Assembly (NCBI RefSeq): GCF_016126015.1
Contig: NZ_JAEFDB010000005.1
Coordinates: 1 to 64,000 of the forward strand
Source: Capnocytophaga periodontitidis
GTDB lineage: Bacteria; Bacteroidota; Bacteroidia; Flavobacteriales; Flavobacteriaceae
Direction of reading: 5' to 3'
Length of the DNA: 64,000 nt
In this document: positions 1 to 64,000 of the stretch, piece after piece
How the letters are laid out: every line of letters starts with the position of its first letter
Numbering within the stretch: the stretch's first letter is position 1
Made by a program: the position numbers and the translations under genes
The notes under the pieces: generated by a model
What the model was told of the DNA's origin: nothing
Databases searched by the model: none
The model's input: only the letters and a program-made list of their open reading frames with translations

Positions 1-3000
1 GAATCGGTATGGGTTGCTATAAAGCGGTGAGTAGGGTCGTAGGTGTATTGCTCACTGCGCTTTTGTCCGTCTTCAGCAATAGTTTCCTTTTGGGTTATAT
101 TGCCATAGGGGTCATAACTAAATTTTTCGGTGTGCTCGCCTGTGCTGTTGCCTTTTGTTTTGGCAGTGCTGATTAACCCATTCTCATAAGTATAGCTTTC
201 CTCAGCCGTAAAAGTATCACCGTCCAAAGTGCTTGCTGTGCGTTTATGGGTGAGCAAGCCCATACGGTAAGGAGTACTTTCCTTGGGGGCGTATTGCAGT
301 TCTTGTACTTGCTTATAGCCCTCAGCCGCTGTGGTGATTTGTGTAGGGTTGAGGTCAGCATCATAGGTAAAAGCTTGGGTGGTAGTAACGCCTTTGAGTT
401 TATCCTCAGTAACCTGCTTATCTAATTGGAGTTTAAAACGTTTGTTAGGAGATTCGGAGTGGGTGTAGGTGTAGGAGGTATGTTGTACATAGTCTGGAGG
501 ATAAGTAAAGTTGTAACGAGCTTTATAATTGGCAATGTAAGTATCAGTGACAGCTCCTCGCAATTTAGCATCCATTGTTGAATAAGTAAACATCCTTTGT
601 TCTTCTTTCTTTGTGGGGTCATACCAATTAGTTCTTCCTATAGCACTAAAACCTAAGAATCCTAATCCTTCATCGTGTGAGATAGCTCCGAAGTAATCAA
701 ATAATTGTTCTGTGTCTACTCCGTTATATTGTTTTTGTATTCTTGCCACTAAGGGTACAGAAGGTGTATTTGCTAAGTTTATGTAGGGATACTTAAGGCG
801 ATGGTATTCATCTACGTTTACATAGGTAGGATACAAAGGATCTATTTGCTCAGAAGCGTAAGCAAAGTCAGAAGCCATAGGGGCATAAGTGATGTATTGA
901 GAAGTTCCTCCCTGTTTGATAGTACGAAGAACAGTCTCTTTTTTACTATCTTGTTCCAAAGAGTAGCTTTCCATTGTATCCCCATATATTAGCGCAATAT
1001 CCATAAACATATTACGCTTATCAGGAGGAGAAAAGAGTAAATGACCAGCTCTTCCTACGTTATAACTCTCATATTCTGAATTGTTTATTTTTACAAATAA
1101 CTCATTAGCATCTTTCCCATTTATATTCTTAAAGACACTAATTCCTCTAAACATCTGATTTATTAGATCTGAATCAAAAGCAGTACGATACTCTACAATA
1201 TCAGATTTTCCATCATTATTCATATCTATTGCTATAGGAGTAGACTGAACTGGTCTCCTACCATTTGCCATATGAGCTTCATATTTAAAAGGTAGTATTT
1301 TTGTTTCAGTAACAAACCCCTTACCTGTATTGTAGAGTATATCATATTGATTAGTAGGATTATCTCTTGGCAACATAAAATCAATCAGTCCATCTCCATT
1401 GAAGTCACCTATAATGGGACGTATCAAATCAAGGTTACTATTAATATTATCTATAAGAGGATGCTTTCTCCTGATAAGTAAATAAGGATTAGTGTGCTTT
1501 ACTACTAATTGGAGATTATAGTTACCATCCATTTCATAAATAAACAATTTCCCTTTAGTGATATGTAAGAGATTTGTTTTACCATTACCATTCATATCAA
1601 TAGCTTGCAGGAGATCATCAGAGTCAATCTTTGACTCTAAAATTCGTAAGTATTTAGTGTAATTAGAGGTTTTTCTTCTATCTAAGTCAATCCAATTTAC
1701 AGTACTTTTATTTATTATAGTATGTTTACAATCACAATATCTTCCCTCACGTCTACGCCCAGTGGGGATACATTTTTCAACATTGTAAGGGAGTTCTATA
1801 GATATAACATCAGTGAGCCCATTACCATCAAAATCCCCAGAAAGTATTTTTATATTAGTGTTTGCTTTCTGAGGAGGTGGTAAGATGGGTCTTTCTCCTG
1901 AGTACATCAATTGATTCATACAATAGTTATAATCAGCCTCTATGTAAGCAGGTAATTTCCACTCCTTGCTATAATGTACTGCTGGATATCCCATATACTC
2001 ATCTGTATATACGTCAAAACGAATTTTATCTGCAGTAAAATGAGTTGTTACTATGCCACTATTTACTAATAATTCTCCTGATCGCGATAGAACTTTAGCT
2101 GGAAAAATTTCTTTGAAAGGCTCATTGGTAATAAATGAAACACCTAATGAGTTCTGTTCTCCTCTGAAGTTATAAACAACAGATATGTCTTTATAAGCCT
2201 TTGAACCAGTGGTAGGATAAATAATAAAATCTAACCTTCCATCTCTATTATAATCAAGAGGTACTATTGCAGAGTTGGTAAGGCTTACATTTATAAAACC
2301 CGTACTTGCTTTTGCTGTTGACTTACTTAACTTATCTGAAAAATTAAGATACTGCAGCCCTATTGGTACCCGCTTCTCACCTTCTACACTCTCTTGAATA
2401 CTTACCAATCTGTCGTAGCCCAAGCTATTAGGATTACAATTTAAGTCGTATTTTCGGTATTCTTTTCCATTAGTGCTAACGCTTATCGCTGATAGCTTGT
2501 ATAGACTATTAAACTCTATTCCACCAATATAAAAGGTTTCAGAGCGCGAACGGTTGTTGTACTCAAAATGCACCATACAATTACCCATTGCTTCTCCCTT
2601 TGCCCCGTATATGATGTTCTCAATCAATGGAATATGGTGTCCATCTAAAGTCTTATAAGCATACTGTATACTTACCCCTTGAGCATTCTCCCACGACGAT
2701 ATGTTATACTCATAAGGTCGCCTTCCGTTGTTTTTCCCATAATACGCTTTGCTACCATCAGGGTATAACACTTCAAAATAACTGGGACCAAAAATGCCAT
2801 TCCCAAAAGTACCCTTTGCTACCACCTTCACATTTGAGAAATTTTCTATCTCATACACTGCCCCATCGGCTCCGTGAGTGCCTTCTTTTAGCAGGAGACG
2901 CTGTCCATCGAGGGCAAACTGATCCGTTTCAGTGAGATTTACCCCTGTGAGTTGTCCGTTGTGGTAAGGGGTGGAGCCTACACGGGTAATTTTTGAAATT

Positions 3001-3344
3001 CCTGTGATATTCCAGCCATAGCCTGCTATCCCATTACCTGCCTGACTGTTATAGGTAAGCGCAAGATTAGGCTGCACGCCATTGATGCCCGCAGGCACTG
3101 CAATAGGGATAGTGTACACGGCTGCCCCTGTGGCACTCACGTCTAAATTACTTGGGGTAATACCTAAATCACTTCCCGATGCTCCACGAGCGGTTGCTAC
3201 ACCAATAGTAGGCAACTCAGTAAGGGTAGAAGGTGTAGGCTCATCGCGATGAAAAGAAGTCTTTTTGATGAGCTTATAAGGCAGCTCCTGTGCTGTAACA
3301 GTTAGGCTGCTTAAGCTGAGTAATATGTAGAGTATGTGTTTCAT
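1..3344 (-). CDS. SpvB/RHS-like secreted protein with FG-GAP repeats, 3' end beyond window
   Basis: The reading frame is open from the ATG at 3344 to the left edge (about 1114 codons), so the C-terminus is not visible. A signal peptide (MKHILYILLSLSSLTVTAQE) is followed at about residues 50-90 by an SpvB/TcdB-type N-terminal motif (VYTIPIAVPAGINGVQPNLA, then LTYNSQAGNGIAGYGW). The middle has several FG-GAP/VCBS-like calcium-loop repeats (DYNRDGRLDF, DFDGNGLTDV, DMNGNGKTNL, DFNGDGLIDF, DMNNDGKSDI). YD/RHS-type repeats begin near the window edge (YTYENGLIS, FSYDPYGNIT). Such proteins usually end in an RHS shell plus a variable effector, which would lie outside this window. It follows the T9SS-sorted gene by 16 bases on the same strand, so the two are probably co-transcribed. 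The function is inferred from family resemblance only. Confidence 0.8.
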   Translation of the reverse strand, partial: MKHILYILLSLSSLTVTAQELPYKLIKKTSFHRDEPTPSTLTELPTIGVATARGASGSDLGITPSNLDVSATGAAVYTIPIAVPAGINGVQPNLALTYNSQAGNGIAGYGWNITGISKITRVGSTPYHNGQLTGVNLTETDQFALDGQRLLLKEGTHGADGAVYEIENFSNVKVVAKGTFGNGIFGPSYFEVLYPDGSKAYYGKNNGRRPYEYNISSWENAQGVSIQYAYKTLDGHHIPLIENIIYGAKGEAMGNCMVHFEYNNRSRSETFYIGGIEFNSLYKLSAISVSTNGKEYRKYDLNCNPNSLGYDRLVSIQESVEGEKRVPIGLQYLNFSDKLSKSTAKASTGFINVSLTNSAIVPLDYNRDGRLDFIIYPTTGSKAYKDISVVYNFRGEQNSLGVSFITNEPFKEIFPAKVLSRSGELLVNSGIVTTHFTADKIRFDVYTDEYMGYPAVHYSKEWKLPAYIEADYNYCMNQLMYSGERPILPPPQKANTNIKILSGDFDGNGLTDVISIELPYNVEKCIPTGRRREGRYCDCKHTIINKSTVNWIDLDRRKTSNYTKYLRILESKIDSDDLLQAIDMNGNGKTNLLHITKGKLFIYEMDGNYNLQLVVKHTNPYLLIRRKHPLIDNINSNLDLIRPIIGDFNGDGLIDFMLPRDNPTNQYDILYNTGKGFVTETKILPFKYEAHMANGRRPVQSTPIAIDMNNDGKSDIVEYRTAFDSDLINQMFRGISVFKNINGKDANELFVKINNSEYESYNVGRAGHLLFSPPDKRNMFMDIALIYGDTMESYSLEQDSKKETVLRTIKQGGTSQYITYAPMASDFAYASEQIDPLYPTYVNVDEYHRLKYPYINLANTPSVPLVARIQKQYNGVDTEQLFDYFGAISHDEGLGFLGFSAIGRTNWYDPTKKEEQRMFTYSTMDAKLRGAVTDTYIANYKARYNFTYPPDYVQHTSYTYTHSESPNKRFKLQLDKQVTEDKLKGVTTTQAFTYDADLNPTQITTAAEGYKQVQELQYAPKESTPYRMGLLTHKRTASTLDGDTFTAEESYTYENGLISTAKTKGNSTGEHTEKFSYDPYGNITQKETIAEDGQKRSEQYTYDPTHRFIATHTD

Positions 3345-3360
3345 AGTAATAGTTTTTGTA

Positions 3361-3807
3361 TTATCTTTTTACCACTTTAAATATCTTTCGGCTGCCATCA
3401 GCAAATTCCAATACTAAGAGATAAAATCCCGTGGGGTAGTCGGCTATATTCACTTTGTGCTGAGTTGCTTGCAATGTGCTCCGCTTGTAGAGGATCTTCC
3501 CATCAACGGAAGTGATAAAAAGCTCAGTCATTGGTTTTTGCTCCTTATGCTGCCAATAGACGGTCAGCTCATCAATAACAGGGTTAGGAGCTACATCTAA
3601 GGTTATCTTCTCGACATTGTGCTCTTCACGCCGTTTTTCATCTAAAGTATCCTTGAAGATTTCCTCATCACTGAGTTGTTCTTCTCCACTACCACAGGTA
3701 GTAATAAGTCGTTGATTTCCTGCCTTGTCGTAGTGGAAACAAAGCTCTTGCTGACTATATCCCCAAGAAGGAATTACCAAAAGTAAGATTATATTTAACG
3801 TTTTCAT
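3361..3807 (-). CDS. small T9SS type A sorting domain protein
   Basis: This 148-residue protein has a signal peptide (MKTLNIILLLVIPSWGYSQQ), a short stretch resembling the end of an RHS/YD repeat (HYDKAGNQRL), an acidic linker, and a C-terminal domain of about 75 residues typical of type IX secretion cargo (VAPNPVIDELTVYW, GKILYKRST, YPTGFYLLVLE, KIFKVVKR). The family signature PNPxxD and the final basic Lys-Arg residues are present. It is the first gene of a probable two-gene unit with the SpvB/RHS-like gene. The mature part is almost only the sorting domain, so it may be the separated tail of a former larger RHS protein or a companion of the large neighbour. That reading is inference. Confidence 0.8.
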   Translation of the reverse strand: MKTLNIILLLVIPSWGYSQQELCFHYDKAGNQRLITTCGSGEEQLSDEEIFKDTLDEKRREEHNVEKITLDVAPNPVIDELTVYWQHKEQKPMTELFITSVDGKILYKRSTLQATQHKVNIADYPTGFYLLVLEFADGSRKIFKVVKR

Positions 3808-4032
3808 AGCAATAGGACGTGTTATTTCAGCGCAAAGTAACGAAAAACAACGAAATCAATCAAATTATTTTGAAGAAAAATGAGAAATATTTTTGAAAGC
3901 GCAAGTAAGATAAGGAGTTTTGGAAGGAATATAAAAGAGTATATAGTAGGCTTACTATACTTAATTCATCTGTATGCACTCAAGATTTTTAGAAACTTCT
4001 ATATATTATGCTAGCAACGGAAAAATAAAAGT

Positions 4033-4064
4033 TTTGGTCAATAGAGAAAATATTTATACCTTTG
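4033..4064 (+). promoter_or_regulatory. Bacteroidota-type promoter P1 without a downstream gene
   Basis: TTTG at 4033-4036 and TACCTTTG at 4057-4064 are separated by 20 bases, which fits the Bacteroidota sigma-A consensus. No plus-strand gene follows. Transcription would run into the duplicated leader element and then antisense to the mcrB-like pseudogene. It occupies part of the gene-free stretch 3808-4307, which otherwise holds only AT-rich sequence and a second, similar promoter. Confidence 0.5.
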
Positions 4065-4101
4065 CATCGTGAGTTAAAAACACAATAAAAACAAAGCAAA
4101 G

Positions 4102-4270
4102 AAGTGAATTAAGTTCCGTAACTAAATCGTTACCTATCAGAGTTTTATAAAATAAAATTGATTGTGAGTGAGGAAGTTAGAAAAATATTCGTATCTTTGC
4201 ACCTAGAAGTTACTGAGAAAATAGGTATAATCAAATGAAATAAGAGCTATTACTAAATCATTACCTAATC
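4102..4270 (+). repeat. two diverged copies of a 37-38 base leader element
   Basis: Copies at 4102-4138 and 4233-4270 share the pattern AARTGAAnTAAG...TAACTAAATCnTTACCTA, about three quarters identical by eye. Each lies some 40 bases after a promoter-like TAnnTTTGCA. Each begins with a two-codon reading frame closed by a stop (GTG AAT TAA in the first, ATG AAA TAA in the second). These are probably relics of two tandem transcription units whose coding parts have been lost. Confidence 0.45.
4192..4199 (+). promoter_or_regulatory. promoter-like -7 element P2, duplicate of P1
   Basis: TATCTTTG is embedded in a context resembling P1 (agaaaa-TATT-nn-TAnnTTTGCA in both). No clear TTTG lies at the expected upstream distance, so this is weaker than P1. 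It is followed by a second copy of the leader element at 4233-4270. Confidence 0.35.
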
Positions 4271-4307
4271 TTCTTGTAATTCCTGTATCTTCTTTATTTA
4301 AAATAGA

Positions 4308-5053
4308 TTATATAAGTAGTTTCAATTTTAATTCAAAGCCAACATTTCCATTGTCGTTATTAGTAGGACGGAGGCCTTCTACAAAATCGGTATAGTCGTA
4401 AGAAGGGTGAAATTGTACAAAGCCAAACTGAGGGCTTTTTGCTAAGGCTTCATCGTCTTCCCCTATCATTTGTTTAGCTATTTCTTTAGCTAAAAAAGTT
4501 TTACCAGTACCAGGGGCACCTGTAAGAATGATGTTTTTAGAGCTTTTTAGTTTTTGAACATACTGAAAAACTTTTCCTATTCCTTTTTCTTCCATAATTA
4601 ACTCATTAAATTTATCAAAAAAATTTTACAACTTATCATTGGGTTCTTGGTCATCGAAGAGTCCTAACTTTTGTACACTAATAGTCAAAACTTCTTCTGC
4701 ATTTATAATAGGATATGAGTTTTTTACAATTCTTAGATATTCAATACTATTAGCATTCTTTTTACATTTATTGAAGTGTGTATCCAATTTAGGTAACTAC
4801 CTCTATTGGTATAAGAGGAAGCTAATATATTTATAGTAATTTTACCATTTTGATAGTTTTCCCAATTCTTAACTTGGTTTTGTATTTTTTCTTCTTTACG
4901 ACCAAACCCACTCCATTTAAAGCTACCTTTTTCTTCAAAAGGTTTGATGTATTTATCATAGCCTCTATTGTGTTTGTTATTTGTAACGCAATACTCTAAG
5001 TGTGCCACAAAATACTCTAATAATTGCTTGAAATTTTTGTAATTGTCATTCAT
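4308..5053 (-). pseudogene. decayed McrB-like AAA+ (5-methylcytosine restriction) gene
   Basis: Three reading-frame pieces add up to one McrB-like protein. The first starts at the ATG at 5053 and covers the N-terminal region (FKWSGFGRKEE, SYLNWIHTSIN) before stopping at 4733 through a frameshift near 4768. The second frame continues the homology (SIEYLRIVKNSYPIINAEEV, LGLFDDQEPNDKL) and meets an in-frame TAA at about 4625-4627. Beyond it the same frame goes on (NFFDKFNELI) into the Walker A region (ILTGAPGTGKTFLAKEIA) and the FVQFHPSYDYTDFVEGLRP motif of McrB GTPases. The sequence then ends abruptly at 4308 without Walker B, the sensor motifs or the rest of the motor. No mcrC partner is present. 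The ATG overlaps the preceding gene by 8 bases. Confidence 0.8.
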
Positions 5054-5408
5054 ATTTGAGTTGTTTAATTTTTTCTAAGTTGTTTCTTCTTCTAAACGAA
5101 AAGTCTTTGCTGATGGCATCTACATATTTGATGATGTGGGCGGTTTTCTGTAGGGTTGCGGGCTCGTTCGTGGATTGGAGGAGCAATTCGGAGATGATTT
5201 CTAACGCCTCGGCATCGTTTTCGTATTCTGAAAGGAGGGTTTCGGTGGGGGTGTTGAGGAAATATGTGAGATGGTGCTGAGTGTATTTTTCAGTCAGCAG
5301 ATCTAATTGTTTGCGTTCTTCTTCTTTGGCTGCCTTGGGGTTTAGTAGGGCGGTGAGTTCCTCAAAGAAACGGTCGATTTGGCGTTTGAGATAGTCTTTT
5401 TCAATCAT
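5046..5408 (-). CDS. conserved hypothetical protein (about 120 aa)
   Basis: I chose the ATG at 5408 (MIEKDYLKRQIDRFFEEL) because the alternative upstream start at 5471 would translate a copy of the dispersed GTGCGGCTCGCAC repeat. The 120-residue protein is helical and charged, with a central LNTPTETLLSEYENDAEA segment and no signal peptide or membrane helix. The N-terminus resembles small uncharacterised families such as DUF6483, but I am not sure of that. Its stop overlaps the start of the mcrB-like pseudogene by 8 bases, so the two were once coupled. Confidence 0.6.
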   Translation of the reverse strand: MIEKDYLKRQIDRFFEELTALLNPKAAKEEERKQLDLLTEKYTQHHLTYFLNTPTETLLSEYENDAEALEIISELLLQSTNEPATLQKTAHIIKYVDAISKDFSFRRRNNLEKIKQLKYE

Positions 5409-5435
5409 AACAGGGGAATTACGATGATGGTAGGA

Positions 5436-5480
5436 GGTGCGAGCCGCACGGGCAATTAAGGACTTTGACAAAGTGTAGCG
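5436..5480 (-). repeat. copy of the modular dispersed repeat (GTGCGGCTCGCAC plus CACTTTG module)
   Basis: Read on the minus strand this is cgCTACACTTTGtCAAAGTCC followed by TTAATTGCCCGTGCGGCTCGCACC. The same modules, in the same order, occur near 26862-27098, 28329-28527, 29763-29975 and 52226-52263. It sits directly upstream of the 120-residue gene and would form its 5' leader. Confidence 0.7.
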
Positions 5481-5541
5481 ATAGTAAGTGAATGGTTATT
5501 TAGGGCAAAGATAGGGATAAAATGTTAATTGGCAAAATAAA

Positions 5542-5575
5542 AGGAGTTAAAGAATGTTGGGATTCTTTAACTCCT
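5542..5575 (-). terminator. intrinsic terminator after the PpiD-like gene
   Basis: A perfect 14-bp stem (AGGAGTTAAAGAAT against its complement) with a 6-base loop is followed on the minus strand by TTTTATTTT. It lies about 60 bases past the stop at 5636. The stretch between is a simple-word repeat built from TTTCTAATTTCTGA. Confidence 0.8.
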
Positions 5576-5635
5576 ATTTTTTATTTTCTGATTACTAATT
5601 TCTAATTTCTGATTTCTAATTTCTGATTTCTATTA

Positions 5636-7753
5636 TTAATAGAATGAACTTAGGTTTTCTTTGATGGTGGCGCTGTTTTCTAATGATTTGAGGATGCTTT
5701 GTGCAGCACGCTCGGTACGGAGATTTTCAACGGTTTCTGCTTGGGTTCTGTAATCGGTGATTGCAGGGGCTATAGTCTCTGAGATGAGTTGGATTACATA
5801 TACGGCGTTTTCACCATCGATGGGTTTAGAGATTTGACCTTGTTTGAGTCCGAAGGCGGCTCCTACGACTTTGGGTTCGCGACCTTCACCTATAATAGTT
5901 GGGTTTTTCATCACGAGACCTGTAGCGCTTTTTACTTCAGTTTTGTTAGCTGAAGCGATGGCTTGGAGGCTGTTGCCTTTGGCTTTTTCTTTTAAAATAG
6001 CGGCTTTCTTTTCGCGGATGAGGATAGGTTTCACGATAGGAGCGGCATCTTGTACAGAGCTGAGTCCTTCTTCACCTTGTTTTACTAATTGAGCGACGAT
6101 GTTGTTGCTTCCGGCGTTGAATCGCTTGATGTCACCTACTTTGGTGTCCTTATTGAACAACCATTGTACGATGGCGCGGTTGCTACCTAATCCGATGATT
6201 TGGTCGTCGTTTTTATGGAGGTTATCGGCGCGGAGTACTGAAAGGCCGAATTTTTTGGCGATACTTGCAAATTCTTTTGGATTTTGAGAAGCCTTCATTT
6301 CAAAGTTAGAAACTTTAGAGAAAATCTCGCTTACAGTGGCTTCAGAAGGTTCTACCGCACGGCTGATAGTGGCGATGTTTACGGCTTCGGCTTTACCTGT
6401 AACTTTTACAACGTGGAATCCGAAATCGGTTTCAACAAGACCTATATTGCCAACGGGGTTAGCGAAAACGAATTCTTCGAAAGGTTTTACCATTGCGCCT
6501 TTTCCGAAGAATCCGAGGTCTCCACCGCTGTAGGCAGCGCCAGGTTCTTCAGAGTTTTCGCGAGCGAGTTCGGCGAAATCAGTTCCTGCTGTTTTGGCTT
6601 TTGCCAAAAGTTCTTCGGCTTTAGCCTTAGCTTCTTCCTTAGTACGAGTGGTATTAGGAGTAGCGGCTTGGCTTCCTTGGTAGGCGATGAGGATGTGGCT
6701 TGCTTTTACGGCTCCGGCAGGCTCTTTGGCAACCATACGGCTGAGTTTGATGTTGCCGTCTTCTTCGTAAGGTCCGAATACTTTACCTACGGGAAGAGCG
6801 TAAAGGGTATCGGCGTAAGCAGAGCGGATATTGTCTTTATTTACGAAAGTGCTATCGTAAGGGACATTAGAGTTGCGATCGACAAACTCTTTGATATTCT
6901 TAGTTTTAGCGAATCCAGGGAGGGTGTCGTTGCTATTGGTTTTGCTGTTGTACACAACTTCGGGTTGCAAGAGTTTGAGCAAGCTTTGTTTTTCAGCTTC
7001 CATATCTTTAGCTGAAGGTTTTTCGGCAGCGACGATGTATTGGATGTTGCGGTAAGCTTCTTGTTTGAATTGTTTTTCGTGTTTTTTGATGTAGTCTTGG
7101 ATTTCGCCGTCGGTAATGGTAATATTTTTATCGTCGATGCTGCTGTATTGGAGGGCGACATAGTTGATATCGGCGAGGTCTTTTTCTTGGTGGTATTCCA
7201 TTTCGGCTTCGGCATTGGTAACGCCAAGTCCAGCGCGGATGAGGCTGAAATACATTTGTTGTTTAGCGCCCTCTACGATAGCGTCTTCTTGCATTTTCCA
7301 CTGAGCATAGGCTTCGGGGTTGGTGCTTTTGAGGGTAGCTAAGTAGGAAGTGAATTTATGGGGGTCGAACACGCCGAGTTCATTCACGAATTGAGGGTTT
7401 TGCGCTAGAGGGGTTTTAGCGAGGATAGCCAAGATTTGGTCTTTTTCGACACTAAGGCCGAGTTTTTCGATTTGTTGGTTGAGGAGGATTTCTTGGACTT
7501 TTTGTTCCCACACATATTTAGCGGCTTCGATGCTGCTTACTTGTCCGTTAGCTTGACGAGTAGCGTTTTCGACTTGAGCACGGAAGGCGTCAATAGAGAC
7601 ATCTTCGCCGTTTACGGTACCTATTTCGTTAGGCATGTGGTTGCTAAAGCGCCCTTTACCGATGAAATCGGAGATGATGAAAGCGAAGAGGGCGAGCCCT
7701 ATAATCGCGATAAGGAATACGGTTTTACTTCTAATCTTTTCGAGTACTGCCAT
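5636..7753 (-). CDS. ppiD: PpiD/SurA-type peptidyl-prolyl isomerase
   Basis: This 705-residue inner-membrane-anchored periplasmic foldase has one N-terminal membrane helix (about residues 11-30, VFLIAIIGLALFAFIISDFI). A SurA_N-like helical region follows (VNGEDVSIDAFRAQVENAT). A parvulin/PPIC domain lies at about 345-455 (KASHILIAY, DFAELARENSEEP, GGDLGFFGKGAMVKPFEE, TDFGFHVVKVTG). The C-terminal half holds a second, degenerate rotamase-like region (VKNPTIIGEGREPKVVGAAF, KPIDGENAVYVIQL). Proteins of this length and layout assist folding of outer-membrane and secreted proteins in Bacteroidota. A minus-strand promoter lies at 7808-7837 and a terminator at 5542-5575, so it is monocistronic. Confidence 0.93.
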   Translation of the reverse strand: MAVLEKIRSKTVFLIAIIGLALFAFIISDFIGKGRFSNHMPNEIGTVNGEDVSIDAFRAQVENATRQANGQVSSIEAAKYVWEQKVQEILLNQQIEKLGLSVEKDQILAILAKTPLAQNPQFVNELGVFDPHKFTSYLATLKSTNPEAYAQWKMQEDAIVEGAKQQMYFSLIRAGLGVTNAEAEMEYHQEKDLADINYVALQYSSIDDKNITITDGEIQDYIKKHEKQFKQEAYRNIQYIVAAEKPSAKDMEAEKQSLLKLLQPEVVYNSKTNSNDTLPGFAKTKNIKEFVDRNSNVPYDSTFVNKDNIRSAYADTLYALPVGKVFGPYEEDGNIKLSRMVAKEPAGAVKASHILIAYQGSQAATPNTTRTKEEAKAKAEELLAKAKTAGTDFAELARENSEEPGAAYSGGDLGFFGKGAMVKPFEEFVFANPVGNIGLVETDFGFHVVKVTGKAEAVNIATISRAVEPSEATVSEIFSKVSNFEMKASQNPKEFASIAKKFGLSVLRADNLHKNDDQIIGLGSNRAIVQWLFNKDTKVGDIKRFNAGSNNIVAQLVKQGEEGLSSVQDAAPIVKPILIREKKAAILKEKAKGNSLQAIASANKTEVKSATGLVMKNPTIIGEGREPKVVGAAFGLKQGQISKPIDGENAVYVIQLISETIAPAITDYRTQAETVENLRTERAAQSILKSLENSATIKENLSSFY

Positions 7754-7807
7754 TGTTTATATTCGTTTATAAAAGTATAAAATTGTTTGGTGTTATTAAT
7801 CAAACGG

Positions 7808-7837
7808 CAAAAGTAATACTTTTTGTGGAAATGCAAA
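7808..7837 (-). promoter_or_regulatory. promoter of the PpiD-like gene
   Basis: On the minus strand TACTTTTG (7815-7808) is preceded by TTTG (7837-7834) at an 18-base spacing, about 55 bases before the ATG at 7753. It lies in the 307-base divergent gap 7754-8060, which also holds a purine-rich simple-word stretch (variants of AGATAAGAGGTAAGA near 7858-7890) and the LRR gene promoter. Confidence 0.65.
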
Positions 7838-8010
7838 AATATTTTTAAGATTTTTTTATAAGATAAGAGGTAAGAAGTAAGAGATAAGAAATTGTTGTTG
7901 AGTGGGGTAGGGGTGATTTTATGTTTTTTTGGTGCAGTTTTTTGCAAGTAGGGAGGAGGTTCGTTGTGTCTTCGTTACGTGTTCGTTGTGTGTTCGAATG
8001 AGGTGCTTTT

Positions 8011-8041
8011 TTTGCTATTTGGCAATTATTTTATACTTTTG
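8011..8041 (+). promoter_or_regulatory. promoter of the LRR protein gene
   Basis: TTTG (8011-8014) and TACTTTTG (8034-8041) are 19 bases apart. The predicted transcript would start close to 8048, just before the ATG at 8061. This supports the internal ATG over the longer frame beginning at 7929. Confidence 0.65.
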
Positions 8042-8060
8042 CCCTTTGATATATAAAGAT

Positions 8061-9449
8061 ATGAAGACTACGACTCTTTATAAATACTTGTTTATAGTAT
8101 TGTTTTTCGGCGTACGATTAGTGTTGGCTCAGCAAGGTGTTGAAGCGCTTTTCATCAAGGAAGGGGTTTTACTCAAGTGTGAGGATGCTAAGATACCTTC
8201 AGATGGCTATATAGCATTACCTCATACGGTGAAAGCAATTGTAGCTGAAGCATTTAAAGGTTGTACGCGCTTGCAAAGGATTAGTGTCTCGGGTGGGGTA
8301 ACCACTATTGGGGATCGCGCTTTTGCGGGTTGTAATCATCTTACTAAAGTGGAGATGCTGCCTAACTCGGTGACGGCTATTGGGGTGCAGGCGTTTGCTT
8401 TTTGCGTTAAGCTGAAGGATATTAACTTACCTAATACGGTAGCGACGATAGGGGAGGAGGCTTTTAGAGGTTGTTTTGCTCTGGAACGCATTGAAATACC
8501 CGAGTCTATGAGTCTTATTGGCAGCAGTGCTTTTATGGATTGTTCGGGACTCAAGCAGGTGAGTTTTTTAGGTAATGCTCTTAGTGTGATTCCGTCGCAG
8601 TTGTTTTACCAGTGTAAGGCGCTTGTACAAGTAACTTTGCCGCTGAGTTTAAGGCATATTAAGAGCAGTGCTTTTGCGTATTGTGAGTCTCTTCCTGAAT
8701 TGGTGTTGCCTGAAGGATTAGAGAGTATAGGCGACGATGCTTTTGAGTATTGCAAATCGCTTAAGGGAATAAGTATTCCTGATAGTGTGTTTTTTATTGG
8801 AGCAAGTGCTTTTCATAGTTGTAGTGCTTTGGCAACGCTGAAATTGCCTTATGGTTTGCGTCATATATTGAACGATACTTTTTTAGATTGTGTAAGTTTG
8901 AGTTCGGTGGTAATTCCGGATACGGTGGAGAAAATCAATATGCAGGCGTTCAGGAATTGTAGTTCGCTGATTGCTGTACAAATGCCTTTGGCTCTCACTG
9001 ATATTTTCTATGGAGCTTTCTATGGGTGTAAGAATTTACAGTATATTGATTTACCTGAAAATGTTAAATATATAGGTGTGTTTGCTTTTGCTGAATGTGT
9101 TAGCTTGCAAACAATAGAGTTGCCTCGTGCAGTGGTAGATGTTGCTGCTAAGGTTTTTTATAATTGTGCCAATCTTACTGAAGTAAACTTGTCTAAATTT
9201 ACAACTTCTATAGGGGTACAATCGTTTTATGGGTGTGTAAACTTGAAAGAGTTAAAATTGCCTAATACAGTAGAAAAGATAGATTTGGCAGCCTTTGAAA
9301 ATAGTGGTCTTGCTGAATTGCATTGCCGAGCACTCACTCCACCTGTAGTGAATCGCAGTTTCGGATATAAGGGGAAAGTGGTAGTGCCATATCGTTCATT
9401 AGAGCTCTATAGACAAGCAGAAGTATGGAAAGATTGTGCTTTGGAATAA
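8061..9449 (+). CDS. secreted BspA-type leucine-rich repeat protein
   Basis: The start at 8061 gives a clear signal peptide (MKTTTLYKYLFIVLFFGVRL, cleavage near VLAQQG) and places the promoter just upstream. The 462-residue product is almost wholly made of about 15 LRR_5/BspA-like repeats of about 23 residues with the pattern IGxxAFxxCxxLxxIxLPxxV (for example IGEEAFRGCFALERIEIPES). It ends in a short cap (VVPYRSLELYRQAEVWKDC). BspA-like proteins of oral Bacteroidota act in adhesion and binding to host or bacterial partners. That role here is inference. No T9SS C-terminal domain or lipobox is visible. It stands where tuf and tRNA-Trp often precede secE. Confidence 0.88.
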   Translation: MKTTTLYKYLFIVLFFGVRLVLAQQGVEALFIKEGVLLKCEDAKIPSDGYIALPHTVKAIVAEAFKGCTRLQRISVSGGVTTIGDRAFAGCNHLTKVEMLPNSVTAIGVQAFAFCVKLKDINLPNTVATIGEEAFRGCFALERIEIPESMSLIGSSAFMDCSGLKQVSFLGNALSVIPSQLFYQCKALVQVTLPLSLRHIKSSAFAYCESLPELVLPEGLESIGDDAFEYCKSLKGISIPDSVFFIGASAFHSCSALATLKLPYGLRHILNDTFLDCVSLSSVVIPDTVEKINMQAFRNCSSLIAVQMPLALTDIFYGAFYGCKNLQYIDLPENVKYIGVFAFAECVSLQTIELPRAVVDVAAKVFYNCANLTEVNLSKFTTSIGVQSFYGCVNLKELKLPNTVEKIDLAAFENSGLAELHCRALTPPVVNRSFGYKGKVVVPYRSLELYRQAEVWKDCALE

Positions 9450-9465
9450 AAAATATTCTAAAAAG

Positions 9466-9497
9466 TTTGGTAGATTAAAAAAATCACCGTACTTTTG
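9466..9497 (+). promoter_or_regulatory. promoter of the secE-nusG-ribosomal protein operon
   Basis: TTTG (9466-9469) and TACTTTTG (9490-9497) are 20 bases apart and followed by a leader of about 50 bases before secE. No tRNA-Trp is present in the leader. Confidence 0.7.
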
Positions 9498-9555
9498 CCA
9501 CCCAAAAGCGCACATAATAGGGCGTAATATTATTCATTAATAATACTAATAAGTT

Positions 9556-9741
9556 ATGATTCAATACGTTAAAGAGTCTTATGAAGAGCTAACAAACCAC
9601 GTTACGTGGCCTAATATTTCAGATGCACAGAAGGAAATGGTGGTAGTAGTGGTGTTTTCTATCCTATTTTCTTTAGTAATTTGGGGAATGGATTCTTCAT
9701 TCGAATACCTTATAGGTAAGTATTTTGAATTTATGAAATAA
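9556..9741 (+). CDS. secE: preprotein translocase subunit SecE
   Basis: This 61-residue single-span SecE is of the short bacterial type. The N-terminal amphipathic part (YVKESYEELTNHVTWPN) has the conserved VxWP-like motif. It is followed by one membrane helix (about 29-47, VVVVVFSILFSLVIWGM). SecE clamps SecY in the SecYEG translocon of the inner membrane. It heads the classical secE-nusG-rplKAJL cluster, with nusG 11 bases downstream. Confidence 0.96.
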   Translation: MIQYVKESYEELTNHVTWPNISDAQKEMVVVVVFSILFSLVIWGMDSSFEYLIGKYFEFMK

Positions 9742-9752
9742 AAACAGCAAGA

Positions 9753-10304
9753 ATGTCTGGATTAATAGAAAAAAAATGGTATGTAATTAAAACCGTTACC
9801 GGTCAGGAGAACAAAATAAAGAACTACATAGAGAACGAGACTTCTCGTTTAGGTTATGCCGACTATGTAGAGGAAGTTTTAGTGCCTACTGAAAAGGTGG
9901 TTCAAGTGCGTAACGGCAAGAAAATCACCAAAGATAGAGTGCACATGCCTGGCTATGTAATGGTGAAAGTTCACTTAGCAGGTGAGGTAGTGCATATCAT
10001 TAAGTCTATCCCAGGGGTAGTAGGCTTCTTGAGTGAAACCAAAGGAGGTGATCCACTGCCATTGCGTAAAGCCGATGTAAACCGTATGCTTGGTCAGGTA
10101 GACGAATTAGCCGAAACGGTAGAAACAGTAGCTATTCCTTTTGAAGTAGGCGAAATGGTAAAACTTATCGATGGTCCTTTCAATGGTTTTAATGGTACTA
10201 TAGAACGTGTGAACGAAGAAAAACGCAAACTTGAAGTGATGGTGAAAATCTTCGGACGTAAAACACCTTTAGAACTCAGCTACACCCAAGTAGAAAAATT
10301 GTAA
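9753..10304 (+). CDS. nusG: transcription termination/antitermination factor NusG
   Basis: The 183-residue protein has the NGN domain (KKWYVIKTVTGQENKIKNYI, then VHMPGYVMVKV, IKSIPGVVGFL) and a C-terminal KOW domain (about 125-183, VGEMVKLIDGPFNGFNGTIE). It binds RNA polymerase near the clamp and couples transcription to translation or Rho. Its length matches the family, and its position between secE and rplK is the conserved one. Confidence 0.97.
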   Translation: MSGLIEKKWYVIKTVTGQENKIKNYIENETSRLGYADYVEEVLVPTEKVVQVRNGKKITKDRVHMPGYVMVKVHLAGEVVHIIKSIPGVVGFLSETKGGDPLPLRKADVNRMLGQVDELAETVETVAIPFEVGEMVKLIDGPFNGFNGTIERVNEEKRKLEVMVKIFGRKTPLELSYTQVEKL

Positions 10305-10351
10305 CAAAGTCCTCATAAGAGGCATTTTAAATAAATTATTAATTATAAACA

Positions 10352-10789
10352 ATGGCAAAAGAAATTAGTAAAGTAGTTAAACTACAAGCTCGGGGAGGTC
10401 AAGCGAATCCTTCGCCACCAATTGGACCCGCATTAGGTGCTGCCGGTGTTAATATTATGGAGTTCTGCAAGCAGTTCAACGCTCGTACGCAGGACAAACA
10501 AGGAAAAGTAATTCCTGTAGTTATCACCGTTTACAAAGACAAGTCTTTCGACTTTGTTATCAAAACTGCACCTGCTGCTGTTCAGCTGTTGGAAGCCGCT
10601 AAGGTTAAAGGAGGTTCCGGAGAGCCAAACCGTAAGAAAGTAGCAAGTATCACTTGGGAACAAGTGAAAGCAATTGCAGAGGACAAAATGCCTGATTTGA
10701 ATGCATTTACAATAGAATCTGCAATGAGTATGGTTGCTGGTACGGCACGTTCAATGGGTATATCAGTAACAGGAGAAAAACCTTTTTAA
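10352..10789 (+). CDS. rplK: 50S ribosomal protein L11
   Basis: The 145-residue L11 has the N-terminal domain with [19 protein letters not shown] and the C-terminal rRNA-binding domain ([16 protein letters not shown]). It forms the GTPase-associated centre with L10/L12 on 23S rRNA. It starts 47 bases after nusG and is followed after 12 bases by rplA. Confidence 0.98.
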
Positions 10790-10801
10790 TCGCAAAGCAA
10801 T

Positions 10802-11491
10802 ATGGCAAAATTAACAAAGAAACACAAAGAAGCTCTTGCTAAAGTTGATAGAAATAAACTCTATTCACTCAAAGAGGCTTCAGCATTATTGAAAGAAATC
10901 ACTTACACTAAATTTGATGCTTCTGTAGATATTGCAGTGCGTTTAGGCGTAGACCCACGTAAAGCAAACCAAATGGTACGCGGTGTAGTTACACTTCCTC
11001 ACGGGACTGGTAAAGATGTTCGTGTACTTGCCTTAGTAACTCCAGAGAAAGAAGCTGAAGCTAAAGCAGCTGGAGCCGACTATGTAGGGCTTGATGAGTA
11101 TCTACAAAAAATCAAAGACGGCTGGACTGATGTAGACGTAATCGTTACTATGCCTGCTGTAATGGGTAAATTAGGTCCTTTAGGGCGTGTGCTTGGTCCT
11201 CGTGGCTTGATGCCAAACCCTAAAACTGGTACTGTTACTATGGAAATAGGTAAAGCTGTACAAGAAGTGAAATCTGGTAAAATCGATTTCCGTGTAGATA
11301 AAACTGGTATCGTACACGCTTCTATCGGTAAAGTATCATTTACTGCTGATAAGATTGTAGACAACGCCAACGAGTTGATTCAAACATTAATAAAAATGAA
11401 ACCTACCGCTGCTAAAGGTACGTATATGAAATCAATTTATCTTTCATCTACTATGAGCCCAAGTGTAGCTGTAGATCCTAAAACAGTTTAA
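10802..11491 (+). CDS. rplA: 50S ribosomal protein L1
   Basis: The 229-residue L1 has the signature [20 protein letters not shown] followed by [10 protein letters not shown]. It forms the mobile L1 stalk and, in many bacteria, represses its own mRNA by binding a leader site that mimics the rRNA site. I did not identify such a site with confidence. Full length compared with the family. Confidence 0.98.
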
Positions 11492-11513
11492 TTTGTAGTT
11501 AAAAACCGAAATT

Positions 11514-12029
11514 ATGACAAGAGAAGAAAAATCATTAGTAATAGATAATTTAACTGCACAGTTAGCTGATAATAATGTTATTTATGTAACAGATTTAACT
11601 GGTTTGAACGCTCAAGATACAACGGCATTACGTCGTGCTTGTTTCAAAGCGAATATCAAATTAGCAGTTGTGAAAAATACCTTGCTTGCTAAAGCAATGG
11701 AAGCTTCAGAAAAAGAATTTGGTGAATTGCCAAATATCCTTAAAGGAAACACTTCATTGATGTATGCTGAGGTAGGAAATGTACCTGCAAAACTCATCAA
11801 AGAATTCCGCAAAAAATCAGAAAAACCTATTCTAAAGGGAGCTTATGTAGATGCGGCTGTATTTATTGGCGACAATCAATTAGATGCCTTAGCAGCTCTT
11901 AAATCTAAAAACGAAGTTATTGGCGATATCATTGGATTACTCCAATCTCCTGCCAAAAACGTTGTTTCAGCTCTCAAATCAGGTGGCGGCAAATTGGCTG
12001 GTATCATCAAAACTTTATCTGAAAAGTAA
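11514..12029 (+). CDS. rplJ: 50S ribosomal protein L10
   Basis: The 171-residue L10 has the N-terminal rRNA-binding domain (IYVTDLTGLNAQDTTALRRA, FKANIKLAVVKNTL) and a C-terminal helix that anchors L7/L12 dimers (IIGLLQSPAKNVVSALK). The gap to rplA is only 22 bases, too short for a full L10 leader, so any attenuation would act within rplA mRNA or after rplL. Confidence 0.98.
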   Translation: MTREEKSLVIDNLTAQLADNNVIYVTDLTGLNAQDTTALRRACFKANIKLAVVKNTLLAKAMEASEKEFGELPNILKGNTSLMYAEVGNVPAKLIKEFRKKSEKPILKGAYVDAAVFIGDNQLDALAALKSKNEVIGDIIGLLQSPAKNVVSALKSGGGKLAGIIKTLSEK

Positions 12030-12082
12030 AACAGAACACACAGAATTTATTTTTAAACAATTAAACAAAAACGATAGAAAAA

Positions 12083-12463
12083 ATGGCAGATTTAAAAAAT
12101 TTCGCAGAACAATTAGTAAACTTAACCGTTAAAGAAGTAAACGAGCTTGCTCAAATCTTGAAAGAAGAGTATGGCATCGAGCCAGCTGCAGCAGCAGTAG
12201 CAGTAGCAGCAGGTCCAGCTGCAGGTGGTGCAGGTGAAGCAGCCGCTGAAAAAACAGAATTTGATGTATTCTTGAAATCAGCAGGTGCTAACAAATTAGC
12301 GGTTGTTAAATTAGTAAAAGACTTGACTGGTCTTGGACTTAAAGAAGCTAAAGAAGTAGTAGACGGCGCTCCTTCAAAAGTAAAAGAAGGTGTTTCTAAA
12401 GAAGAAGCAGAAGGGCTTAAAAAATCTTTAGAAGAAGCTGGTGCTGAAGTAGAATTAAAATAA
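12083..12463 (+). CDS. rplL: 50S ribosomal protein L7/L12
   Basis: The 126-residue protein has an N-terminal dimerisation domain ([20 protein letters not shown]), an Ala/Gly-rich hinge (about 33-55) and the factor-binding C-terminal domain ([20 protein letters not shown]). It forms the multi-copy stalk that recruits translation factors. It is followed by a strong hairpin rather than directly by rpoB. Confidence 0.98.
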
Positions 12464-12484
12464 TTTTACTTATAAACCCTATAA

Positions 12485-12521
12485 GGTTTAGGTCTTTTTC
12501 AATGGCAAAAAGACCTAAACC
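12485..12521 (+). terminator. hairpin after rplL, terminator or attenuator
   Basis: A perfect 15-bp stem (GGTTTAGGTCTTTTT with its complement) encloses a 7-base loop and is followed by a weak T tract (ATTTTGT). The strong stem and weak tail suggest partial termination or an RNA processing site that lowers rpoB expression relative to L7/L12. This arrangement is familiar from other rplL-rpoB intervals. Confidence 0.6.
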
Positions 12522-12607
12522 ATTTTGTAATTTAAGGCAACAATACAACAACAATATTATGATGGTAGAGAATAGATACTCTTGCCAAATATAAACATAA
12601 AAACAAA

Positions 12608-13069
12608 ATGAGCAAACATCTTGAACGTTTAAATAACATCTATTGGAGTTTCTCTAAAAAATATTACAATACTGTAGAAGAGTTTAAAAAGGATATCGAA
12701 GAGTATAATATTAGCTGTGAAAACGAAAAAGAATGGCGATTAGACGAGCTAGTAATTGATGAGCCTAGTATTGAAATGCAATATATGGCTTGGGTACACC
12801 CAGAAGATATACTACCTAATGAGGAGTTGATGGAAGATGATGATATCTTTGAAGAAGAACCAGATGATGATGAGTATGGTTATCAGGTAGAATTGGCAGC
12901 AACTTTGCTTCCTGATAACGGCAAGAGTTTTTTGGGTTATGAACTCTTAATGAAAGTACATAACCAACAGGCAAATAAAGAATTAGGAGACCACGTATTT
13001 TATGAAGGTACAGAGATAGAAAGAGGAGAAGATGGAATAGCTATATTGCCTATCTACTGTGGTAGCTAA
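12608..13069 (+). CDS. acidic hypothetical protein between rplL and rpoB
   Basis: I do not recognise this 153-residue soluble protein. It has a helical N-terminus (MSKHLERLNNIYWSFSKKYY), a very acidic middle (about 80-97, ELMEDDDIFEEEPDDDEYGY) and no signal peptide. A weak promoter-like TACTCTTG at 12577-12584 lies just upstream. The gene is co-directional with its neighbours and ends 65 bases before rpoB, so it is probably co-transcribed with it. Its position inside an otherwise strongly conserved operon is unusual. The acidic composition could suit a nucleic-acid mimic, an RNA-polymerase binder or an immunity-type protein, but nothing decides this. Confidence 0.75.
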   Translation: MSKHLERLNNIYWSFSKKYYNTVEEFKKDIEEYNISCENEKEWRLDELVIDEPSIEMQYMAWVHPEDILPNEELMEDDDIFEEEPDDDEYGYQVELAATLLPDNGKSFLGYELLMKVHNQQANKELGDHVFYEGTEIERGEDGIAILPIYCGS

Positions 13070-13134
13070 TGACTAAAGACAAATAAAAACAACTTACTAC
13101 TAACACACTAAACAATAATATTAAAGTAAAGAAA

Positions 13135-16100
13135 ATGCTTACGAATCAAACCGCAAGAGTCAATTTTGCTTCTGTGAAACACGTTCCTGAATATCCTGAC
13201 TTTTTGGATATTCAAATCAAATCGTTTCAAGAGTTCTTTCAGATGGAAACCAAGTCGGAAGACCGAGTTCACGAGGGATTGTACCACACCTTTAAGGAAA
13301 ACTTCCCTATATCCGATACTCGTAACCAATTCGTATTGGAGTTTCTCGACTATTTCGTAGACCCTCCTCGCTACTCTATACAAGAGTGTATTGAGCGTGG
13401 TCTTACCTATAGTGTGCCTCTGAAAGCCCGATTGAAGCTCTATTGCACCGACCCTGAGCACGAAGATTTTGAAACTATCGTACAAGATGTGTACTTGGGA
13501 ACTGTGCCTTATATGACTTCCAGCGGAACATTCGTTATCAACGGTGCTGAACGCGTGGTAGTTTCTCAATTACACCGTTCACCAGGGGTATTCTTCGGTC
13601 AGTCGTTTCACGCTAATGGTACCAAACTCTACTCTGCACGTATCATTCCTTTCAAAGGTTCGTGGATTGAGTTTGCTACCGATATCAACAATGTGATGTA
13701 CGCTTATATCGACCGTAAAAAGAAATTGCCCGTAACTACACTTTTCCGTGCAATTGGTTTTGAACGCGATAAAGATATATTAGAAATATTCGACCTTGCC
13801 GAAGAAATCAAAGTTTCTAAAACAGGGCTTAAGAAATACATCGGTCGTCGTTTGGCTGCTCGTGTACTTAACACTTGGCACGAGGACTTCGTAGATGAAG
13901 ATACAGGAGAAGTAGTATCTATTGAGCGTAATGAGATTATCCTCGATCGCGATACTGTGCTCGACGAAGATAACATTCAAGAAATCTTAGATGCTGATGT
14001 AAAAACTATTCTTCTTCACAAAGAAGATAGTCAGGCTACAGATTATACCATTATCCACAATACTTTACAAAAAGACCCTACCAACTCTGAAAAAGAAGCG
14101 GTAGAACACATTTACCGACAATTGCGTAACGCCGAACCACCCGATGAGGAAACTGCTCGCGGTATTATCGACAAGTTGTTCTTCTCAGATCAACGTTATA
14201 ACTTGGGAGATGTAGGGCGTTACCGTATCAATAAGAAATTGGGCTTGGATACCCCTATGGAAAAGCAAGTGCTTACCAAAGAGGATATCATTACCATTGT
14301 AAAATATTTGATTGAGCTCATCAACTCTAAAGCAGAGGTAGATGATATTGACCACTTGTCTAACCGTCGTGTGCGCACGGTAGGAGAGCAGTTGGCAGCT
14401 CAGTTTGGTGTAGGTCTTTCTCGTATGTCACGCACTATCCGCGAACGTATGAACGTACGTGATAATGAGGTATTTACACCTATCGATTTGATTAACGCTA
14501 AGACTCTTTCATCTGTAATCAACTCGTTCTTTGGTACAAACCAATTATCTCAGTTTATGGATCAAACGAACCCATTAGCCGAGATTACTCACAAACGCCG
14601 TTTATCAGCTTTAGGACCTGGAGGTTTATCACGTGAACGTGCAGGTTTTGAGGTTCGTGACGTACACTATACTCACTACGGACGCTTGTGCCCAATTGAA
14701 ACCCCTGAGGGACCAAACATCGGTTTGATTTCATCATTAGCAGTATTTTCTAAAGTAAATGGTATGGGCTTTATTGAAACTCCTTACCACAAAGTTACTA
14801 ACGGAAAGGTAGATCTTAAAGATATGACTTACCTTACTGCCGAAGATGAAGAAGGACTCAAAATTGGTATGGCAAATATTGCATTAGACGATAAAGCTAA
14901 TATCATTGAGGAAAAAGTGGTTGTAAAAGAAGATGGTGACTTCCCTGTAATCGAACCTAACGAAGTACAATATATAGACGTGGCGCCTAACCAAATCGCT
15001 TCTATTTCAGCTTCTCTTATTCCGTTCTTGGAACACGACGACGCGAACCGTGCGTTGATGGGCTCGAATATGATGCGCCAAGCAGTGCCTTTGTTGAAAC
15101 CAGAAGCTCCTATTGTAGGTACAGGTTTGGAACGCCGTATAGCATCGGATGCTCGTGTGCTTATGAATGCTGAACGCGATGGGGTAGTAGATTATGTAGA
15201 TGCTGAAAAAATCATCATTACTTACGATCGTACTGACGAAGAAAAACTCGTGAGCTTCGACCCTGATGAAACAGTATACAACCTTATCAAATTCCAAAAA
15301 ACTAACCAAGGTACTTGTATCAACCTTAAGCCAATTGTAGAAAAAGGCGAACGTGTGAAAAAAGGACAAGTGCTTTGTGAAGGTTATGCTACTGAAAACG
15401 GAGAGTTAGCACTTGGTCGCAATATGAAAGTAGCGTTTATGCCTTGGAAAGGGTATAACTTCGAGGATGCGATTGTAATCTCAGAACGTGCTGTACGCGA
15501 TGATATTTTTACTTCTATCCATATTGATGAGTATGCACTTGAAGTGCGTGATACTAAATTAGGTGCTGAAGAACTCACCAATGATATTCCTAACGTATCG
15601 GAAGATGCTACTAAGGATTTGGATGAAAACGGTATGATTCGCATTGGTGCTGAAGTACGCCCTGGAGATATTCTTATAGGTAAGATTACTCCAAAAGGTG
15701 AATCTGACCCTACTCCAGAAGAAAAACTCCTCCGCGCTATCTTTGGTGATAAAGCAGGTGATGTGAAAGATGCATCTCTAAAAGCCTCTCCATCACTTTA
15801 CGGGGTAGTAATCGACAAGAAATTGTTCTCTCGTGCAGTAAAAGATAAACGCAAACGCAGTAAAGATAAAGAAGATGTAGCGCAATTAGAAGCTGACTAC
15901 AATGCTAAATTCGAGGCACTTCGTACTAAATTATTAGAAAAATTATTTAGTTTAGTAGCTGAAAAAACTTCAGAAGGAGTAGTAAACGACCTTGGAGAAG
16001 AAATTGTACCTAAAGGTAAGAAATACACCAAAAAAGTACTTGAAGGTATTGAAGATTACGCTCATCTTACTTCTGCAGGATGGACTAATGATAAACACAT

Positions 16101-16944
16101 CAACGGTCTTATAGACGACCTTTTGCACAACTATCGCATTCGTGAAAATGACCTACAAGGAGGATTGCGTCGCGATAAATTTACCATTGCTGTGGGTGAC
16201 GAATTGCCTGCAGGTATCCTAAAATTAGCTAAAATTTACGTGGCTAAGAAACGTAAGTTAAAAGTAGGGGATAAGATGGCGGGTCGTCACGGTAACAAAG
16301 GTATCGTAGCGCGTATCGTTCGCGATGAGGATATGCCATTCCTTGAAGACGGAACTCCAGTAGATATCGTGTTGAACCCACTTGGGGTACCTTCACGTAT
16401 GAACATTGGTCAGATATACGAAACTGTATTGGGTTGGGCAGGACAAAAGCTCGGTAAGAAGTTTGCAACTCCTATCTTCGATGGAGCATCGCTTGAGCAA
16501 ATCAATGAGCTTACTGATGAAGCAGGCGTACCGCGTTTTGGTCATACTTACCTATACGATGGTGGTACCGGTGAACGTTTCGACCAAAAAGCCACTGTAG
16601 GGGTTATTTATATGATCAAACTCGGACATATGATCGACGATAAGATGCACGCGCGTTCTATCGGTCCGTACTCACTTATCACCCAACAGCCATTGGGAGG
16701 TAAAGCCCAGTTTGGTGGTCAGCGTTTTGGAGAGATGGAGGTATGGGCATTAGAGGCTTATGGAGCTTCTAGTACCTTACGCGAAATCTTAACTGTAAAA
16801 TCCGATGACGTAGTAGGTCGTGCCAAAACTTACGAAGCGATTGTAAAAGGTGAGACAATGCCAGAACCAGGCTTGCCAGAATCTTTCAACGTATTGATGC
16901 ACGAGCTTAAAGGTCTTGGATTAGATATCCGACTTGAAGAATAA
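13135..16944 (+). CDS. rpoB: DNA-directed RNA polymerase subunit beta
   Basis: The 1269-residue beta subunit has the usual Flavobacteriaceae length. Visible landmarks are the rifampicin region (about 455-500: [40 protein letters not shown]) with wild-type residues at the common resistance positions, [13 protein letters not shown], and the C-terminal catalytic and clamp segments ([35 protein letters not shown]). It ends normally at LDIRLEE. It is followed by a terminator and convergent genes instead of rpoC. Confidence 0.98.
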
Positions 16945-17002
16945 TTGTTAATTACAACTGACGAATTACAAATAACAAGTAATTCGCCAGTCATTAGAAA
17001 TA

Positions 17003-17051
17003 AAATTCCAAACTATTGAATATTCAGTAGTTTGGAATTTTTGTTTTTTTA
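17003..17051 (+). terminator. intrinsic terminator after rpoB
   Basis: A perfect 13-bp stem (AAATTCCAAACTA with its complement) extends into the palindrome TGAATATTCA and is followed by TTGTTTTTTT. This is the strongest terminator seen in the window and closes the rpoB operon 58 bases after the stop codon. Confidence 0.85.
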
Positions 17052-17124
17052 AGGAGGTTATAGGGAAAAGGTGTATTTGTATACTTTCATAATAACGTAA
17101 GTTTAACACAAGAAATATATAAAA

Positions 17125-17157
17125 ACTTCAGTATAACACAAAGTGCTCTACTGAAGT
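17125..17157 (-). terminator. terminator of the UDG-like gene
   Basis: On the minus strand the 9-bp stem ACTTCAGTA...TACTGAAGT is followed by TTTTTAT, 14 bases beyond the stop at 17171. Together with 17003-17051 it insulates the convergent rpoB and UDG-like genes. Confidence 0.6.
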
Positions 17158-17170
17158 ATAATAAATAGTT

Positions 17171-17803
17171 TTACAAATTGAAAGCTTCTTTCAGTTCATT
17201 GTAGACTGTTTGGTATTGAAAATTTTGTGCTGAAGGGTGTGGAATATACATAGTTGCTATCTCTTTATTTCCTACTTTGTAATAATAGAAGCCTTTACCT
17301 TTATTGATGAGTGTATTTTCTTTAGATTGGTATTCTCCTGTATAAGGCATTTTTACCCAAAGTCTATGACTCCATACTACAATAATATCAGGTTGGCAGA
17401 CTTCTAACACCTCCCAAAAAACCTTTTCTGATTTAGTAAATTGTTCAGTAGTAGGAGACTGACGAGGAGTTGCCATTGGCTCCTGAACATAGTTATAGAA
17501 AGCTACTCGCTCCCAAAAATCCACTATTTCATTAGTAGATAGGTTACCATTATGAAAAGCTTTTGCGAATCTAGTAAAGGTCTTCATCCAGTTGCCGTGT
17601 CCTCTTTTACCTTTCTGATAGTTTATAAACTCTTGTACTATATAGTTAGTGAAAGTAGGATCATCAAGAGAGGCATTCCCATCTTCATCGGCACTATAAT
17701 GACTTTCTCCTAACACTAATACTTTTTTACCTTGATATCCTTGTTGGTATTTTTCACCAATGTAAGGGGTGAACAATACATTTTTAAATTGGTTTGTTTG
17801 CAT
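17171..17803 (-). CDS. uracil-DNA glycosylase-superfamily protein
   Basis: The 210-residue protein has the features of the UDG-like fold: an N-terminal loop KKVLVLGESHYSAD in place of the catalytic water-activating motif, the aromatic motif FYNYVQEPM, a central strand IIVVWSHRLW and a C-terminal IPHPSA corresponding to the HPS loop. These divergent members are often annotated only as UDG-like, and true uracil excision activity is uncertain. It starts 6 bases after the YD-repeat lipoprotein gene, so the two are co-transcribed. Confidence 0.7.
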   Translation of the reverse strand: MQTNQFKNVLFTPYIGEKYQQGYQGKKVLVLGESHYSADEDGNASLDDPTFTNYIVQEFINYQKGKRGHGNWMKTFTRFAKAFHNGNLSTNEIVDFWERVAFYNYVQEPMATPRQSPTTEQFTKSEKVFWEVLEVCQPDIIVVWSHRLWVKMPYTGEYQSKENTLINKGKGFYYYKVGNKEIATMYIPHPSAQNFQYQTVYNELKEAFNL

Positions 17804-17809
17804 ATTTTG

Positions 17810-18781
17810 TTAATAATATTCTATGGTTCTTTCGGTGAGAATTTTATTTTGACGCTTTTCTACCCAATTACCTTTTTCGTCGTATTTATAAGTAATTTTA
17901 TTTCCCTCATTAGAAACTTCTTCTATAAGATTGTTCTTATGGTCATACTTGTAAAAAGTTTTGTTACCATCTGAAGTTGTTTGTTCTACAAGATTATTAT
18001 TCTCATCGTACTTGTAGGTAGTTTCTATTCTTTCTAATACAGAATTTGTATGGTAGATTTGAATTTTCTTAATTAGATTATTATTGCTATCATAGCTATA
18101 AAAATAATCTGTATTATCCCATCTTTTTTCCTCTACTATTCTACCTTGTGAATCATACTTTTTCATTTCACCATCAGAAGAGCTTTCCTCTGTTAGATTC
18201 CCATTTTCATATTTGTAATTATAAGTACGAATTTTGTCTATAGGTATTTTTTCTATCTCAAAGTCACCACCTTCAGAATAGTAAAAACCTTTTAAAGTTT
18301 CTTTGATAAGTTTATCTTTATCATCATACTCAAATGTTTCAGTAGAAAGGACGCCACCTGAAGAGTCGTATGTTACAATTTCAATTACTAAACCCTTATC
18401 ATTGTATTTAGTAATTCTTTTTCCTTCATTCATACAAAAATATCCTTTACAATAACTTTCCCTACTCTTAATAGTGTTATTCTGATAGGTATAAACATTT
18501 ACATTTTTGAGGAAGACTTCTCCTTCTGAATTATATTGTTCATTTTCTACTATATTCCCTTTTTCGTCAAAGGAAGTCTTATATGGACGTTCTTCTTCTG
18601 TAATGAAAAGTGTTTTATTTTGGTTGTCATCAATCTCATACATAGTTTCCTTTAAAGTTTTTACTTTTCCCTTCAAAACCTCAGTATTGAATGTTGTAGT
18701 ATCGATGGAGGTATTACTATTTTGAGAATTGCAAGAGAGTACTAAGAATAACACAATAAGTATAAAAATATATCTTTTCAT
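17810..18781 (-). CDS. lipoprotein with YD/RHS-type repeats
   Basis: The start at 18781 gives a lipoprotein signal (MKRYIFILIVLFLVLSCNSQ) with a lipobox ending at Cys. The longer frame from 18844 would lack this. The 323-residue product is built of YD-like repeats (KYNDKGLVIEIVTYDSSGGV, KYDENNNLVEQTTSDGNK, KYDHKNNLIEEVSNEGNK). No Lys-Asp/Glu export signature follows the Cys, so it is probably periplasmic. Such repeats wrap as a beta sheet in RHS shells. Here there is no core or toxin part. Neighbours: a membrane protein upstream and a UDG-like gene 6 bases downstream. Confidence 0.8.
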   Translation of the reverse strand: MKRYIFILIVLFLVLSCNSQNSNTSIDTTTFNTEVLKGKVKTLKETMYEIDDNQNKTLFITEEERPYKTSFDEKGNIVENEQYNSEGEVFLKNVNVYTYQNNTIKSRESYCKGYFCMNEGKRITKYNDKGLVIEIVTYDSSGGVLSTETFEYDDKDKLIKETLKGFYYSEGGDFEIEKIPIDKIRTYNYKYENGNLTEESSSDGEMKKYDSQGRIVEEKRWDNTDYFYSYDSNNNLIKKIQIYHTNSVLERIETTYKYDENNNLVEQTTSDGNKTFYKYDHKNNLIEEVSNEGNKITYKYDEKGNWVEKRQNKILTERTIEYY

Positions 18782-18800
18782 TGTTTGTTGTATTTTAAAA

Positions 18801-19796
18801 TTAAACTTCCTTTTGTGGGTTACACTCTTCGATGAGTTCATCAATGGTCTTACTTATTCCATCTAAAGGTTCTTGGTAGAATGCAACAATTTCATTAACG
18901 AGTTTTTCTATACTTTCAGAGCTAAGTTCTTCGCCTTTCCGCAATAGGTTATAATTAAAAGTTTTACTTAACTTATAACCTTTTATCCAGTCTTTCGATT
19001 CGCCTTTTTGGGCATAGCGGTAAGGCGTGTATTGACGATTGCTAAAAAACTCTGACCAGAAAGTGAGGTATATTTGTCCGCTGTTATTGGTATCGCCTAC
19101 TCTAAGCCACATACCTGTATCCTTTCCTCCTACTCGCCACCATAGTATATCGTCTTCTACAGTGAAATCGGTTAAGGTTTTATCTAACTTTTCTTGGAGT
19201 AAAGAGTTGATTTTATGTATATAGCCTTTTTTATTTAGATAAGGAAGAATGTGATTTTCAAGTTTGTTAAGTTCAGTAGCAACTTCGTGTTCAATAGCTC
19301 CGCCTAATCCTATTTCTTTAGACAGAGTGTTGATGATAGCATATAGATGAGCTTGTATTTCAGTTTTATTTTGGTTTACATTTTGTGTGTCTACAGCTAT
19401 CGCATTGAGCGATTGCAAGATGCTTTTAGCACTTTGTGGTTTAGCATAAGGGATAATATCTTTAGCAACTAATTTGAGTAAATGATTAAGTTCTTCTAAT
19501 GAGATATTTCTATCTTCCCACACTTTCCAAAGTTCTTCAATAAAGTTATTAAAGAGTTCTGATTTTTTCTCAAAAACCTTTACATTGCGTTCTTTGTCTT
19601 CCTCGCTGGCAGTTTGTCCTTGCAAAAGGAATACAGTAACGATAGCGGTAAATATAGCCCCTATAGCAGAGTTGTTGATTTCTTCTACTATTTTAGGGAG
19701 TTCGTTTTGGTAAATAGCATTAAAGATAAAAATACTAAGTGAAATAGCCAACAAAGTAGCTAAGCCGATGAGTAATTTGCTTTTGAATAGCTTCAT
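18801..19796 (-). CDS. membrane-anchored hypothetical protein
   Basis: I do not recognise this 331-residue family. Two N-terminal membrane helices (about 8-28, LLIGLATLLAISLSIFIF; and 43-61, AIGAIFTAIVTVFLL) are followed by a long cytoplasmic, mostly helical region and a mixed segment rich in Trp (LWWRVGGKDTGMWLRVGD). The C-terminus is acidic. It precedes the YD-repeat lipoprotein by 19 bases on the same strand. The anchored soluble domain suggests a sensor or regulator, but no known domain is visible. Confidence 0.75.
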   Translation of the reverse strand: MKLFKSKLLIGLATLLAISLSIFIFNAIYQNELPKIVEEINNSAIGAIFTAIVTVFLLQGQTASEEDKERNVKVFEKKSELFNNFIEELWKVWEDRNISLEELNHLLKLVAKDIIPYAKPQSAKSILQSLNAIAVDTQNVNQNKTEIQAHLYAIINTLSKEIGLGGAIEHEVATELNKLENHILPYLNKKGYIHKINSLLQEKLDKTLTDFTVEDDILWWRVGGKDTGMWLRVGDTNNSGQIYLTFWSEFFSNRQYTPYRYAQKGESKDWIKGYKLSKTFNYNLLRKGEELSSESIEKLVNEIVAFYQEPLDGISKTIDELIEECNPQKEV

Positions 19797-19813
19797 TTAT
19801 TTAGATTTTTAAA

Positions 19814-19842
19814 AGAATGCCTACCTATACGATAGGCATTCT
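19814..19842 (-). terminator. hairpin between the BNR-like gene and the membrane protein gene
   Basis: A perfect 10-bp stem (AGAATGCCTA with its complement, 9-base loop) is followed on the minus strand by TTTTAAAAAT. It lies just after the stop at 19849, so the BNR-like gene is at least partly insulated from the three genes downstream. Confidence 0.65.
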
Positions 19843-19848
19843 AAATGA

Positions 19849-20199
19849 TTAATTTCTTTTTGTCCAAGTACGCCCCTCATTTTTTGAGATATAAGTACCT
19901 TTTGAAGTAGTAGCTACAAGCTCAGTGCCATTTACTTGTATGGTTTCAAATGTTCCATAGGAGGCATTAGAAGTACGTAATGTCCAATTGACTCCTTTAC
20001 TTGTTGAAGCATAGACTCCTTTAGATGTAACGACAATAATTTCCTTACCGAAAATAACTAAATCATTGAAGTCTCCAAAATTATTTCCTTTGTAGCGTTG
20101 AATCCAAGTCCTACCATTATTAGTAGAAAATTCAAGTTTGTTGTCGTCTGTAGGGCAAATTCGTAGCAATTCGTTCCCTAAATTAATTTCTTTTGCCAT
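19849..20199 (-). CDS. small BNR/beta-propeller-repeat protein
   Basis: I chose the ATG at 20199 (MAKEINLGNELLRICP). The longer frame from 20229 adds only MSRTKINTNK. The 116-residue product has three Asp-box-like repeats (FSTNNGRTWIQRY, ASTSKGVNWTLRT, ISKNEGRTWTKRN), as in sialidase or YCF48-type propellers, but too few to close a propeller alone. There is no signal peptide. It may oligomerise or be a fragment of a larger ancestor. A promoter lies upstream at 20295-20302. Confidence 0.65.
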   Translation of the reverse strand: MAKEINLGNELLRICPTDDNKLEFSTNNGRTWIQRYKGNNFGDFNDLVIFGKEIIVVTSKGVYASTSKGVNWTLRTSNASYGTFETIQVNGTELVATTSKGTYISKNEGRTWTKRN

Positions 20200-20294
20200 T
20201 TTGTTGGTATTAATTTTTGTCCTACTCACTTATAGGCTTTTCGGTTACTCCTTTGTTATATACAGCCCCTCGGATAGCTGTTTTATTTTGGTTG

Positions 20295-20329
20295 CAAAAT
20301 TACAGTAGGTATTGGTCAAAGTGTGACCA
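20295..20329 (-). promoter_or_regulatory. promoter and possible operator of the BNR-like gene
   Basis: On the minus strand TAATTTTG (20302-20295) fits the -7 consensus. Immediately upstream lies a perfect inverted repeat TGGTCA-N5-TGACCA (20313-20329) that overlaps the expected upstream promoter element, a typical place for a dimeric repressor or activator. Confidence 0.4.
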
Positions 20330-20357
20330 TTTAATATTTTTTTCAATATGAGGACAT

Positions 20358-20480
20358 AAAAAAACGCGGTGCATTCCTTGTTTACTCATCACAGAAGCCC
20401 GACCAAAGGCTGCACACCAAAGTAAAAAGGAATGCCCACGTAACCGCAGGCACTTCCACTTCACTTTCCTGGTGTTGAAA
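20358..20480 (-). ncRNA. candidate structured small RNA
   Basis: On the minus strand the segment folds into one long hairpin. GCGGT/ACCGC (20443-20447 with 20366-20370), GCATTCCTT/AAGGAATGC (20427-20435 with 20371-20379) and TTTACT/AGTAAA (20421-20426 with 20381-20386) stack around an internal loop and an AGCC/GGCT tip. The hairpin is followed directly by seven T (20364-20358), as in an intrinsic terminator. It lies in the gene-free stretch 20230-20778 and has no open frame. The 5' end is uncertain. It lacks the hallmark sequences of tmRNA, RNase P and the SRP GGAA loop, so its class is unknown to me. Confidence 0.4.
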
Positions 20481-20513
20481 AATTGGTCGTATTTCTATGA
20501 TAGGAAAATGTAA

Positions 20514-20634
20514 AGCGAAACGCTAATATTGTTTATATCTTTAAATGGCTATTTAACCGCAGTTAAATAGTGTTCAAATTGTTCTCGGTTGTCTAATTTT
20601 GCTGCATAGTTACGGTGAATTTTTATACTATGCA
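20514..20634. other. cluster of three small perfect hairpins
   Basis: AGCG-AAA-CGCT (20514-20524), CTATTTAAC-CGCA-GTTAAATAG (20549-20570) and TGCATAGT...ACTATGCA (20603-20634) lie in a row between the candidate RNA and the DUF2004-like gene. They could be the 5' part of the same minus-strand RNA or regulatory elements. No gene is visible here. Confidence 0.35.
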
Positions 20635-20728
20635 AATTTTTTAACATTTATTTTTTAGATGTATTTTGTAAGACGCTAAAAATCAAATGAATTTGAATTG
20701 TTGTTAATGTGTAAAACTGACTTTTGTA

Positions 20729-20759
20729 TTTGTAAATATATTGATTTTTGCTATCTTTG
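20729..20759 (+). promoter_or_regulatory. promoter of the 150-residue protein gene
   Basis: TTTG (20729-20732) and TATCTTTG (20752-20759) are 19 bases apart, 20 bases before the ATG at 20779. This supports that ATG over the upstream start at 20698. Confidence 0.65.
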
Positions 20760-20778
20760 TCGCCTAAAATTAAACATT

Positions 20779-21231
20779 ATGGCTACCTACAAATTACCCT
20801 ATTTCGGGAAGGTTACCCTTTCTGAAGATGATGATTACCACGAAATAGAAGATGTGGATATCAACGGTTCCTCAGTGTCAATCACTATTGATTGTATGGG
20901 AGAAACACCCTCTAAAGCTCAGGGGACAGCTATTCAGCAATTGTTAGAACACTTGCCTGAACTCGACCAGCAGATTCGCAACGAATTTATAAAAGTCTAT
21001 CGTTCTAGCGAGGAATCTATGGTGAAAGATTATGTGCAAATAGTAGAAGAAATGGCTGATGTGCAGGGGGAAGAATTGCTCACAGCACTTGAGCTTACCA
21101 ATCTCAATATCTCCCTTTTTGCAACAGAGTTTGCGGGTTTCGACTATACGTTGCCTGAAGTTACCGATGAAATTCTTGTAGTAATGGTAGATGAAGACAG
21201 AAAAATCATACGCTTTACGATTGAATCGTAA
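20779..21231 (+). CDS. conserved hypothetical protein, DUF2004-like
   Basis: The 150-residue soluble protein (MATYKLPYFGKVTLSEDDDY...) has a beta-rich N-terminal half, a helical middle (LLEHLPELDQQIRNEFIKVY) and a C-terminal strand segment (ILVVMVDEDRKIIRFTIES). The pattern resembles DUF2004 proteins, which are acidic and found as single genes in Bacteroidota. This assignment is from memory and unverified. It has its own promoter and ends against an inverted repeat shared with the convergent transporter gene. Confidence 0.6.
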   Translation: MATYKLPYFGKVTLSEDDDYHEIEDVDINGSSVSITIDCMGETPSKAQGTAIQQLLEHLPELDQQIRNEFIKVYRSSEESMVKDYVQIVEEMADVQGEELLTALELTNLNISLFATEFAGFDYTLPEVTDEILVVMVDEDRKIIRFTIES

Positions 21232-21240
21232 GTTATTAGC

Positions 21241-21281
21241 ACGTGCGGCTCGCACCTTTGCAAAAGGTGCGAGCCGCACGT
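21241..21281. terminator. 19-bp perfect inverted repeat made of the dispersed repeat core
   Basis: ACGTGCGGCTCGCACCTTT faces its exact complement across a 3-base loop, between the convergent genes ending at 21231 and 21311. It is the dispersed GTGCGGCTCGCAC core in head-to-head arrangement. It can act as a bidirectional terminator stem, though the T tracts are weak. Confidence 0.6.
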
Positions 21282-21310
21282 ACAAAAAACTTTTGATAAA
21301 GTTTAAATTG

Positions 21311-22732
21311 TTAATTGCTTCTTGTTACCTGTTTATTGTAAATATACAATGATGCCGCTGCAAATACCCCCAAAGCACAAATCACATACCAGAGTTTTGC
21401 AGGTTCATAAGTATCCCATAACAATTGAGTGATTTGCGACTGACTGAGTCCTAATTTCTGACTTGCTAACTCAAAATATTGAGTTTTAGTGAGATTTTCA
21501 GGCATTTCAATAGCGCGTTTGGCTAATTCTTTTTTTAGTAAACCGTATTTATCAGACCATTCAGTATACAAATGTCCTGAAAAGAAACCTGTGAGGTAGT
21601 TTCCTGCAGCTACTGGCAAAAACACCGTACCTTGATACAGCGCCTCTTTGCCTTTAGGTGTAATTTGAGCCACAAAAGCCGATAGGGTAGGGCTGGAAGC
21701 CATTTCACCTATCGAGAAAATCACGGTGCCTATAATGGTGAACCACGGATTGTTGAACATAAAAGTAAGCGTTACCCCTAAAGTAGCGATAACTGTCCCT
21801 CTAATCATAGCGCTCACGTGGCTCATTTTGGTTACAAAATACGATACAAGCACTTGAAAGAAGATAATCATAAACGAATCTATGTTGATAAACCACTCGG
21901 CTTTCACTTGTCCTTCAGAGGTGAGGATAGTGCCCAAAAAAGTTGATTTTTCATTAATCCACGCACTCAATGCCGATGAATCTACCCAATCTTCAATAAA
22001 GTTAGGCAGGGTGTAAAACAGCTGGTTGAACATCGTCCAAAAGCCTACCATCAAAAGCAATAGTACGGTAAGTCGGCGGTCCTTCAAAGCCTCAACGATA
22101 TGCATCAGTGATTCTTTGATTTCGGTGAGTAAAGGCTTTCTAATTTTTTGAGCGAGTTTGGGTTCTTTATAGAGGAATAAAGCTACTAACACATTGATAG
22201 TCATCACTACAGCTCCTTGTATAAAGATAATGCGCCAACCGTATTCGGTGCGGAGGTAGGACGACATTGCAGGACCTAAAAAGCCCCCTATGTTCACCAT
22301 CATATAGAAAATTCCAAACCCCATAGTGCTGGTGGTTTCATCGGTATTACGCGCTACAATACCATTGACTACAGGCTTAAAGAATCCTGCTCCAACAGCC
22401 GATAAGAGAAATATAGAGTACACCGCTGCATAATCGGTAACTTCTCCCATCAAAAAATAGCCTACCGCTGTAATAGCACACGAAATTACTAATGAAAGTT
22501 TATAGCCAATACGGTCGGCAATCACTCCAAAAATAGGAGGCAAAAGATAAAGAATAGCCGAAACGTTTGCCATTATACTCGCTTTTTGCAAGTGGTCAAA
22601 CCCAAGTCCGCCCTTATCAGTAGAGGCAACTAAATAAAGCCCCAAAAGCGTAAAAATACCGTAATAAGCCCAGCGTTCCATCAGCTGAAGGAAGCTCGCT
22701 ACCCAAAAAGTAGGAGAAAATTTATTTAACAT
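21311..22732 (-). CDS. POT/PTR-type proton-dependent transporter of the MFS
   Basis: The 473-residue protein has about 12 membrane segments. The POT signature is recognisable: ERWAYYG in the first helix (the ExxERFxYYG position), GAGFFKPVVNG, and FYMMVNIGGFLGP (the FYxxINxGS position). Family members import di- and tripeptides with protons in the inner membrane. The substrate here is inferred. A minus-strand TACCTTTG promoter element lies at 22781-22774, and the gene is divergent from the TonB receptor. Confidence 0.85.
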   Translation of the reverse strand: MLNKFSPTFWVASFLQLMERWAYYGIFTLLGLYLVASTDKGGLGFDHLQKASIMANVSAILYLLPPIFGVIADRIGYKLSLVISCAITAVGYFLMGEVTDYAAVYSIFLLSAVGAGFFKPVVNGIVARNTDETTSTMGFGIFYMMVNIGGFLGPAMSSYLRTEYGWRIIFIQGAVVMTINVLVALFLYKEPKLAQKIRKPLLTEIKESLMHIVEALKDRRLTVLLLLMVGFWTMFNQLFYTLPNFIEDWVDSSALSAWINEKSTFLGTILTSEGQVKAEWFINIDSFMIIFFQVLVSYFVTKMSHVSAMIRGTVIATLGVTLTFMFNNPWFTIIGTVIFSIGEMASSPTLSAFVAQITPKGKEALYQGTVFLPVAAGNYLTGFFSGHLYTEWSDKYGLLKKELAKRAIEMPENLTKTQYFELASQKLGLSQSQITQLLWDTYEPAKLWYVICALGVFAAASLYIYNKQVTRSN

Positions 22733-22773
22733 AGTTCGTAAGTTATAAGTCGTCCGACATTAGATTTTGAGTG

Positions 22774-22781
22774 CAAAGGTA
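22774..22781 (-). promoter_or_regulatory. -7 element of the POT transporter promoter
   Basis: TACCTTTG on the minus strand lies 42 bases before the ATG at 22732. No convincing TTTG is found at the expected upstream distance. Confidence 0.5.
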
Positions 22782-22939
22782 GCTAATATCTCATCTTCAG
22801 AAAAATAAATACGCATTTTCTACAAAGGATAAATATTTTGTTGTAAATATAACAAAGTGTTTACCATTTTTCTTTTACCCTATTTAGAATTATTTCACAC
22901 TTTTATTTAGAATTGTTTTATGCAATTCAAAAAAAGTAT

Positions 22940-22947
22940 TACCTTTG
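22940..22947 (+). promoter_or_regulatory. -7 element of the TonB receptor promoter
   Basis: TACCTTTG stands 25 bases before the GTG start at 22973, so the leader is very short. The start codon itself lies in the simple repeat GTGTGAAAAGTGAAAAGTGA. Confidence 0.55.
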
Positions 22948-22972
22948 TCCCCGATTTTAATGAGTGTGAAAA

Positions 22973-25570
22973 GTGAAAAGTGAAAGAATACATTGTCCTC
23001 TCTATTACTTTCCTAATATTTTTATTGGGATATTCTTTTTATTTTCTTTTTTCTACCCAACACTTTACGCTCAAACAGCTACCACCACGGTTACTGCTAC
23101 TACTCAAGCTATTCAGTTAGAGGAAGTAGTGGTAACTGCTAAAGAACTTCCTGCACCTACTTCTACCTCGCTTATCGACCGCAAGGCAATGCGACACCTT
23201 CAGCCTTCTAGCTTTGCCGATTTGGTGAGTTTGCTCCCTGGTCGGCAAGTTACTACTCCCTCACTGAACTATGCCAATACGCTCACTCTCAGGCAGACAG
23301 GAACGCCTATGGACGGCTATAGTATTTCCTCTTTAGGCGTAGGCTTCAATATTGATGGTGTTCCCTTAGATGTAAATAACAATATGCAATCTACGGTAGG
23401 TACCGGAATGATTATCACCCCTCAATCGAATTACGCCGATAAGAAGCGCAACACTACCCGCTCGGGGGTGGATATGCGCACCATCGCTACCGATGATATT
23501 GAAACAGTGGAGATTATACGCGGAATCCCATCGGTGAAATTTGGTGATATCAGCAGTGGGGTAGTAACAATTCACCGCAAAAAAGGCTATACTCCCCTTA
23601 GGGCACGCGCCAAAGCCGATGGTTTTAGCAAACTTTTCTATATAGGTAAAGGTTTCAGTTTTTTTGAAAATAGCCTCAAACTCAACTTTAGTTTGGATTA
23701 TTTGAATGCCCAACCCGACCCGCGTAACAGCTTTGAAAACTACAAGCGTTATACTGCTTCAGCACGTGCTGAAAAACGCTTTGATACCGAAAATCCGCTT
23801 ACGTGGAATTTTAGCATCGACTATACGGGCACTATCGATAAGGAAAAGCGCGACCCCGATGTGGGCTTCGATCGCTATGACGCTTATCAATCTACTTACA
23901 ATAATATCCGCATTGCCAATGGGCTGAGTTGGGAGTTCCTTAAAACATTCTTCAAAGCATTGGCACTCAAAACTAGTTACTCACAGAGTTTCGACCGTAT
24001 TGAGCAAGATAAATGGGTGCAAATTACCAATGCACGCCCCGTTTTCATAAACACAGAAGCTGGTGAATTTTATGGGGTATTCTCCGATCCTCACTATGTG
24101 TCGCACTTGCTCGTCGATGGCAAACCGCTACACCTCTATGCCGACCTCTCAACGACTTCTTATAAGCTATTCTCGGGCTATCGCAACGAATTGCTAATCG
24201 GACTTACTTACAACTACAACAAAAACAACGGTCTGGGGCAGGTATACGATTTAGCGCACCCTCCATCACCCGAAATGGACACCCGTCCGCGTGCTTTTAA
24301 GAGCATTCCTGCAATGCAAGATATGGCTTTTTATGCTGAAGAGCAGTTAGAAAAAACTTTTTGGCATACCCAATTTCTCGTGCGTGCTGGTTTGCGTGCC
24401 AATACCCTTTTAGGACTCGATTCACGCTACGCATTGCATAACAAGGTGTGTTTTGACCCTCGTGTGAATATGAAAGTTACTTTCCCAAAAATTGAGTTCG
24501 CTAACCAAAATGCTCTCAGTATTAGCCTTACAGCAGGCTGGGGGAAACACAGCAAACTTCCCACTCAAGAAATGCTCTATCCTCAAGAAAAATACGAAGA
24601 TTTTGTACAGCTCAATTACTATCACAGTCAAAAAGCTTACCGCCAATTGCACTACAAAACTTACATTTTTCCGCAAGTGAACTACGACATTATGCCTGCG
24701 GTGAATAACAAAGCCGAAGTGCGCCTTGGGTTAGAATACAACCACCATTCGCTATTTATTACTTATTTTGATGAGCGTATGCAATCGGGTTTTCGAAAAA
24801 TGAGCGATTATCATAAAGTATTCTATAAAAAATACGATGCTACAGGACTCAATCACAATGCGATTACTGCTCCTCCTTTGGTGGAAAATCTGCCCTATAC
24901 AGTGCAAGACGCCCTGATACTCTCAGATATGGAGAGCAATGGCTCTGCTATCGATAAACAAGGGGTTGAGTTTCAGTACAGCAGTAAGCGCCTTCAGTTG
25001 CTCAACACTCGTTTTACACTCAGTGGCGCGTGGTTTCACAGCCTGTATTACAACTCATTGCCCGTATATCGTCCCGCCGATAAAAATGTGATCAACAACC
25101 GCAAACATTACAATCTGGGGGTATACCCCGAAGTGGAGAAGTACGACCGCGAACAGCTGGAAACCAGTCTTATTGCTGATACTTATCTCCCCGAGCTAAA
25201 ACTCACAACCTCTGTGCGTTGCGACCTCACTTGGTATACTATTAGCACCAATCCGTCACTTAGTCGTGTGCCCACTCACTACATCAGTGAGGATGGTGTA
25301 CGTCACCCATATACAGCGGCAGAAGCTAATGACCCCGTACTGCAATGGCTCATACGCCCTACAACTGTAAGTCTCAGCGATAGAACCCCATTGTCAATGA
25401 ACATACATCTAAAAATATCTAAAGATTTCTATAAGTACTTTACGCTCTCAATGTACGTAAACAATCTGTTTAACTTTTATGAAGATTACCGCGTGAACGG
25501 ACAATATATCAACCGCCGCGGACTCATCAATCCCTATTTCGGAATGGAAATGAACGTTTCACTCAAATAA
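22973..25570 (+). CDS. TonB-dependent outer-membrane receptor
   Basis: The 865-residue product has a signal peptide (FIGIFFLFSFFYPTLYAQ), then a TonB-box-like and plug segment (LEEVVVTAKELP, FADLVSLLPGRQV, GVDMRTIATDDIETVEIIRG, PSVKFGDISSGVV) and a C-terminal beta-barrel (MYVNNLFNFYEDYRVN, final residue Lys after MNVSL). The start must be GTG at 22973: the nearby ATG at 22960 hits a stop and upstream in-frame codons are closed. It is followed by three DUF4876-like lipoproteins and an outer-membrane barrel protein, with no SusD, so it probably imports a ligand captured by those lipoproteins (inference). Confidence 0.93.
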   Translation: MKSERIHCPLYYFPNIFIGIFFLFSFFYPTLYAQTATTTVTATTQAIQLEEVVVTAKELPAPTSTSLIDRKAMRHLQPSSFADLVSLLPGRQVTTPSLNYANTLTLRQTGTPMDGYSISSLGVGFNIDGVPLDVNNNMQSTVGTGMIITPQSNYADKKRNTTRSGVDMRTIATDDIETVEIIRGIPSVKFGDISSGVVTIHRKKGYTPLRARAKADGFSKLFYIGKGFSFFENSLKLNFSLDYLNAQPDPRNSFENYKRYTASARAEKRFDTENPLTWNFSIDYTGTIDKEKRDPDVGFDRYDAYQSTYNNIRIANGLSWEFLKTFFKALALKTSYSQSFDRIEQDKWVQITNARPVFINTEAGEFYGVFSDPHYVSHLLVDGKPLHLYADLSTTSYKLFSGYRNELLIGLTYNYNKNNGLGQVYDLAHPPSPEMDTRPRAFKSIPAMQDMAFYAEEQLEKTFWHTQFLVRAGLRANTLLGLDSRYALHNKVCFDPRVNMKVTFPKIEFANQNALSISLTAGWGKHSKLPTQEMLYPQEKYEDFVQLNYYHSQKAYRQLHYKTYIFPQVNYDIMPAVNNKAEVRLGLEYNHHSLFITYFDERMQSGFRKMSDYHKVFYKKYDATGLNHNAITAPPLVENLPYTVQDALILSDMESNGSAIDKQGVEFQYSSKRLQLLNTRFTLSGAWFHSLYYNSLPVYRPADKNVINNRKHYNLGVYPEVEKYDREQLETSLIADTYLPELKLTTSVRCDLTWYTISTNPSLSRVPTHYISEDGVRHPYTAAEANDPVLQWLIRPTTVSLSDRTPLSMNIHLKISKDFYKYFTLSMYVNNLFNFYEDYRVNGQYINRRGLINPYFGMEMNVSLK

Positions 25571-25590
25571 CAATTAACAAATAACAAATA

Positions 25591-25610
25591 ACTGCCCGTG
25601 CGGCTCGCAA
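25591..25610 (+). repeat. dispersed repeat core upstream of the first lipoprotein
   Basis: ACTGCCCGTGCGGCTCGCAA follows simple TAACAATTAACAAATAAC spacer sequence and lies 14 bases before the ATG at 25624. The same core precedes the next two lipoproteins and the barrel gene at similar distances. Confidence 0.7.
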
Positions 25611-25623
25611 CAAATTAATTAAT

Positions 25624-26826
25624 ATGAAACATTTAAAACAATTTTTAGCTGTAGCACTTGGTTTAGTGCTCTTAAACGCTTGTAAAAAAGACGACAACAA
25701 TGGAATCCCTACAGGATCTCTTTCTGTAACCTTTCATTTACAAGCCCCCGACAAGGTAGCTATCACTCAATATGCTACCCTCACCCTCACTCTTACCGAG
25801 CTCAACAAGAATGAGAAGGTAGAAAAGGTATATCACAATGTATCAAGTAGTGATTTTAAGTTGGAATTATCTGCAGGTAGTTATGAAGTACGCGCTGTAG
25901 GTAGCGTAAATTACACCCAAAGTGGCACCGCCGCCACGGGTGAAGTAGCAGGATTTGTAAGTAAGATTGATATTCTTACAGCTACTACCTACACAGTACC
26001 CCTTAGCCTAAAACTCAGCCCCTCAGGAGATGGAGATTTTATCATTGAAGAAATTTTCTTTACAGGTACAGCTACTCCAGAAGGTAAACAGTATTTTGGT
26101 GATCAGTACATCAAATTGTATAACCCTACTAATAAAGTTCTCTATGCCGATGGTTTGGTTTTAGCAGATTCTGAGTTCCTAACAGTAAATAAAAGAGATT
26201 ACACCCCCAATGTAATGGCAGAAGCCTTTACAGCAGGAAGTATGGTGCAGATTCCAGGTACAGGCACTCAATATCCTGTGCAACCAGGGAAGTCTATTGT
26301 AATTGCTGAACAAGGAATTAATCATAAAGAAAATAACCCTAATTCTATAGACCTTTCAAAAGCTGATTTTGAAAGCTTCTACCCTCCAAAAGTGAAAGAC
26401 GTTGATGGGGTAGGAGTAACTAACAATATCAACTTATATGGTGTTTTTATAATTAATAATAGAGGCAATAGAAGTTATGTGATAGCACGTTTCCCTGAAG
26501 GTACTGCTACTTCTACACTTCAGTATAACTATGAATACAAAGTAGGAACAAAATTAATGCAGAGACAGGCTTTGAAAATCCCTAATAATTGGATAGTAGA
26601 TGCCGTAAATTTAAGTACTCAATCAGGTTTCGAGTGGATAGTTACAGCTCCCTCTTTAGATGCTGGTTATACTTATGTAGCTAAAGGAGAAGGAGATGCT
26701 TCTCGTTATGGCAAATCCGTACGCCGTAAAGTCCTCTCTCAAAATAACGGTAAAACCGTTTTTAAAGACACCAATAACTCTACCGACGATTTCGAGATAC
26801 TCAATACACCCACACTTAAAAAGTAA
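25624..26826 (+). CDS. DUF4876-like surface lipoprotein, copy 1
   Basis: The 400-residue lipoprotein has a signal ending in LVLLNACKKDDNNG. The CKKDD sequence fits the lipoprotein export signal (Lys and two acidic residues after the lipidated Cys) known to send Capnocytophaga lipoproteins to the cell surface. A beta-sandwich N-terminal part (LTLTLTELNKNEKVEKVYHN) is followed by a lamin-tail-like domain (about 138-240: IIEEIFFTGTATPEGKQYFG, IKLYNPTNKVLYADGL). The C-terminus carries the motif RYGKSVRRKV...KDTNNSTDDF shared by all three copies. The likely role is ligand capture for the neighbouring TonB receptor, by position only. Confidence 0.8.
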   Translation: MKHLKQFLAVALGLVLLNACKKDDNNGIPTGSLSVTFHLQAPDKVAITQYATLTLTLTELNKNEKVEKVYHNVSSSDFKLELSAGSYEVRAVGSVNYTQSGTAATGEVAGFVSKIDILTATTYTVPLSLKLSPSGDGDFIIEEIFFTGTATPEGKQYFGDQYIKLYNPTNKVLYADGLVLADSEFLTVNKRDYTPNVMAEAFTAGSMVQIPGTGTQYPVQPGKSIVIAEQGINHKENNPNSIDLSKADFESFYPPKVKDVDGVGVTNNINLYGVFIINNRGNRSYVIARFPEGTATSTLQYNYEYKVGTKLMQRQALKIPNNWIVDAVNLSTQSGFEWIVTAPSLDAGYTYVAKGEGDASRYGKSVRRKVLSQNNGKTVFKDTNNSTDDFEILNTPTLKK

Positions 26827-26861
26827 TAACTAACAGCTAACAAGTAATAGGTGCATTGCAA

Positions 26862-26893
26862 ACTTTGTCAAAGTCCTTGGACTTTGACAAAGT
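26862..26893 (+). terminator. hairpin after lipoprotein copy 1
   Basis: A perfect 15-bp stem (ACTTTGTCAAAGTCC with its complement, 2-base loop) stands 35 bases after the stop. It is the CACTTTG module of the dispersed repeat in inverted form. It has no T tract, so termination is uncertain. Confidence 0.45.
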
Positions 26894-26900
26894 ATATAAA

Positions 26901-27098
26901 TGATAATCAATTACTTTTATAGTATGTTATGTAGGAAAGCCAGCGATAGCTGGGTATGTGCTGCAAACGCCCTTATAGTATAAAAACTTTTTGCAAACGC
27001 CCTCACAATATAAAAACTTTTCGGATAACCTCTTTATAATTAACAAATTAATAAATTGCCCGTGCGGCTCGCACCAAACTGCCCGTGCGGCTCGCACC
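26901..27098 (+). repeat. modular dispersed repeat, copy A, between lipoproteins 1 and 2
   Basis: The order is GATAATCAATTACTTTTATA, AGTATGTTATGTAGG, the hairpin CCAGC-GATA-GCTGG, two GCAAACGCCC units each followed by an AATATAAAAACTTTT-like stretch, a TTAACAAATTAATAAATT spacer and two GCCCGTGCGGCTCGCACC cores. Most of this 200-base block recurs before copies 2, 3 and the barrel gene and singly elsewhere. Confidence 0.75.
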
Positions 27099-27112
27099 AA
27101 ATTGGTATTAAT

Positions 27113-28312
27113 ATGAAACATTTAAAACAATTTTTAGCTGTAGCACTTGCTTTAGTGCTCCTAAATGCTTGTAAGAAAGATGACAACAACGGTATCGCTA
27201 CCGAACCTTTGAACATAACCCTTCATTTACAAGCTCCTGATAAAGTAAACATTACTCACTATGGTACCCTCACCCTTACCCTTACCGAGCTCAACAAGAA
27301 TGAGAAGGTAGAAAAAGTATATCACAACACTACTACCAACGATTTCCAACTGAGTATTCCTGCGGGTAGCTATGAGGTACGTGCCACAGGTACTGTGAGT
27401 TACACCCAAAGTAGCACTACCTATGCAGGTGAAGTTGTAGGTTTTATGAATAAACTCGATATCCTTACAGCTACTACTTATACGCTACCCCTTAGTCTGA
27501 AAATTACCTCCTCAGAAGATGGTGATTTCATTATCGAAGAAATCTACTTTACAGGTTCCTTAACCCCACAAGGCAAACAGTATGAAGGCGACCAGTATAT
27601 CAAACTTTATAACCCTACAAATAAAGTGCTCTATGCCGATGGTTTATTAATAGCTGACTCTAAGTTCCTTACAACAAGTAGACAAAAAGTTGAGCCTGAT
27701 ATTATAGATGAAGCTTTCTCTGTAGAAGGAATCGTGCAAATACCTGGTAATGGAACTCAGTATCCTGTTGCCCCTGGTAAGTGGATAGTTATAGCCGATC
27801 AAGCTATCAATCACAAAGAGAACAACACTAATTCTCTCGATTTATCAAAAGCCGATTTTGAAATTTACTATGAACAGATAAAAGATGAGGACAACCCTAA
27901 GGTAACCAATGTACTCAACACCCATAGTTATGTAGCTTTTCACAATCGTGGATACAAGAGCTATGTAATAGCCCGATTGCCTAAAGGAATTACAATAGCA
28001 TCCTATTTAACTGACTACAAGTATACTTATAAAATAATATTTCGAGAAGGTGAAACTTATAAAATTTCTAATTCGTGGATACTCGATGCTGTGAATGTAA
28101 GTGTAAAAGGAAAATTCCAATGGCTTCTAACCGCTCCTTCTTTAGATAGTGGATGGACGTATTGTGGCAAAAAAGACAATGATCCCGCACGTTATGGCAA
28201 ATCCGTACGCCGTAAAGTCCTCTCTGAAAACAACGGTAAACCTATCTTTAAAGACACCAATAACTCTACTGAAGATTTTGATCCCGATGTAACACCATCA
28301 CTTAAAAAGTGA
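27113..28312 (+). CDS. DUF4876-like surface lipoprotein, copy 2
   Basis: The start at 27113 (MKHLKQFLAVALALVLLNAC) restores the same lipoprotein signal and CKKDD export motif as copy 1. The longer frame from 27056 would translate the repeat. The 399-residue protein keeps the lamin-tail-like region (IIEEIYFTGSLTPQGKQYEG, IKLYNPTNKVLYADGL) and the final RYGKSVRRKV and DTNNSTEDF. Its first 106 residues are almost identical to copy 3, while the regions after GEV differ strongly, and parts of the middle follow copy 1 instead. Confidence 0.8.
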   Translation: MKHLKQFLAVALALVLLNACKKDDNNGIATEPLNITLHLQAPDKVNITHYGTLTLTLTELNKNEKVEKVYHNTTTNDFQLSIPAGSYEVRATGTVSYTQSSTTYAGEVVGFMNKLDILTATTYTLPLSLKITSSEDGDFIIEEIYFTGSLTPQGKQYEGDQYIKLYNPTNKVLYADGLLIADSKFLTTSRQKVEPDIIDEAFSVEGIVQIPGNGTQYPVAPGKWIVIADQAINHKENNTNSLDLSKADFEIYYEQIKDEDNPKVTNVLNTHSYVAFHNRGYKSYVIARLPKGITIASYLTDYKYTYKIIFREGETYKISNSWILDAVNVSVKGKFQWLLTAPSLDSGWTYCGKKDNDPARYGKSVRRKVLSENNGKPIFKDTNNSTEDFDPDVTPSLKK

Positions 28313-28328
28313 AAAGTGAAAAGTATCA

Positions 28329-28527
28329 CAACACTTTGGCAAAGTTTCACACTTTGCCAGAGTTGATTGTAATTGATTGTCCTGATAATCAATTACTTTT
28401 ATAGTATGTTATGTAGGAAAGCCAGCGATAGCTGGGTATGTGCTGCAAACGCCCTTACAATATAAAAACTTTTCGGATAACCTCTTTATAATTAACAAAT
28501 TAACAAACTGCCCGTGCGGCTCGCACC
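28329..28527 (+). repeat. modular dispersed repeat, copy B, between lipoproteins 2 and 3
   Basis: It holds CACTTTGGCAAAGT and a second CACTTTGCCAGAGT, then the AT-rich module (28383-28415), the CCAGCGATAGCTGG hairpin, one GCAAACGCCC unit, a TTAACAAATTAACAAAC spacer and one GTGCGGCTCGCAC core ending 14 bases before the next ATG. Confidence 0.75.
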
Positions 28528-28541
28528 AAATTAGCATTAAT

Positions 28542-29747
28542 ATGAAACATTTAAAACAATTTTTAGCTGTAGCACTTGCTTTAGTGCTCCTAAATGCTTG
28601 TAAGAAAGACGACAACAACGGTATCGCTACCGAACCTTTGAACATAACCCTTCATTTACAAGCCCCCGATAAAGTAACCATTACCCACTATGGTACCCTT
28701 ACTCTTACCCTTACCGAGCTCAACAAGAATGAGAAGGTAGAAAAAGTATATCACAACACTACTACCAACGATTTTCAACTGAGTATTCCTGCGGGTAGCT
28801 ATGAGGTACGTGCCACAGGTACTGTGAGTTACACCCAAAGTAGCACTACCTATGCAGGTGAAGTAACCACCTTAATACCCAAACTCGACATCCTCACAGC
28901 CACTACCTACAGTTTGCCTATTACTTTAAAAACAATTGTAAGTGATGAGGATAAAGATTTGCTTATTGAAGAGATTTTTATCACGGGCACAACTACTCCA
29001 CAAGGCAAACAATACTTAGATGATGGTTATTTCAAGATTTACAACCCTACTTCCAGAATTCTTTATGCTGATGGTTTGCTCTTGGTGCAATCGGCGTTCC
29101 AAACAAATGACAAGCAAACCTATACGCCAAATATAATGAACCAAGCTTTTACAGCCAATGCGGTATACCAAATCCCAGGGAATGGCAAGCAATACCCCGT
29201 AGCAGCAGGCGAGAGCATCATCATTGCCCTTACGGCTATCAATCACAAAGAACTCAACAGTAATTCAATAGATTTGAAAAATGCCAATTTCGAAATCAAA
29301 GATGAAGCAGACGATGAAGACCCCGATAACGCTGCAGTGCCTAATATGTTCGTGAAGTTTGAAGATGCAGTAATCAATCGTCAAGCAATCAACGCTTTTG
29401 CACTTGCCAGAATGCCCAAGGGGGTTACAGAGTTAGAGAAGTATTCTTATACATACAAAGATGAATCAGGATTTGACTCAGGAGGAGATGCTGTAAAAAT
29501 CCCCAATACGTGGGTTATCGATGCTGTAAATCTCGCACAAAAAGAAGACTTTCAATGGCTTGTAACTGATGTTTCTTTAGATAGTGGTTGGACTTACGCC
29601 TCCGAAAGTCAAGGAGATGTTTCTCGTTATAGCAAAGGAGTACGCCGCAAAGTAACGGGTCAGCAAAACGGACATCGTGTGTTAAAAGACACCAATAACT
29701 CCACTGAAGATTTCGATCCACGTGTAACACCATCACTTAAAAAATGA
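28542..29747 (+). CDS. DUF4876-like surface lipoprotein, copy 3
   Basis: The start at 28542 gives the same signal peptide and CKKDD export motif. The 401-residue protein shares a near-identical N-terminal 106 residues with copy 2, then diverges (VTTLIPKLDILTATTYSL, LLIEEIFITGTTTPQGKQYL). The lamin-tail-like fold and the C-terminal RYSKGVRRKV and DTNNSTEDF are kept. It contains an acidic insert (DEADDEDPDNAAV) absent from copy 1. Confidence 0.8.
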   Translation: MKHLKQFLAVALALVLLNACKKDDNNGIATEPLNITLHLQAPDKVTITHYGTLTLTLTELNKNEKVEKVYHNTTTNDFQLSIPAGSYEVRATGTVSYTQSSTTYAGEVTTLIPKLDILTATTYSLPITLKTIVSDEDKDLLIEEIFITGTTTPQGKQYLDDGYFKIYNPTSRILYADGLLLVQSAFQTNDKQTYTPNIMNQAFTANAVYQIPGNGKQYPVAAGESIIIALTAINHKELNSNSIDLKNANFEIKDEADDEDPDNAAVPNMFVKFEDAVINRQAINAFALARMPKGVTELEKYSYTYKDESGFDSGGDAVKIPNTWVIDAVNLAQKEDFQWLVTDVSLDSGWTYASESQGDVSRYSKGVRRKVTGQQNGHRVLKDTNNSTEDFDPRVTPSLKK

Positions 29748-29762
29748 AAAGTGAAGAGTGTC

Positions 29763-29975
29763 GCTACACTTTGGCAAAGTTGATTATCTTGATGATCAAT
29801 CACTTTTAGAGTATGTTGTGTAGGGGCGTTTTGCAAACGCCTTTATAGTATAAGAACTTTTTGCAAACGCCCCACAATATAAGAACTTTTTGCAAACGCC
29901 CTTGTAGTATAAAAACTTTTCAGACAATCTTTTTATAAATTAACAAATTAACAAACTGCCCGTGCGGCTCGCACC
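29763..29975 (+). repeat. modular dispersed repeat, copy C, upstream of the barrel gene
   Basis: It holds CGCTACACTTTGGCAAAGT, the AT-rich module with GTAGGGGCGTTTTGCAAACGCC instead of the CCAGC hairpin, two more GCAAACGCC units with AATATAAGAACTTTTT, then a TTAACAAATTAACAAAC spacer and the GTGCGGCTCGCACC core. A second partial core (TTGGCTCGCAC) follows at 29984-29994. Confidence 0.75.
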
Positions 29976-29998
29976 GGATCGCATTGGCTCGCACTAAA

Positions 29999-31498
29999 TT
30001 GAAAAAACAACTAATTAACATATTATTTTTCGCTTTCCTCTACCAAATAGGCTGGGGGCAAAGCCCCGATACCCTCTTGCTAAAGCTGAAAGAACAACAA
30101 AGCATCTCTCGTTTTTATGAGGCTTATTTTCAGAATCCAGCTACGATGCCCAAGTGGGGGAAACATCGTTTTTCTACCGTACAAGCGGCTTATGAGAGAA
30201 GTGATAAGGAGGCTTATGCTCAGCAGTATCCTGAAGGACATACCGCTTTTTCAGCAAAAGCAACCTCTTTCTTCCCTTATGATAGTACACGCACGCTTTG
30301 GGGCAATGCGTCCTATAAAAATCAAGAACTGCGAAAAGTGCGCTGGAATGAGTCGGTAGATAGTGATTTGCTCTATCCATACTTCACCGCCGATGCTGTA
30401 GGGGGCGACTTGCATAGCGAGCAATACGCCTTTATGGGTGGTTTTGCTAAGCAATGGCAACGACTGCATTGGGGTATCAGTTTGGATTACAAAGCCGAAT
30501 TAGCAAGTCGTAACAAAGACCCGCGCCCTAAAAATATCACTTCTAATCTGCAATTGCGCTCAGGATTTATGTGGAGGGTAGGGGAGTGGCAAGCAGGAAT
30601 ATATGCCTCTTTCCAGAAATATACCCAGTCTAACGAACTGAAATTTTTCAACGAATTGGGGAGTCCTTCAGTCTATCATCTCAATGGCTTAGGCTATTAT
30701 AACCACCTGCTGAAAGGCAACAAACTCAGGGCTTTTTATGAAGGTTATGGATATAGCAGCGGACTGAATATCAGTAGAAAAAACAACCTTTTCCTCTCTG
30801 CTAATTACCAGCAATTGGCAATCGAAAAATATATGACAGAAGATAATGGTGTGATAGCTGTAACACTTACCAATCGCACACTCTATACCGAGCTGACAAA
30901 GCTGTTTCACAAAGATACTTACTATTATGGTTTCAAAGGATATTACTCTCTGCAAACCAAAAGTGGGGTAGAGCCTATTCTTTCGGGTCGTAATAGCAAT
31001 TTGACGGAAGTAGTTGCTAAAAACGAGAATTATACTCTAAAAAAAGAGCACTACCAATTGGCAATGCTTTTCTGTAACAATAGTGATTTGCAATATCACA
31101 TAGCACCTTATGTAGGTTATGAAACTCACCGTGAGGATTATACCCTTGTGAGGAGTTTTCAGCATTTCGATTATATGAATGTAGGGATAAAAATGAGTGT
31201 TGTAGCGCCCTTAGGGAAGAAGAGTATAGGTATAGCAGGTTTGCATTACCAGTATCGCAATACACTAAAAGGCAACTATGTACTCCGCAATGATAGTGAA
31301 GTATCCCTCAGTGAAATGCTCTTGCACAATGCCCGTTTTCTCGCCTCCGATGAGCAAGTTTTCCAAGCTCATTTGCAGTATCATCGCCCACTATCGTCAT
31401 CGCTCAGTTATTTTGTGGGACTCAACACCCAAATAGAAGTTTTTACCCTCCAAAAAACAAATACTTTTCATCAATTAAGTGTAGGTTTAACTTTCTAA
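29999..31498 (+). CDS. outer-membrane beta-barrel protein, DUF6850-like
   Basis: The product of about 500 residues has a signal peptide (LINILFFAFLYQIGWGQSPD) and alternating aromatic beta strands to the C-terminus (final SVGLTF), typical of outer-membrane barrels. It resembles the family I know as DUF6850, which I recall next to DUF4876 genes. No ATG precedes the signal peptide. Candidate starts are TTG at 29999 or TTG at 29984, the latter inside a copy of the dispersed repeat. It is the last gene of the TonB receptor and lipoprotein cluster and may form a pore or assembly partner for the surface lipoproteins (inference). Confidence 0.72.
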   Translation: MKKQLINILFFAFLYQIGWGQSPDTLLLKLKEQQSISRFYEAYFQNPATMPKWGKHRFSTVQAAYERSDKEAYAQQYPEGHTAFSAKATSFFPYDSTRTLWGNASYKNQELRKVRWNESVDSDLLYPYFTADAVGGDLHSEQYAFMGGFAKQWQRLHWGISLDYKAELASRNKDPRPKNITSNLQLRSGFMWRVGEWQAGIYASFQKYTQSNELKFFNELGSPSVYHLNGLGYYNHLLKGNKLRAFYEGYGYSSGLNISRKNNLFLSANYQQLAIEKYMTEDNGVIAVTLTNRTLYTELTKLFHKDTYYYGFKGYYSLQTKSGVEPILSGRNSNLTEVVAKNENYTLKKEHYQLAMLFCNNSDLQYHIAPYVGYETHREDYTLVRSFQHFDYMNVGIKMSVVAPLGKKSIGIAGLHYQYRNTLKGNYVLRNDSEVSLSEMLLHNARFLASDEQVFQAHLQYHRPLSSSLSYFVGLNTQIEVFTLQKTNTFHQLSVGLTF

Positions 31499-31509
31499 CC
31501 TCCTATCCT

Positions 31510-32580
31510 CTATTCCCTATACTCTGGAAATTCCAATTTCAACTGTATGTACATCGGTTGTTTTACAGTCTCTTTTTCAGGTTCGTTGTTGAGGTGAGAA
31601 ACTGAAATGCCTAATAATCGTACCGATTCACTCAATCTTTCTTGGTAGAGCAATTCTTTGATGTGTAAAAGAATTTCCTCTTTGCTGCTAATAAAATCTT
31701 TAAGGGTCTTGCTGCGTGTTTGAATAGTGAAGTCGCTGTATTTTATTTTCAGGGTGATAGTTTTACCTGCAACTTGCTGTTTTTTAAGGCGGCGTACTAC
31801 ATCTTCGGCTATACGTTCAAGTTCACGTTCCATATACACCTCACTGGTGAGATTTTCGGCAAAAGTTTCTTCAGCACCCACCGATTTGCGAATCCTAAAA
31901 GGCTGAACTTCGCTGCGGTGAATACCTCGTGAGAGCTCGTAGTAATAATGTCCGCTATTGCCGAAATTCCGTTCTAAGAACGCTAATGATTTCTCCCGCA
32001 AATCCTTCCCTTTAAAAATCCCTAACTGATACATCTTTTCGGCAGTTACTTTGCCTATGCCGTAGAATTTGCGCACATCGAGTTTGTCTAAGAAATCTTG
32101 TACTTCAGCCTGAGTGATAGTTGTTTGTCCGTTAGGCTTGTGATAGTCGCTAGCAATTTTGGCAATAAACTTATTTACCGAAATGCCTGCTGAAGCCGTA
32201 AGTCCTGTTTCATTGAAGATGCGTTGTCTAATCTCTTGTGCAATGAGGGTAGCCGAAGGGTTACCTTTTTTGTTTACTGTAACATCTAAGTAAGCCTCGT
32301 CGAGGGAAAGAGGTTCCACCAAATCGGTATATTCGTGGAAGATAGCGCGTATTTGCATTGATATTTGCTTATAGCGCTCAAAGCGAGGTTTTACAAAGAT
32401 AAGGTGTGGACACAATTTGCGCGCTTGCGCCCCACTGATAGCACTGCGCACACCAAACTTGCGCGCCTCGTAGCTGGCTGTTGCCACCACACCGCGCGCT
32501 TCGCCTCCGCCTACCGCAATCGCTTTTCCTCTCAATTCAGGAAAATCCAATTGCTCTACCGAGGCGTAGAAAGCGTCCAT
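31510..32580 (-). CDS. dinB: DNA polymerase IV with unusual start
   Basis: Y-family translesion polymerase with the palm and fingers motifs: MDAFYASVEQLD, the catalytic SLDEAYLDVT, ASAGISVNKFIAKIASDYHK and KFYGIGKVTAEKM, plus a little-finger domain (VRRLKKQQVAGKTITLKIKY). The first ATG (32580) starts at MDAF and omits the conserved upstream residues RKIIHID, whose Asp binds the catalytic metal. The frame does encode them (AGG AAG ATT ATA CAT ATT GAT, 32601-32581) but contains no ATG, GTG or TTG before a TAA at about 32614. Initiation probably uses a rare codon such as ATT, or the gene has been damaged by the adjacent simple-repeat spacer. It follows dprA closely. Confidence 0.85.
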   Translation of the reverse strand: MDAFYASVEQLDFPELRGKAIAVGGGEARGVVATASYEARKFGVRSAISGAQARKLCPHLIFVKPRFERYKQISMQIRAIFHEYTDLVEPLSLDEAYLDVTVNKKGNPSATLIAQEIRQRIFNETGLTASAGISVNKFIAKIASDYHKPNGQTTITQAEVQDFLDKLDVRKFYGIGKVTAEKMYQLGIFKGKDLREKSLAFLERNFGNSGHYYYELSRGIHRSEVQPFRIRKSVGAEETFAENLTSEVYMERELERIAEDVVRRLKKQQVAGKTITLKIKYSDFTIQTRSKTLKDFISSKEEILLHIKELLYQERLSESVRLLGISVSHLNNEPEKETVKQPMYIQLKLEFPEYRE

Positions 32581-32623
32581 ATCAATATGTATAATCTTCC
32601 TGTTAATTGTTACTTGTTACTTG

Positions 32624-33718
32624 TTACTTAATCTCAAACATTTTCCCTGGTAGCGGGTTTACTACTCCTTTCAGTTCCATTTGGAAAAGCAAATTAGAAA
32701 GTTGGTAGATAGGTATTTGGCAGCCGAGAGCGAGTTCATCTAAGGCTTGTTTGCCATTCTCTTTGAGATAGTTTGCTACCAATTCTTCGTCGGGACTGAG
32801 GTCTATAAAAAGTTCTTGTTGTACGGCTTTAGGGGCGGGAGTATCCCAATTCAGTAGGTAAATGAGGTCTTTAGCTGAGGTGAGTATATTAGCTTTGCGG
32901 TTGCGTATCAGCTCATTGCAGCCTATGCTATAAGTATCTGTCGTACGACCTGGTACGGCAAACACTTCGCGGTTGTATGAAAAAGCAATATCAGCAGTAA
33001 CCAAACTTCCCCCTTTTTTACCCGATTCAATCACTACAGTAGCTTTTGTAAGCCCTGCAATAATGCGATTGCGACTGAGGAAATTCTTTCGGTCAAACGG
33101 ACTCTCACTGCCGAAATCGGTGATGAAACCGCCGTTTTCTTCCATTGCTTCACAGTATTTCGCGTGAGCAGCAGGGTAGATAAGGTTGAGTCCGTGAGCG
33201 AGGCAAGCTACTGTTTGCAAGCGGTGTTTCATTGCAGCCTTGTGAGCCGTGATATCCACCCCATAAGCATAACCACTTACAATCACCACATCAAGCGGGG
33301 CGAGTTCTTCTATCAGTTGTTCGCAAAATGCCGTGCCGTAGGTCGTGATATTACGGGTACCTACAATGCTCAGCAGTCGTTTGTTTTGCAGGTTTATGTG
33401 TCCTTTTTGGTAGAAGAGTATAGGGCTATCCACACACTGTTTCAATAGTTTAGGGTAGTGAGCATCGGTATAGCTAACAATGCTGATGTCGTGTTTTTCA
33501 GTAAAGAGCAACTCAGTTTCAGCTTCTTGTAAGTACTGAGAGTTGAGGATATTTTGGGTAATTTTAGAGCCTATACCCATTACTTTTTCTAAGCTACTTC
33601 GGCGTTGTGCAAATATATTTTTGGCACTCCCAAAGTGCGCAATGAGTTTTTTGGCAGTTATATCGCCTACAAGCGGAATTTTCTTTAAGGCAATGAGGTA
33701 TAACAAATCGTCGTTCAT
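32624..33718 (-). CDS. dprA: DNA processing protein DprA
   Basis: The 364-residue protein has an N-terminal helix-hairpin-helix/SAM-like part (LIALKKIPLVGDITAKKLIA) and the Rossmann-type DprA core (IVGTRNITTYGTAF, IVSGYAYGVDITAHKAA, GLNLIYPAAH, FLSRNRIIAGLTKATVVIES). A C-terminal winged-helix part follows (DELALGCQIPIYQLSNLLFQ). DprA loads RecA on incoming single-stranded DNA in natural transformation. I chose the ATG at 33718 because the promoter puts the transcript start near the alternative GTG at 33736. Divergent from the DUF2461 gene and upstream of dinB. Confidence 0.95.
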   Translation of the reverse strand: MNDDLLYLIALKKIPLVGDITAKKLIAHFGSAKNIFAQRRSSLEKVMGIGSKITQNILNSQYLQEAETELLFTEKHDISIVSYTDAHYPKLLKQCVDSPILFYQKGHINLQNKRLLSIVGTRNITTYGTAFCEQLIEELAPLDVVIVSGYAYGVDITAHKAAMKHRLQTVACLAHGLNLIYPAAHAKYCEAMEENGGFITDFGSESPFDRKNFLSRNRIIAGLTKATVVIESGKKGGSLVTADIAFSYNREVFAVPGRTTDTYSIGCNELIRNRKANILTSAKDLIYLLNWDTPAPKAVQQELFIDLSPDEELVANYLKENGKQALDELALGCQIPIYQLSNLLFQMELKGVVNPLPGKMFEIK

Positions 33719-33740
33719 AGTTTGGTTTTGTTTCACGTTG

Positions 33741-33748
33741 CAAAAATA
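33741..33748 (-). promoter_or_regulatory. -7 element of the dprA-dinB promoter
   Basis: TATTTTTG on the minus strand, 22 bases before the ATG at 33718. A perfect 18-bp palindrome lies just upstream at 33763-33780. Confidence 0.5.
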
Positions 33749-33762
33749 GCGATAATTAGTAA

Positions 33763-33802
33763 ATTAGCAAATTTGCTAATTAGCAAATTATTACTACCTT
33801 TG
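33763..33802 (+). promoter_or_regulatory. DUF2461 gene promoter and an 18-bp palindrome
   Basis: TTTG (33772-33775) and TACCTTTG (33795-33802) are 19 bases apart. The upstream element lies in the perfect palindrome ATTAGCAAATTTGCTAAT (33763-33780), which also covers the upstream side of the divergent dprA promoter. This is a plausible shared operator, though similar words occur as spacer filler elsewhere. Confidence 0.5.
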
Positions 33803-33853
33803 CCTCATTATTCGTCATTCGTAACTTGTCATTCGTAACTCGTCATTAAAATT

Positions 33854-34516
33854 ATGTTTCAATTTCTCACTGACCTCGCTAAAAACAATAACAAAGAGTG
33901 GTTCGACACTCATAAAAACGCTTACGAAAGCGCTAAATTGCAAGCAACAGAGCTTTTTAATCGTATTTATGCTGAAATTGCAGCACACGACACTGTAGCT
34001 CCTCTCAAAATATACCGTATCTACCGCGATTTGCGCTTTTCTAAGGATAAAACGCCTTACAAAACCCACTTCGGTTGCTACATACAGCGCAAACAACCTC
34101 ACTATCGCGGGGGATATTATGTGCATATCAGTCCGCAAGAAACTTTTATAGGAGGAGGATTCTTCGACCCCAATAAAGATGATTTGTTGCGTATGCGTCA
34201 AGAAATCTCTCTCAACCCCGATGATTTCCGAAAAGTAATGACCGAAAAAGGTATTGTAAAAGAGTTCGGTGGAAAACTATGGGGCGACGAACTCAAAACA
34301 GCTCCCAAAGGCTTTGAAAAAGATGATCCTATGCTTGATTATTTGCGCAAAAAGCAGTTCCTACTCAAACGCGACTACACTCAAAAAGAAGCTACCGCCG
34401 AAGGTTTTGATAAGAAAGTAGTACAAGGACTCTTAGCAATGCGCCCCTTTTTCGACTTTATGACCGAAGCCCTCACCACCAATCTCAACGGTGAATCCCT
34501 ATTCCCTAACCCCTAA
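33854..34516 (+). CDS. DUF2461 domain-containing protein
   Basis: The 220-residue soluble protein is a full-length DUF2461 member. It has an N-terminal FLTDLAKNNNKEWFDTHKNA motif, the conserved IYRIYRDLRFSKDKTPYKTH segment, and GGYYVHISPQETFIGGGFF in the middle. The family (TIGR02453-like) is widespread but its function is unknown. The next gene starts 3 bases after its stop, so the two form an operon. Confidence 0.93.
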   Translation: MFQFLTDLAKNNNKEWFDTHKNAYESAKLQATELFNRIYAEIAAHDTVAPLKIYRIYRDLRFSKDKTPYKTHFGCYIQRKQPHYRGGYYVHISPQETFIGGGFFDPNKDDLLRMRQEISLNPDDFRKVMTEKGIVKEFGGKLWGDELKTAPKGFEKDDPMLDYLRKKQFLLKRDYTQKEATAEGFDKKVVQGLLAMRPFFDFMTEALTTNLNGESLFPNP

Positions 34517-34518
34517 CA

Positions 34519-34887
34519 ATGACCCTAACATTCAATAAAAAATACTTTATATGGGCATTAGCCCTCTTTGGTGTAGAGTTCCTTATCGCTACGCTATTCA
34601 AGAATATCGGTTTTATACGCGGTTATCTCGGCGATGTATTAGTAGTGATATTGCTCTATTATATAGTCCTTTCATTTGTAAAAGTGAAACACAAAAGCAA
34701 ACTCATCTGGGGCATATTTGCCTTTGCCGTTGTAGTAGAAATACTGCAATATTTTGGAGTAGCCTCTCATTTAGGCTTTGCTAAAGGAAGTATAGGCTAT
34801 ATCATTCTGGGCAACCACTTCTCGTGGACTGATATAATATGCTATGCCATAGGTTGCCTCATATTACAATTAACAAATAAAAAATAA
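34519..34887 (+). CDS. DUF2809 membrane protein
   Basis: The 122-residue protein has about four membrane helices. It shows the family pattern: an arginine-containing loop before helix two (GFIRGYLGDVLVVILLYYIV), a conserved EILQYFG and a C-terminal FSWTDIICYAIGCLI. Similar short proteins are annotated DUF2809. Function unknown. Coupled to the DUF2461 gene. Confidence 0.88.
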   Translation: MTLTFNKKYFIWALALFGVEFLIATLFKNIGFIRGYLGDVLVVILLYYIVLSFVKVKHKSKLIWGIFAFAVVVEILQYFGVASHLGFAKGSIGYIILGNHFSWTDIICYAIGCLILQLTNKK

Positions 34888-34909
34888 CAATTAACAAATA
34901 ACCCCCGCT

Positions 34910-34932
34910 GGCGCGAGCTTGCAGCTCGTGCC
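34910..34932 (+). repeat. GC-rich hairpin repeat before the first 254-residue paralogue
   Basis: GGCGCGAGCT-TGC-AGCTCGTGCC forms a 10-bp stem with one G-T pair in the leader of the gene at 34951. A related copy (GTGCGAGCT-TGT-AGCTCGTGC, 35733-35753) stands in the same place before the second paralogue. Confidence 0.55.
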
Positions 34933-34950
34933 CTCTAATCTCTAGCAACT

Positions 34951-35715
34951 ATGAAACATTTTTTAATAACCTTGTTACTATGTGCACCTTCATTGCACGC
35001 ACAAAATCCCTTAAAAGGCGAATGGATAACCAGCTCTCTGTTACGTGATTTCAAAGAGGAATACAAAAACCTGTTTGTGCTTACACAAAGAGAAGGTGAA
35101 AGAGTTGGTTATGCAACGGAATTTGAAAAGAACGACAAAAATCAATATATTTCGTATTACTTTGCCCCTTGTGGCAACGACTGTTTCTCCTCTATAACAG
35201 GAACATTTAAACTTATTGCCCCCTCGTATGTGCGCCTGAATGCCCTAACTTTTGAACAAACCGGTGATTGTAAACACAAAAACGAAAAGTTGCATAACGA
35301 TACCGCCGATTATTACATATACAAAGTCTCAAATAAGAAAATCTTCTTAGTGAAAAGCACTTCAAAAAATGAAAAAGAAGATCAAGAAAAGGCTAAAAAC
35401 TATCTGTTAGTAACCGGTATAAAGGACAATGTAGTGTATAAACAAAAAACAAAAATGAAGGTGGAGGCTAAGGAAACAGGAGCATTACCTGCGCAAGTAG
35501 AGAAATATGCTACTGATATACTTCAATTGAAAAAATTCAAGATTCTTATTTATAACCAATTAAGAGGGAGAGCAGCTTGGGTGTTTGCGGTAAAAGACCT
35601 CACCACAGGAATGATAACCTATGTAATACAAGAAAATTATTATGATGCAAAAGATAAAGAAATCTCTCGCTTTTTTGATTGTACTGAAACTGAAATAAAG
35701 AAGTTCAGACAATAA
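34951..35715 (+). CDS. secreted hypothetical protein, paralogue 1
   Basis: This is the first of two tandem 254-residue paralogues. It has a signal peptide (MKHFLITLLLCAPSLHAQNP), a short beta-rich N-terminal region (LKGEWITSSLLRDF), and a Cys-containing segment APCGNDCFSSITGTFKLIAP. The C-terminal half is highly conserved between copies (KHKNEKLHNDTADYYIYKVS, WVFAVKDLTTGMITYVIQEN). I do not recognise the family. The GEW opening recalls small lipocalin-like or META-type domains, but this is not firm. Confidence 0.75.
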   Translation: MKHFLITLLLCAPSLHAQNPLKGEWITSSLLRDFKEEYKNLFVLTQREGERVGYATEFEKNDKNQYISYYFAPCGNDCFSSITGTFKLIAPSYVRLNALTFEQTGDCKHKNEKLHNDTADYYIYKVSNKKIFLVKSTSKNEKEDQEKAKNYLLVTGIKDNVVYKQKTKMKVEAKETGALPAQVEKYATDILQLKKFKILIYNQLRGRAAWVFAVKDLTTGMITYVIQENYYDAKDKEISRFFDCTETEIKKFRQ

Positions 35716-35772
35716 TAATAACCCTCCCGCTAGTGCGAGCTTGTAGCTCGTGCCCTCTAACCCCTAACAACT

Positions 35773-36537
35773 ATGAAACATTTTTTAATAACCTTGTTAC
35801 TATGTGCGCCGTCAATATACGCACAAAATCCCTTAAAAGGCGAATGGATAACCAACTCTCTGTTGGGTAAATTCAAAGAAGAAGACAGTAACTTATTTGA
35901 ACTTACGAAAGACGAAGATGAAATAGCAGGTTTTGCAACGGTATTTAAAAAGAACGACAAAAATCAATATATTTCGTATTACTTTGCCCCTTGTGGCAAC
36001 GATTGTTTCCCATCTGTATCAGGAACATTTCAGCTTATTGCCCCCTCGTATGTGCGCCTGAATGCCCTAACTTTTGAACAAACTGGTGATTGTAAACACA
36101 AAAACGAAAAGTTGCATAACGATACCGCCGATTATTACATATACAAAGTCTCAAATAAGAAAATCTTCTTAGTGAAAAGCGCTTCAAGAAATGAAAAAGA
36201 AGATCAAGAAAAGGCTAAGAACTATTTGTTAGTAACCGGTATAAAGGACGATGTAGTGTATAAACAAAAAACAAAAATGAAGGTGGAGGCTAAGGAAATA
36301 GGAGCATTACCTGCGCAAGTAGAGAAATACGCTACTGATATACTTCACTTGAAAAAATTCAAGATACTTGTTTACAATTCATTATATAGGACAGCGGCTT
36401 GGGTATTTGCGGTAAAAGACCTCACCACAGAAACTATAACCTATGTAATACAAGAAAATTATTATGATGTAAATAGTAAAGAGGTCGCTCGCTTCTTTGA
36501 CTATACCGAAGCCGAAATGAAAAAGTTCAGACAATAA
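35773..36537 (+). CDS. secreted hypothetical protein, paralogue 2
   Basis: This 254-residue sister of the gene at 34951 has the same signal peptide (MKHFLITLLLCAPSIYAQNP) and the same four-residue CGND motif. Differences concentrate in residues about 25-60 (LLGKFKEEDSNLFELTKDED) and near 205-220 (NSLYRTAAWV), while the middle is almost identical. The 58-base spacer repeats the hairpin and the CCCCTAACAACTATG leader of the first copy, so gene and leader duplicated together. It is followed by tatD after 23 bases. Confidence 0.75.
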   Translation: MKHFLITLLLCAPSIYAQNPLKGEWITNSLLGKFKEEDSNLFELTKDEDEIAGFATVFKKNDKNQYISYYFAPCGNDCFPSVSGTFQLIAPSYVRLNALTFEQTGDCKHKNEKLHNDTADYYIYKVSNKKIFLVKSASRNEKEDQEKAKNYLLVTGIKDDVVYKQKTKMKVEAKEIGALPAQVEKYATDILHLKKFKILVYNSLYRTAAWVFAVKDLTTETITYVIQENYYDVNSKEVARFFDYTEAEMKKFRQ

Positions 36538-36560
36538 AAATAACTATCCCCTAACAACTA

Positions 36561-37349
36561 ATGATAGACATAGGCATAAATCTCACTAATAAGCAATTCG
36601 CAGGTGAGTACGACAAAATTATAGACCGTGCCATAGAGGCAGAAGTAGATACAATACTTCTTACGGGAACAAGTGTGCGTAGCAGTAATGAGGCTTTAGC
36701 GTTAGCCAAAAAATACCCCAAAAGACTTTACGCTACCGCTGGCATTCACCCTCACGACGCCAAAACGATGAACGCCGAGAGCATCAAAAACTTACAAGCG
36801 TTGCTCAACCAAAAGTATGTAGTAGCCGTAGGCGAATGTGGCTTAGATTTCGACCGCGATTTCTCACCACGCCCCATACAAGAAGCGTGCTTTCACACAC
36901 AACTCGCTTTAGCTGAAGAAGTGCATAAACCCTTATTTCTACACGAGCGTGCAGCCTTCGTGCGTTTTACTGCCATACTCGCCGACCACAACCAATTGCC
37001 CGAAGGGGTAGTACACTGCTTTACCGGTAGTTTAAAAGAAGCAAAAACTTACTTAGACGCTGGCTATTATATAGGTTTTACAGGGGCTGTGAGTGATAGC
37101 AAACGCTTTGCTCATTTAGAAGAAGTTGTCCGTTACGTGCCTTTAGACCGTATGCTCATAGAAACCGATGCTCCTTTTATGTTGCCCAAGAACGTACCCC
37201 AAAGTCAGCTGTTACAGTATCAATCGCGTCGCAATGAACCCGCCTTTTTGCCTTATGTGGCTCAAACTATAGCTCAGTTCAAAGGGATACCGTTCGAAAC
37301 AGTGGCTTCAGCAACTACTCTCAATGCGCAAACCTTATTCAAACTATAA
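36561..37349 (+). CDS. tatD: TatD family DNase
   Basis: The 262-residue TIM-barrel metal-dependent hydrolase is closest to true TatD: it begins DIGINLTNKQF as in the Escherichia coli protein, instead of the HxH opening of YcfH/YjjV. Other motifs are TAGIHPHDAK, VGECGLDFDRDFS, FLHERA, VHCFTGS and LIETDAPFMLP. TatD has 3'-5' exonuclease activity on DNA or RNA and is linked to oxidative DNA-damage repair. It is followed after 13 bases by a glycosyltransferase gene. Confidence 0.93.
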   Translation: MIDIGINLTNKQFAGEYDKIIDRAIEAEVDTILLTGTSVRSSNEALALAKKYPKRLYATAGIHPHDAKTMNAESIKNLQALLNQKYVVAVGECGLDFDRDFSPRPIQEACFHTQLALAEEVHKPLFLHERAAFVRFTAILADHNQLPEGVVHCFTGSLKEAKTYLDAGYYIGFTGAVSDSKRFAHLEEVVRYVPLDRMLIETDAPFMLPKNVPQSQLLQYQSRRNEPAFLPYVAQTIAQFKGIPFETVASATTLNAQTLFKL

Positions 37350-37362
37350 AAACTAACAGCGA

Positions 37363-38244
37363 ATGACCATAGTATTCTTTGCTCACGGAGGTGAAGCTTT
37401 TTTAAACGAAGTAACCTTTGCGCTACTTTCTTATTATCAGCATCACCGTATTGATGAAAATAAAATAGTAATATATACTGATAATGTAGCTCATTTTCAG
37501 CAATTGCTCCCTCCCCAAATTACCTACATAAGTGTTACCCCTGCACAAATAAAACAATGGCGTGGCACTATCGACTTTGTTCACCGTGTAAAAATAGAAG
37601 TGCTACGCGATGCTTTTCAGCGCTTCCCTCAAGAAACATTCTTGTATTTAGATAGCGATGTTTATTTCAAAGAAAACATCTCTTTCTTAGAAACGAAAAT
37701 CAATAAAGGTACTCCTATAATGAGTTTGAAAGAGGGAATTATCTTCAAAAGCAATCTTAGGCACTTCAAAACATTAGCTTCCTATCTAAAATCACATCAA
37801 AACACGATTGCAGTAGTGCCTCCTATCGTTGTAGCTCCTCAACAAGCGATGTACAACGCTGGGATTATAGGTCTCTCACCAAGTGATAACTTTGTGGTAG
37901 AAAGGGCTCTAACAGTTACCGATTTTCTTCACCCTTCTATTGATAACCACGTAACCGAACAGTTTGCTTTCACAGTGTTGCTCTCTCAAAAAGGAGCTAT
38001 TTATGAGGCTGAACCTCATATTCATCACTATTGGTATTTCAAAGAATTTAGAGAGGTTATAACACAATTTCTACAAGAGAACAAAGAAAAGAGTTTTGAA
38101 ACATTAGTAGCTCTTTCTGCAAACTATAATCCCGAATATATGGGCAGTGAAAAACTCGCTTATAAACAAATGAACTTCTGGCAAAAACTCATACAAAAAA
38201 TTACTAAAGGTAGAAAATGGAAGATTATATACCCCTCAAAATAG
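37363..38244 (+). CDS. glycosyltransferase-like protein
   Basis: The 293-residue soluble protein has a GT-A-like layout: an N-terminal strand (MTIVFFAHGGEAFL), the metal-binding DxD motif in FLYLDSDVYFKENI (about residue 103), and acceptor-side motifs (YNAGIIGLSP). It has no signal peptide or membrane helix. I cannot assign donor or acceptor. Its last 28 bases overlap the start of the ketosynthase gene in another frame, so the two are translationally coupled. Confidence 0.75.
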   Translation: MTIVFFAHGGEAFLNEVTFALLSYYQHHRIDENKIVIYTDNVAHFQQLLPPQITYISVTPAQIKQWRGTIDFVHRVKIEVLRDAFQRFPQETFLYLDSDVYFKENISFLETKINKGTPIMSLKEGIIFKSNLRHFKTLASYLKSHQNTIAVVPPIVVAPQQAMYNAGIIGLSPSDNFVVERALTVTDFLHPSIDNHVTEQFAFTVLLSQKGAIYEAEPHIHHYWYFKEFREVITQFLQENKEKSFETLVALSANYNPEYMGSEKLAYKQMNFWQKLIQKITKGRKWKIIYPSK

Positions 38245-39323
38245 CTATTACGGGAATGAGTACCCTCGCTGCCGAGGCTCTTACTCTTCATAACAACATA
38301 CCCCAAGGAAAACTTTCTGAGGGCGACCAAATGCTCATCTCAGCACTTCAAGCCTCCAATCCGGCTTACGAACCTTTAGATACTACTGTTCTTTATGCAC
38401 TACACACCGCTCGTGAAGCAGTAGCACAAGCTAATTGGCACGATTTGCGTTTTGGCATCAATATAGGCTCTTCTCGCGGAGCTACGGCCTTGTTTGAAAA
38501 GAATTATTCTCATTTTCTTGCCGAAGGCACTTGCCAAACCTTAGCCTCACCCACCACTACTTTGGGTAATATCAGCACGTGGGTAGCTCAAGATTTAGGC
38601 AATCAAGGTTTTGAACTCTCACATTCTATCACTTGCTCTACTGCACTGCACGGCATCGCCAATGCCATTGCGTGGCTGGAAAGTGGTATGGAACAACGCT
38701 TTTTAGTGGGGGGTAGTGAGGCGCCGCTTACTCCTTTTACCATTGCTCAAGTAAAAGCCCTCAAAATCTATAGCAGTCTGCCCTTGCCTTATCCTTGTCG
38801 CGCAATGGATATGACCAAAAAACAAAGCACAATGGTGCTGGGGGAGGGGGCAGGTTGTTTCTGTTTAGAAAAAGGAGAACACACTAATGCCTTAGCTCAT
38901 ATTGTGGGGATAGGTTTTGCTACCGAAAAGCTCACCCATAGTGTATCCCTCTCCAAAAATGGCGATTGTCTGCAAGCCTCTATGCAACGGGCTTTGGCAA
39001 GTGCCGGAAATCCTAAAATAGATGCCATAATTACCCATTGCACGGGTACTATCAAAGGCGATCAAGCTGAACTCAATGCTATAGAAGCGGTTTTTGGCGA
39101 CAAGAAACCACTGCTCACCAATAATAAATGGCAACACGGACATACTTACGGTGCTAGTGGGGCGCTCAACCTTGCAATGGCTGTCAGAATGTTGCAAAAC
39201 AACCGTTTTGAGCCAGTACCCTACCTGCCAGCACCCGAATGTATCCCTGATAAACTACAACATATCTTAATCAATGCGGTTGGCTTTGGCGGAAATGGAA
39301 TAAGTGTAGTCGTGAGTCGTTAG
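38217..39323 (+). CDS. beta-ketoacyl-ACP synthase, stand-alone
   Basis: The 368-residue thiolase-fold ketosynthase has the complete Cys-His-His triad: the nucleophile in SITCSTALHG (Cys 140), the histidine in ITHCTGTIKGDQ and the second histidine in HGHTYGASGALN. It is shorter than and distinct from FabF at 40032. Such single ketosynthases occur in flexirubin or aryl-polyene and lipid-modifying clusters, but no ACP, dehydratase or acyltransferase partner is adjacent. The 28-base overlap with the glycosyltransferase suggests a joint pathway, perhaps a glycolipid. That is inference. Confidence 0.85.
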   Translation: MEDYIPLKIAITGMSTLAAEALTLHNNIPQGKLSEGDQMLISALQASNPAYEPLDTTVLYALHTAREAVAQANWHDLRFGINIGSSRGATALFEKNYSHFLAEGTCQTLASPTTTLGNISTWVAQDLGNQGFELSHSITCSTALHGIANAIAWLESGMEQRFLVGGSEAPLTPFTIAQVKALKIYSSLPLPYPCRAMDMTKKQSTMVLGEGAGCFCLEKGEHTNALAHIVGIGFATEKLTHSVSLSKNGDCLQASMQRALASAGNPKIDAIITHCTGTIKGDQAELNAIEAVFGDKKPLLTNNKWQHGHTYGASGALNLAMAVRMLQNNRFEPVPYLPAPECIPDKLQHILINAVGFGGNGISVVVSR

Positions 39324-39369
39324 AAAATTTTTCTGTTGAACTTCCCTATGACAGTTCAATATAACATCT

Positions 39370-39486
39370 CAACACTTTGCCAAAGTTTCACACTTTACCA
39401 AAGTTGATTACTCTAATAATCAATCACTTTTAAAGTGTGTTATGTAGGAAAGCCAGCGATAGCTGGGTATGTGCTGCAAACGCCCG
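39370..39486 (+). repeat. modular dispersed repeat, copy D
   Basis: It occupies the gene-free stretch 39324-39698. Two CACTTTGCCAAAGT-like units are followed by the AT-rich module (AATAATCAATCACTTTTAAA), GTGTTATGTAGG, the CCAGCGATAGCTGG hairpin and GCAAACGCCC. Beyond it, to 39640, lies plain AT-rich sequence. Confidence 0.75.
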
Positions 39487-39651
39487 TACAACAAAAAACA
39501 GGAAAATACCCCGTAATAGCCAAATTTTCCCCTACACCCCATCTTTTAACCTCTATTATATAATTAATTATAAATGAGTAGTTTAAAAATTTTAAATGCA
39601 AAAAAACTGCAATATTTATCAGAAAAAGATTGTGTTTCAAAAAAAATGTTA

Positions 39652-39659
39652 TACTTTTG
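39652..39659 (+). promoter_or_regulatory. -7 element of the acpP promoter
   Basis: TACTTTTG is followed by CCGGCAG and a leader of about 35 bases to the ATG at 39699. The upstream TTG in GATTGTG has a spacing of about 20. Confidence 0.55.
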
Positions 39660-39698
39660 CCGGCAGTAATTATTATTAAATTATAAAAAAAGAAAATT

Positions 39699-39935
39699 AT
39701 GTCAGACATTGCATCAAGAGTTAAAGCCATTATCGTTGATAAATTAGGCGTAGACGAAAATGAAGTTACTGCAGAAGCAAGCTTCACTAACGACTTAGGA
39801 GCTGATTCATTAGACACTGTTGAATTGATTATGGAATTCGAAAAAGAATTTGATATTCAAATCCCAGATGACCAAGCTGAAAACATTGCAACTGTTGGTC
39901 AAGCAGTAAAATATATTGAAGACGCTAAACAATAA
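39699..39935 (+). CDS. acpP: acyl carrier protein
   Basis: The 78-residue acidic ACP has the phosphopantetheine attachment motif [15 protein letters not shown] (Ser 37). It carries acyl chains in type II fatty-acid synthesis and hands them to FabF, encoded next. The acpP-fabF-rnc order is the standard one in many bacteria. Confidence 0.97.
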
Positions 39936-40031
39936 TTGGCTCATAGGCAGTAGGCTATCAGCATATCACAGTTGGTAGCTTACTGCCTAATTGTTTTTTA
40001 AAACCTAAATGCTAAAAACTTAAAAAACTAT

Positions 40032-41279
40032 ATGGAGAAAAGACGTGTTGTAGTTACAGGTATAGGGGCTCTTACCCCTATTGGAAATACCGCCCCAGAG
40101 TTTTGGGAAGGTCTTGTCGCTGGTAAAAGCGGCGCTGCGCCTATTACCCATTTCGATGCTTCTAAGTTCAAAACTCAGTTTGCTTGTGAAGTTAAAAACT
40201 TTAATATCGAGGATTTTATGGACAAAAAAGAAGCCCGTAAACTCGATAAGTTTGCACAATATGCCTTAGTAGCTTCCGATGAAGCAATCAAAGATGCCCA
40301 CCTCGATGTTGATACACTCGATAAAGACCGCATTGGCGTGATTTGGGGCTCTGGCATAGGTGGTTTGGAAACCTTCCAAAACGAGGTAACCAACTTCAAT
40401 CAAGGCGATGGAACTCCTCGCTTCAACCCTTTCTTTATCCCTAAAATGATAGCCGATATCGCCGCTGGCGTAATTTCTATACGCTACGGCTTTAGAGGTC
40501 CTAACTTTACTACTGTATCAGCTTGTGCTTCAGCTGCTAACGCTATGATTGATGCCCTTAACTACATCCGTTTAGGCTATGCCGATATGATGGTATCAGG
40601 AGGCTCCGAAGCAGCTGTAACTATTGCTGGTATTGGTGGTTTCAACGCTTTGCACGCACTTTCTACTTTCAACGAAAATCCAGCCAAAGCCTCTCGTCCA
40701 TTCGATGCCAATCGCGATGGTTTTGTATTAGGCGAAGGAGCAGGAGCTGTAGTGCTCGAAGAGTACAACCACGCAGTAGCTCGTGGTGCTACTATCTACT
40801 GCGAATTAGCAGGTGGAGGTCTTTCGGCCGATGCTTACCACATGACGGCTCCTCACCCAGAAGGATTAGGAGCTAAAAATGTGATGATCAATTGCTTGAA
40901 AGATGCAGGAGTATCAACAAACGAAGTCGATGCTATCAATATGCACGGCACTTCTACACCACTGGGTGATGTTGCAGAATCTAAAGCTGTACTCGAAGTT
41001 TTTGGCGAACACGCTTATGATATCAATATCAACTCTACCAAGTCGATGACAGGACACTTGCTCGGTGCTGCAGGGGCAATAGAGGCAGTGGCATCTATTC
41101 TCGCTATCAAATACGGCATTGTACCACCTACAATCAACTTTGAAACCCCCGATGAAAAAATAGATCAACGCTTGAATTTCACCTTCAACAAAGCACAACA
41201 CCGCGATGTAAAAGTAGCGATGAGCAACACCTTTGGTTTTGGTGGTCATAATGCGTGTTTATTATTCAAAAAGATATAA
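40032..41279 (+). CDS. fabF: 3-oxoacyl-ACP synthase II
   Basis: The 415-residue KAS II has the nucleophile Cys 165 in TVSACASAANAM, the histidines in MHGTSTPLGD and MTGHLLGAAGAIE, and a C-terminal SNTFGFGGHNACLLF. It condenses malonyl-ACP with acyl-ACP in fatty-acid elongation. It lies 96 bases after acpP and 7 bases before rnc. Confidence 0.97.
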   Translation: MEKRRVVVTGIGALTPIGNTAPEFWEGLVAGKSGAAPITHFDASKFKTQFACEVKNFNIEDFMDKKEARKLDKFAQYALVASDEAIKDAHLDVDTLDKDRIGVIWGSGIGGLETFQNEVTNFNQGDGTPRFNPFFIPKMIADIAAGVISIRYGFRGPNFTTVSACASAANAMIDALNYIRLGYADMMVSGGSEAAVTIAGIGGFNALHALSTFNENPAKASRPFDANRDGFVLGEGAGAVVLEEYNHAVARGATIYCELAGGGLSADAYHMTAPHPEGLGAKNVMINCLKDAGVSTNEVDAINMHGTSTPLGDVAESKAVLEVFGEHAYDININSTKSMTGHLLGAAGAIEAVASILAIKYGIVPPTINFETPDEKIDQRLNFTFNKAQHRDVKVAMSNTFGFGGHNACLLFKKI

Positions 41280-41286
41280 ACTATAA

Positions 41287-42045
41287 GTGTTCTACTTAAA
41301 GAAAATATTAGCTTTTCCCCGTCTTTTTTCAAAAAAGAAAGACGGGATTTTTTATAATAAAATAAAGAATCTCTTAGGCTTTGCCCCTAAAAACTTGTCC
41401 TATTACAGCGAGGCTTTTACACATCCTTCTTACCAATTCCAGAAGGCAACGCGCAAAAGTTATGAGCGATTGGAGTTTTTGGGCGATGCCATACTTGGCG
41501 CAGTAATAGCCGATTATATTTTCACCAATGCCCCTGAGCAAGATGAGGGGTACCTCACTAAAATGCGCTCTAAAATTGTAGAACGCCGCAATCTCAACCA
41601 GTTGGGTAAAGATATGGGACTCTTAGATTTTTTGCGCACCAAGCTCACCCCAAGGCAATTGGGTAACAATATCACAGGTAATCTCTTCGAGGCGCTCATA
41701 GGGGCTATTTATTTAGATAGAGGGTATAAAGCCTGTTTCCGTTTTATAGAACGCGAACTCATCTTGCCGCATATCAATATCAAAAACTTGGAAGGAAAAG
41801 TGATTAGTCACAAGAGTTTATTGATAGAATGGTGTCAAAAACACAAGTTAGACTTTGCTTTTGAAGCCGAAGAAGATATAGAAGACCGTTCTGAAATAAA
41901 ATATTTTGTCGCCAAAGTACACGTACAAGGTTTTTCGGTAACGCGTGCCCGCTCTACTTCTAAGAAAAAAGCCGAAGAAATAGCCGCTAAGCGCGCTTGC
42001 TACAAAATTCAAGGCAAACAGCACCATAAATTGGACGTACAATGA
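41287..42045 (+). CDS. rnc: ribonuclease III
   Basis: The 252-residue protein has the RNase III signature ERLEFLGDAILGAVIADYIF with the metal-binding acidic residues, NLFEALIGAIYLDRGY, and a C-terminal double-stranded RNA binding domain (about 180-250, HKSLLIEWCQKHKLDFAFEA, KKKAEEIAAKRAC). It processes rRNA precursors and cleaves double-stranded RNA. The start is GTG at 41287, 7 bases after fabF. Its end overlaps the next start by four bases (ATGA). Confidence 0.96.
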   Translation: MFYLKKILAFPRLFSKKKDGIFYNKIKNLLGFAPKNLSYYSEAFTHPSYQFQKATRKSYERLEFLGDAILGAVIADYIFTNAPEQDEGYLTKMRSKIVERRNLNQLGKDMGLLDFLRTKLTPRQLGNNITGNLFEALIGAIYLDRGYKACFRFIERELILPHINIKNLEGKVISHKSLLIEWCQKHKLDFAFEAEEDIEDRSEIKYFVAKVHVQGFSVTRARSTSKKKAEEIAAKRACYKIQGKQHHKLDVQ

Positions 42046-42533
42046 AAATTCTCCTCCTATCCGACACCCATTCGTACATAGACGACCGCATCCTGCACTA
42101 TGCTAATGAAGCCGATGAGATTTGGCATTGTGGTGATTTTGGTAATGTAGCAGTGATCGAAGCCCTTCAAGCAGTGAAACCTTTGCGAGGGGTCTATGGT
42201 AATATCGATGGTACCGATGTGCGTCAGTACTTCCCTAAAGTAAATAGATTTTTGTGTGAGGAAGTAGAAGTACTGATGATACATATAGGCGGTTATCCTA
42301 ATAAATACACTCCCTTGGCCAAACAAGAAATTTTAGCACACCCTCCTAAACTCTTCATTTCGGGGCATTCACATATTCTAAAAGTACAATACGACCCACA
42401 ATTTCAATTGTTGCATCTCAACCCAGGAGCCGCAGGCATTTATGGCTGGCAAACAGTACGCACTATGCTCCGTTTTGAAATTCAAGGTAAAGAAATTAAG
42501 AGCTTAGAAATCATTGAATTAGGTAAGAGATAA
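42042..42533 (+). CDS. YfcE/MJ0936-type metallophosphoesterase
   Basis: The 163-residue calcineurin-like phosphodiesterase has all metal-site motifs: LLSDTHSY (DxH), WHCGDFGN (GD), VYGNIDGTD (GNxD), MIHIGGY, and the final ISGHSHILK (GHxH) with LNPGAAG. Members hydrolyse phosphodiesters in vitro. The physiological substrate is not known. It is coupled to rnc by a four-base overlap. Confidence 0.92.
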   Translation: MKILLLSDTHSYIDDRILHYANEADEIWHCGDFGNVAVIEALQAVKPLRGVYGNIDGTDVRQYFPKVNRFLCEEVEVLMIHIGGYPNKYTPLAKQEILAHPPKLFISGHSHILKVQYDPQFQLLHLNPGAAGIYGWQTVRTMLRFEIQGKEIKSLEIIELGKR

Positions 42534-42568
42534 AATAAACTCTGATAAATAAAAAACAATATACAACT

Positions 42569-44293
42569 ATGAAAAAGCACTTAACTATAGCATTTTTATT
42601 AGCGTTTTTCTCCGTTTTTGCACAGAAAATTACTGTTACAGGTACCTTTAATAAGAATTATAGAACGATAAATCTATCGGAAAATATCAAAAAAGCACTT
42701 TTTGTATTAGAAAAAGCAAATATTTATTTACCAGAACGGGGATATTTCTTAGATTTATCACCTGAGGATGCTAAAAAACTAAAAACGGAAACGATTCTCC
42801 TTATTCCTTTTAATCAAGAAATAGGAGAGAAGTATGATACTCCTCTCACTTTTGAACTGCTCCCTATTCCTAATCTCCCTGAGGTGTATTACACCAAAAG
42901 CTATTGGAAACGCTCTCCTTCTATCATTTCACAAATCAAAAGAAAGAAACCTTTTTACTATGATGAATTTAACAATAGATATGATTTTCAAAATACAGCC
43001 TATTGGATAACTGCTATTAATAATCCTCAGAAAACAAAAGTAATTTATCTTTCATCAGGAGATGGTGAATGTGGTGTTAGTGAAGTAGGATTCCAAGAAA
43101 ATATCGAAAATGTACCACTCTCAACATTAGCCAAAGAAAAATTAGAACATTTAGTATATTTAACCTATGATTTAGGAACTATCCCTAAAAAAGATACTCA
43201 AAAGGATTGGCAACGGTGGTTACAACAAATCTATAATTACAAATTTACCCCTATAAAAAATACCGCCCATATAGAACCTTTGAGTAACAATATAGGTTTT
43301 GAAGAGGTATATGCTACTTTAGATACTGTAACCCAACATATTTACCTCCTACATGAATACGATATAGATGCGTTAAAGCGTTTCGATACTACTACAGGAC
43401 TCGTGCAACGTGGTAAAATTTGGAGTGAATCACAACCCAATGCTCGCGACTTTGTAACTGTCTATGCCGAGAGTGATACACTCTACACTCTCAATCGTCA
43501 TTTGTGTTGGGCTAAATATGTGCCTACTCTTACTGCTAACAACTCACTTTTCTACCGTGAAATTGCTTCATTGGCTCTTCCTTTTGATAAAAATTATAAT
43601 ATTCAACAAAGCTATAGTCATTCACATTACACTTATTTGCTATTACAACAGCAAAATACTTCTGTTTTCAAGTTGTTGTGTCTTCAAACCAAAACTGGTA
43701 AACTAATTGGTGAAACTTCTATAAACGCGCTCTTAAACAATCCTAAAAAATTAGAATACAGGCTAATATCGGATACCGATATGCAAAAAGGAGATGCTTT
43801 TGCAGTGCTTTTTAAAACAGAACAAGGAGTGTATCACCTGAAGTTTAAACAAACAAAATGTACTGAAAATGTGTATTTAGGTAATGTTTTTAGGTGGGCA
43901 ACCAACTATTTGCAATGGAACAATCAACAGTATCACGCCGGTAAAGAAGAGGGCAATTTTGTGCTATATAACATAGCCTCTCCTTCGCAAACTATAGTGT
44001 TATCCGATAGTGATTACAACACCGATAAATGTTTGTTTACTACTAATAACCAGCATATTGCTGTTTTTTTTGAATTTGACGAAGGTTTTTACCAAGGAGT
44101 GAAAATGCAACTCTTCAGTAAACAAACCCTTAAACCTATTGATAAACCAAAAGTACTGTACCAATATTTTCCTGAAGAAGAAGTTATAAGTGCAAATAAT
44201 ATTCGCAATTTTAAAGCTTTTTGGAGTGCAGGCAAGTGGAATGTACTCTTTATGAAGGAAAAAGAGTTGTTTTTTTGTCGTGATAATCAGTAG
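42569..44293 (+). CDS. secreted hypothetical protein (574 aa)
   Basis: I do not recognise this family. A signal peptide (MKKHLTIAFLLAFFSVFAQK) is followed by a beta-rich region, and the second half contains repeated strand-rich units that could form a propeller-like fold (VYATLDTVTQHIYLLHEYD, FVTVYAESDTLYTLNRH, VYLGNVFRWATNYLQWN). There is no lipobox and no sorting domain. It precedes the three giant paralogues, but a separate promoter (44314-44344) stands between, so common transcription is not assured. Confidence 0.75.
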   Translation: MKKHLTIAFLLAFFSVFAQKITVTGTFNKNYRTINLSENIKKALFVLEKANIYLPERGYFLDLSPEDAKKLKTETILLIPFNQEIGEKYDTPLTFELLPIPNLPEVYYTKSYWKRSPSIISQIKRKKPFYYDEFNNRYDFQNTAYWITAINNPQKTKVIYLSSGDGECGVSEVGFQENIENVPLSTLAKEKLEHLVYLTYDLGTIPKKDTQKDWQRWLQQIYNYKFTPIKNTAHIEPLSNNIGFEEVYATLDTVTQHIYLLHEYDIDALKRFDTTTGLVQRGKIWSESQPNARDFVTVYAESDTLYTLNRHLCWAKYVPTLTANNSLFYREIASLALPFDKNYNIQQSYSHSHYTYLLLQQQNTSVFKLLCLQTKTGKLIGETSINALLNNPKKLEYRLISDTDMQKGDAFAVLFKTEQGVYHLKFKQTKCTENVYLGNVFRWATNYLQWNNQQYHAGKEEGNFVLYNIASPSQTIVLSDSDYNTDKCLFTTNNQHIAVFFEFDEGFYQGVKMQLFSKQTLKPIDKPKVLYQYFPEEEVISANNIRNFKAFWSAGKWNVLFMKEKELFFCRDNQ

Positions 44294-44313
44294 CTAAATT
44301 TAAATCTTCTCAT

Positions 44314-44344
44314 TTTGAAAATAAAATAAAAAATCATATCTTTG
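44314..44344 (+). promoter_or_regulatory. promoter of the DUF6493-like operon
   Basis: TTTG (44314-44317) and TATCTTTG (44337-44344) are 19 bases apart, 25 bases before the ATG at 44369. The three paralogues that follow have gaps of only 13 and 17 bases, so this promoter probably serves all of them. Confidence 0.7.
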
Positions 44345-44368
44345 TCCCTTAATTGATAAAATCATTTT

Positions 44369-46756
44369 ATGGCAAAGAAAAACACAATCCCCCTTAAATT
44401 CGAGGCATTAGACAAAGAACTACAAAACTTATTGTACAGCCGTGACATTTCTGGGCTGATTTCAGTACTCAAAGAGGGGAAAAATCCACTACACTTAGAA
44501 CAACTCACTCAGTTAGATGTGAAGAGCTGTAAAAATTTAGGTTTCCCTATACTGTGGTCGCTATATGAAAATGATTTTATCACATTTGAGGAGGATTTTT
44601 TAATAGAAAAATTCGGAGATGCCTTATATTTATTGAACAAACATAAAGAAATAGAGTCCTTTATTCTTAAAAGACCCCGTATTGCTAAAGAAATAGGTGA
44701 AAAACTGCCTTCCTATTTCCTTGAAAAAAGAGATATTTCTGTTACAGAATATGAAAAATTACTTGATTTTGGGGCAAAAGGATTTTTCAAAGGTACCCAA
44801 GTGCTACCTAACTTCTTAGAGGCATTGATCAGCCCGCTAAAAACCTATACAGCCAATACCTATTGCCGTCTTATAGAGAGCTGCAAACCCTCTGCGGAAG
44901 AACTCCTCCCTTCTCAGTACACCCTCTTTGCCCTGCTCAGTAGTGACAAGACCTCGGTAGTGAACTTTGTGATGAAGCTCATCAAAGAGATAGCCGGCGA
45001 AAAGGACTTTGATTTCCAATCTTTTGCCAATAACTTTGCCTTGTGTTTTGCTACCCCAAAAATCGCCAAATCTCAACTCATAGGTTTGGATATCTTAGAA
45101 AAGTACTACAAAAAGCAAGCCCCCTCCAATCTCGACTACCGTGAGCAATTAGCGGTACTCTTCACCGTCCCAGATGTGAAGCCCCAAGAAAAAGTCGCCA
45201 ACCTCCTCACCACCTATTTTAACCACGAAGGTCTCCCCGAAGTCATCGCCCCTTACAGCGATTACCTAAAAGGCAAAGCCCCAAACCTCCTCCAATCCTT
45301 ACCCTCGCCCAACTCATCAGAGAACTCCAAAAACTCCGAGAACTCCGAAAACTCCCAAACTGCCTGTGCGGCTTGCACTTCCCACACCTCCCATAATTCC
45401 CACAGCTCCCACAGCTCCAACCCCCAAAAAATAGCCTGCCCCCTAACCCCTGAAGACCTTCTCTTTCTCCTTGGTGACTGCCTCCGCGAGCGTACGGCTG
45501 CTACTATCGACCTTTTCTTTGAGGGCTTTAACCAGTTGCAAGATGACTTCCCTGCTGACTTCAAGGAGCAGTTAGCACCTTACCTCAAGCAGTTAGAGAG
45601 ACACTGGAATGGCATTGCCTCGGTGCCTATTTTGCGTTGGTTTTTACAGCGTTGGACGGGGGATAAAAAGAAACTAAACAAGGAGGACGAAACATTTTTC
45701 CTCACTACATTGCCTTACCTATATCACAAAGCCCAACATCTGCTGGAAAAACTCAAGGAGAAGAATAAACTCCCTTTCCTTTCCACCCCTACACACGCCC
45801 CTTTCTATATAGAAGCAGAGGTGCTGATGGATAGGCTCTTACAATACGAGGCTCAAGGTGAAAACCCCGACCTCCACGACTTGGTAGTGGCTTGCAACCG
45901 ACTGCTCTTTAAGGACGTTTCGGCAGCAGCCAAAGAAAAAGCCCAAAAGCTCAAGGGTGCCTACACCCCTGCTATTCAGTACTATATAGGACTGACAGAT
46001 AAAGTGCAACCTACTGAGGAACTTTTGCCTCTTTGGACGCAAATCACCCGTATCAAGTACCCCGATAAGGAGTTCGTAGAGTTTACCAATACCTCGGCTA
46101 AGGATTTCCCTACTGTGGTAAAGCCCTTTATGATTGATTTCTGGATGAAAACGCGCAACCAAAGTGATGTTACCTTCCATTACCTGAACTTAGAAGACAA
46201 TTGGAATAACAATTTTGATATGAAGCAGAAGCCTACAAAATATCCTTTCCCGTATTACAACACAGGCAACAGTCGTCGAGGCTGGAGCACGGATATATTG
46301 TACCAATGCAGTCTAAACCCACACTATGCTGAGGCGCAAATCCTCCGTTATATAGCCTCTTACGCCAAGGGCAATGAGTCGTACGATATAGAGTATATGC
46401 AAACGTCTATGCAAGTGTTGCTCGAGAACCATTTGCCTATCTATCACAGTGGTTGGCTGTTTGTGGCTGCCGCCTTGCTCTTTGAGAAAAAGCCCACCCG
46501 CGATATGGCAGCCGCTTATATCTTAGAACATCTGGAGTATGGTACGAATCTCAACCTATTGGCGCAATATATCGGCAAACTCTTAGCCGAGCAATACGCC
46601 CCCATCGCCCGCTTTGTGGAGTTTTTGGATATCCCTACCCGTGACCCAAAAATAAAGGCTTTCCAAAAAAGTGTGGTAGGAGCTTACCTCCCTTTAGCTG
46701 AAAAATTAGATAAGAAACCTACCAATCACAAGAAATTAGTAGCTTTTATCAATTAG
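44369..46756 (+). CDS. large helical-repeat protein, DUF6493-like, paralogue 1
   Basis: The 795-residue soluble protein is mostly helical and resembles the family I know as DUF6493, often found near SWIM zinc-finger genes. Segments shared with the two next genes include QIAKSQLIG-type IAKSQLIGLDILEKYYKKQA, TTYFNHEGLPEVIAPY, LTPEDLLFLLGDCLRE, CNRLLFKDVSAAAKEKA and, near the end, VEFLDIPTRDPKIKAF. Residues about 309-357 form a low-complexity Ser/Asn/His/Cys linker (NSENSENSQTACAACTSHTS) coded by the dispersed repeat and simple words. It lacks about 90-110 residues relative to its sisters, chiefly in the N-terminal part. Confidence 0.7.
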   Translation: MAKKNTIPLKFEALDKELQNLLYSRDISGLISVLKEGKNPLHLEQLTQLDVKSCKNLGFPILWSLYENDFITFEEDFLIEKFGDALYLLNKHKEIESFILKRPRIAKEIGEKLPSYFLEKRDISVTEYEKLLDFGAKGFFKGTQVLPNFLEALISPLKTYTANTYCRLIESCKPSAEELLPSQYTLFALLSSDKTSVVNFVMKLIKEIAGEKDFDFQSFANNFALCFATPKIAKSQLIGLDILEKYYKKQAPSNLDYREQLAVLFTVPDVKPQEKVANLLTTYFNHEGLPEVIAPYSDYLKGKAPNLLQSLPSPNSSENSKNSENSENSQTACAACTSHTSHNSHSSHSSNPQKIACPLTPEDLLFLLGDCLRERTAATIDLFFEGFNQLQDDFPADFKEQLAPYLKQLERHWNGIASVPILRWFLQRWTGDKKKLNKEDETFFLTTLPYLYHKAQHLLEKLKEKNKLPFLSTPTHAPFYIEAEVLMDRLLQYEAQGENPDLHDLVVACNRLLFKDVSAAAKEKAQKLKGAYTPAIQYYIGLTDKVQPTEELLPLWTQITRIKYPDKEFVEFTNTSAKDFPTVVKPFMIDFWMKTRNQSDVTFHYLNLEDNWNNNFDMKQKPTKYPFPYYNTGNSRRGWSTDILYQCSLNPHYAEAQILRYIASYAKGNESYDIEYMQTSMQVLLENHLPIYHSGWLFVAAALLFEKKPTRDMAAAYILEHLEYGTNLNLLAQYIGKLLAEQYAPIARFVEFLDIPTRDPKIKAFQKSVVGAYLPLAEKLDKKPTNHKKLVAFIN
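45292..45441 (+). repeat. in-frame repeat-derived linker in paralogue 1
   Basis: The stretch consists of AACTCCGAGAACTCCGAAAA-type words, the dispersed core (CTGCCTGTGCGGCTTGCACT, 45360-45379) and CCCACAGCTCCCACAGCTCC-type words, all kept in frame. It interrupts otherwise conserved sequence between the GKAP and LTPEDL positions. Confidence 0.8.
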
Positions 46757-46769
46757 TCACTATTCACTT

Positions 46770-49433
46770 ATGAAAGAAAACTTACTTTCCGCCATTAAGG
46801 CACACGATTTTACCGCGATACGTACTATTTGCTTTGGTCTTTTTGAAGAGGAACGCCTAAAGCTAAAGGTGTTTTTCCTTGATACGCCTATCAAGCAAAT
46901 GTATGATATGCCCAAAAGTTGGGCTAAGAATGTACCTAACGATCGTATAGTAATGGCTTATGCCTTTATGTGTTTGAGTGATCAAAGAGAAGAAATACTC
47001 CATTTTGAGCGAAAAAATAATATCAGTCCTTGGTATGCAAAAGGGGTGTTTTACGATTTCCTTTCCACAGCTTTTTATCCAGAGCTTTTAGCGCTTATCC
47101 AAGCTCCTCAAGGGGCTTACTTGAAAGAAGAATTGCCCCAAATGTATCGAGAAAATGCAGAATATATCTCTTTTGAGATGCTTTGGGTGCTGTATAAAAT
47201 GGATTTGATACCTTTTAATGAAAAATTGTTCGTTGAAAACTTTTATCACAAGAATGTTTCCTATCGTGAAGAACCTTTTTTCATCGATTTGTTGTTACAA
47301 TACCCTGAAATAGCCACTCAAATCCTTGCAGCAGCCCCAAAATATATCTATACTTATCTATATGATACTGAATATATCTTGGCAATGTATCACATTTTGG
47401 CTAAGAATAACTATTTCACAAATCGCGATATTGTAAAGCAATACCTCGAGGCTTTGTTAAACCCTTGGAAGAAAAACATCCTCAATGCCTATTGCCGTTG
47501 GATAGAAGTAATCAACCCTACTGCCGATGAAGTAATTGAAAACCAATACACTTTCTTTTCCTTACTCAGCTTGGGCAATACAGCCCTCATCAATTTTGCG
47601 ATGAAGCAACTGCAAAAAGCTACTAATGCTTCTGCTTTTGATTTTCAGTCTTTTGCCGACAACTTTGTCCTATGCTTTGCTACCCAAAAAATCGCCAAAT
47701 CCCAACTCATAGGGGTAGAAATCTTAGAAAAACACTATAAAAAACAAGCCCCTACCCATCCCGACTACCGCGAACAATTGGCGGTACTCTTCACCGTCCC
47801 CGATACCCAACTCCAAGAAAAAGTCGCTAGTCTCCTCACTACTTATTTCAACCACGAAGGTCTCCCCGAAGTTATCGCCCCTTACCGCGATTACCTAAAA
47901 GGCAAAGCTCAAGCCCTCCTTGCAACCCTAAGTCCATCAGAAAATTCTGAGAACTCCGAGAACTCCCCAACTGCCTGTACGGCTCGCACCTCCCACAGTT
48001 CCCGCACCTCCCAAACTGCCCGTGCGGCTCGCACCCTAACCCCTGAAGACCTCCTCTTCCTCCTCGGCGACTGCCTTCGTGAGCGTACTGCGGAGACTAT
48101 TGACCTCTTTTTTGAGGGAATTGTGCAGCTGCAAGAGAGCCTTCCGGCTAATTACACTAAAGAGTTGGCTCCTTATCTTAAAAAACTGATGAAAAGTCAT
48201 TATTTGGATAGTGTTACAACCATAATAAAGGGCTTTTTGTACTGCTATTCACATCAAAAACCTCTTGAAATACCTCCTTATCAATACACTTATGAGGAGA
48301 GTAATGCTTTGAGAGAAAAACTTGATGAAGCAGCTTTTGAGGAGTATCTTCTTTGGAATAGGTTGTATAAGCATAAGATTTTTATGCCATTCCTCTTTCA
48401 CAAGGCACAACTCACCTTGAAATATCTTAATGAAAAAGAGCTGTTGCCATTCCTTTCTACTCCTACACACGAGCCTTTTTATATAGATACCGAAATATTT
48501 GTGGATAAACTACTGCAATATGAAGCTGTGAATAAGCAACCAGACCTTCACGACCTTATAGTGGCTTGCAACCGTCTGCTTTTCAAAGAAGTTTCGGCAG
48601 CAGCCAAAGAAAAAGCGAGACAACTCAAAGGAGATTATGCTAAAGCTATTCAATATTATTTAGGACTTACCGATGAAATACAACTAACTGAAGAACTTCT
48701 CCCTCTTTGGGCGCAAATCACTCGCATCAAACACCCCGATAGAGAATTTCCAGAATTTGAAAACACTTCAGCTAAGGATATTCCCAGTGTAGTAAAGCCT
48801 TATTACATAGGTTATGGATGGACAAAATGGAGAGACAGAGATATGTTTACCTTTCATAATTACGATATAGGTTATGATGAGAAAAGCGAAAAAGGCTATT
48901 GGATAGAGCACTATCGAAACTCTTTTTCGCCCCTTTACTACAATGCTTGTGGTGGTAGTACACCCCTATCGACAGAGGTGAATTACCTATTGAGTTTGAA
49001 CCCTCATTACCCTGATGCTATTCTCTGCGGTTATATAGCCAATAATGCTTTTGGGGCAGAAGAAATACGCAATATGCAGCTACCATTAGAAGCTGTTTTG
49101 CGTTATGATTTGCGCGTGCGCCATAGCGGTTGGCTGTATATAGGAGCGTGTTTGTTATACGACAAACGTCCGTCGCGAGATTTGGCTTATGAATACATAC
49201 TTCAAGCCCTTGCAAGAGGTGAGGATTTGCATTATGTAGGACGCTATTTAAGTGATGCGTTGGCTATGCATTTTAGTCCAATCAATCGGTTTGTAGAGTT
49301 TTTAGACCGACCTACCCGCGACCCTAAAGTAAAGGCTTTCCAAAGGAAAGTTGTCGCCCTTTATTTAGAAGAAACGAAGAAGCAGGACAAACTCCCTCGC
49401 AATCACAAAAAATTAGCAGAATTTAGTCATTAG
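46770..49433 (+). CDS. large helical-repeat protein, DUF6493-like, paralogue 2
   Basis: The 887-residue paralogue starts 13 bases after the previous stop. The N-terminal part (LLSAIKAHDFTAIRTICFGL) resembles the third copy more than the first. Conserved blocks are FQSFADNFVLCFATQKIAKS, LTPEDLLFLLGDCLRERTAE, EVSAAAKEKARQLKGDYAKA, IQYYLGLTDEIQLTEELLPL and RHSGWLYIGACLLYDKRPSR. The linker at about 385-422 carries two in-frame copies of the dispersed core, read as TACTARTSHSS and TARAART. The architecture suggests a scaffold for protein interaction with a variable hinge. The function is unknown. Confidence 0.7.
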   Translation: MKENLLSAIKAHDFTAIRTICFGLFEEERLKLKVFFLDTPIKQMYDMPKSWAKNVPNDRIVMAYAFMCLSDQREEILHFERKNNISPWYAKGVFYDFLSTAFYPELLALIQAPQGAYLKEELPQMYRENAEYISFEMLWVLYKMDLIPFNEKLFVENFYHKNVSYREEPFFIDLLLQYPEIATQILAAAPKYIYTYLYDTEYILAMYHILAKNNYFTNRDIVKQYLEALLNPWKKNILNAYCRWIEVINPTADEVIENQYTFFSLLSLGNTALINFAMKQLQKATNASAFDFQSFADNFVLCFATQKIAKSQLIGVEILEKHYKKQAPTHPDYREQLAVLFTVPDTQLQEKVASLLTTYFNHEGLPEVIAPYRDYLKGKAQALLATLSPSENSENSENSPTACTARTSHSSRTSQTARAARTLTPEDLLFLLGDCLRERTAETIDLFFEGIVQLQESLPANYTKELAPYLKKLMKSHYLDSVTTIIKGFLYCYSHQKPLEIPPYQYTYEESNALREKLDEAAFEEYLLWNRLYKHKIFMPFLFHKAQLTLKYLNEKELLPFLSTPTHEPFYIDTEIFVDKLLQYEAVNKQPDLHDLIVACNRLLFKEVSAAAKEKARQLKGDYAKAIQYYLGLTDEIQLTEELLPLWAQITRIKHPDREFPEFENTSAKDIPSVVKPYYIGYGWTKWRDRDMFTFHNYDIGYDEKSEKGYWIEHYRNSFSPLYYNACGGSTPLSTEVNYLLSLNPHYPDAILCGYIANNAFGAEEIRNMQLPLEAVLRYDLRVRHSGWLYIGACLLYDKRPSRDLAYEYILQALARGEDLHYVGRYLSDALAMHFSPINRFVEFLDRPTRDPKVKAFQRKVVALYLEETKKQDKLPRNHKKLAEFSH
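47921..48034 (+). repeat. in-frame repeat-derived linker in paralogue 2
   Basis: It contains GAACTCCGAGAACTCC words and two dispersed cores, CTGCCTGTACGGCTCGCACC (47971-47990) and CTGCCCGTGCGGCTCGCACC (48016-48035), joined by TCCCACAGTTCCCGCACCTC. The reading frame is intact. Confidence 0.8.
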
Positions 49434-49450
49434 TCACTTTTCACTTAATT

Positions 49451-52156
49451 ATGAACAAAGAACTTATCTCAGCCCTTAGAACAGAAAACTGGGCAGAAAT
49501 CCGCCGCATTGCCTTTGCGCTCCCCGAGCAGGAAAAGGCACAAATCAAAAAACAAACCCATGACAAAGATTGGGAAAAACTCTTTGAGAAAAAGCGCCTT
49601 GCCTACGAAACTGAGTACCTCATCACCTATCTGATGATGTGTGTATGTCATAGCGTAGAAGAACTGCTAAGTGTAGAAAAACAGCTAAATTTCACGTCTG
49701 TAAATGTAAAGAGCTATCATACACGTATTAAGTATCCTCTTTTCTTTTTGAATTCCCAGCACTCCCAAGCCTTTATGGATTTTATCCACACCCCCGAAGG
49801 GGCGTATATGATAAAGGGTGTCCAACAGGTTTTTGAGCAATCCCCGCGTAGTTTTTCTATCGAAATACTCTTAGTGCTCTATACAGAGGGGATTATCCCT
49901 TTCAATGAGGAGATTTTTGTCAAGAACTTATATGATATTGAGTACAGCCGTACACAAGAAGCCAAAGCGGCTGAGGTACTCCTCCAGTATCCTGAGCTGG
50001 CAACGCGCGTGATTCCTCATACGGCTAAGTATATAGATTATACCCTTAGAAGCAACTTGGAATGGCAAAAAGTCTTTACCCTGCTTTGTAAGAAAAACTA
50101 TTTCCCTGATAAGAGCTTCATAACCAGCTTTATTGAAGTATTGCTCAACCCTTGGAAAAAGAATGTATTAGATATGTACTGCCGTTGGATTCAGGGACTT
50201 GCCCCCACCGAGGAGGAGTTGCTCCCAAGCCAGCACACGCTCTTTGCCTTGCTAACCTTGGACAAATCATCGCTTATCAACTTTGCGATGAAGTGCATTG
50301 CTCAAATAAGCACCCATCCTGCTTTTGATTTCCAAGCCTTTACCGACAATTTTGCACTTTGCTTTACCGTCCAAAAAATCGCTAAATCGCAACTCATAGG
50401 GGTAGAAATCTTAGAAAAATACTATAAAACACACCCCCCTATAAATATAGATTACTGCGAGCAATTGGCGGTACTCTTTACGATACCTGACGTGAAGCTC
50501 CAAGAGAAAGTAGCTACTCTCCTCACTACCTATTTTAACCACGAAGGTCTCCCCAAAATCATCGCCCCTTACTGCGATTACCTAAAAGGCAAAGCCCAAG
50601 ACCTTCTAAGTCCTACCCCCGTTCCCCCTTCCGAAGGGAAGGGGGCAAACCTCAATCAGGATAATAATCTTTCATCTCAATTTGCAGATTGTCCCCCTTC
50701 GGGGGTTCGGGGGCTTGAACTTCACACCTCCCAAACTGCCCGCACTCCCCTTTCCTTGGGAGAGGGGTCGAAGGAGAGGATCCTCTTCCTTCTCGGCGAC
50801 TGCCTCCGTGAGCCTGCAGCTCATACAATAGATGTCTTCTTGGAGGGGCTTATCACCTTGCAAGACAACTTCCCTACCGATTGGGCAAAGTCCCTTTCGC
50901 CCTATATCAAACAGCTCACCAAGCGAATAGACAAGAAAATCCCTACCGATATAATCCTCTTGGGAGTTTTGCGTGCGCTGATAGACCGCCGTCCTTTAGC
51001 ACTTGACCCTAAGTGTCGTTATACGTGGGAAGAACTCTGTAAAAAGCGCGAAAAGCTCTCCGAAAAAGAGTTTGAAGCCTATACGCAGGATTATTACTTA
51101 GGCAATGCCCGCCAAGTCCTGCCGTTTCTTTTCCGCAAGGGGCAAATCGTCATTGACTTCATCCTCCAGCACTGCCACTTGCCGTTGCTCTCTACCCCTA
51201 CGCGCCTGCCTTTTTATATAGAAGCAGAGGTATTGGTGGATAAGCTCTTGCAATACGAAGCGCAAGGTAAAGCCCCCGATATTGACGACCTCATTGTAGC
51301 TTGCAACCGATTGCTTTTCACAGAAGTTTCGGCAGCAGCCAAAGAAAAAGCGAGACAACTCAAAGGAGATTATGCTAAAGCCATTCAGTATTATTTAGGT
51401 CTTACAGATGAAATACAACTAACCGAAGACCTCCTCCCGCTTTGGACACAAATCACCCGCTTAAAACACCCCGATAGAGAGTTCCCAGAGTTTGCTGCCA
51501 CTTCAGCTAAGAATATTCTGGGGGTAGTAAAACCTTACCTAATTGGCTATGGATGGCAGGAAGGTGACGGTCATAAAAAATTTACTTTTGGATACCACAC
51601 CGAGTGGGTAGGGGTAAGTTATACAGACCTAAAGAATGCCTTCCCGTATCGCTATTACAATACCAATGGTGGGAACTCGCCCATCAGTACTATTTTTGAG
51701 TATAAGATAAGCCTCAACCCTCACTACCCCGATGCGATGTTGTGTGACTATATCAGCACTTGGGTTACGGGCAACGAAGTGCGTGAAATTCGCAATATGT
51801 CACTGCCTTTGGAAGTGCTTTTGCGCTACGACATTAGGGTACGCCATAGCGGTTGGCTCTATATAGGTACGGCTTTGTTGTTTGAGAAACGCCCTTCACG
51901 GGATTTGGCGTATGAATATATCTGTCAGGCAATTACTCGCGAGGAAGACCTCAGTTACCTCAAGACCTATCTCGCTCAAGTCCTCGCTTGGGATTTTCTC
52001 CCTATCACTCGCTTTATAGAGTTTCTCGATCGTCCTGCTCACGACCCTAAAGTAAAAGCCTTTGGAAAAGAAGTAGTGAGATTGTATTTAGAAGAAGTGA
52101 AGAAGCAAGAAAAACTACCGAAGAATCATAAGAAGTTAGTGGAATTTAGCGATTAA
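49451..52156 (+). CDS. large helical-repeat protein, DUF6493-like, paralogue 3
   Basis: The 901-residue paralogue starts 17 bases after the second. It has the same order of conserved blocks (FQAFTDNFALCFTVQKIAKS, TTYFNHEGLPKIIAPY, FLLGDCLREPAAHTIDVFLE, EVSAAAKEKARQLKGDYAKA, VRHSGWLYIGTALLFEKRPS). Its linker at about 385-443 is different in content (PTPVPPSEGKGANLNQDNNL, CPPSGVRGLEL, TPLSLGEGSK), coded by other GC-rich inverted repeats plus a partial dispersed core. The last gene of the operon, it is followed by repeat copy E and a convergent gene. Confidence 0.7.
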   Translation: MNKELISALRTENWAEIRRIAFALPEQEKAQIKKQTHDKDWEKLFEKKRLAYETEYLITYLMMCVCHSVEELLSVEKQLNFTSVNVKSYHTRIKYPLFFLNSQHSQAFMDFIHTPEGAYMIKGVQQVFEQSPRSFSIEILLVLYTEGIIPFNEEIFVKNLYDIEYSRTQEAKAAEVLLQYPELATRVIPHTAKYIDYTLRSNLEWQKVFTLLCKKNYFPDKSFITSFIEVLLNPWKKNVLDMYCRWIQGLAPTEEELLPSQHTLFALLTLDKSSLINFAMKCIAQISTHPAFDFQAFTDNFALCFTVQKIAKSQLIGVEILEKYYKTHPPINIDYCEQLAVLFTIPDVKLQEKVATLLTTYFNHEGLPKIIAPYCDYLKGKAQDLLSPTPVPPSEGKGANLNQDNNLSSQFADCPPSGVRGLELHTSQTARTPLSLGEGSKERILFLLGDCLREPAAHTIDVFLEGLITLQDNFPTDWAKSLSPYIKQLTKRIDKKIPTDIILLGVLRALIDRRPLALDPKCRYTWEELCKKREKLSEKEFEAYTQDYYLGNARQVLPFLFRKGQIVIDFILQHCHLPLLSTPTRLPFYIEAEVLVDKLLQYEAQGKAPDIDDLIVACNRLLFTEVSAAAKEKARQLKGDYAKAIQYYLGLTDEIQLTEDLLPLWTQITRLKHPDREFPEFAATSAKNILGVVKPYLIGYGWQEGDGHKKFTFGYHTEWVGVSYTDLKNAFPYRYYNTNGGNSPISTIFEYKISLNPHYPDAMLCDYISTWVTGNEVREIRNMSLPLEVLLRYDIRVRHSGWLYIGTALLFEKRPSRDLAYEYICQAITREEDLSYLKTYLAQVLAWDFLPITRFIEFLDRPAHDPKVKAFGKEVVRLYLEEVKKQEKLPKNHKKLVEFSD
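50603..50779 (+). repeat. in-frame repeat-derived linker in paralogue 3
   Basis: The stretch is built of inverted GC-rich words (CCCCCTTCCGAAGGGAAGGG, CCCCCTTCGGGGGTTCGGGG, CTCCCCTTTCCTTGGGAGAG) and a partial core (AAACTGCCCGCACT, near 50734). It is in frame throughout and unlike its sister linkers in sequence. Confidence 0.75.
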
Positions 52157-52225
52157 TCTACATAAACAAATACTAATTTAACGTAGAGACTGTCTAAAAA
52201 GTTTCAGAATCGCATTTGTGTCGCT

Positions 52226-52351
52226 ACACTTTGCCAAAGTTTCCTGCCCATGCGGCTTGCACCTTTAGCAAAGTGTATTTTATAGATAATCAATTATTTT
52301 TAGAGTATATTATGTAGGAAAGCTAGCGATAGCTGGGTATGTGTTCAAACA
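52226..52351 (+). repeat. modular dispersed repeat, copy E
   Basis: It holds CTACACTTTGCCAAAGT, a GTGCGGCTCGCAC variant (CCATGCGGCTTGCACC, 52248-52263), the AT-rich module with AGTATATTATGTAGG, and the hairpin CTAGCGATAGCTGG. It fills most of the 294-base gap between the convergent paralogue 3 and the 726-residue secreted protein gene. Confidence 0.75.
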
Positions 52352-52450
52352 CCTCCTAAAAGTAAACTTATTTATTTGCAATCTATTTTTGTTTGACTAT
52401 GAAACAATTCTTTTTGTCGTGGCAAAAGTATAAATTCATACCACAAAGTG

Positions 52451-54631
52451 CTATAAAGTACCGTTTTTCATTTGCAATAAAGTCTTTTGTAGGCTGTCTA
52501 AAAGCTTTTTCTTGTCTTTTTCTTGTGCCGCTTGCACGGCTTTTTCTTCTATTTTTATAGCTTCGTCTTTCCGGTTGGTAGCGTATAGCAAGCAGGCGTA
52601 AGTATCGAGGTAATAAGGGTCATTCTCTCTGAAATCGCATATAGCCTCCATCCACTTCGTAGCTTTAGAGAGTAAGGTGGCGTCATTACGGCGCGTTTCG
52701 AAGATATAATAAGCAATAGTGTTAGCCTGATTTGCCCATACATTGCCATAAGAATACCAATCGGAATAATACCCATTCTTAGGAAATACCTTGTTGATAC
52801 CTTGCACAAAATTGCCTTTCCCCTGTGCGATAACTCCCTCTATATAAGGTACGTAATAATCAATAGCCGCTTGCTTGTCTTGGTCTAACAAATAGTATAT
52901 ATAACCCAGTGCCGAAGTCATCTTTTTAGTGACTGCCTCTTCGTAAATAGGTCTAATCTCTTCAAGAGGTAGTACTTTTTCTTTTTCTAAGTCATTAATG
53001 GCCTCTTGCACAGTCGAGTCGTATGGCTCTATTTTCTTTTTAGAGCTGATATTCACGTCTTTATCAATAGCTTCGTTATAGGCTTTAATGGCTTGGCTGA
53101 ACTTCATCAGGTAGGCAATGGTTTGTAGCTTGTCTTTAGCTGCGACTTTTTTATCCTCTATCAGATAATTTCGGTAGCTATAAAGGTTTCTGACGGTCAT
53201 TCTGGCAAATAAGGGGTCTAAAACTGTATCGTTTTGATGACTTGCCGCCACTCTGCGCCATTGGTAAGTCAGTTGGGCGGGGGTGGTTTTCAGTTGGTAA
53301 ATAAGTTTTTTATTTTTGAAGTCGAGTGCGTAATACTCTTGCTCAAATTTTTTGCGGTCGGTAAGCAAATATAAGCTCAAATCATAGTTTTTGAGGTAGG
53401 TGTAAAAGAGCGCTTCCACTTCTTTTATAGGAGCCTGAGGGTTAGCAAATAGCTGGTCGATGTGGCGCGCTACTATGATGCTATTGAAAAGGGTAGGAGC
53501 CGTGTTTTTTCCGAAGAAATCATCGCGCTGGGCTTCGGCTATGGTACTTTCTTGATAGTAAAGCACGTGTCCCTCGTAATCTACAAAAATCACTTGGTTT
53601 TTATCAGTGGCAATACCGTGTTTTTTCAGCCACTGCTCATCACCTTTAGAAGTGGTATAAAACTGATAAGTAAAAGGTAGTTTATCGCTTTTCTCTATCT
53701 TGTAAGATAGTTTTAGCAACTCAAACTCTTTGTCGGCTTTGGGGTTCTGCGGTTGGTGAAGGATAGCGAGCAACTGCTGAGTGGGTTTTACGCGTTGTAT
53801 CGCTTTTTCAATATTCTTGCTATCGCTCACCACTAAGGTGGCGTTTATTTTTGCTTCCTCTTCTTCCTCTTTATAATCTTCGAGTATATCGTCATAATCA
53901 TCGATTACACAACCCAGTTCCCTATTCGTTTTAACTTCTTTAAAAGACAGATGTTCCCAGTTCTTTACACGTGTTATCTCGTTGGGATAGAGGGGGGTAG
54001 GGATAAGCTTTTGGTATATATCAGGTCTTTTATTGCCTGTTTCCATAAGTGATAGCTCGCCTGTTGAAGCCTCATATACTCCTATAAATTGATTTCTTAA
54101 AGCACTGTTCTCTCCCAAGAAAACAACTTCTAAGGCATTGGTGTTTTTGCCTATATAAAAAGTGTTGATAGTTACCTCGCCGTTATTTTCGCGGTATTCA
54201 GCAGCAAAGCTGTTTACCAAATAGAGCTTTTCGGTACGCGGAATTTCGATATGAAGGGTATCATTAGCGAACTGGTCTTTCGCCTCCTTATACAGATGCA
54301 GATAAGTGACGCCCCCTTGTTCGTTTTCGTAGCCTACATAGATAAACAAGGTAGAAGATTCCCAAATCATTCCTTTGGGGCCTATGAATGAGAGTTGCAG
54401 CTGCTGGGAGTTGCCCTGCTGTTTGTGTAGCATAAAAGAGCGGTCGGCGTTTAGTATCACGAGGTTGCCATCGCGTCTGTAGCTACCTGAGTATTTTATC
54501 ACATCGAAAGTATTATCAGCATTGAGCCGGATACTTTCTCTTTCTCTATCGTTTTTATAAATCCCGACAAGGCTATCTTGAGCATATAGCCCACTGGCAA
54601 AGAGGGTGAAAAGTAGGAGGAGGTTTTTCAT
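52451..54631 (-). CDS. secreted protein with thioredoxin-like and TPR-like parts
   Basis: The 726-residue product has a signal peptide (MKNLLLLFTLFASGLYAQDS). The N-terminal 200 residues are beta-rich. Residues about 265-380 resemble a thioredoxin-like fold without a CxxC pair (NATLVVSDSKNIEKAIQRVK, KHGIATDKNQVIFVDYEGHV). The C-terminal part is helical with TPR-like character (YLDTYACLLYATNRKDEAIK, then IEEKAVQAAQEKDKKKLL). This layout recalls Bacteroidota periplasmic thioredoxin-family proteins but lacks the redox cysteines. It is divergent from the SWIM gene. Function unknown. Confidence 0.7.
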   Translation of the reverse strand: MKNLLLLFTLFASGLYAQDSLVGIYKNDRERESIRLNADNTFDVIKYSGSYRRDGNLVILNADRSFMLHKQQGNSQQLQLSFIGPKGMIWESSTLFIYVGYENEQGGVTYLHLYKEAKDQFANDTLHIEIPRTEKLYLVNSFAAEYRENNGEVTINTFYIGKNTNALEVVFLGENSALRNQFIGVYEASTGELSLMETGNKRPDIYQKLIPTPLYPNEITRVKNWEHLSFKEVKTNRELGCVIDDYDDILEDYKEEEEEAKINATLVVSDSKNIEKAIQRVKPTQQLLAILHQPQNPKADKEFELLKLSYKIEKSDKLPFTYQFYTTSKGDEQWLKKHGIATDKNQVIFVDYEGHVLYYQESTIAEAQRDDFFGKNTAPTLFNSIIVARHIDQLFANPQAPIKEVEALFYTYLKNYDLSLYLLTDRKKFEQEYYALDFKNKKLIYQLKTTPAQLTYQWRRVAASHQNDTVLDPLFARMTVRNLYSYRNYLIEDKKVAAKDKLQTIAYLMKFSQAIKAYNEAIDKDVNISSKKKIEPYDSTVQEAINDLEKEKVLPLEEIRPIYEEAVTKKMTSALGYIYYLLDQDKQAAIDYYVPYIEGVIAQGKGNFVQGINKVFPKNGYYSDWYSYGNVWANQANTIAYYIFETRRNDATLLSKATKWMEAICDFRENDPYYLDTYACLLYATNRKDEAIKIEEKAVQAAQEKDKKKLLDSLQKTLLQMKNGTL

Positions 54632-54747
54632 AAAACAATTCTTTTTTGTTATACTAAGAGTTCAAAATTTATACCATTATTATTTTTTTTAACTATAGCT
54701 GACCTACCTCCATAATTATCTCATTGGCAAATTTGCTAATTCACTAA

Positions 54748-54778
54748 TTTGTTAATTAACAAATTATCCCTATCTTTG
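54748..54778 (+). promoter_or_regulatory. promoter of the SWIM gene
   Basis: TTTG (54748-54751) and TATCTTTG (54771-54778) are 19 bases apart. The upstream sequence contains GGCAAATTTGCTAATT, like the palindrome in the dprA region. The transcript start would fall near 54785, supporting the ATG at 54812 over the frame beginning at 54749. Confidence 0.65.
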
Positions 54779-54811
54779 CCCCTCACACAAATCAACAAAT
54801 CGACAAATCAA

Positions 54812-56161
54812 ATGAACGACTTTGAATATGCTTATCCGTTTGCCTCTGTGATAGAAGAGGCGAGCGCTCACGAGAAGAATTTTATCTTTTCGCACTGTTC
54901 AGAACTCAAAGAAGACAATGCAGTGCCTTGTTTCTTCTGGGGGAGTATCACTCAACCTTTTGTGGTGGCTAAGTGTCTTGCTACACTGGCGAAGACCGTA
55001 GCCTCTCAGTTTGCTATCGCCCCAGGAGTGCTTGCAAAATTGCGTGACCCCATTATCTCGGTGGGGAATGGTGAATTGCTTTTTGAGGGCTTCTCCTCTT
55101 GCAATAGCGTCTATGCCCGTGTAGGGTTGCGCAACGATGTGTTAGACGGTGATTTTCTCCAAAGTGGTTGCACCAATATCGATTTCAACGATATAACCGT
55201 GCGTGCTTTCAATGCGGTAACCGCTTCCGAGAAAATGGTGCTTAGTGTAGGACAAAAGCAGACACACTTTATTACCGAGAAACACAAAACTGTAGAGAAA
55301 AAAGTAACCCTCCCCAACCGCTGGATCAAAGGCTTGGGTAATGTACAAGTATATCTTTCGGAGATGGATTTGGCATACCGCCTCAATAAAGCTGAAGCCA
55401 TACAGCTCTTCCGTTCTTTGCCTAAACAAGCCGTGAAAAATGATTATTATTTGGTAAAACGCGGTGTTGGTTACACTTTTGCGCCTACCCCTACAGCGGG
55501 AGCTATCAAAATAGGAGGAGTGCACCGTCTCAACCTCTTACAAAGTTTACTTCTGCTTGCCGATAGTCTTTATGTATATCGCAGTAGCAGTGAGCAATCT
55601 GTTGCTTTTGTGTTGCATTTCAAAGGGGTAGAGATGCTTTTCTTACTTTCGGATAATGTATATCGAGGCTTTTCGGGCGAAGGAAAATACTTGGAGAATA
55701 TGATTGAAGAGGTACCTATGGAATGGCTCGTGGGGATTAACAATTTCTTCAAAACTAACGAAGTGTTCTCACCAGCAATGGTAGCTATTGAAAACGATGT
55801 GAATATGGGTACAATGGCAACCCTACAAGCATCGCTTTCGAGTATCGGACTCTTGGGCTACAACCTCACCGATGGCAATTATTTCTACCGTCGTTTGCCT
55901 TTTAAACCGCAGCGATTGATAAGTCTGAACCCGCGTTTGCAAAATGCCAAAAAACTCACTGAAAATAATGAAGTACAAATCGTAGAACAACGCGGTGATT
56001 ATGTGAAAGCCAATGTAAAAGGAACAGGAGGGGTTACCCATACCGTTATTCTTGACGGCGAGAAAGCACAATGCACTTGCAATTGGTACACCAATCACCA
56101 AACAAACAGAGGGTTGTGCAAGCACATTTTAGCTACCAAGATGATAAGTCAGAACAATTAA
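54812..56161 (+). CDS. SWIM zinc-finger protein
   Basis: The 449-residue protein carries a C-terminal SWIM motif CxC-x12-CxH (Cys 421 and 423, Cys 436, His 438: AQCTCNWYTNHQTNRGLCKH), which binds zinc and mediates DNA or protein contacts. The N-terminal 400 residues are unassigned (FEYAYPFASVIEEASAHEKN, LPNRWIKGLGNVQVYLSEMD). In other bacteria comparable SWIM proteins sit with DUF6493, MoxR-type ATPase and von Willebrand factor A genes. Here only the three DUF6493-like genes are near, with no ATPase or VWA gene in the window. A joint role is inference. Confidence 0.8.
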   Translation: MNDFEYAYPFASVIEEASAHEKNFIFSHCSELKEDNAVPCFFWGSITQPFVVAKCLATLAKTVASQFAIAPGVLAKLRDPIISVGNGELLFEGFSSCNSVYARVGLRNDVLDGDFLQSGCTNIDFNDITVRAFNAVTASEKMVLSVGQKQTHFITEKHKTVEKKVTLPNRWIKGLGNVQVYLSEMDLAYRLNKAEAIQLFRSLPKQAVKNDYYLVKRGVGYTFAPTPTAGAIKIGGVHRLNLLQSLLLLADSLYVYRSSSEQSVAFVLHFKGVEMLFLLSDNVYRGFSGEGKYLENMIEEVPMEWLVGINNFFKTNEVFSPAMVAIENDVNMGTMATLQASLSSIGLLGYNLTDGNYFYRRLPFKPQRLISLNPRLQNAKKLTENNEVQIVEQRGDYVKANVKGTGGVTHTVILDGEKAQCTCNWYTNHQTNRGLCKHILATKMISQNN

Positions 56162-56169
56162 GAGTTTTG

Positions 56170-56625
56170 TTAAAAACTAAGATTAAAAAGATTCAAAGTA
56201 AAAGTAATAGTTAATCCTTCAAAGGAGGCTTTTTCTCTTAAAGGTATAGAATAGCCTATATGAGCGTTGTGTATATTAAAAAAAGAGAGTCCCATTCTGG
56301 GTTGTATAGCTTGAGTATTAATGGAGATTCCTGCTCCAAATATAAATATACTAGTTTCAAACCCTATTTCAGGGATTATCAGTACTTTATTAGAAGTGCT
56401 ATCAAAATCTGACCCTATATGAGCACCTGCGTAAAAGGTTGAAGCTGTAGGAATGGCTAAAAAATAACCATTTCCTTCGTCAAAAGAATTGAGTGAAGCT
56501 CCTATAAAACCTAAATTATGCGACTTGTTGCTATGGGTGAAAGCAGCTCTAACGCCAAAGTATTCAAAATCTTGAGCATTCCCTAACAAAGGAAGTAATA
56601 ACAATAAAAAGAATAGTTTTTTCAT
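56170..56625 (-). CDS. small outer-membrane beta-barrel-like protein
   Basis: The 151-residue product has a signal peptide (MKKLFFLLLLLPLLGNAQDF) and alternating strands ending in LTITFTLNLFNLSF, with a terminal aromatic residue typical of outer-membrane barrels. It is small for a porin-like barrel (about eight strands at most). It is convergent with the SWIM gene, with 8 bases between the stops. Ligand and role are not known. Confidence 0.65.
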   Translation of the reverse strand: MKKLFFLLLLLPLLGNAQDFEYFGVRAAFTHSNKSHNLGFIGASLNSFDEGNGYFLAIPTASTFYAGAHIGSDFDSTSNKVLIIPEIGFETSIFIFGAGISINTQAIQPRMGLSFFNIHNAHIGYSIPLREKASFEGLTITFTLNLFNLSF

Positions 56626-56849
56626 AAGAAAAGAATTTATTTATGACAAAAATAGCAATAATTTGTCAATTCTCATTGTCTTAATAAAACAAATTTGTAC
56701 TACCTCACGACATTCGTATTTAAAATAATAGACTTATAATTTATTAATAAACTACAAAAAAAGTATCGAATATTAGATGTTTTCTCTTTAAAATTTTACT
56801 TTTGCGGATTAGAAGCCGTCTCAAAAATCTCAAAATCACCTTTTTGTCC

Positions 56850-56932
56850 CTACACTTTGAAAAAGCTTACAGTTCTGATAATCAATCACTTTTAGAGTAT
56901 ATTATGTAAGGGCGTTTTGCAAACGCCCTTAC
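56850..56932 (+). repeat. modular dispersed repeat, copy F
   Basis: CTACACTTTG is followed by the AT-rich module (TGATAATCAATCACTTTTAG, AGTATATTATGTAA) and a perfect 12-bp hairpin GTAAGGGCGTTT-TGC-AAACGCCCTTAC (56906-56932). It lies in the gene-free stretch 56626-57143. The rest of that stretch is AT-rich, with the next gene's promoter near its end. Confidence 0.75.
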
Positions 56933-57027
56933 AAAAAATTTTTTGGACACCTTCAACGGAGGTTAAGCCTTTAAAAGCGAATGCTATTAACTCTTATCTC
57001 TTACCTAAAAAATTCTCCTAAAAAGTA

Positions 57028-57056
57028 TTGTAATCAAAAAAAACTTTGTACCTTTG
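57028..57056 (+). promoter_or_regulatory. promoter of the glucan synthase/phosphorylase gene
   Basis: TTG (57028-57030) and TACCTTTG (57049-57056) are 18 bases apart. A leader of about 80 bases of simple-word sequence (CACTTGACTCCTGTCACC and similar) leads to the ATG at 57144. Confidence 0.6.
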
Positions 57057-57143
57057 CAACATATTTTGTATAAACAGAACATTAACTGCCACTTGACTCC
57101 TGTCACCTAACACCTTACCACTAAAAACTAGCCACTAAATATA

Positions 57144-60100
57144 ATGAGTATGACAAAGAAATTCAATCCCGACTATGTGTTCGAAACCAGTTGGGAAGTG
57201 TGCAACAAAGTTGGCGGTATCCACACCGTTATCGCTACTAAAGCCCCTGCTATTGCCAAAAAATTCAGAAGTAAATACATCTTGATTGGTCCTGATATTT
57301 GGCAACACAACGAAAATAAAGAGTTTGTAGAAAACCCTGAACTCTTCAAATCTTGGCGCACTAAAGCTGCCTCCGAAGGTTTGCGCGTGCGTGTCGGTAA
57401 TTGGAAAATTGAAGGTAACCCCATCGTCCTCCTTGTTGATTTCTCTCATTATATGAGCGCTAAAAACGAAATCTTGCGCTACTATTGGGATAACTATAAA
57501 CTCGACTCTTTCAGTAGCCCCTGGGATTATGTAGAATCAGTTCTCTTTGGATATGCCGTTGGAAAGGTAATCGAAAGTTTTGTGAAGTTCAACACTGCCT
57601 CACGCGAAAACGTAATTTGCCACTTCCACGAATGGATGACTGGTAGTGCCTTGCTCTATCTCGAAGAAACTATGCCTAAAATAGGCTCTGTTTTCACTAC
57701 TCACGCCACCGTCGTAGGTCGTGCTATCGCTGGCAATGGCTACCCCCTCTACAACGATATGAAAAACTACAACCCCGAAGAAATGGCTTATCGTTTCGGG
57801 GTACAACACAAACACTTCCTCGAAAAAGAAACTACTAAAGTTGCCGATTGCTTCACTACTGTAAGCGAAATTACTGCTCAAGAAGCTCAGCATTTCCTCA
57901 GTAGAAAAACCGATATCATCACCCCTAATGGCTTCAACGATGCTATTGTCCCCGACGATAAAGATTTCGATAAAAAACGCAAAATAGCTAAAGAACGCCT
58001 CATCAACGTCGCACAAGCGTTGGTAACTCAACCTATTAGTGAGAATACCAAAATCGTTGCTATCAGCGGTCGTTATGAGTTCCGCAACAAAGGAATCGAT
58101 GCCTTTATTGATGCCTTAGGTGCTCTCAATCGCAACCCTAAAAACAAAAAAGAGCTCTTGGCTTATATACTTATCCCTACAGCCTACGACGCTCCTAACC
58201 AAGGATTGCTCAATAACCTCCAATCTCCCGAACAAACAACCCCTAACGAACAAAAACATCTCACTCACATCCTCCCCGATGTCTATAACGATGCCATTGT
58301 AAAACGCATCAACGAACAACAACTCTTCAACCGTAAAGAAGATAAGGTGAAAGTGATTTTCTGCCCAAGCTACCTCAATGGTAACGACGGCGTGTTCAAC
58401 CTCTCTTATTACGATTTGCTACTCGGTCTCGATGGTACCGCTTTCCCTTCTTACTATGAACCTTGGGGCTATACCCCGCTCGAAAGTTTGGCTTTCAAAG
58501 TACCTACCGTCACCACTACTTTAGCAGGATTTGGCAAGTGGGTAAACGACTACTATCCTCAAAAACAAAAAGCTATAGAAGTAGTCAATCGTACCGATAG
58601 CAACTATGGCGAAGTAGTAGGTGCCATCGCTAAAAACATACAAAATCTATTAGATAGCAAAGACGACGATTTCGAAGCTTTGCGCGAAACTGCCGCTAAA
58701 GTCTCCGAAATAGCCCTTTGGAAAAACTTAGTACAGTATTATATCAAATGTTACGAACTCACCCTCGAAAATATAGAGGATAGAGTAGAAAGCCTCCCTC
58801 CAGTAGAAACCGATGGTGTAGCTTATTTAGAAAAATCCAAAGTGGTAAACACTCCTAATTGGCGTAGTGTGATCATCCACCGCGCCATCCCTGAAGCCTT
58901 GCAACCCCTTGAAGAACTCGCCAAAAACCTTTGGTGGTGCTGGAATGATGAGGCTTACGAGGTGTTCAAATATATTGATAAAGCAAAATGGATAGAAGTG
59001 CGCAAAAACCCTATCGCTCTACTCGATAGCATCTCCCTCTCTCGTTACAAAGAGTTGGAAAACGATACTGTTTTTATGCGTAACCTCTCTAAAGTATATG
59101 GTGATTTTCAAGAATATATGGCTAAAAAAGCCGAAATGGTAAGCCCCTCTATTTCATATTTTAGTATGGAATATGGCTTGCACTCTTCTTTGAAAATCTA
59201 CTCAGGAGGTTTGGGTATCTTGGCGGGCGACTATCTGAAAGAAGCCAGCGACAAAGCTACAAAAATCACTGGGGTTGGATTGCTATACCGCTATGGCTAT
59301 TTCACCCAAAAACTCTCCTCAGCAGGTAACCAAGAAGCCGACTACGAGGCACAAGATTTCTCTAAAATCCCTGTAACTCCTGTATTCGACCCCGAAACAG
59401 GTAAGTGGATAGTGGTCTCTATCGATCTCCCTGGGCGTACCCTCTATGCCCGCGTATGGCGCGTTGATGTAGGTCGTATAGAACTCTATCTCCTCGATAC
59501 CGATTTCGAAAATAACCGAGAAGACGACCGTTCTATCACACACCACTTGTACGGTGGCGACTGGGAAAACCGACTCAAACAGGAAATGCTCTTAGGCTTA
59601 GGCGGTATCAAAATGTTGCGAAAATTAGGTATCGATAGTGATATTTACCACTGCAACGAAGGACACGCTGCTTTCATCGGTTTGGAACGTCTTAGCGAAT
59701 TTATCGAACACAACAACCTTACTTTCTCTGAGGCAATGGAGGTGGTACGCGCTTCTTCTCTCTTCACTACGCACACTCCTGTACCTGCAGGTCACGATGC
59801 TTTTGAAGAAGGTTTATTGCGCGCTTATCTCGGTAATTATACCGATAAATTGCACGTGAATTGGGAACAAATCCTCGCTCTCGGTAAAATCAACCTGAGC
59901 GACCCTCACGAGAAATTCTCAATGAGTAACCTCGCCGCCAACCTCTCTCAGGAAGTCAATGGCGTGAGCTGGCTACACGGTGAGGTGAGCAAAGAAATCC
60001 TCAAAGATTTGTGGCCTGGCTATATGCCTGAAGAATCGCATATTAGCTATGTGACCAACGGAGTGCACCAACCTACCTGGACAGCCGGTCTCTGGAAAGA

Positions 60101-61388
60101 AGTGGAAAACGAAGTCTTTGGTAAAGACTACAAAACTCACCACTACGACCCTAAGAGCTTTGAAGGTATCTACAAAGTATCCGATCAACGCGTGTGGGAA
60201 ATTAAAACAGCCCTCCGCTCTAAACTCTTGCGCCGCGTCGAACAAAAATTGCGCTTAGAGAAAAATACTCCCTATTTCTCTCCTCGCCAATTAGTCGAAA
60301 TCAAAGAAAACTTGCGCGAGGACATCCTTACCATTGGTTTTGCACGCCGCTTTGCAACCTACAAACGCGCACACTTGCTCTTTACCAATATAGAACGTTT
60401 AGATAAAATCGTAAATAATCCTGAACGCCCTGTACAATTCATATTCGCTGGTAAAGCTCACCCTGCCGATAAAGCAGGACAAGATTTGATTAAAAATATT
60501 GTCGAAATCTCTAAATTACCACAATTCTTAGGTAAAATATTGTTCATCCCTAACTACGATATGGAACTTGCACGCCACATGGTACAAGGAGTCGACGTAT
60601 GGATGAACACCCCTACACGTCCGCTCGAAGCTTCAGGAACCAGTGGTGAAAAGGCAGCAATGAATGGTACTATGCACTTCAGCGTACTCGATGGTTGGTG
60701 GGTAGAAGGCTACCGCGAAGATGCCGGTTGGGCACTGCCAATGGAACGTTCCTACGAAAACCAACAATATCAGGACGAAATGGACGCTGAAACCATTTAT
60801 AATATCATCGAAGACGAAATTGCACCTATATTCTACGATAAGAATAAAGATGGTGTTTCATCTCGCTGGTGCGCCCTTATCAAAAATACAATCGCCAAAG
60901 TCGCTGTGAATTTCACCACTACGCGTATGCTCACCGATTACGAAAACCAATACTATTACCCTATGACCGAACGCGTAAATAAACTGAAAGACAATCAGTT
61001 TGTAACTGCTATCGAGCTCTCTAATTGGAAACGAAAAGTAACCCAAGAATGGGATAATATAAAGGTAGTCAATTTCAAAGTCCCTAATCGAAACGAACAA
61101 CTCATCTCTATAGGAAAAAACTATAAAGGCGAAATTACTTTAGAATTAGGCGAATTGCGCCCTGAAGATGTAGGTGTAGAACTCGTCGTCGCTCAACAAA
61201 AAGACGATAAGTTTAAAGTCCTCTCTACTAGTGAGTTCTCTGTAGTAGCTCAAGAAGGTAATAAAGCTACCTATCAATTAGAGATAGCTTCCGAATATCC
61301 TGGCGCTTTACACTTAGCAATACGTATTTTCCCTAAAAATAATTTATTGCCACACCGCCAAGATTTTGCCTTGGTAAAATGGTTGTAA
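57144..61388 (+). CDS. glgP: GT3-like glycogen synthase fused to GT35 alpha-glucan phosphorylase
   Basis: The 1414-residue cytoplasmic protein combines two enzymes. Residues 1 to about 548 resemble GT3 glycogen synthase (FETSWEVCNKVGGIHTVIAT, IGPDIWQHNE, CHFHEWMTG, FPSYYEPWGYTPLES). Residues about 550-1414 are an alpha-glucan phosphorylase with the DUF3417-type N-terminus (ELAKNLWWCWNDEAYEVF), the body motifs GGLGILAGDYLKEASD and HCNEGHAAF, and the pyridoxal-phosphate region RPLEASGTSGEKAAMNG (about 1160) with its lysine. Fusion of a glucan-building and a glucan-breaking unit in one chain is unusual outside this lineage. The phosphorylase releases glucose-1-phosphate from glycogen-like storage glucan. 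Confidence 0.9.
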   Translation: MSMTKKFNPDYVFETSWEVCNKVGGIHTVIATKAPAIAKKFRSKYILIGPDIWQHNENKEFVENPELFKSWRTKAASEGLRVRVGNWKIEGNPIVLLVDFSHYMSAKNEILRYYWDNYKLDSFSSPWDYVESVLFGYAVGKVIESFVKFNTASRENVICHFHEWMTGSALLYLEETMPKIGSVFTTHATVVGRAIAGNGYPLYNDMKNYNPEEMAYRFGVQHKHFLEKETTKVADCFTTVSEITAQEAQHFLSRKTDIITPNGFNDAIVPDDKDFDKKRKIAKERLINVAQALVTQPISENTKIVAISGRYEFRNKGIDAFIDALGALNRNPKNKKELLAYILIPTAYDAPNQGLLNNLQSPEQTTPNEQKHLTHILPDVYNDAIVKRINEQQLFNRKEDKVKVIFCPSYLNGNDGVFNLSYYDLLLGLDGTAFPSYYEPWGYTPLESLAFKVPTVTTTLAGFGKWVNDYYPQKQKAIEVVNRTDSNYGEVVGAIAKNIQNLLDSKDDDFEALRETAAKVSEIALWKNLVQYYIKCYELTLENIEDRVESLPPVETDGVAYLEKSKVVNTPNWRSVIIHRAIPEALQPLEELAKNLWWCWNDEAYEVFKYIDKAKWIEVRKNPIALLDSISLSRYKELENDTVFMRNLSKVYGDFQEYMAKKAEMVSPSISYFSMEYGLHSSLKIYSGGLGILAGDYLKEASDKATKITGVGLLYRYGYFTQKLSSAGNQEADYEAQDFSKIPVTPVFDPETGKWIVVSIDLPGRTLYARVWRVDVGRIELYLLDTDFENNREDDRSITHHLYGGDWENRLKQEMLLGLGGIKMLRKLGIDSDIYHCNEGHAAFIGLERLSEFIEHNNLTFSEAMEVVRASSLFTTHTPVPAGHDAFEEGLLRAYLGNYTDKLHVNWEQILALGKINLSDPHEKFSMSNLAANLSQEVNGVSWLHGEVSKEILKDLWPGYMPEESHISYVTNGVHQPTWTAGLWKEVENEVFGKDYKTHHYDPKSFEGIYKVSDQRVWEIKTALRSKLLRRVEQKLRLEKNTPYFSPRQLVEIKENLREDILTIGFARRFATYKRAHLLFTNIERLDKIVNNPERPVQFIFAGKAHPADKAGQDLIKNIVEISKLPQFLGKILFIPNYDMELARHMVQGVDVWMNTPTRPLEASGTSGEKAAMNGTMHFSVLDGWWVEGYREDAGWALPMERSYENQQYQDEMDAETIYNIIEDEIAPIFYDKNKDGVSSRWCALIKNTIAKVAVNFTTTRMLTDYENQYYYPMTERVNKLKDNQFVTAIELSNWKRKVTQEWDNIKVVNFKVPNRNEQLISIGKNYKGEITLELGELRPEDVGVELVVAQQKDDKFKVLSTSEFSVVAQEGNKATYQLEIASEYPGALHLAIRIFPKNNLLPHRQDFALVKWL

Positions 61389-61544
61389 AACATTTTTAAT
61401 TAATTCGTAATCAAGTAAATAACAACAAACGAGGCAAAATATAATACTGTTTTAAACACTCTGTTTTTAAGTCTTTTTTTTAGTTCTTATCAATTTTAAC
61501 AAAAAAAAATAACCTTAAAAATTTATAGATATTAAAATAATACT

Positions 61545-61552
61545 TATATTTG
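61545..61552 (+). promoter_or_regulatory. -7 element of the OmpA gene promoter
   Basis: TATATTTG stands 40 bases before the ATG at 61592, which makes the longer frame from 61550 unlikely. Confidence 0.55.
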
Positions 61553-61591
61553 CCCCCAAATTTAAATAGTAATCAAAATTCATTTTTAAGT

Positions 61592-62956
61592 ATGAAGAAA
61601 ATCAAATTAACTTTATTTGCTTTGGCTGCTGCTTTTTCAGTAGGAGTTCAAGCGCAAGATGAAAACAGTCCTTGGCAGATAGGATTTGGAGTAAATACAG
61701 TTGATATACGTACTCCAGATGCTTTTGGGGACTTGATGAAAGACTGGGGTGGACCAAGTGATATCAACATCCTTCCTGCTGTTTCTCGTCTTTCTGTAGG
61801 TAGATACATTGGTGCCGGTTTCTCTGCTGAATTATCTGGATCATTGAACAAAATCGAAAAAGGTTTCGGTTATAGCAAAGATCTTGATAATAAAGTAGAT
61901 TTGTCTTTCTGGGCTGCCAATTTAGCTGTGAAATACCACTTGAACTCTCTTTGGAAAGCCGCAAGATGGTTTGACCCATTCTTACAAGTAGGTGGTGGAT
62001 ATGCCGCTATCGATAACGAAGGTAAATTCCGCGCTTTAGGCGGCGGTGGTGTAAACTTCTGGTTTACCGAAAACATCGGTATCAACTTGCAAACTGCCTA
62101 CAACCCAACTTTCAAATCTGATTCTCAAGAAGACTACTTCCAACACGCTGCTGGTATTACCATTAAATTCGGTAAAAAAGACCGCGATAAAGATGGCGTA
62201 GCCGATAAAGATGACCTTTGTCCAGACGAACCAGGTAAAAAAGAATTGAACGGTTGTCCTGACCGCGATAACGATGGTATTGCTGATAAAGACGACGCTT
62301 GTCCAGACGAAGCTGGTCTCCCTGAATTAAAAGGTTGCCCTGATAGAGATGGTGACGGTATCGCTGACAAAGATGACGCTTGCCCAGACGAAGCTGGTCT
62401 TAAAGAATTCAACGGTTGCCCTGATACCGATGGTGATGGTGTGCCAGATAACGTAGACCAATGTAAAGACGTAGCTGGTCCTAAAGAAAATAACGGTTGC
62501 CCTTGGCCTGATACCGATGGTGATGGTGTACTTGATAAAGACGATGAATGCGTTGATAAACCAGGTCCTGCTTCTAACAACGGTTGCCCTGAAGTAACTC
62601 AAGAAGTTCAAAAGAAATTGAACGACTTCGCAAAAACTATCTTGTTCGATGTAAACAAAGCTACTATCCGTCCTGAATCAGCTACTGTATTGAACAATAT
62701 CGTTGAAGTATTAAACGAATACAAAAACGCTAAATTCTCAATAGAAGGTTATACTGATACAAGTGGTAACAAAGCTAAAAACCAAAAACTTTCTGAAGAT
62801 AGAGCTTATTCAGTTAAAGCTTACTTAATTGATAAAGGTATAAACCCTGCTCGTCTTACTGCTAAAGGTTTTGGTCCTGAAAAACCTATCGCTTCTAACA
62901 AAACTAAGAAAGGTAGAGAACTTAACCGCCGCGTTGAAATCAACTTGGTAAAATAG
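61592..62956 (+). CDS. OmpA family protein with TSP3 repeats
   Basis: The 454-residue protein has a signal peptide ([20 protein letters not shown], cleaved near AQD) and an N-terminal beta-barrel of about 180 residues. Five calcium-binding thrombospondin type 3 repeats follow (about 205-345; [40 protein letters not shown]). A C-terminal OmpA peptidoglycan-binding domain ends the chain ([54 protein letters not shown]). It links the outer membrane to peptidoglycan and is usually abundant. It has its own promoter and a strong terminator. Confidence 0.95.
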
Positions 62957-62992
62957 TTTTAGGAACGTTTTTATCTTTATAAAACCAAAAAA

Positions 62993-63021
62993 AGAGGCTG
63001 CCACTTTCGGTAGCCTCTTTT
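62993..63021 (+). terminator. intrinsic terminator after the OmpA gene
   Basis: A 10-bp stem (AGAGGCTGCC with GGTAGCCTCT, one G-T pair, 6-base loop) is followed by TTTTCT. It ends 16 bases before the uvrC start, so uvrC depends on read-through or on a promoter within this short gap. Confidence 0.75.
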
Positions 63022-63036
63022 CTATCTCTGACCCTT

Positions 63037-64000
63037 ATGTCCATAGATATTCAATTACAAACCTTGCCTAATAACCCTGGCGTCTACCAGTTTTATGACG
63101 CCTCCGATACCCTTATCTATGTAGGCAAAGCTGTCAATCTCAAAAAACGCGTCTCCTCTTATTTCCAAAAAGAACACGATAATGCTAAAACACGCATTTT
63201 GGTGCGCAAAATCGTACGTATTGAGCACATCGTGGTAGCTACCGAAAGCGATGCTTTACTACTCGAAAACAACCTTATTAAAAAATACCAACCTCGCTAC
63301 AATATTCTTTTAAAGGACGATAAGAGTTACCCGTGGATATGCGTGAAAAAAGAACGTTTTCCGCGCGTTTTCTCCACACGCCGAGTAGTGAAAGACGGCT
63401 CTTTGTATTTCGGCCCCTATACCAGTATGAAAACGGTGCATACACTTTTAGATTTGATAAAAGAACTCTTCCCCTTGCGCAATTGCAACTACGATTTGTC
63501 ACCCCAAAACATAGCTAATCACAAGTTTAAAGTGTGTTTGGAATACCATCTAAAAAATTGCAAAGGACCTTGTGAAGGATACCAAAGCGAACAAGATTAT
63601 AACAATAATATCCAGCAAATAGTCGAAATTCTCAAAGGAAATTTCAAAGACGCGCTTAAGCACTTCAAAGAAGAAATGATGACATTAGCTGCCGAAATGC
63701 GTTTTGAAGAAGCACATCTCATCAAACAGAAAATACAAAGTTTGGAAAACTACCAAGCTAAATCTACTATTGTGAGTAGTAAAATTACCAATGTCGATGT
63801 ATTCTCTATCGTTTCCGATGAAGAATATGGGTATGTAAACTTCTTGCAAGTGGCTTATGGAGCGATTGTGCGCGCTCATACTTTGGAGATTAAAAAGAAA
63901 TTGGACGAGACTGATAGAGAGCTTTTAGAATATGCTATTATTGATATTCGCGAACGCTTCTTCTCTGTATCTAAGGAAATTATCGTACCTTTTGATGTAA
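63037..64000 (+). CDS. uvrC: excinuclease ABC subunit C, 3' end beyond window
   Basis: The frame from the ATG at 63037 is open to the right edge (321 codons). It begins with the GIY-YIG nuclease domain (NNPGVYQFYDASDTLIYVGK, NLKKRVSSYF) and continues with LLKDDKSYPWICV, FGPYTSMKTV and LKNCKGPCEGYQ. A UVR motif follows at about residues 205-235 (AAEMRFEEAHLIKQKIQSLE). UvrC makes both incisions in nucleotide excision repair with UvrB. The second nuclease half and the helix-hairpin-helix region lie outside the window. Confidence 0.95.
   Translation, partial: MSIDIQLQTLPNNPGVYQFYDASDTLIYVGKAVNLKKRVSSYFQKEHDNAKTRILVRKIVRIEHIVVATESDALLLENNLIKKYQPRYNILLKDDKSYPWICVKKERFPRVFSTRRVVKDGSLYFGPYTSMKTVHTLLDLIKELFPLRNCNYDLSPQNIANHKFKVCLEYHLKNCKGPCEGYQSEQDYNNNIQQIVEILKGNFKDALKHFKEEMMTLAAEMRFEEAHLIKQKIQSLENYQAKSTIVSSKITNVDVFSIVSDEEYGYVNFLQVAYGAIVRAHTLEIKKKLDETDRELLEYAIIDIRERFFSVSKEIIVPFDV

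Follow-up and report, generated by a model that had tools for sequence, protein, structure and literature searches.

Short hairpin repeats from the intergenic spacers of Capnocytophaga have probably been placed repeatedly in coding DNA and kept in frame at flexible linkers, and the hinge of the DUF6493 gene family, where most in-gene exact copies lie, would be older than the repeats it now contains. The window in which we found them is the whole stretch analysed, 64,000 nucleotides of C. periodontitidis (genome G000), and we followed the repeats through the rest of that genome and its relatives.

A dispersed hairpin in the spacers

The core of the repeat, GTGCGGCTCGCAC, matches the window 13 times at up to two mismatches, against 0.37 matches expected, and none of 100 shuffles reached this count. 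The whole genome contains 45 exact copies and none of the reversed control. By reading, the consensus is ATTGCCyGTGCGGCTCGCACC, with the hairpin heart GTGCG-GCT-CGCAC, a constant part of approximately 18-21 bp and variable filler around it; the unit ACTGCCCGTGCGGCTCGCACC is free of stop codons in all six frames. The hairpin arms covary. Among the 87 copies in this genome at up to three mismatches, we counted 9 double-compensated changes (shuffle mean 1.8, with 0/5000 shuffles reaching 9) and 18 broken pairs versus a shuffle mean of 26.0 (0/5000 as low). An earlier count from fetched stretches was discarded because those stretches had been picked by exact cores. The spacer sites in the window are as follows.

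5437..5449, minus strand: core copy
21243..21279, no single strand: two cores in inverted orientation
25598..25610, plus strand: core copy, 1 mismatch
27062..27097, plus strand: two core copies in tandem
28514..28526, plus strand: core copy
29962..29974, plus strand: core copy
52250..52262, plus strand: core copy, 2 mismatches, 3' of paralogue 3

One further match among the 13, at 52525 (2 mismatches), lies antisense within a 726-aa ORF (52451-54631) and may be due to chance. As regards the terminal inverted repeats and target-site duplication that characterise MITEs, arms of CTTTGNCAAAG border many spacer copies of the core, but none of the in-gene copies that we read. Orthologues of the repeat-bearing genes are too diverged for a target-site duplication to be visible.

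The core is not the only such element, and at least two kinds of short dispersed hairpin repeats occupy Capnocytophaga spacers. Besides its window copy, the second, CCCCCTTCGGGGG, matches the stretches fetched from this genome exactly four times: in spacers at L005 and L019, and at L024 once in a spacer and once within a gene.

Three tandem paralogues with a variable hinge

Three adjacent genes in the window share the domain order DUF6493-DUF7824-DUF7825, and each carries repeats in a hinge.

44369..46756, plus strand: paralogue 1, 795 aa
45008..45291, plus strand: pre-hinge stretch with similar counterparts in the other two paralogues (85% at 47637-47920, 80% at 50324-50607)
45272..45463, plus strand: paralogue 1 hinge, with ENS 9-nt units, one core unit and SHS 9-nt units
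45366..45378, plus strand: core copy, 1 mismatch, in frame (TACAACT)
46770..49433, plus strand: paralogue 2, 887 aa, predicted to be mostly helical with a disordered hinge
47901..48056, plus strand: paralogue 2 hinge, with ENS units and two core units spaced 45 nt
47977..47989, plus strand: core copy, 1 mismatch, in frame (TACTART)
48022..48034, plus strand: core copy, exact, in frame (TARAART)
49451..52156, plus strand: paralogue 3, 901 aa
50588..50779, plus strand: paralogue 3 hinge, with the second hairpin repeat and the core as a remnant only
50693..50705, plus strand: second hairpin CCCCCTTCGGGGG, in frame
50736..50745, plus strand: core remnant CTGCCCGCAC, a core unit minus 9 nt, read from the sequence

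As the original prediction had it, each paralogue carries a variable linker, in frame and at the same alignment position. The claim that the spacer core is present in all three holds for paralogues 1 and 2 but not for paralogue 3, where the hinge at 50588-50779 has no core at up to two mismatches. The predicted linker lengths of 50, 38 and 59 residues are trimmed equivalents of the 64, 52 and 64 that we counted with the conserved ends. The filler, too, had been described as common to spacers and hinges. At up to two mismatches, CTCCCACAGCTCCCAC words do adjoin cores at L004, L005, L015 and L024, but in the stretches fetched from G000, G034 and G035 every match to the ENS word GAGAACTCC lies in a DUF6493 hinge; no spacer in these stretches, which were picked around cores, contained it.

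AlphaFold2 gave hinge residues 391-420 of paralogue 2 a pLDDT of approximately 24-31, and the flanking helical domains approximately 70-90. Searches for a function gave no lead: PADLOC matched none of the three paralogues and NCBIfam none of seven proteins, the best E-value against sequences of solved structures was 0.054, the two Foldseek matches with E at or below 0.001 were both alpha-solenoids with TM below 0.2, and a literature search for DUF6493, DUF7824 or DUF7825 found no paper. Outside the genus, DUF7824 was present in one of 118 genomes (from a family draw of 120).

The hinge across the genus

Core units occupy 15 of the 25 hinges that we compared in eight genomes of the genus, every one of them in codon phase 0, at spacings of 18, 27 or 45 nt within a hinge. 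The hinges of G014 and G004 and one hinge of G008 were read by eye, and five truncated gene copies gave no hinge boundary. DUF6493 genes in G008 contain stop codons. A form consisting of LSPSENSENSENS and a TACAART-like unit is common to paralogues of G000, G007, G012 and G018, with a related form in G013, while in other species unrelated sequence fills the equivalent hinge. The same linker in distant species had been named as evidence against the original prediction; we found shared linkers within the genus only.

The hinge itself appears to be older than the repeats, because the linkers of relatives without the core are about as long and AlphaFold2 models the hinge as disordered. Specifically, the core-free hinges of G011, G013, G014 and G004 have 39-54 residues versus 44-64 in core-bearing ones, which speaks against the idea that the insert created the linker. 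Three close orthologue pairs, 90-98% identical outside the hinge, differ in hinge length by six whole residues, and their flanks are free of gaps save for one 46-residue duplication. Together with the low pLDDT, these length differences support the original proposal that spacer repeats serve as coding DNA at a tolerant hinge.

Other repeats have also come to lie in the hinge. For example, the hinge of G015_L0351 contains GGAGAGGGG hairpins, an element found in 10 of 20 genomes. We considered whether the repeat in the hinge is in each case the commonest one of the species, a suggestion that is unsupported because the only exact G015 copy of GGAGAGGGG is the one in the hinge.

Repeats inside other genes

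Exact cores fell in coding-scored ORFs in 9 of 230 cases examined, or eight after we rejected L192, a 175-aa frame of simple-word filler with no Pfam match. Five of the eight are DUF6493 hinges. For randomly placed positions in those stretches, the share within coding-scored ORFs is 30-64%; the core is therefore depleted from genes except at the DUF6493 hinge. These counts supersede a first ORF scan, which over-called in-gene cores. By coordinates, cores in DUF6493 genes numbered 4/7 in G007 and 2/4 in G012 (taken to be G036).

Unrelated genes read the core in different phases. Its reading phase is 1 in the DUF6493 genes and in a ParB-like gene of G008, 0 in a phage-type gene at L001 (SPVRLAP) and 2 in an orphan ORF at L002 (SPCGSH). 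L002 lacks homologues in the 20 genomes searched, and the evidence that phase 2 occurs inside the genus is correspondingly weak. The core of L001 is missing from all five aligned orthologues (a sixth, partial match in G012 could not be aligned), and that of the ParB-like gene from three of three, of which the 71%-identical one has a clean 10-residue gap. A central enzyme is also affected. The 2-oxoacid dehydrogenase E2 acyltransferase, with lipoyl, E3-binding and catalytic domains, carries the exact second hairpin in a linker in G000 (CPPSGERR) and the core at one mismatch in G018, C. sputigena (PPVRVAP). Neither repeat is present in the other 15 of the 17 E2 linkers read, which come from 15 further species and where the best core and best hairpin matches have at least four mismatches each; the comparison left out the linkers of G003 and G014, and G008 has no close orthologue. 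As judged from these alignments, the repeats have spread at the DNA level in L001, the ParB-like gene and E2. None of the in-gene copies found here is in a DNA-repair gene.

Probable gene conversion, and module exchange, at the hinge

Over the 60 codons before the hinge, the G000 paralogues agree at 155/226 fourfold sites, as against 50/110, 60/166, 45/120, 139/310 and 149/396 elsewhere. Paralogues of G013 have no such homogenised block (17/45). The block agrees equally well between species (G000-G018, 421/592; G000-G007, 304/453), and may therefore be old or cross species boundaries. Given the shared LSPSENSENSENS and TACAART-like form and the homogenised flanks, descent, duplication and gene conversion would explain most of the sharing among paralogues. 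The separate invasion of each paralogue, as originally proposed, does not fit the form shared by paralogues of four genomes or the homogenised flanking DNA.

Two members of the family have also swapped their N- and C-terminal modules, with the hinge as a joint. G013_L0411 has an exchange break at column 515 (hinge 418-516; 324/377 and 604/643), and G015_L0351 at column 422 (271/356 and 446/542). Of nine parent triples tested, three, representing these two genes, had a clean break at the hinge, and five broke elsewhere; for G000_b the break at column 516 is weak (250/410, 352/507). One might suppose that selection favours the hinge repeats as recombination sites, for module swapping and diversification of tandem paralogues. 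The peak of fourfold-site agreement just before the hinge, the two breaks at hinge edges and the presence of several DUF6493-family paralogues in each of several species would fit such a role. We nevertheless regard it as unlikely: both exchanged genes have core-free hinges, that of G013_L0411 without any evident repeat, so exchange needs no core; any linker between modules would tolerate exchange; and the repeats are also present in genes outside the array (E2, L001 and the ParB-like gene).

Proposed mechanism and alternatives

Our preferred reading, the repeated placing of spacer hairpins in coding DNA, would run as follows. Hairpin copies would enter genes several times and persist where they alter the length, on balance, by a multiple of three nucleotides and fall in a flexible linker. 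For the DUF6493-DUF7824 tandem family, the repeat would have come into a disordered hinge that was already there, probably ahead of the separation of several species, after which duplication and gene conversion would have spread it among sister genes. Later changes to the hinge would include the gain or loss of units of 9, 18 and 27 nt and the substitution of other repeats. The copying step may have been template switching, or gene conversion with a copy in a spacer as donor. We infer this order of events, and presume that the linkers are translated and neutral.

The core could instead be a REP mobilised by a REP-associated tyrosine transposase, an explanation that its size, hairpin, dispersal and mainly intergenic location would all fit, and intragenic REPs have been published. 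We consider this quite improbable, since the transposase domain Y1_Tnp (PF01797) was absent from all nine Capnocytophaga genomes searched, including the four richest in cores, while five of seven other genomes in the same search were positive; moreover, the consensus as read here has no GTAG or CGTC tag. An unrelated enzyme, or one now absent, could still have moved the repeat. It is highly improbable that the peptide is what is selected, with TACAART and ENS units forming a functional linker that spread with the paralogues and resembles spacers only incidentally. The 15 core-bearing hinges do share one codon phase, which is explained by common descent, and in the three closest pairs substitution identity in the hinge is about that of the flanks, but unrelated genes read the same DNA in other phases, the hinge sequence of other species is unrelated, and the hinge is predicted to be disordered. 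An artefact of assembly, which the original prediction also set against itself, or of gene calling is very unlikely, bordering on negligible, because core-bearing hinges are present in the assemblies of five genomes, with conserved domains flanking them in frame, even though repeats misassemble easily and G000 is in 55 contigs.

A much broader version of the preferred reading seems rather unlikely to hold in full. It would have a transposase-less hairpin, ATTGCC.GTGCGGCTCGCACC, nearly identical across phyla, copied by a host process and repeatedly turned into protein in any frame at flexible linkers, including those of central enzymes, with one Capnocytophaga linker doubling as an exchange joint for tandem paralogues. 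The phyla named for the near-identical element are Bacteroidota, one Nitrospirae MAG and probably Planctomycetes and Verrucomicrobia MAGs. Such an element in distant phyla bears on the mode of copying.

Comparison with known systems

Length-variable repeats in disordered linkers gain and lose whole-codon units, and the Capnocytophaga hinge changes in the same way; it differs in that part of its unit is a hairpin dispersed genome-wide. Nor does the hinge behave as a phase-variation contingency locus: no change in core-unit number was seen to shift the frame, and the 15 core-bearing hinges keep one phase.

A literature search for Capnocytophaga spacer repeats gave none among the matches listed, and one with the core string returned a single, unrelated Dicer-2 paper. 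Of the two closest parallels, one is in Rickettsia, whose palindromic elements, according to the available part of PMC2229807, are dispersed palindromes of 105-146 bp in spacers and in frame in unrelated protein genes. The Capnocytophaga repeat is likewise found both between genes and, in frame, inside unrelated ones, but its constant part is much shorter, its filler is variable, most of its exact in-gene copies belong to one hinge of one tandem family, and the phylum is different. The same part of that paper describes MITEs (Correia/NEMIS, ERIC, YPAL) as small non-autonomous repeats joined in frame to ORFs; the repeats here are also in frame within ORFs, and shorter.

REPs of the GTAG/CGTC type are described, in the part of their literature available, as hairpin repeats of 20-40 bp. 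The accessible part of PMC3733652 classes the shorter RPE-4 and RPE-6 as REPs, describes REPs as mainly intergenic with some in ORFs, where clusters encode 43-82 residues, stresses DNA-repair genes among the intragenic cases and reports no obvious correlation for the associated tyrosine transposase. Our core is similarly a dispersed 20-40 bp hairpin, mainly intergenic. It differs in its missing tag, in the lack of a Y1 transposase in the genus genomes searched and, relative to the emphasis of that part of PMC3733652, in the kinds of genes that it has entered.

The phenomenon had been predicted to be rare; uncommon it is, but palindromic elements lying in frame in Rickettsia genes, and REPs inside ORFs, provide precedent, and spacer DNA turned into protein here is a further variant of something known. 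What the present case adds is a well-resolved example beyond Rickettsia and the classical REP bearers, with repeat-free orthologues at hand. In it, two linkers, that of E2 and the DUF6493 hinge, have acquired unrelated spacer repeats, more than one each, in different species. Whether spreading DNA finds safe harbours in flexible linkers, and whether such linkers come to serve as exchange joints for tandem paralogues, can now be tested.

In-frame repeats in the hinges of the DUF6493 genes

Three tandem paralogues in the window encode DUF6493-DUF7824-DUF7825 proteins:

44369-46756, paralogue 1, DUF6493-DUF7824-DUF7825 protein
46770-49433, paralogue 2, DUF6493-DUF7824-DUF7825 protein
49451-52156, paralogue 3, DUF6493-DUF7824-DUF7825 protein

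Two more copies of DUF6493-family genes lie on the same contig, at about 91.5-96.9 kb. A SWIM zinc-finger protein adjoins the cluster (window 54749-56158; PADLOC SWIM_XIII match, E 7.2e-56).

As the original prediction held, the linker between DUF6493 and DUF7824 (the hinge) is in frame and differs in sequence from copy to copy in the window paralogues. The further claim, that the core of the dispersed spacer repeats lies in all three hinges, stands for only two of them: there is a single core unit in paralogue 1, there are two in paralogue 2, and paralogue 3 has none, its hinge holding a core remnant short by 9 nt and a second hairpin, CCCCCTTCGGGGG. Across eight genomes (G numbers; G000 is C. 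periodontitidis itself), 15 of 25 hinges contain the core unit (21-mer, at most five mismatches). In all 15 core-bearing hinges the units are in codon phase 0, and hinges with several units space them by 18, 27 or 45 nt.

Core-bearing hinges by genome
G000: 4 of 5
G007: 4 of 5
G018 (C. sputigena): 5 of 5
G013: 1 of 4
G012: 1 of 1
G011: 0 of 1
G015: 0 of 3
G008: 0 of 1

The G015 hinges are filled with GGAGAGGGG hairpins and the G008 hinge with GTGAAAAGTGAAAAG-like words (the DUF6493-family genes of G008 also contain stops); the G011 hinge and parts of the G013 hinges show no evident repeat. Core-free hinges (G011, G013, G014 and G004, the last two counted by eye) measure 39-54 residues and those with cores 44-64, which argues that the linker predates the repeats. 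In an AlphaFold2 model (23 rows), pLDDT is about 24-31 at hinge residues 391-420 and about 70-90 in the helical flanks.

Length changes between species concentrate in the hinge. In each of three orthologue pairs that are 90-98% identical outside it, the hinge differs by 6 residues, and the same pairs are gap-free elsewhere except for a duplication of about 46 residues in the C-terminal part of one G007 DUF6493 paralogue (fetched stretch L059); gaps fall inside the hinge in 9 of the 10 orthologue pairs examined.

The core and the second hairpin as dispersed repeats

The core itself, the 13-nt hairpin GTGCGGCTCGCAC, has 13 copies in the window when up to two mismatches are allowed, where 0.37 copies are expected. 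It has 45 exact copies in its own genome, against none for the reversed pattern, and is present in 14 of 20 Capnocytophaga genomes with 1 to 89 exact copies. Spacer cores are often flanked by CTTTGNCAAAG arms, in tandem, or within simple-word arrays such as CTCCCACAGCTCCCAC. The 5-bp arms co-vary: in the 87 copies of its own genome with at most three mismatches, 9 changes are double-compensated, whereas shuffles average 1.8 and none of 5000 reaches 9. Broken pairs in the core hairpin number 18, against 26.0 in shuffles. By direct reading, the unit ACTGCCCGTGCGGCTCGCACC has zero stop codons across six frames.

Exact copies of the second hairpin number five across the window and the fetched own-genome stretches (180 kb): in the hinge of paralogue 3, in spacers (L005, L019 and L024:2110) and inside a gene (L024:965). 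These are mostly set in CC[AG]GCTTGTCCCCCTTCGGGGG. A further hairpin, CCCCTCTCC-N-GGAGAGGGG, has 40 copies in G017 and 0-3 in each of the other 19 genus genomes. In co-directional spacers the core is sense-oriented in 43 of 57 cases in G000 and G035, against 27 of 61 in G034, G009 and G010; for convergent against divergent spacers the counts are 14 to 4 in the former genomes and 1 to 42 in the latter.

Sharing of hinge sequence among paralogues and species

Three separate invasions of the three paralogues do not fit these hinges: four genomes (G000, G007, G012 and G018) all have LLATLSPSENSENSENS and, after it, TACAART-like units, and G013 carries a related form. Over the 60 codons that precede the hinge, paralogues within a genome agree at fourfold-degenerate sites in 155/226 cases in G000, 82/134 in G007, 162/236 in G018 and 32/52 in G015, and in just 17/45 in G013. 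Other segments of the G000 paralogues give 50/110, 60/166, 45/120, 139/310 and 149/396. For the same 60-codon block, G000 and G015 agree at 117/259, a figure that speaks against codon constraint alone. For two other species pairs, agreement equals that seen among paralogues of one genome (G000-G018, 421/592; G000-G007, 304/453), which suggests that the sharing behind this homogenised block is either old or cross-species.

The hinge spans columns 418-516, and in two genes the pattern there reads as an exchange of modules. G013_L0411 breaks at column 515, with 324/377 sites on the left and 604/643 on the right, and a second parent pair gives the identical break; G015_L0351 breaks near column 422 (271/356 and 446/542 sites). 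Over nine parent triples, the hinge break was clean in three (these two genes) and weak in one, and five broke elsewhere.

A second linker

In the gene for a 2-oxoacid dehydrogenase acyltransferase (E2), the L024:965 copy of the second hairpin is in frame (PTTPACPPSGERRQSE) and falls after the lipoyl domain and before the E3-binding domain:

L024:632-1903 (G000:C44, about 193.7-195.0 kb), E2 gene

The linker between these domains is flexible. E2 orthologues are present in the genus, and we read 17 of their linkers. That of G000 has the second hairpin exactly; the same linker in C. sputigena (L360; E2 93% identical) has the core at one mismatch, in phase 0, as PPVRVAP. The other 15 have neither repeat (best match to either, at least four mismatches). 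The linker of this single-copy-type enzyme gene has thus acquired a different spacer repeat in each of two species.

Cores inside other genes

We examined 230 exact cores (G000, 45/45; G035, 47/47; G034, 66/69; G007, 3/7; G008, 9/9; G009, 18/18; G010, 42/89). Coding-scored ORFs contain 9 of the 230; by the same rule they take in 30-64% of positions drawn at random from the stretches concerned. One candidate, L192, was ruled out as filler. Five of the 8 accepted in-gene cores are DUF6493 hinges (two in G000, three in G035). By coordinates, the remaining 4 of 7 G007 cores also fall within DUF6493 genes, and so do two of the four in G012 (taken as G036).

L001 is a conserved gene with the core in phase 0 (weak phage-family match to phrog_3671, E 1.8e-4), and the core is absent from 5 of 5 aligned orthologues. 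L002 is an orphan ORF with the core in phase 2 and no homologue found in 20 genomes. In a ParB-like phage-type gene of G008 (L281:999-1727), the core lies in phase 1 within 10 residues that all 3 aligned orthologues lack, the clearest case being one that is 71% identical.

The element outside the genus

At least 106 stretches in the genome collection contain the 18-mer GCCCGTGCGGCTCGCACC, some of them as ordinary coding matches, for example in Lentzea. In 20 genomes selected for holding this 18-mer, we counted the 13-mer, which is dispersed in some of them. Exact cores number 42 in a Nitrospirae MAG (G023), 19 in a Bacteroidales MAG (G033), 15 in a Sedimentisphaerales MAG (G022) and 9 in a Thermoguttaceae MAG (G020), all with a reversed control of 0, and 12 against 1 reversed in a Chthoniobacterales MAG (G026). 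In G030, G031, G032, G038 and G039 the core was no higher than its reversed control. A nearly identical element, ATTGCC.GTGCGGCTCGCACC, is thus also dispersed in genomes from other phyla; this setting is common to many Bacteroidales and some Nitrospirae copies (L339-L358; G033, G023). In G033, a core lies in frame near the N-terminus of a MnmG/GidA ORF (L349:3-806, minus strand; GIDA match, E 1.1e-88), read as SACGSH.

Proposed mechanism and known parallels

Most likely, spacer hairpin repeats are copied into coding DNA by accident, and the copies persist if in frame and in flexible linkers. Within the tandem family, inserted repeats would most likely have been duplicated, shortened and shared later via slippage and recombination. 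The REP-associated tyrosine transposase (Y1) is absent from 9 of 9 Capnocytophaga genomes. By default, we take the linker peptide to be neutral.

Published precedents include Rickettsia palindromic elements (RPE) and further small repeats that have become fused to ORFs, as described in PMC2229807, and intragenic REPs, for which PMC3733652 gives clusters able to encode 43-82 residues. The Capnocytophaga repeats work like these, but membership of either group is not supported: the GTAG/CGTC tag and the transposase are absent, and the repeat does not match the length of RPE.
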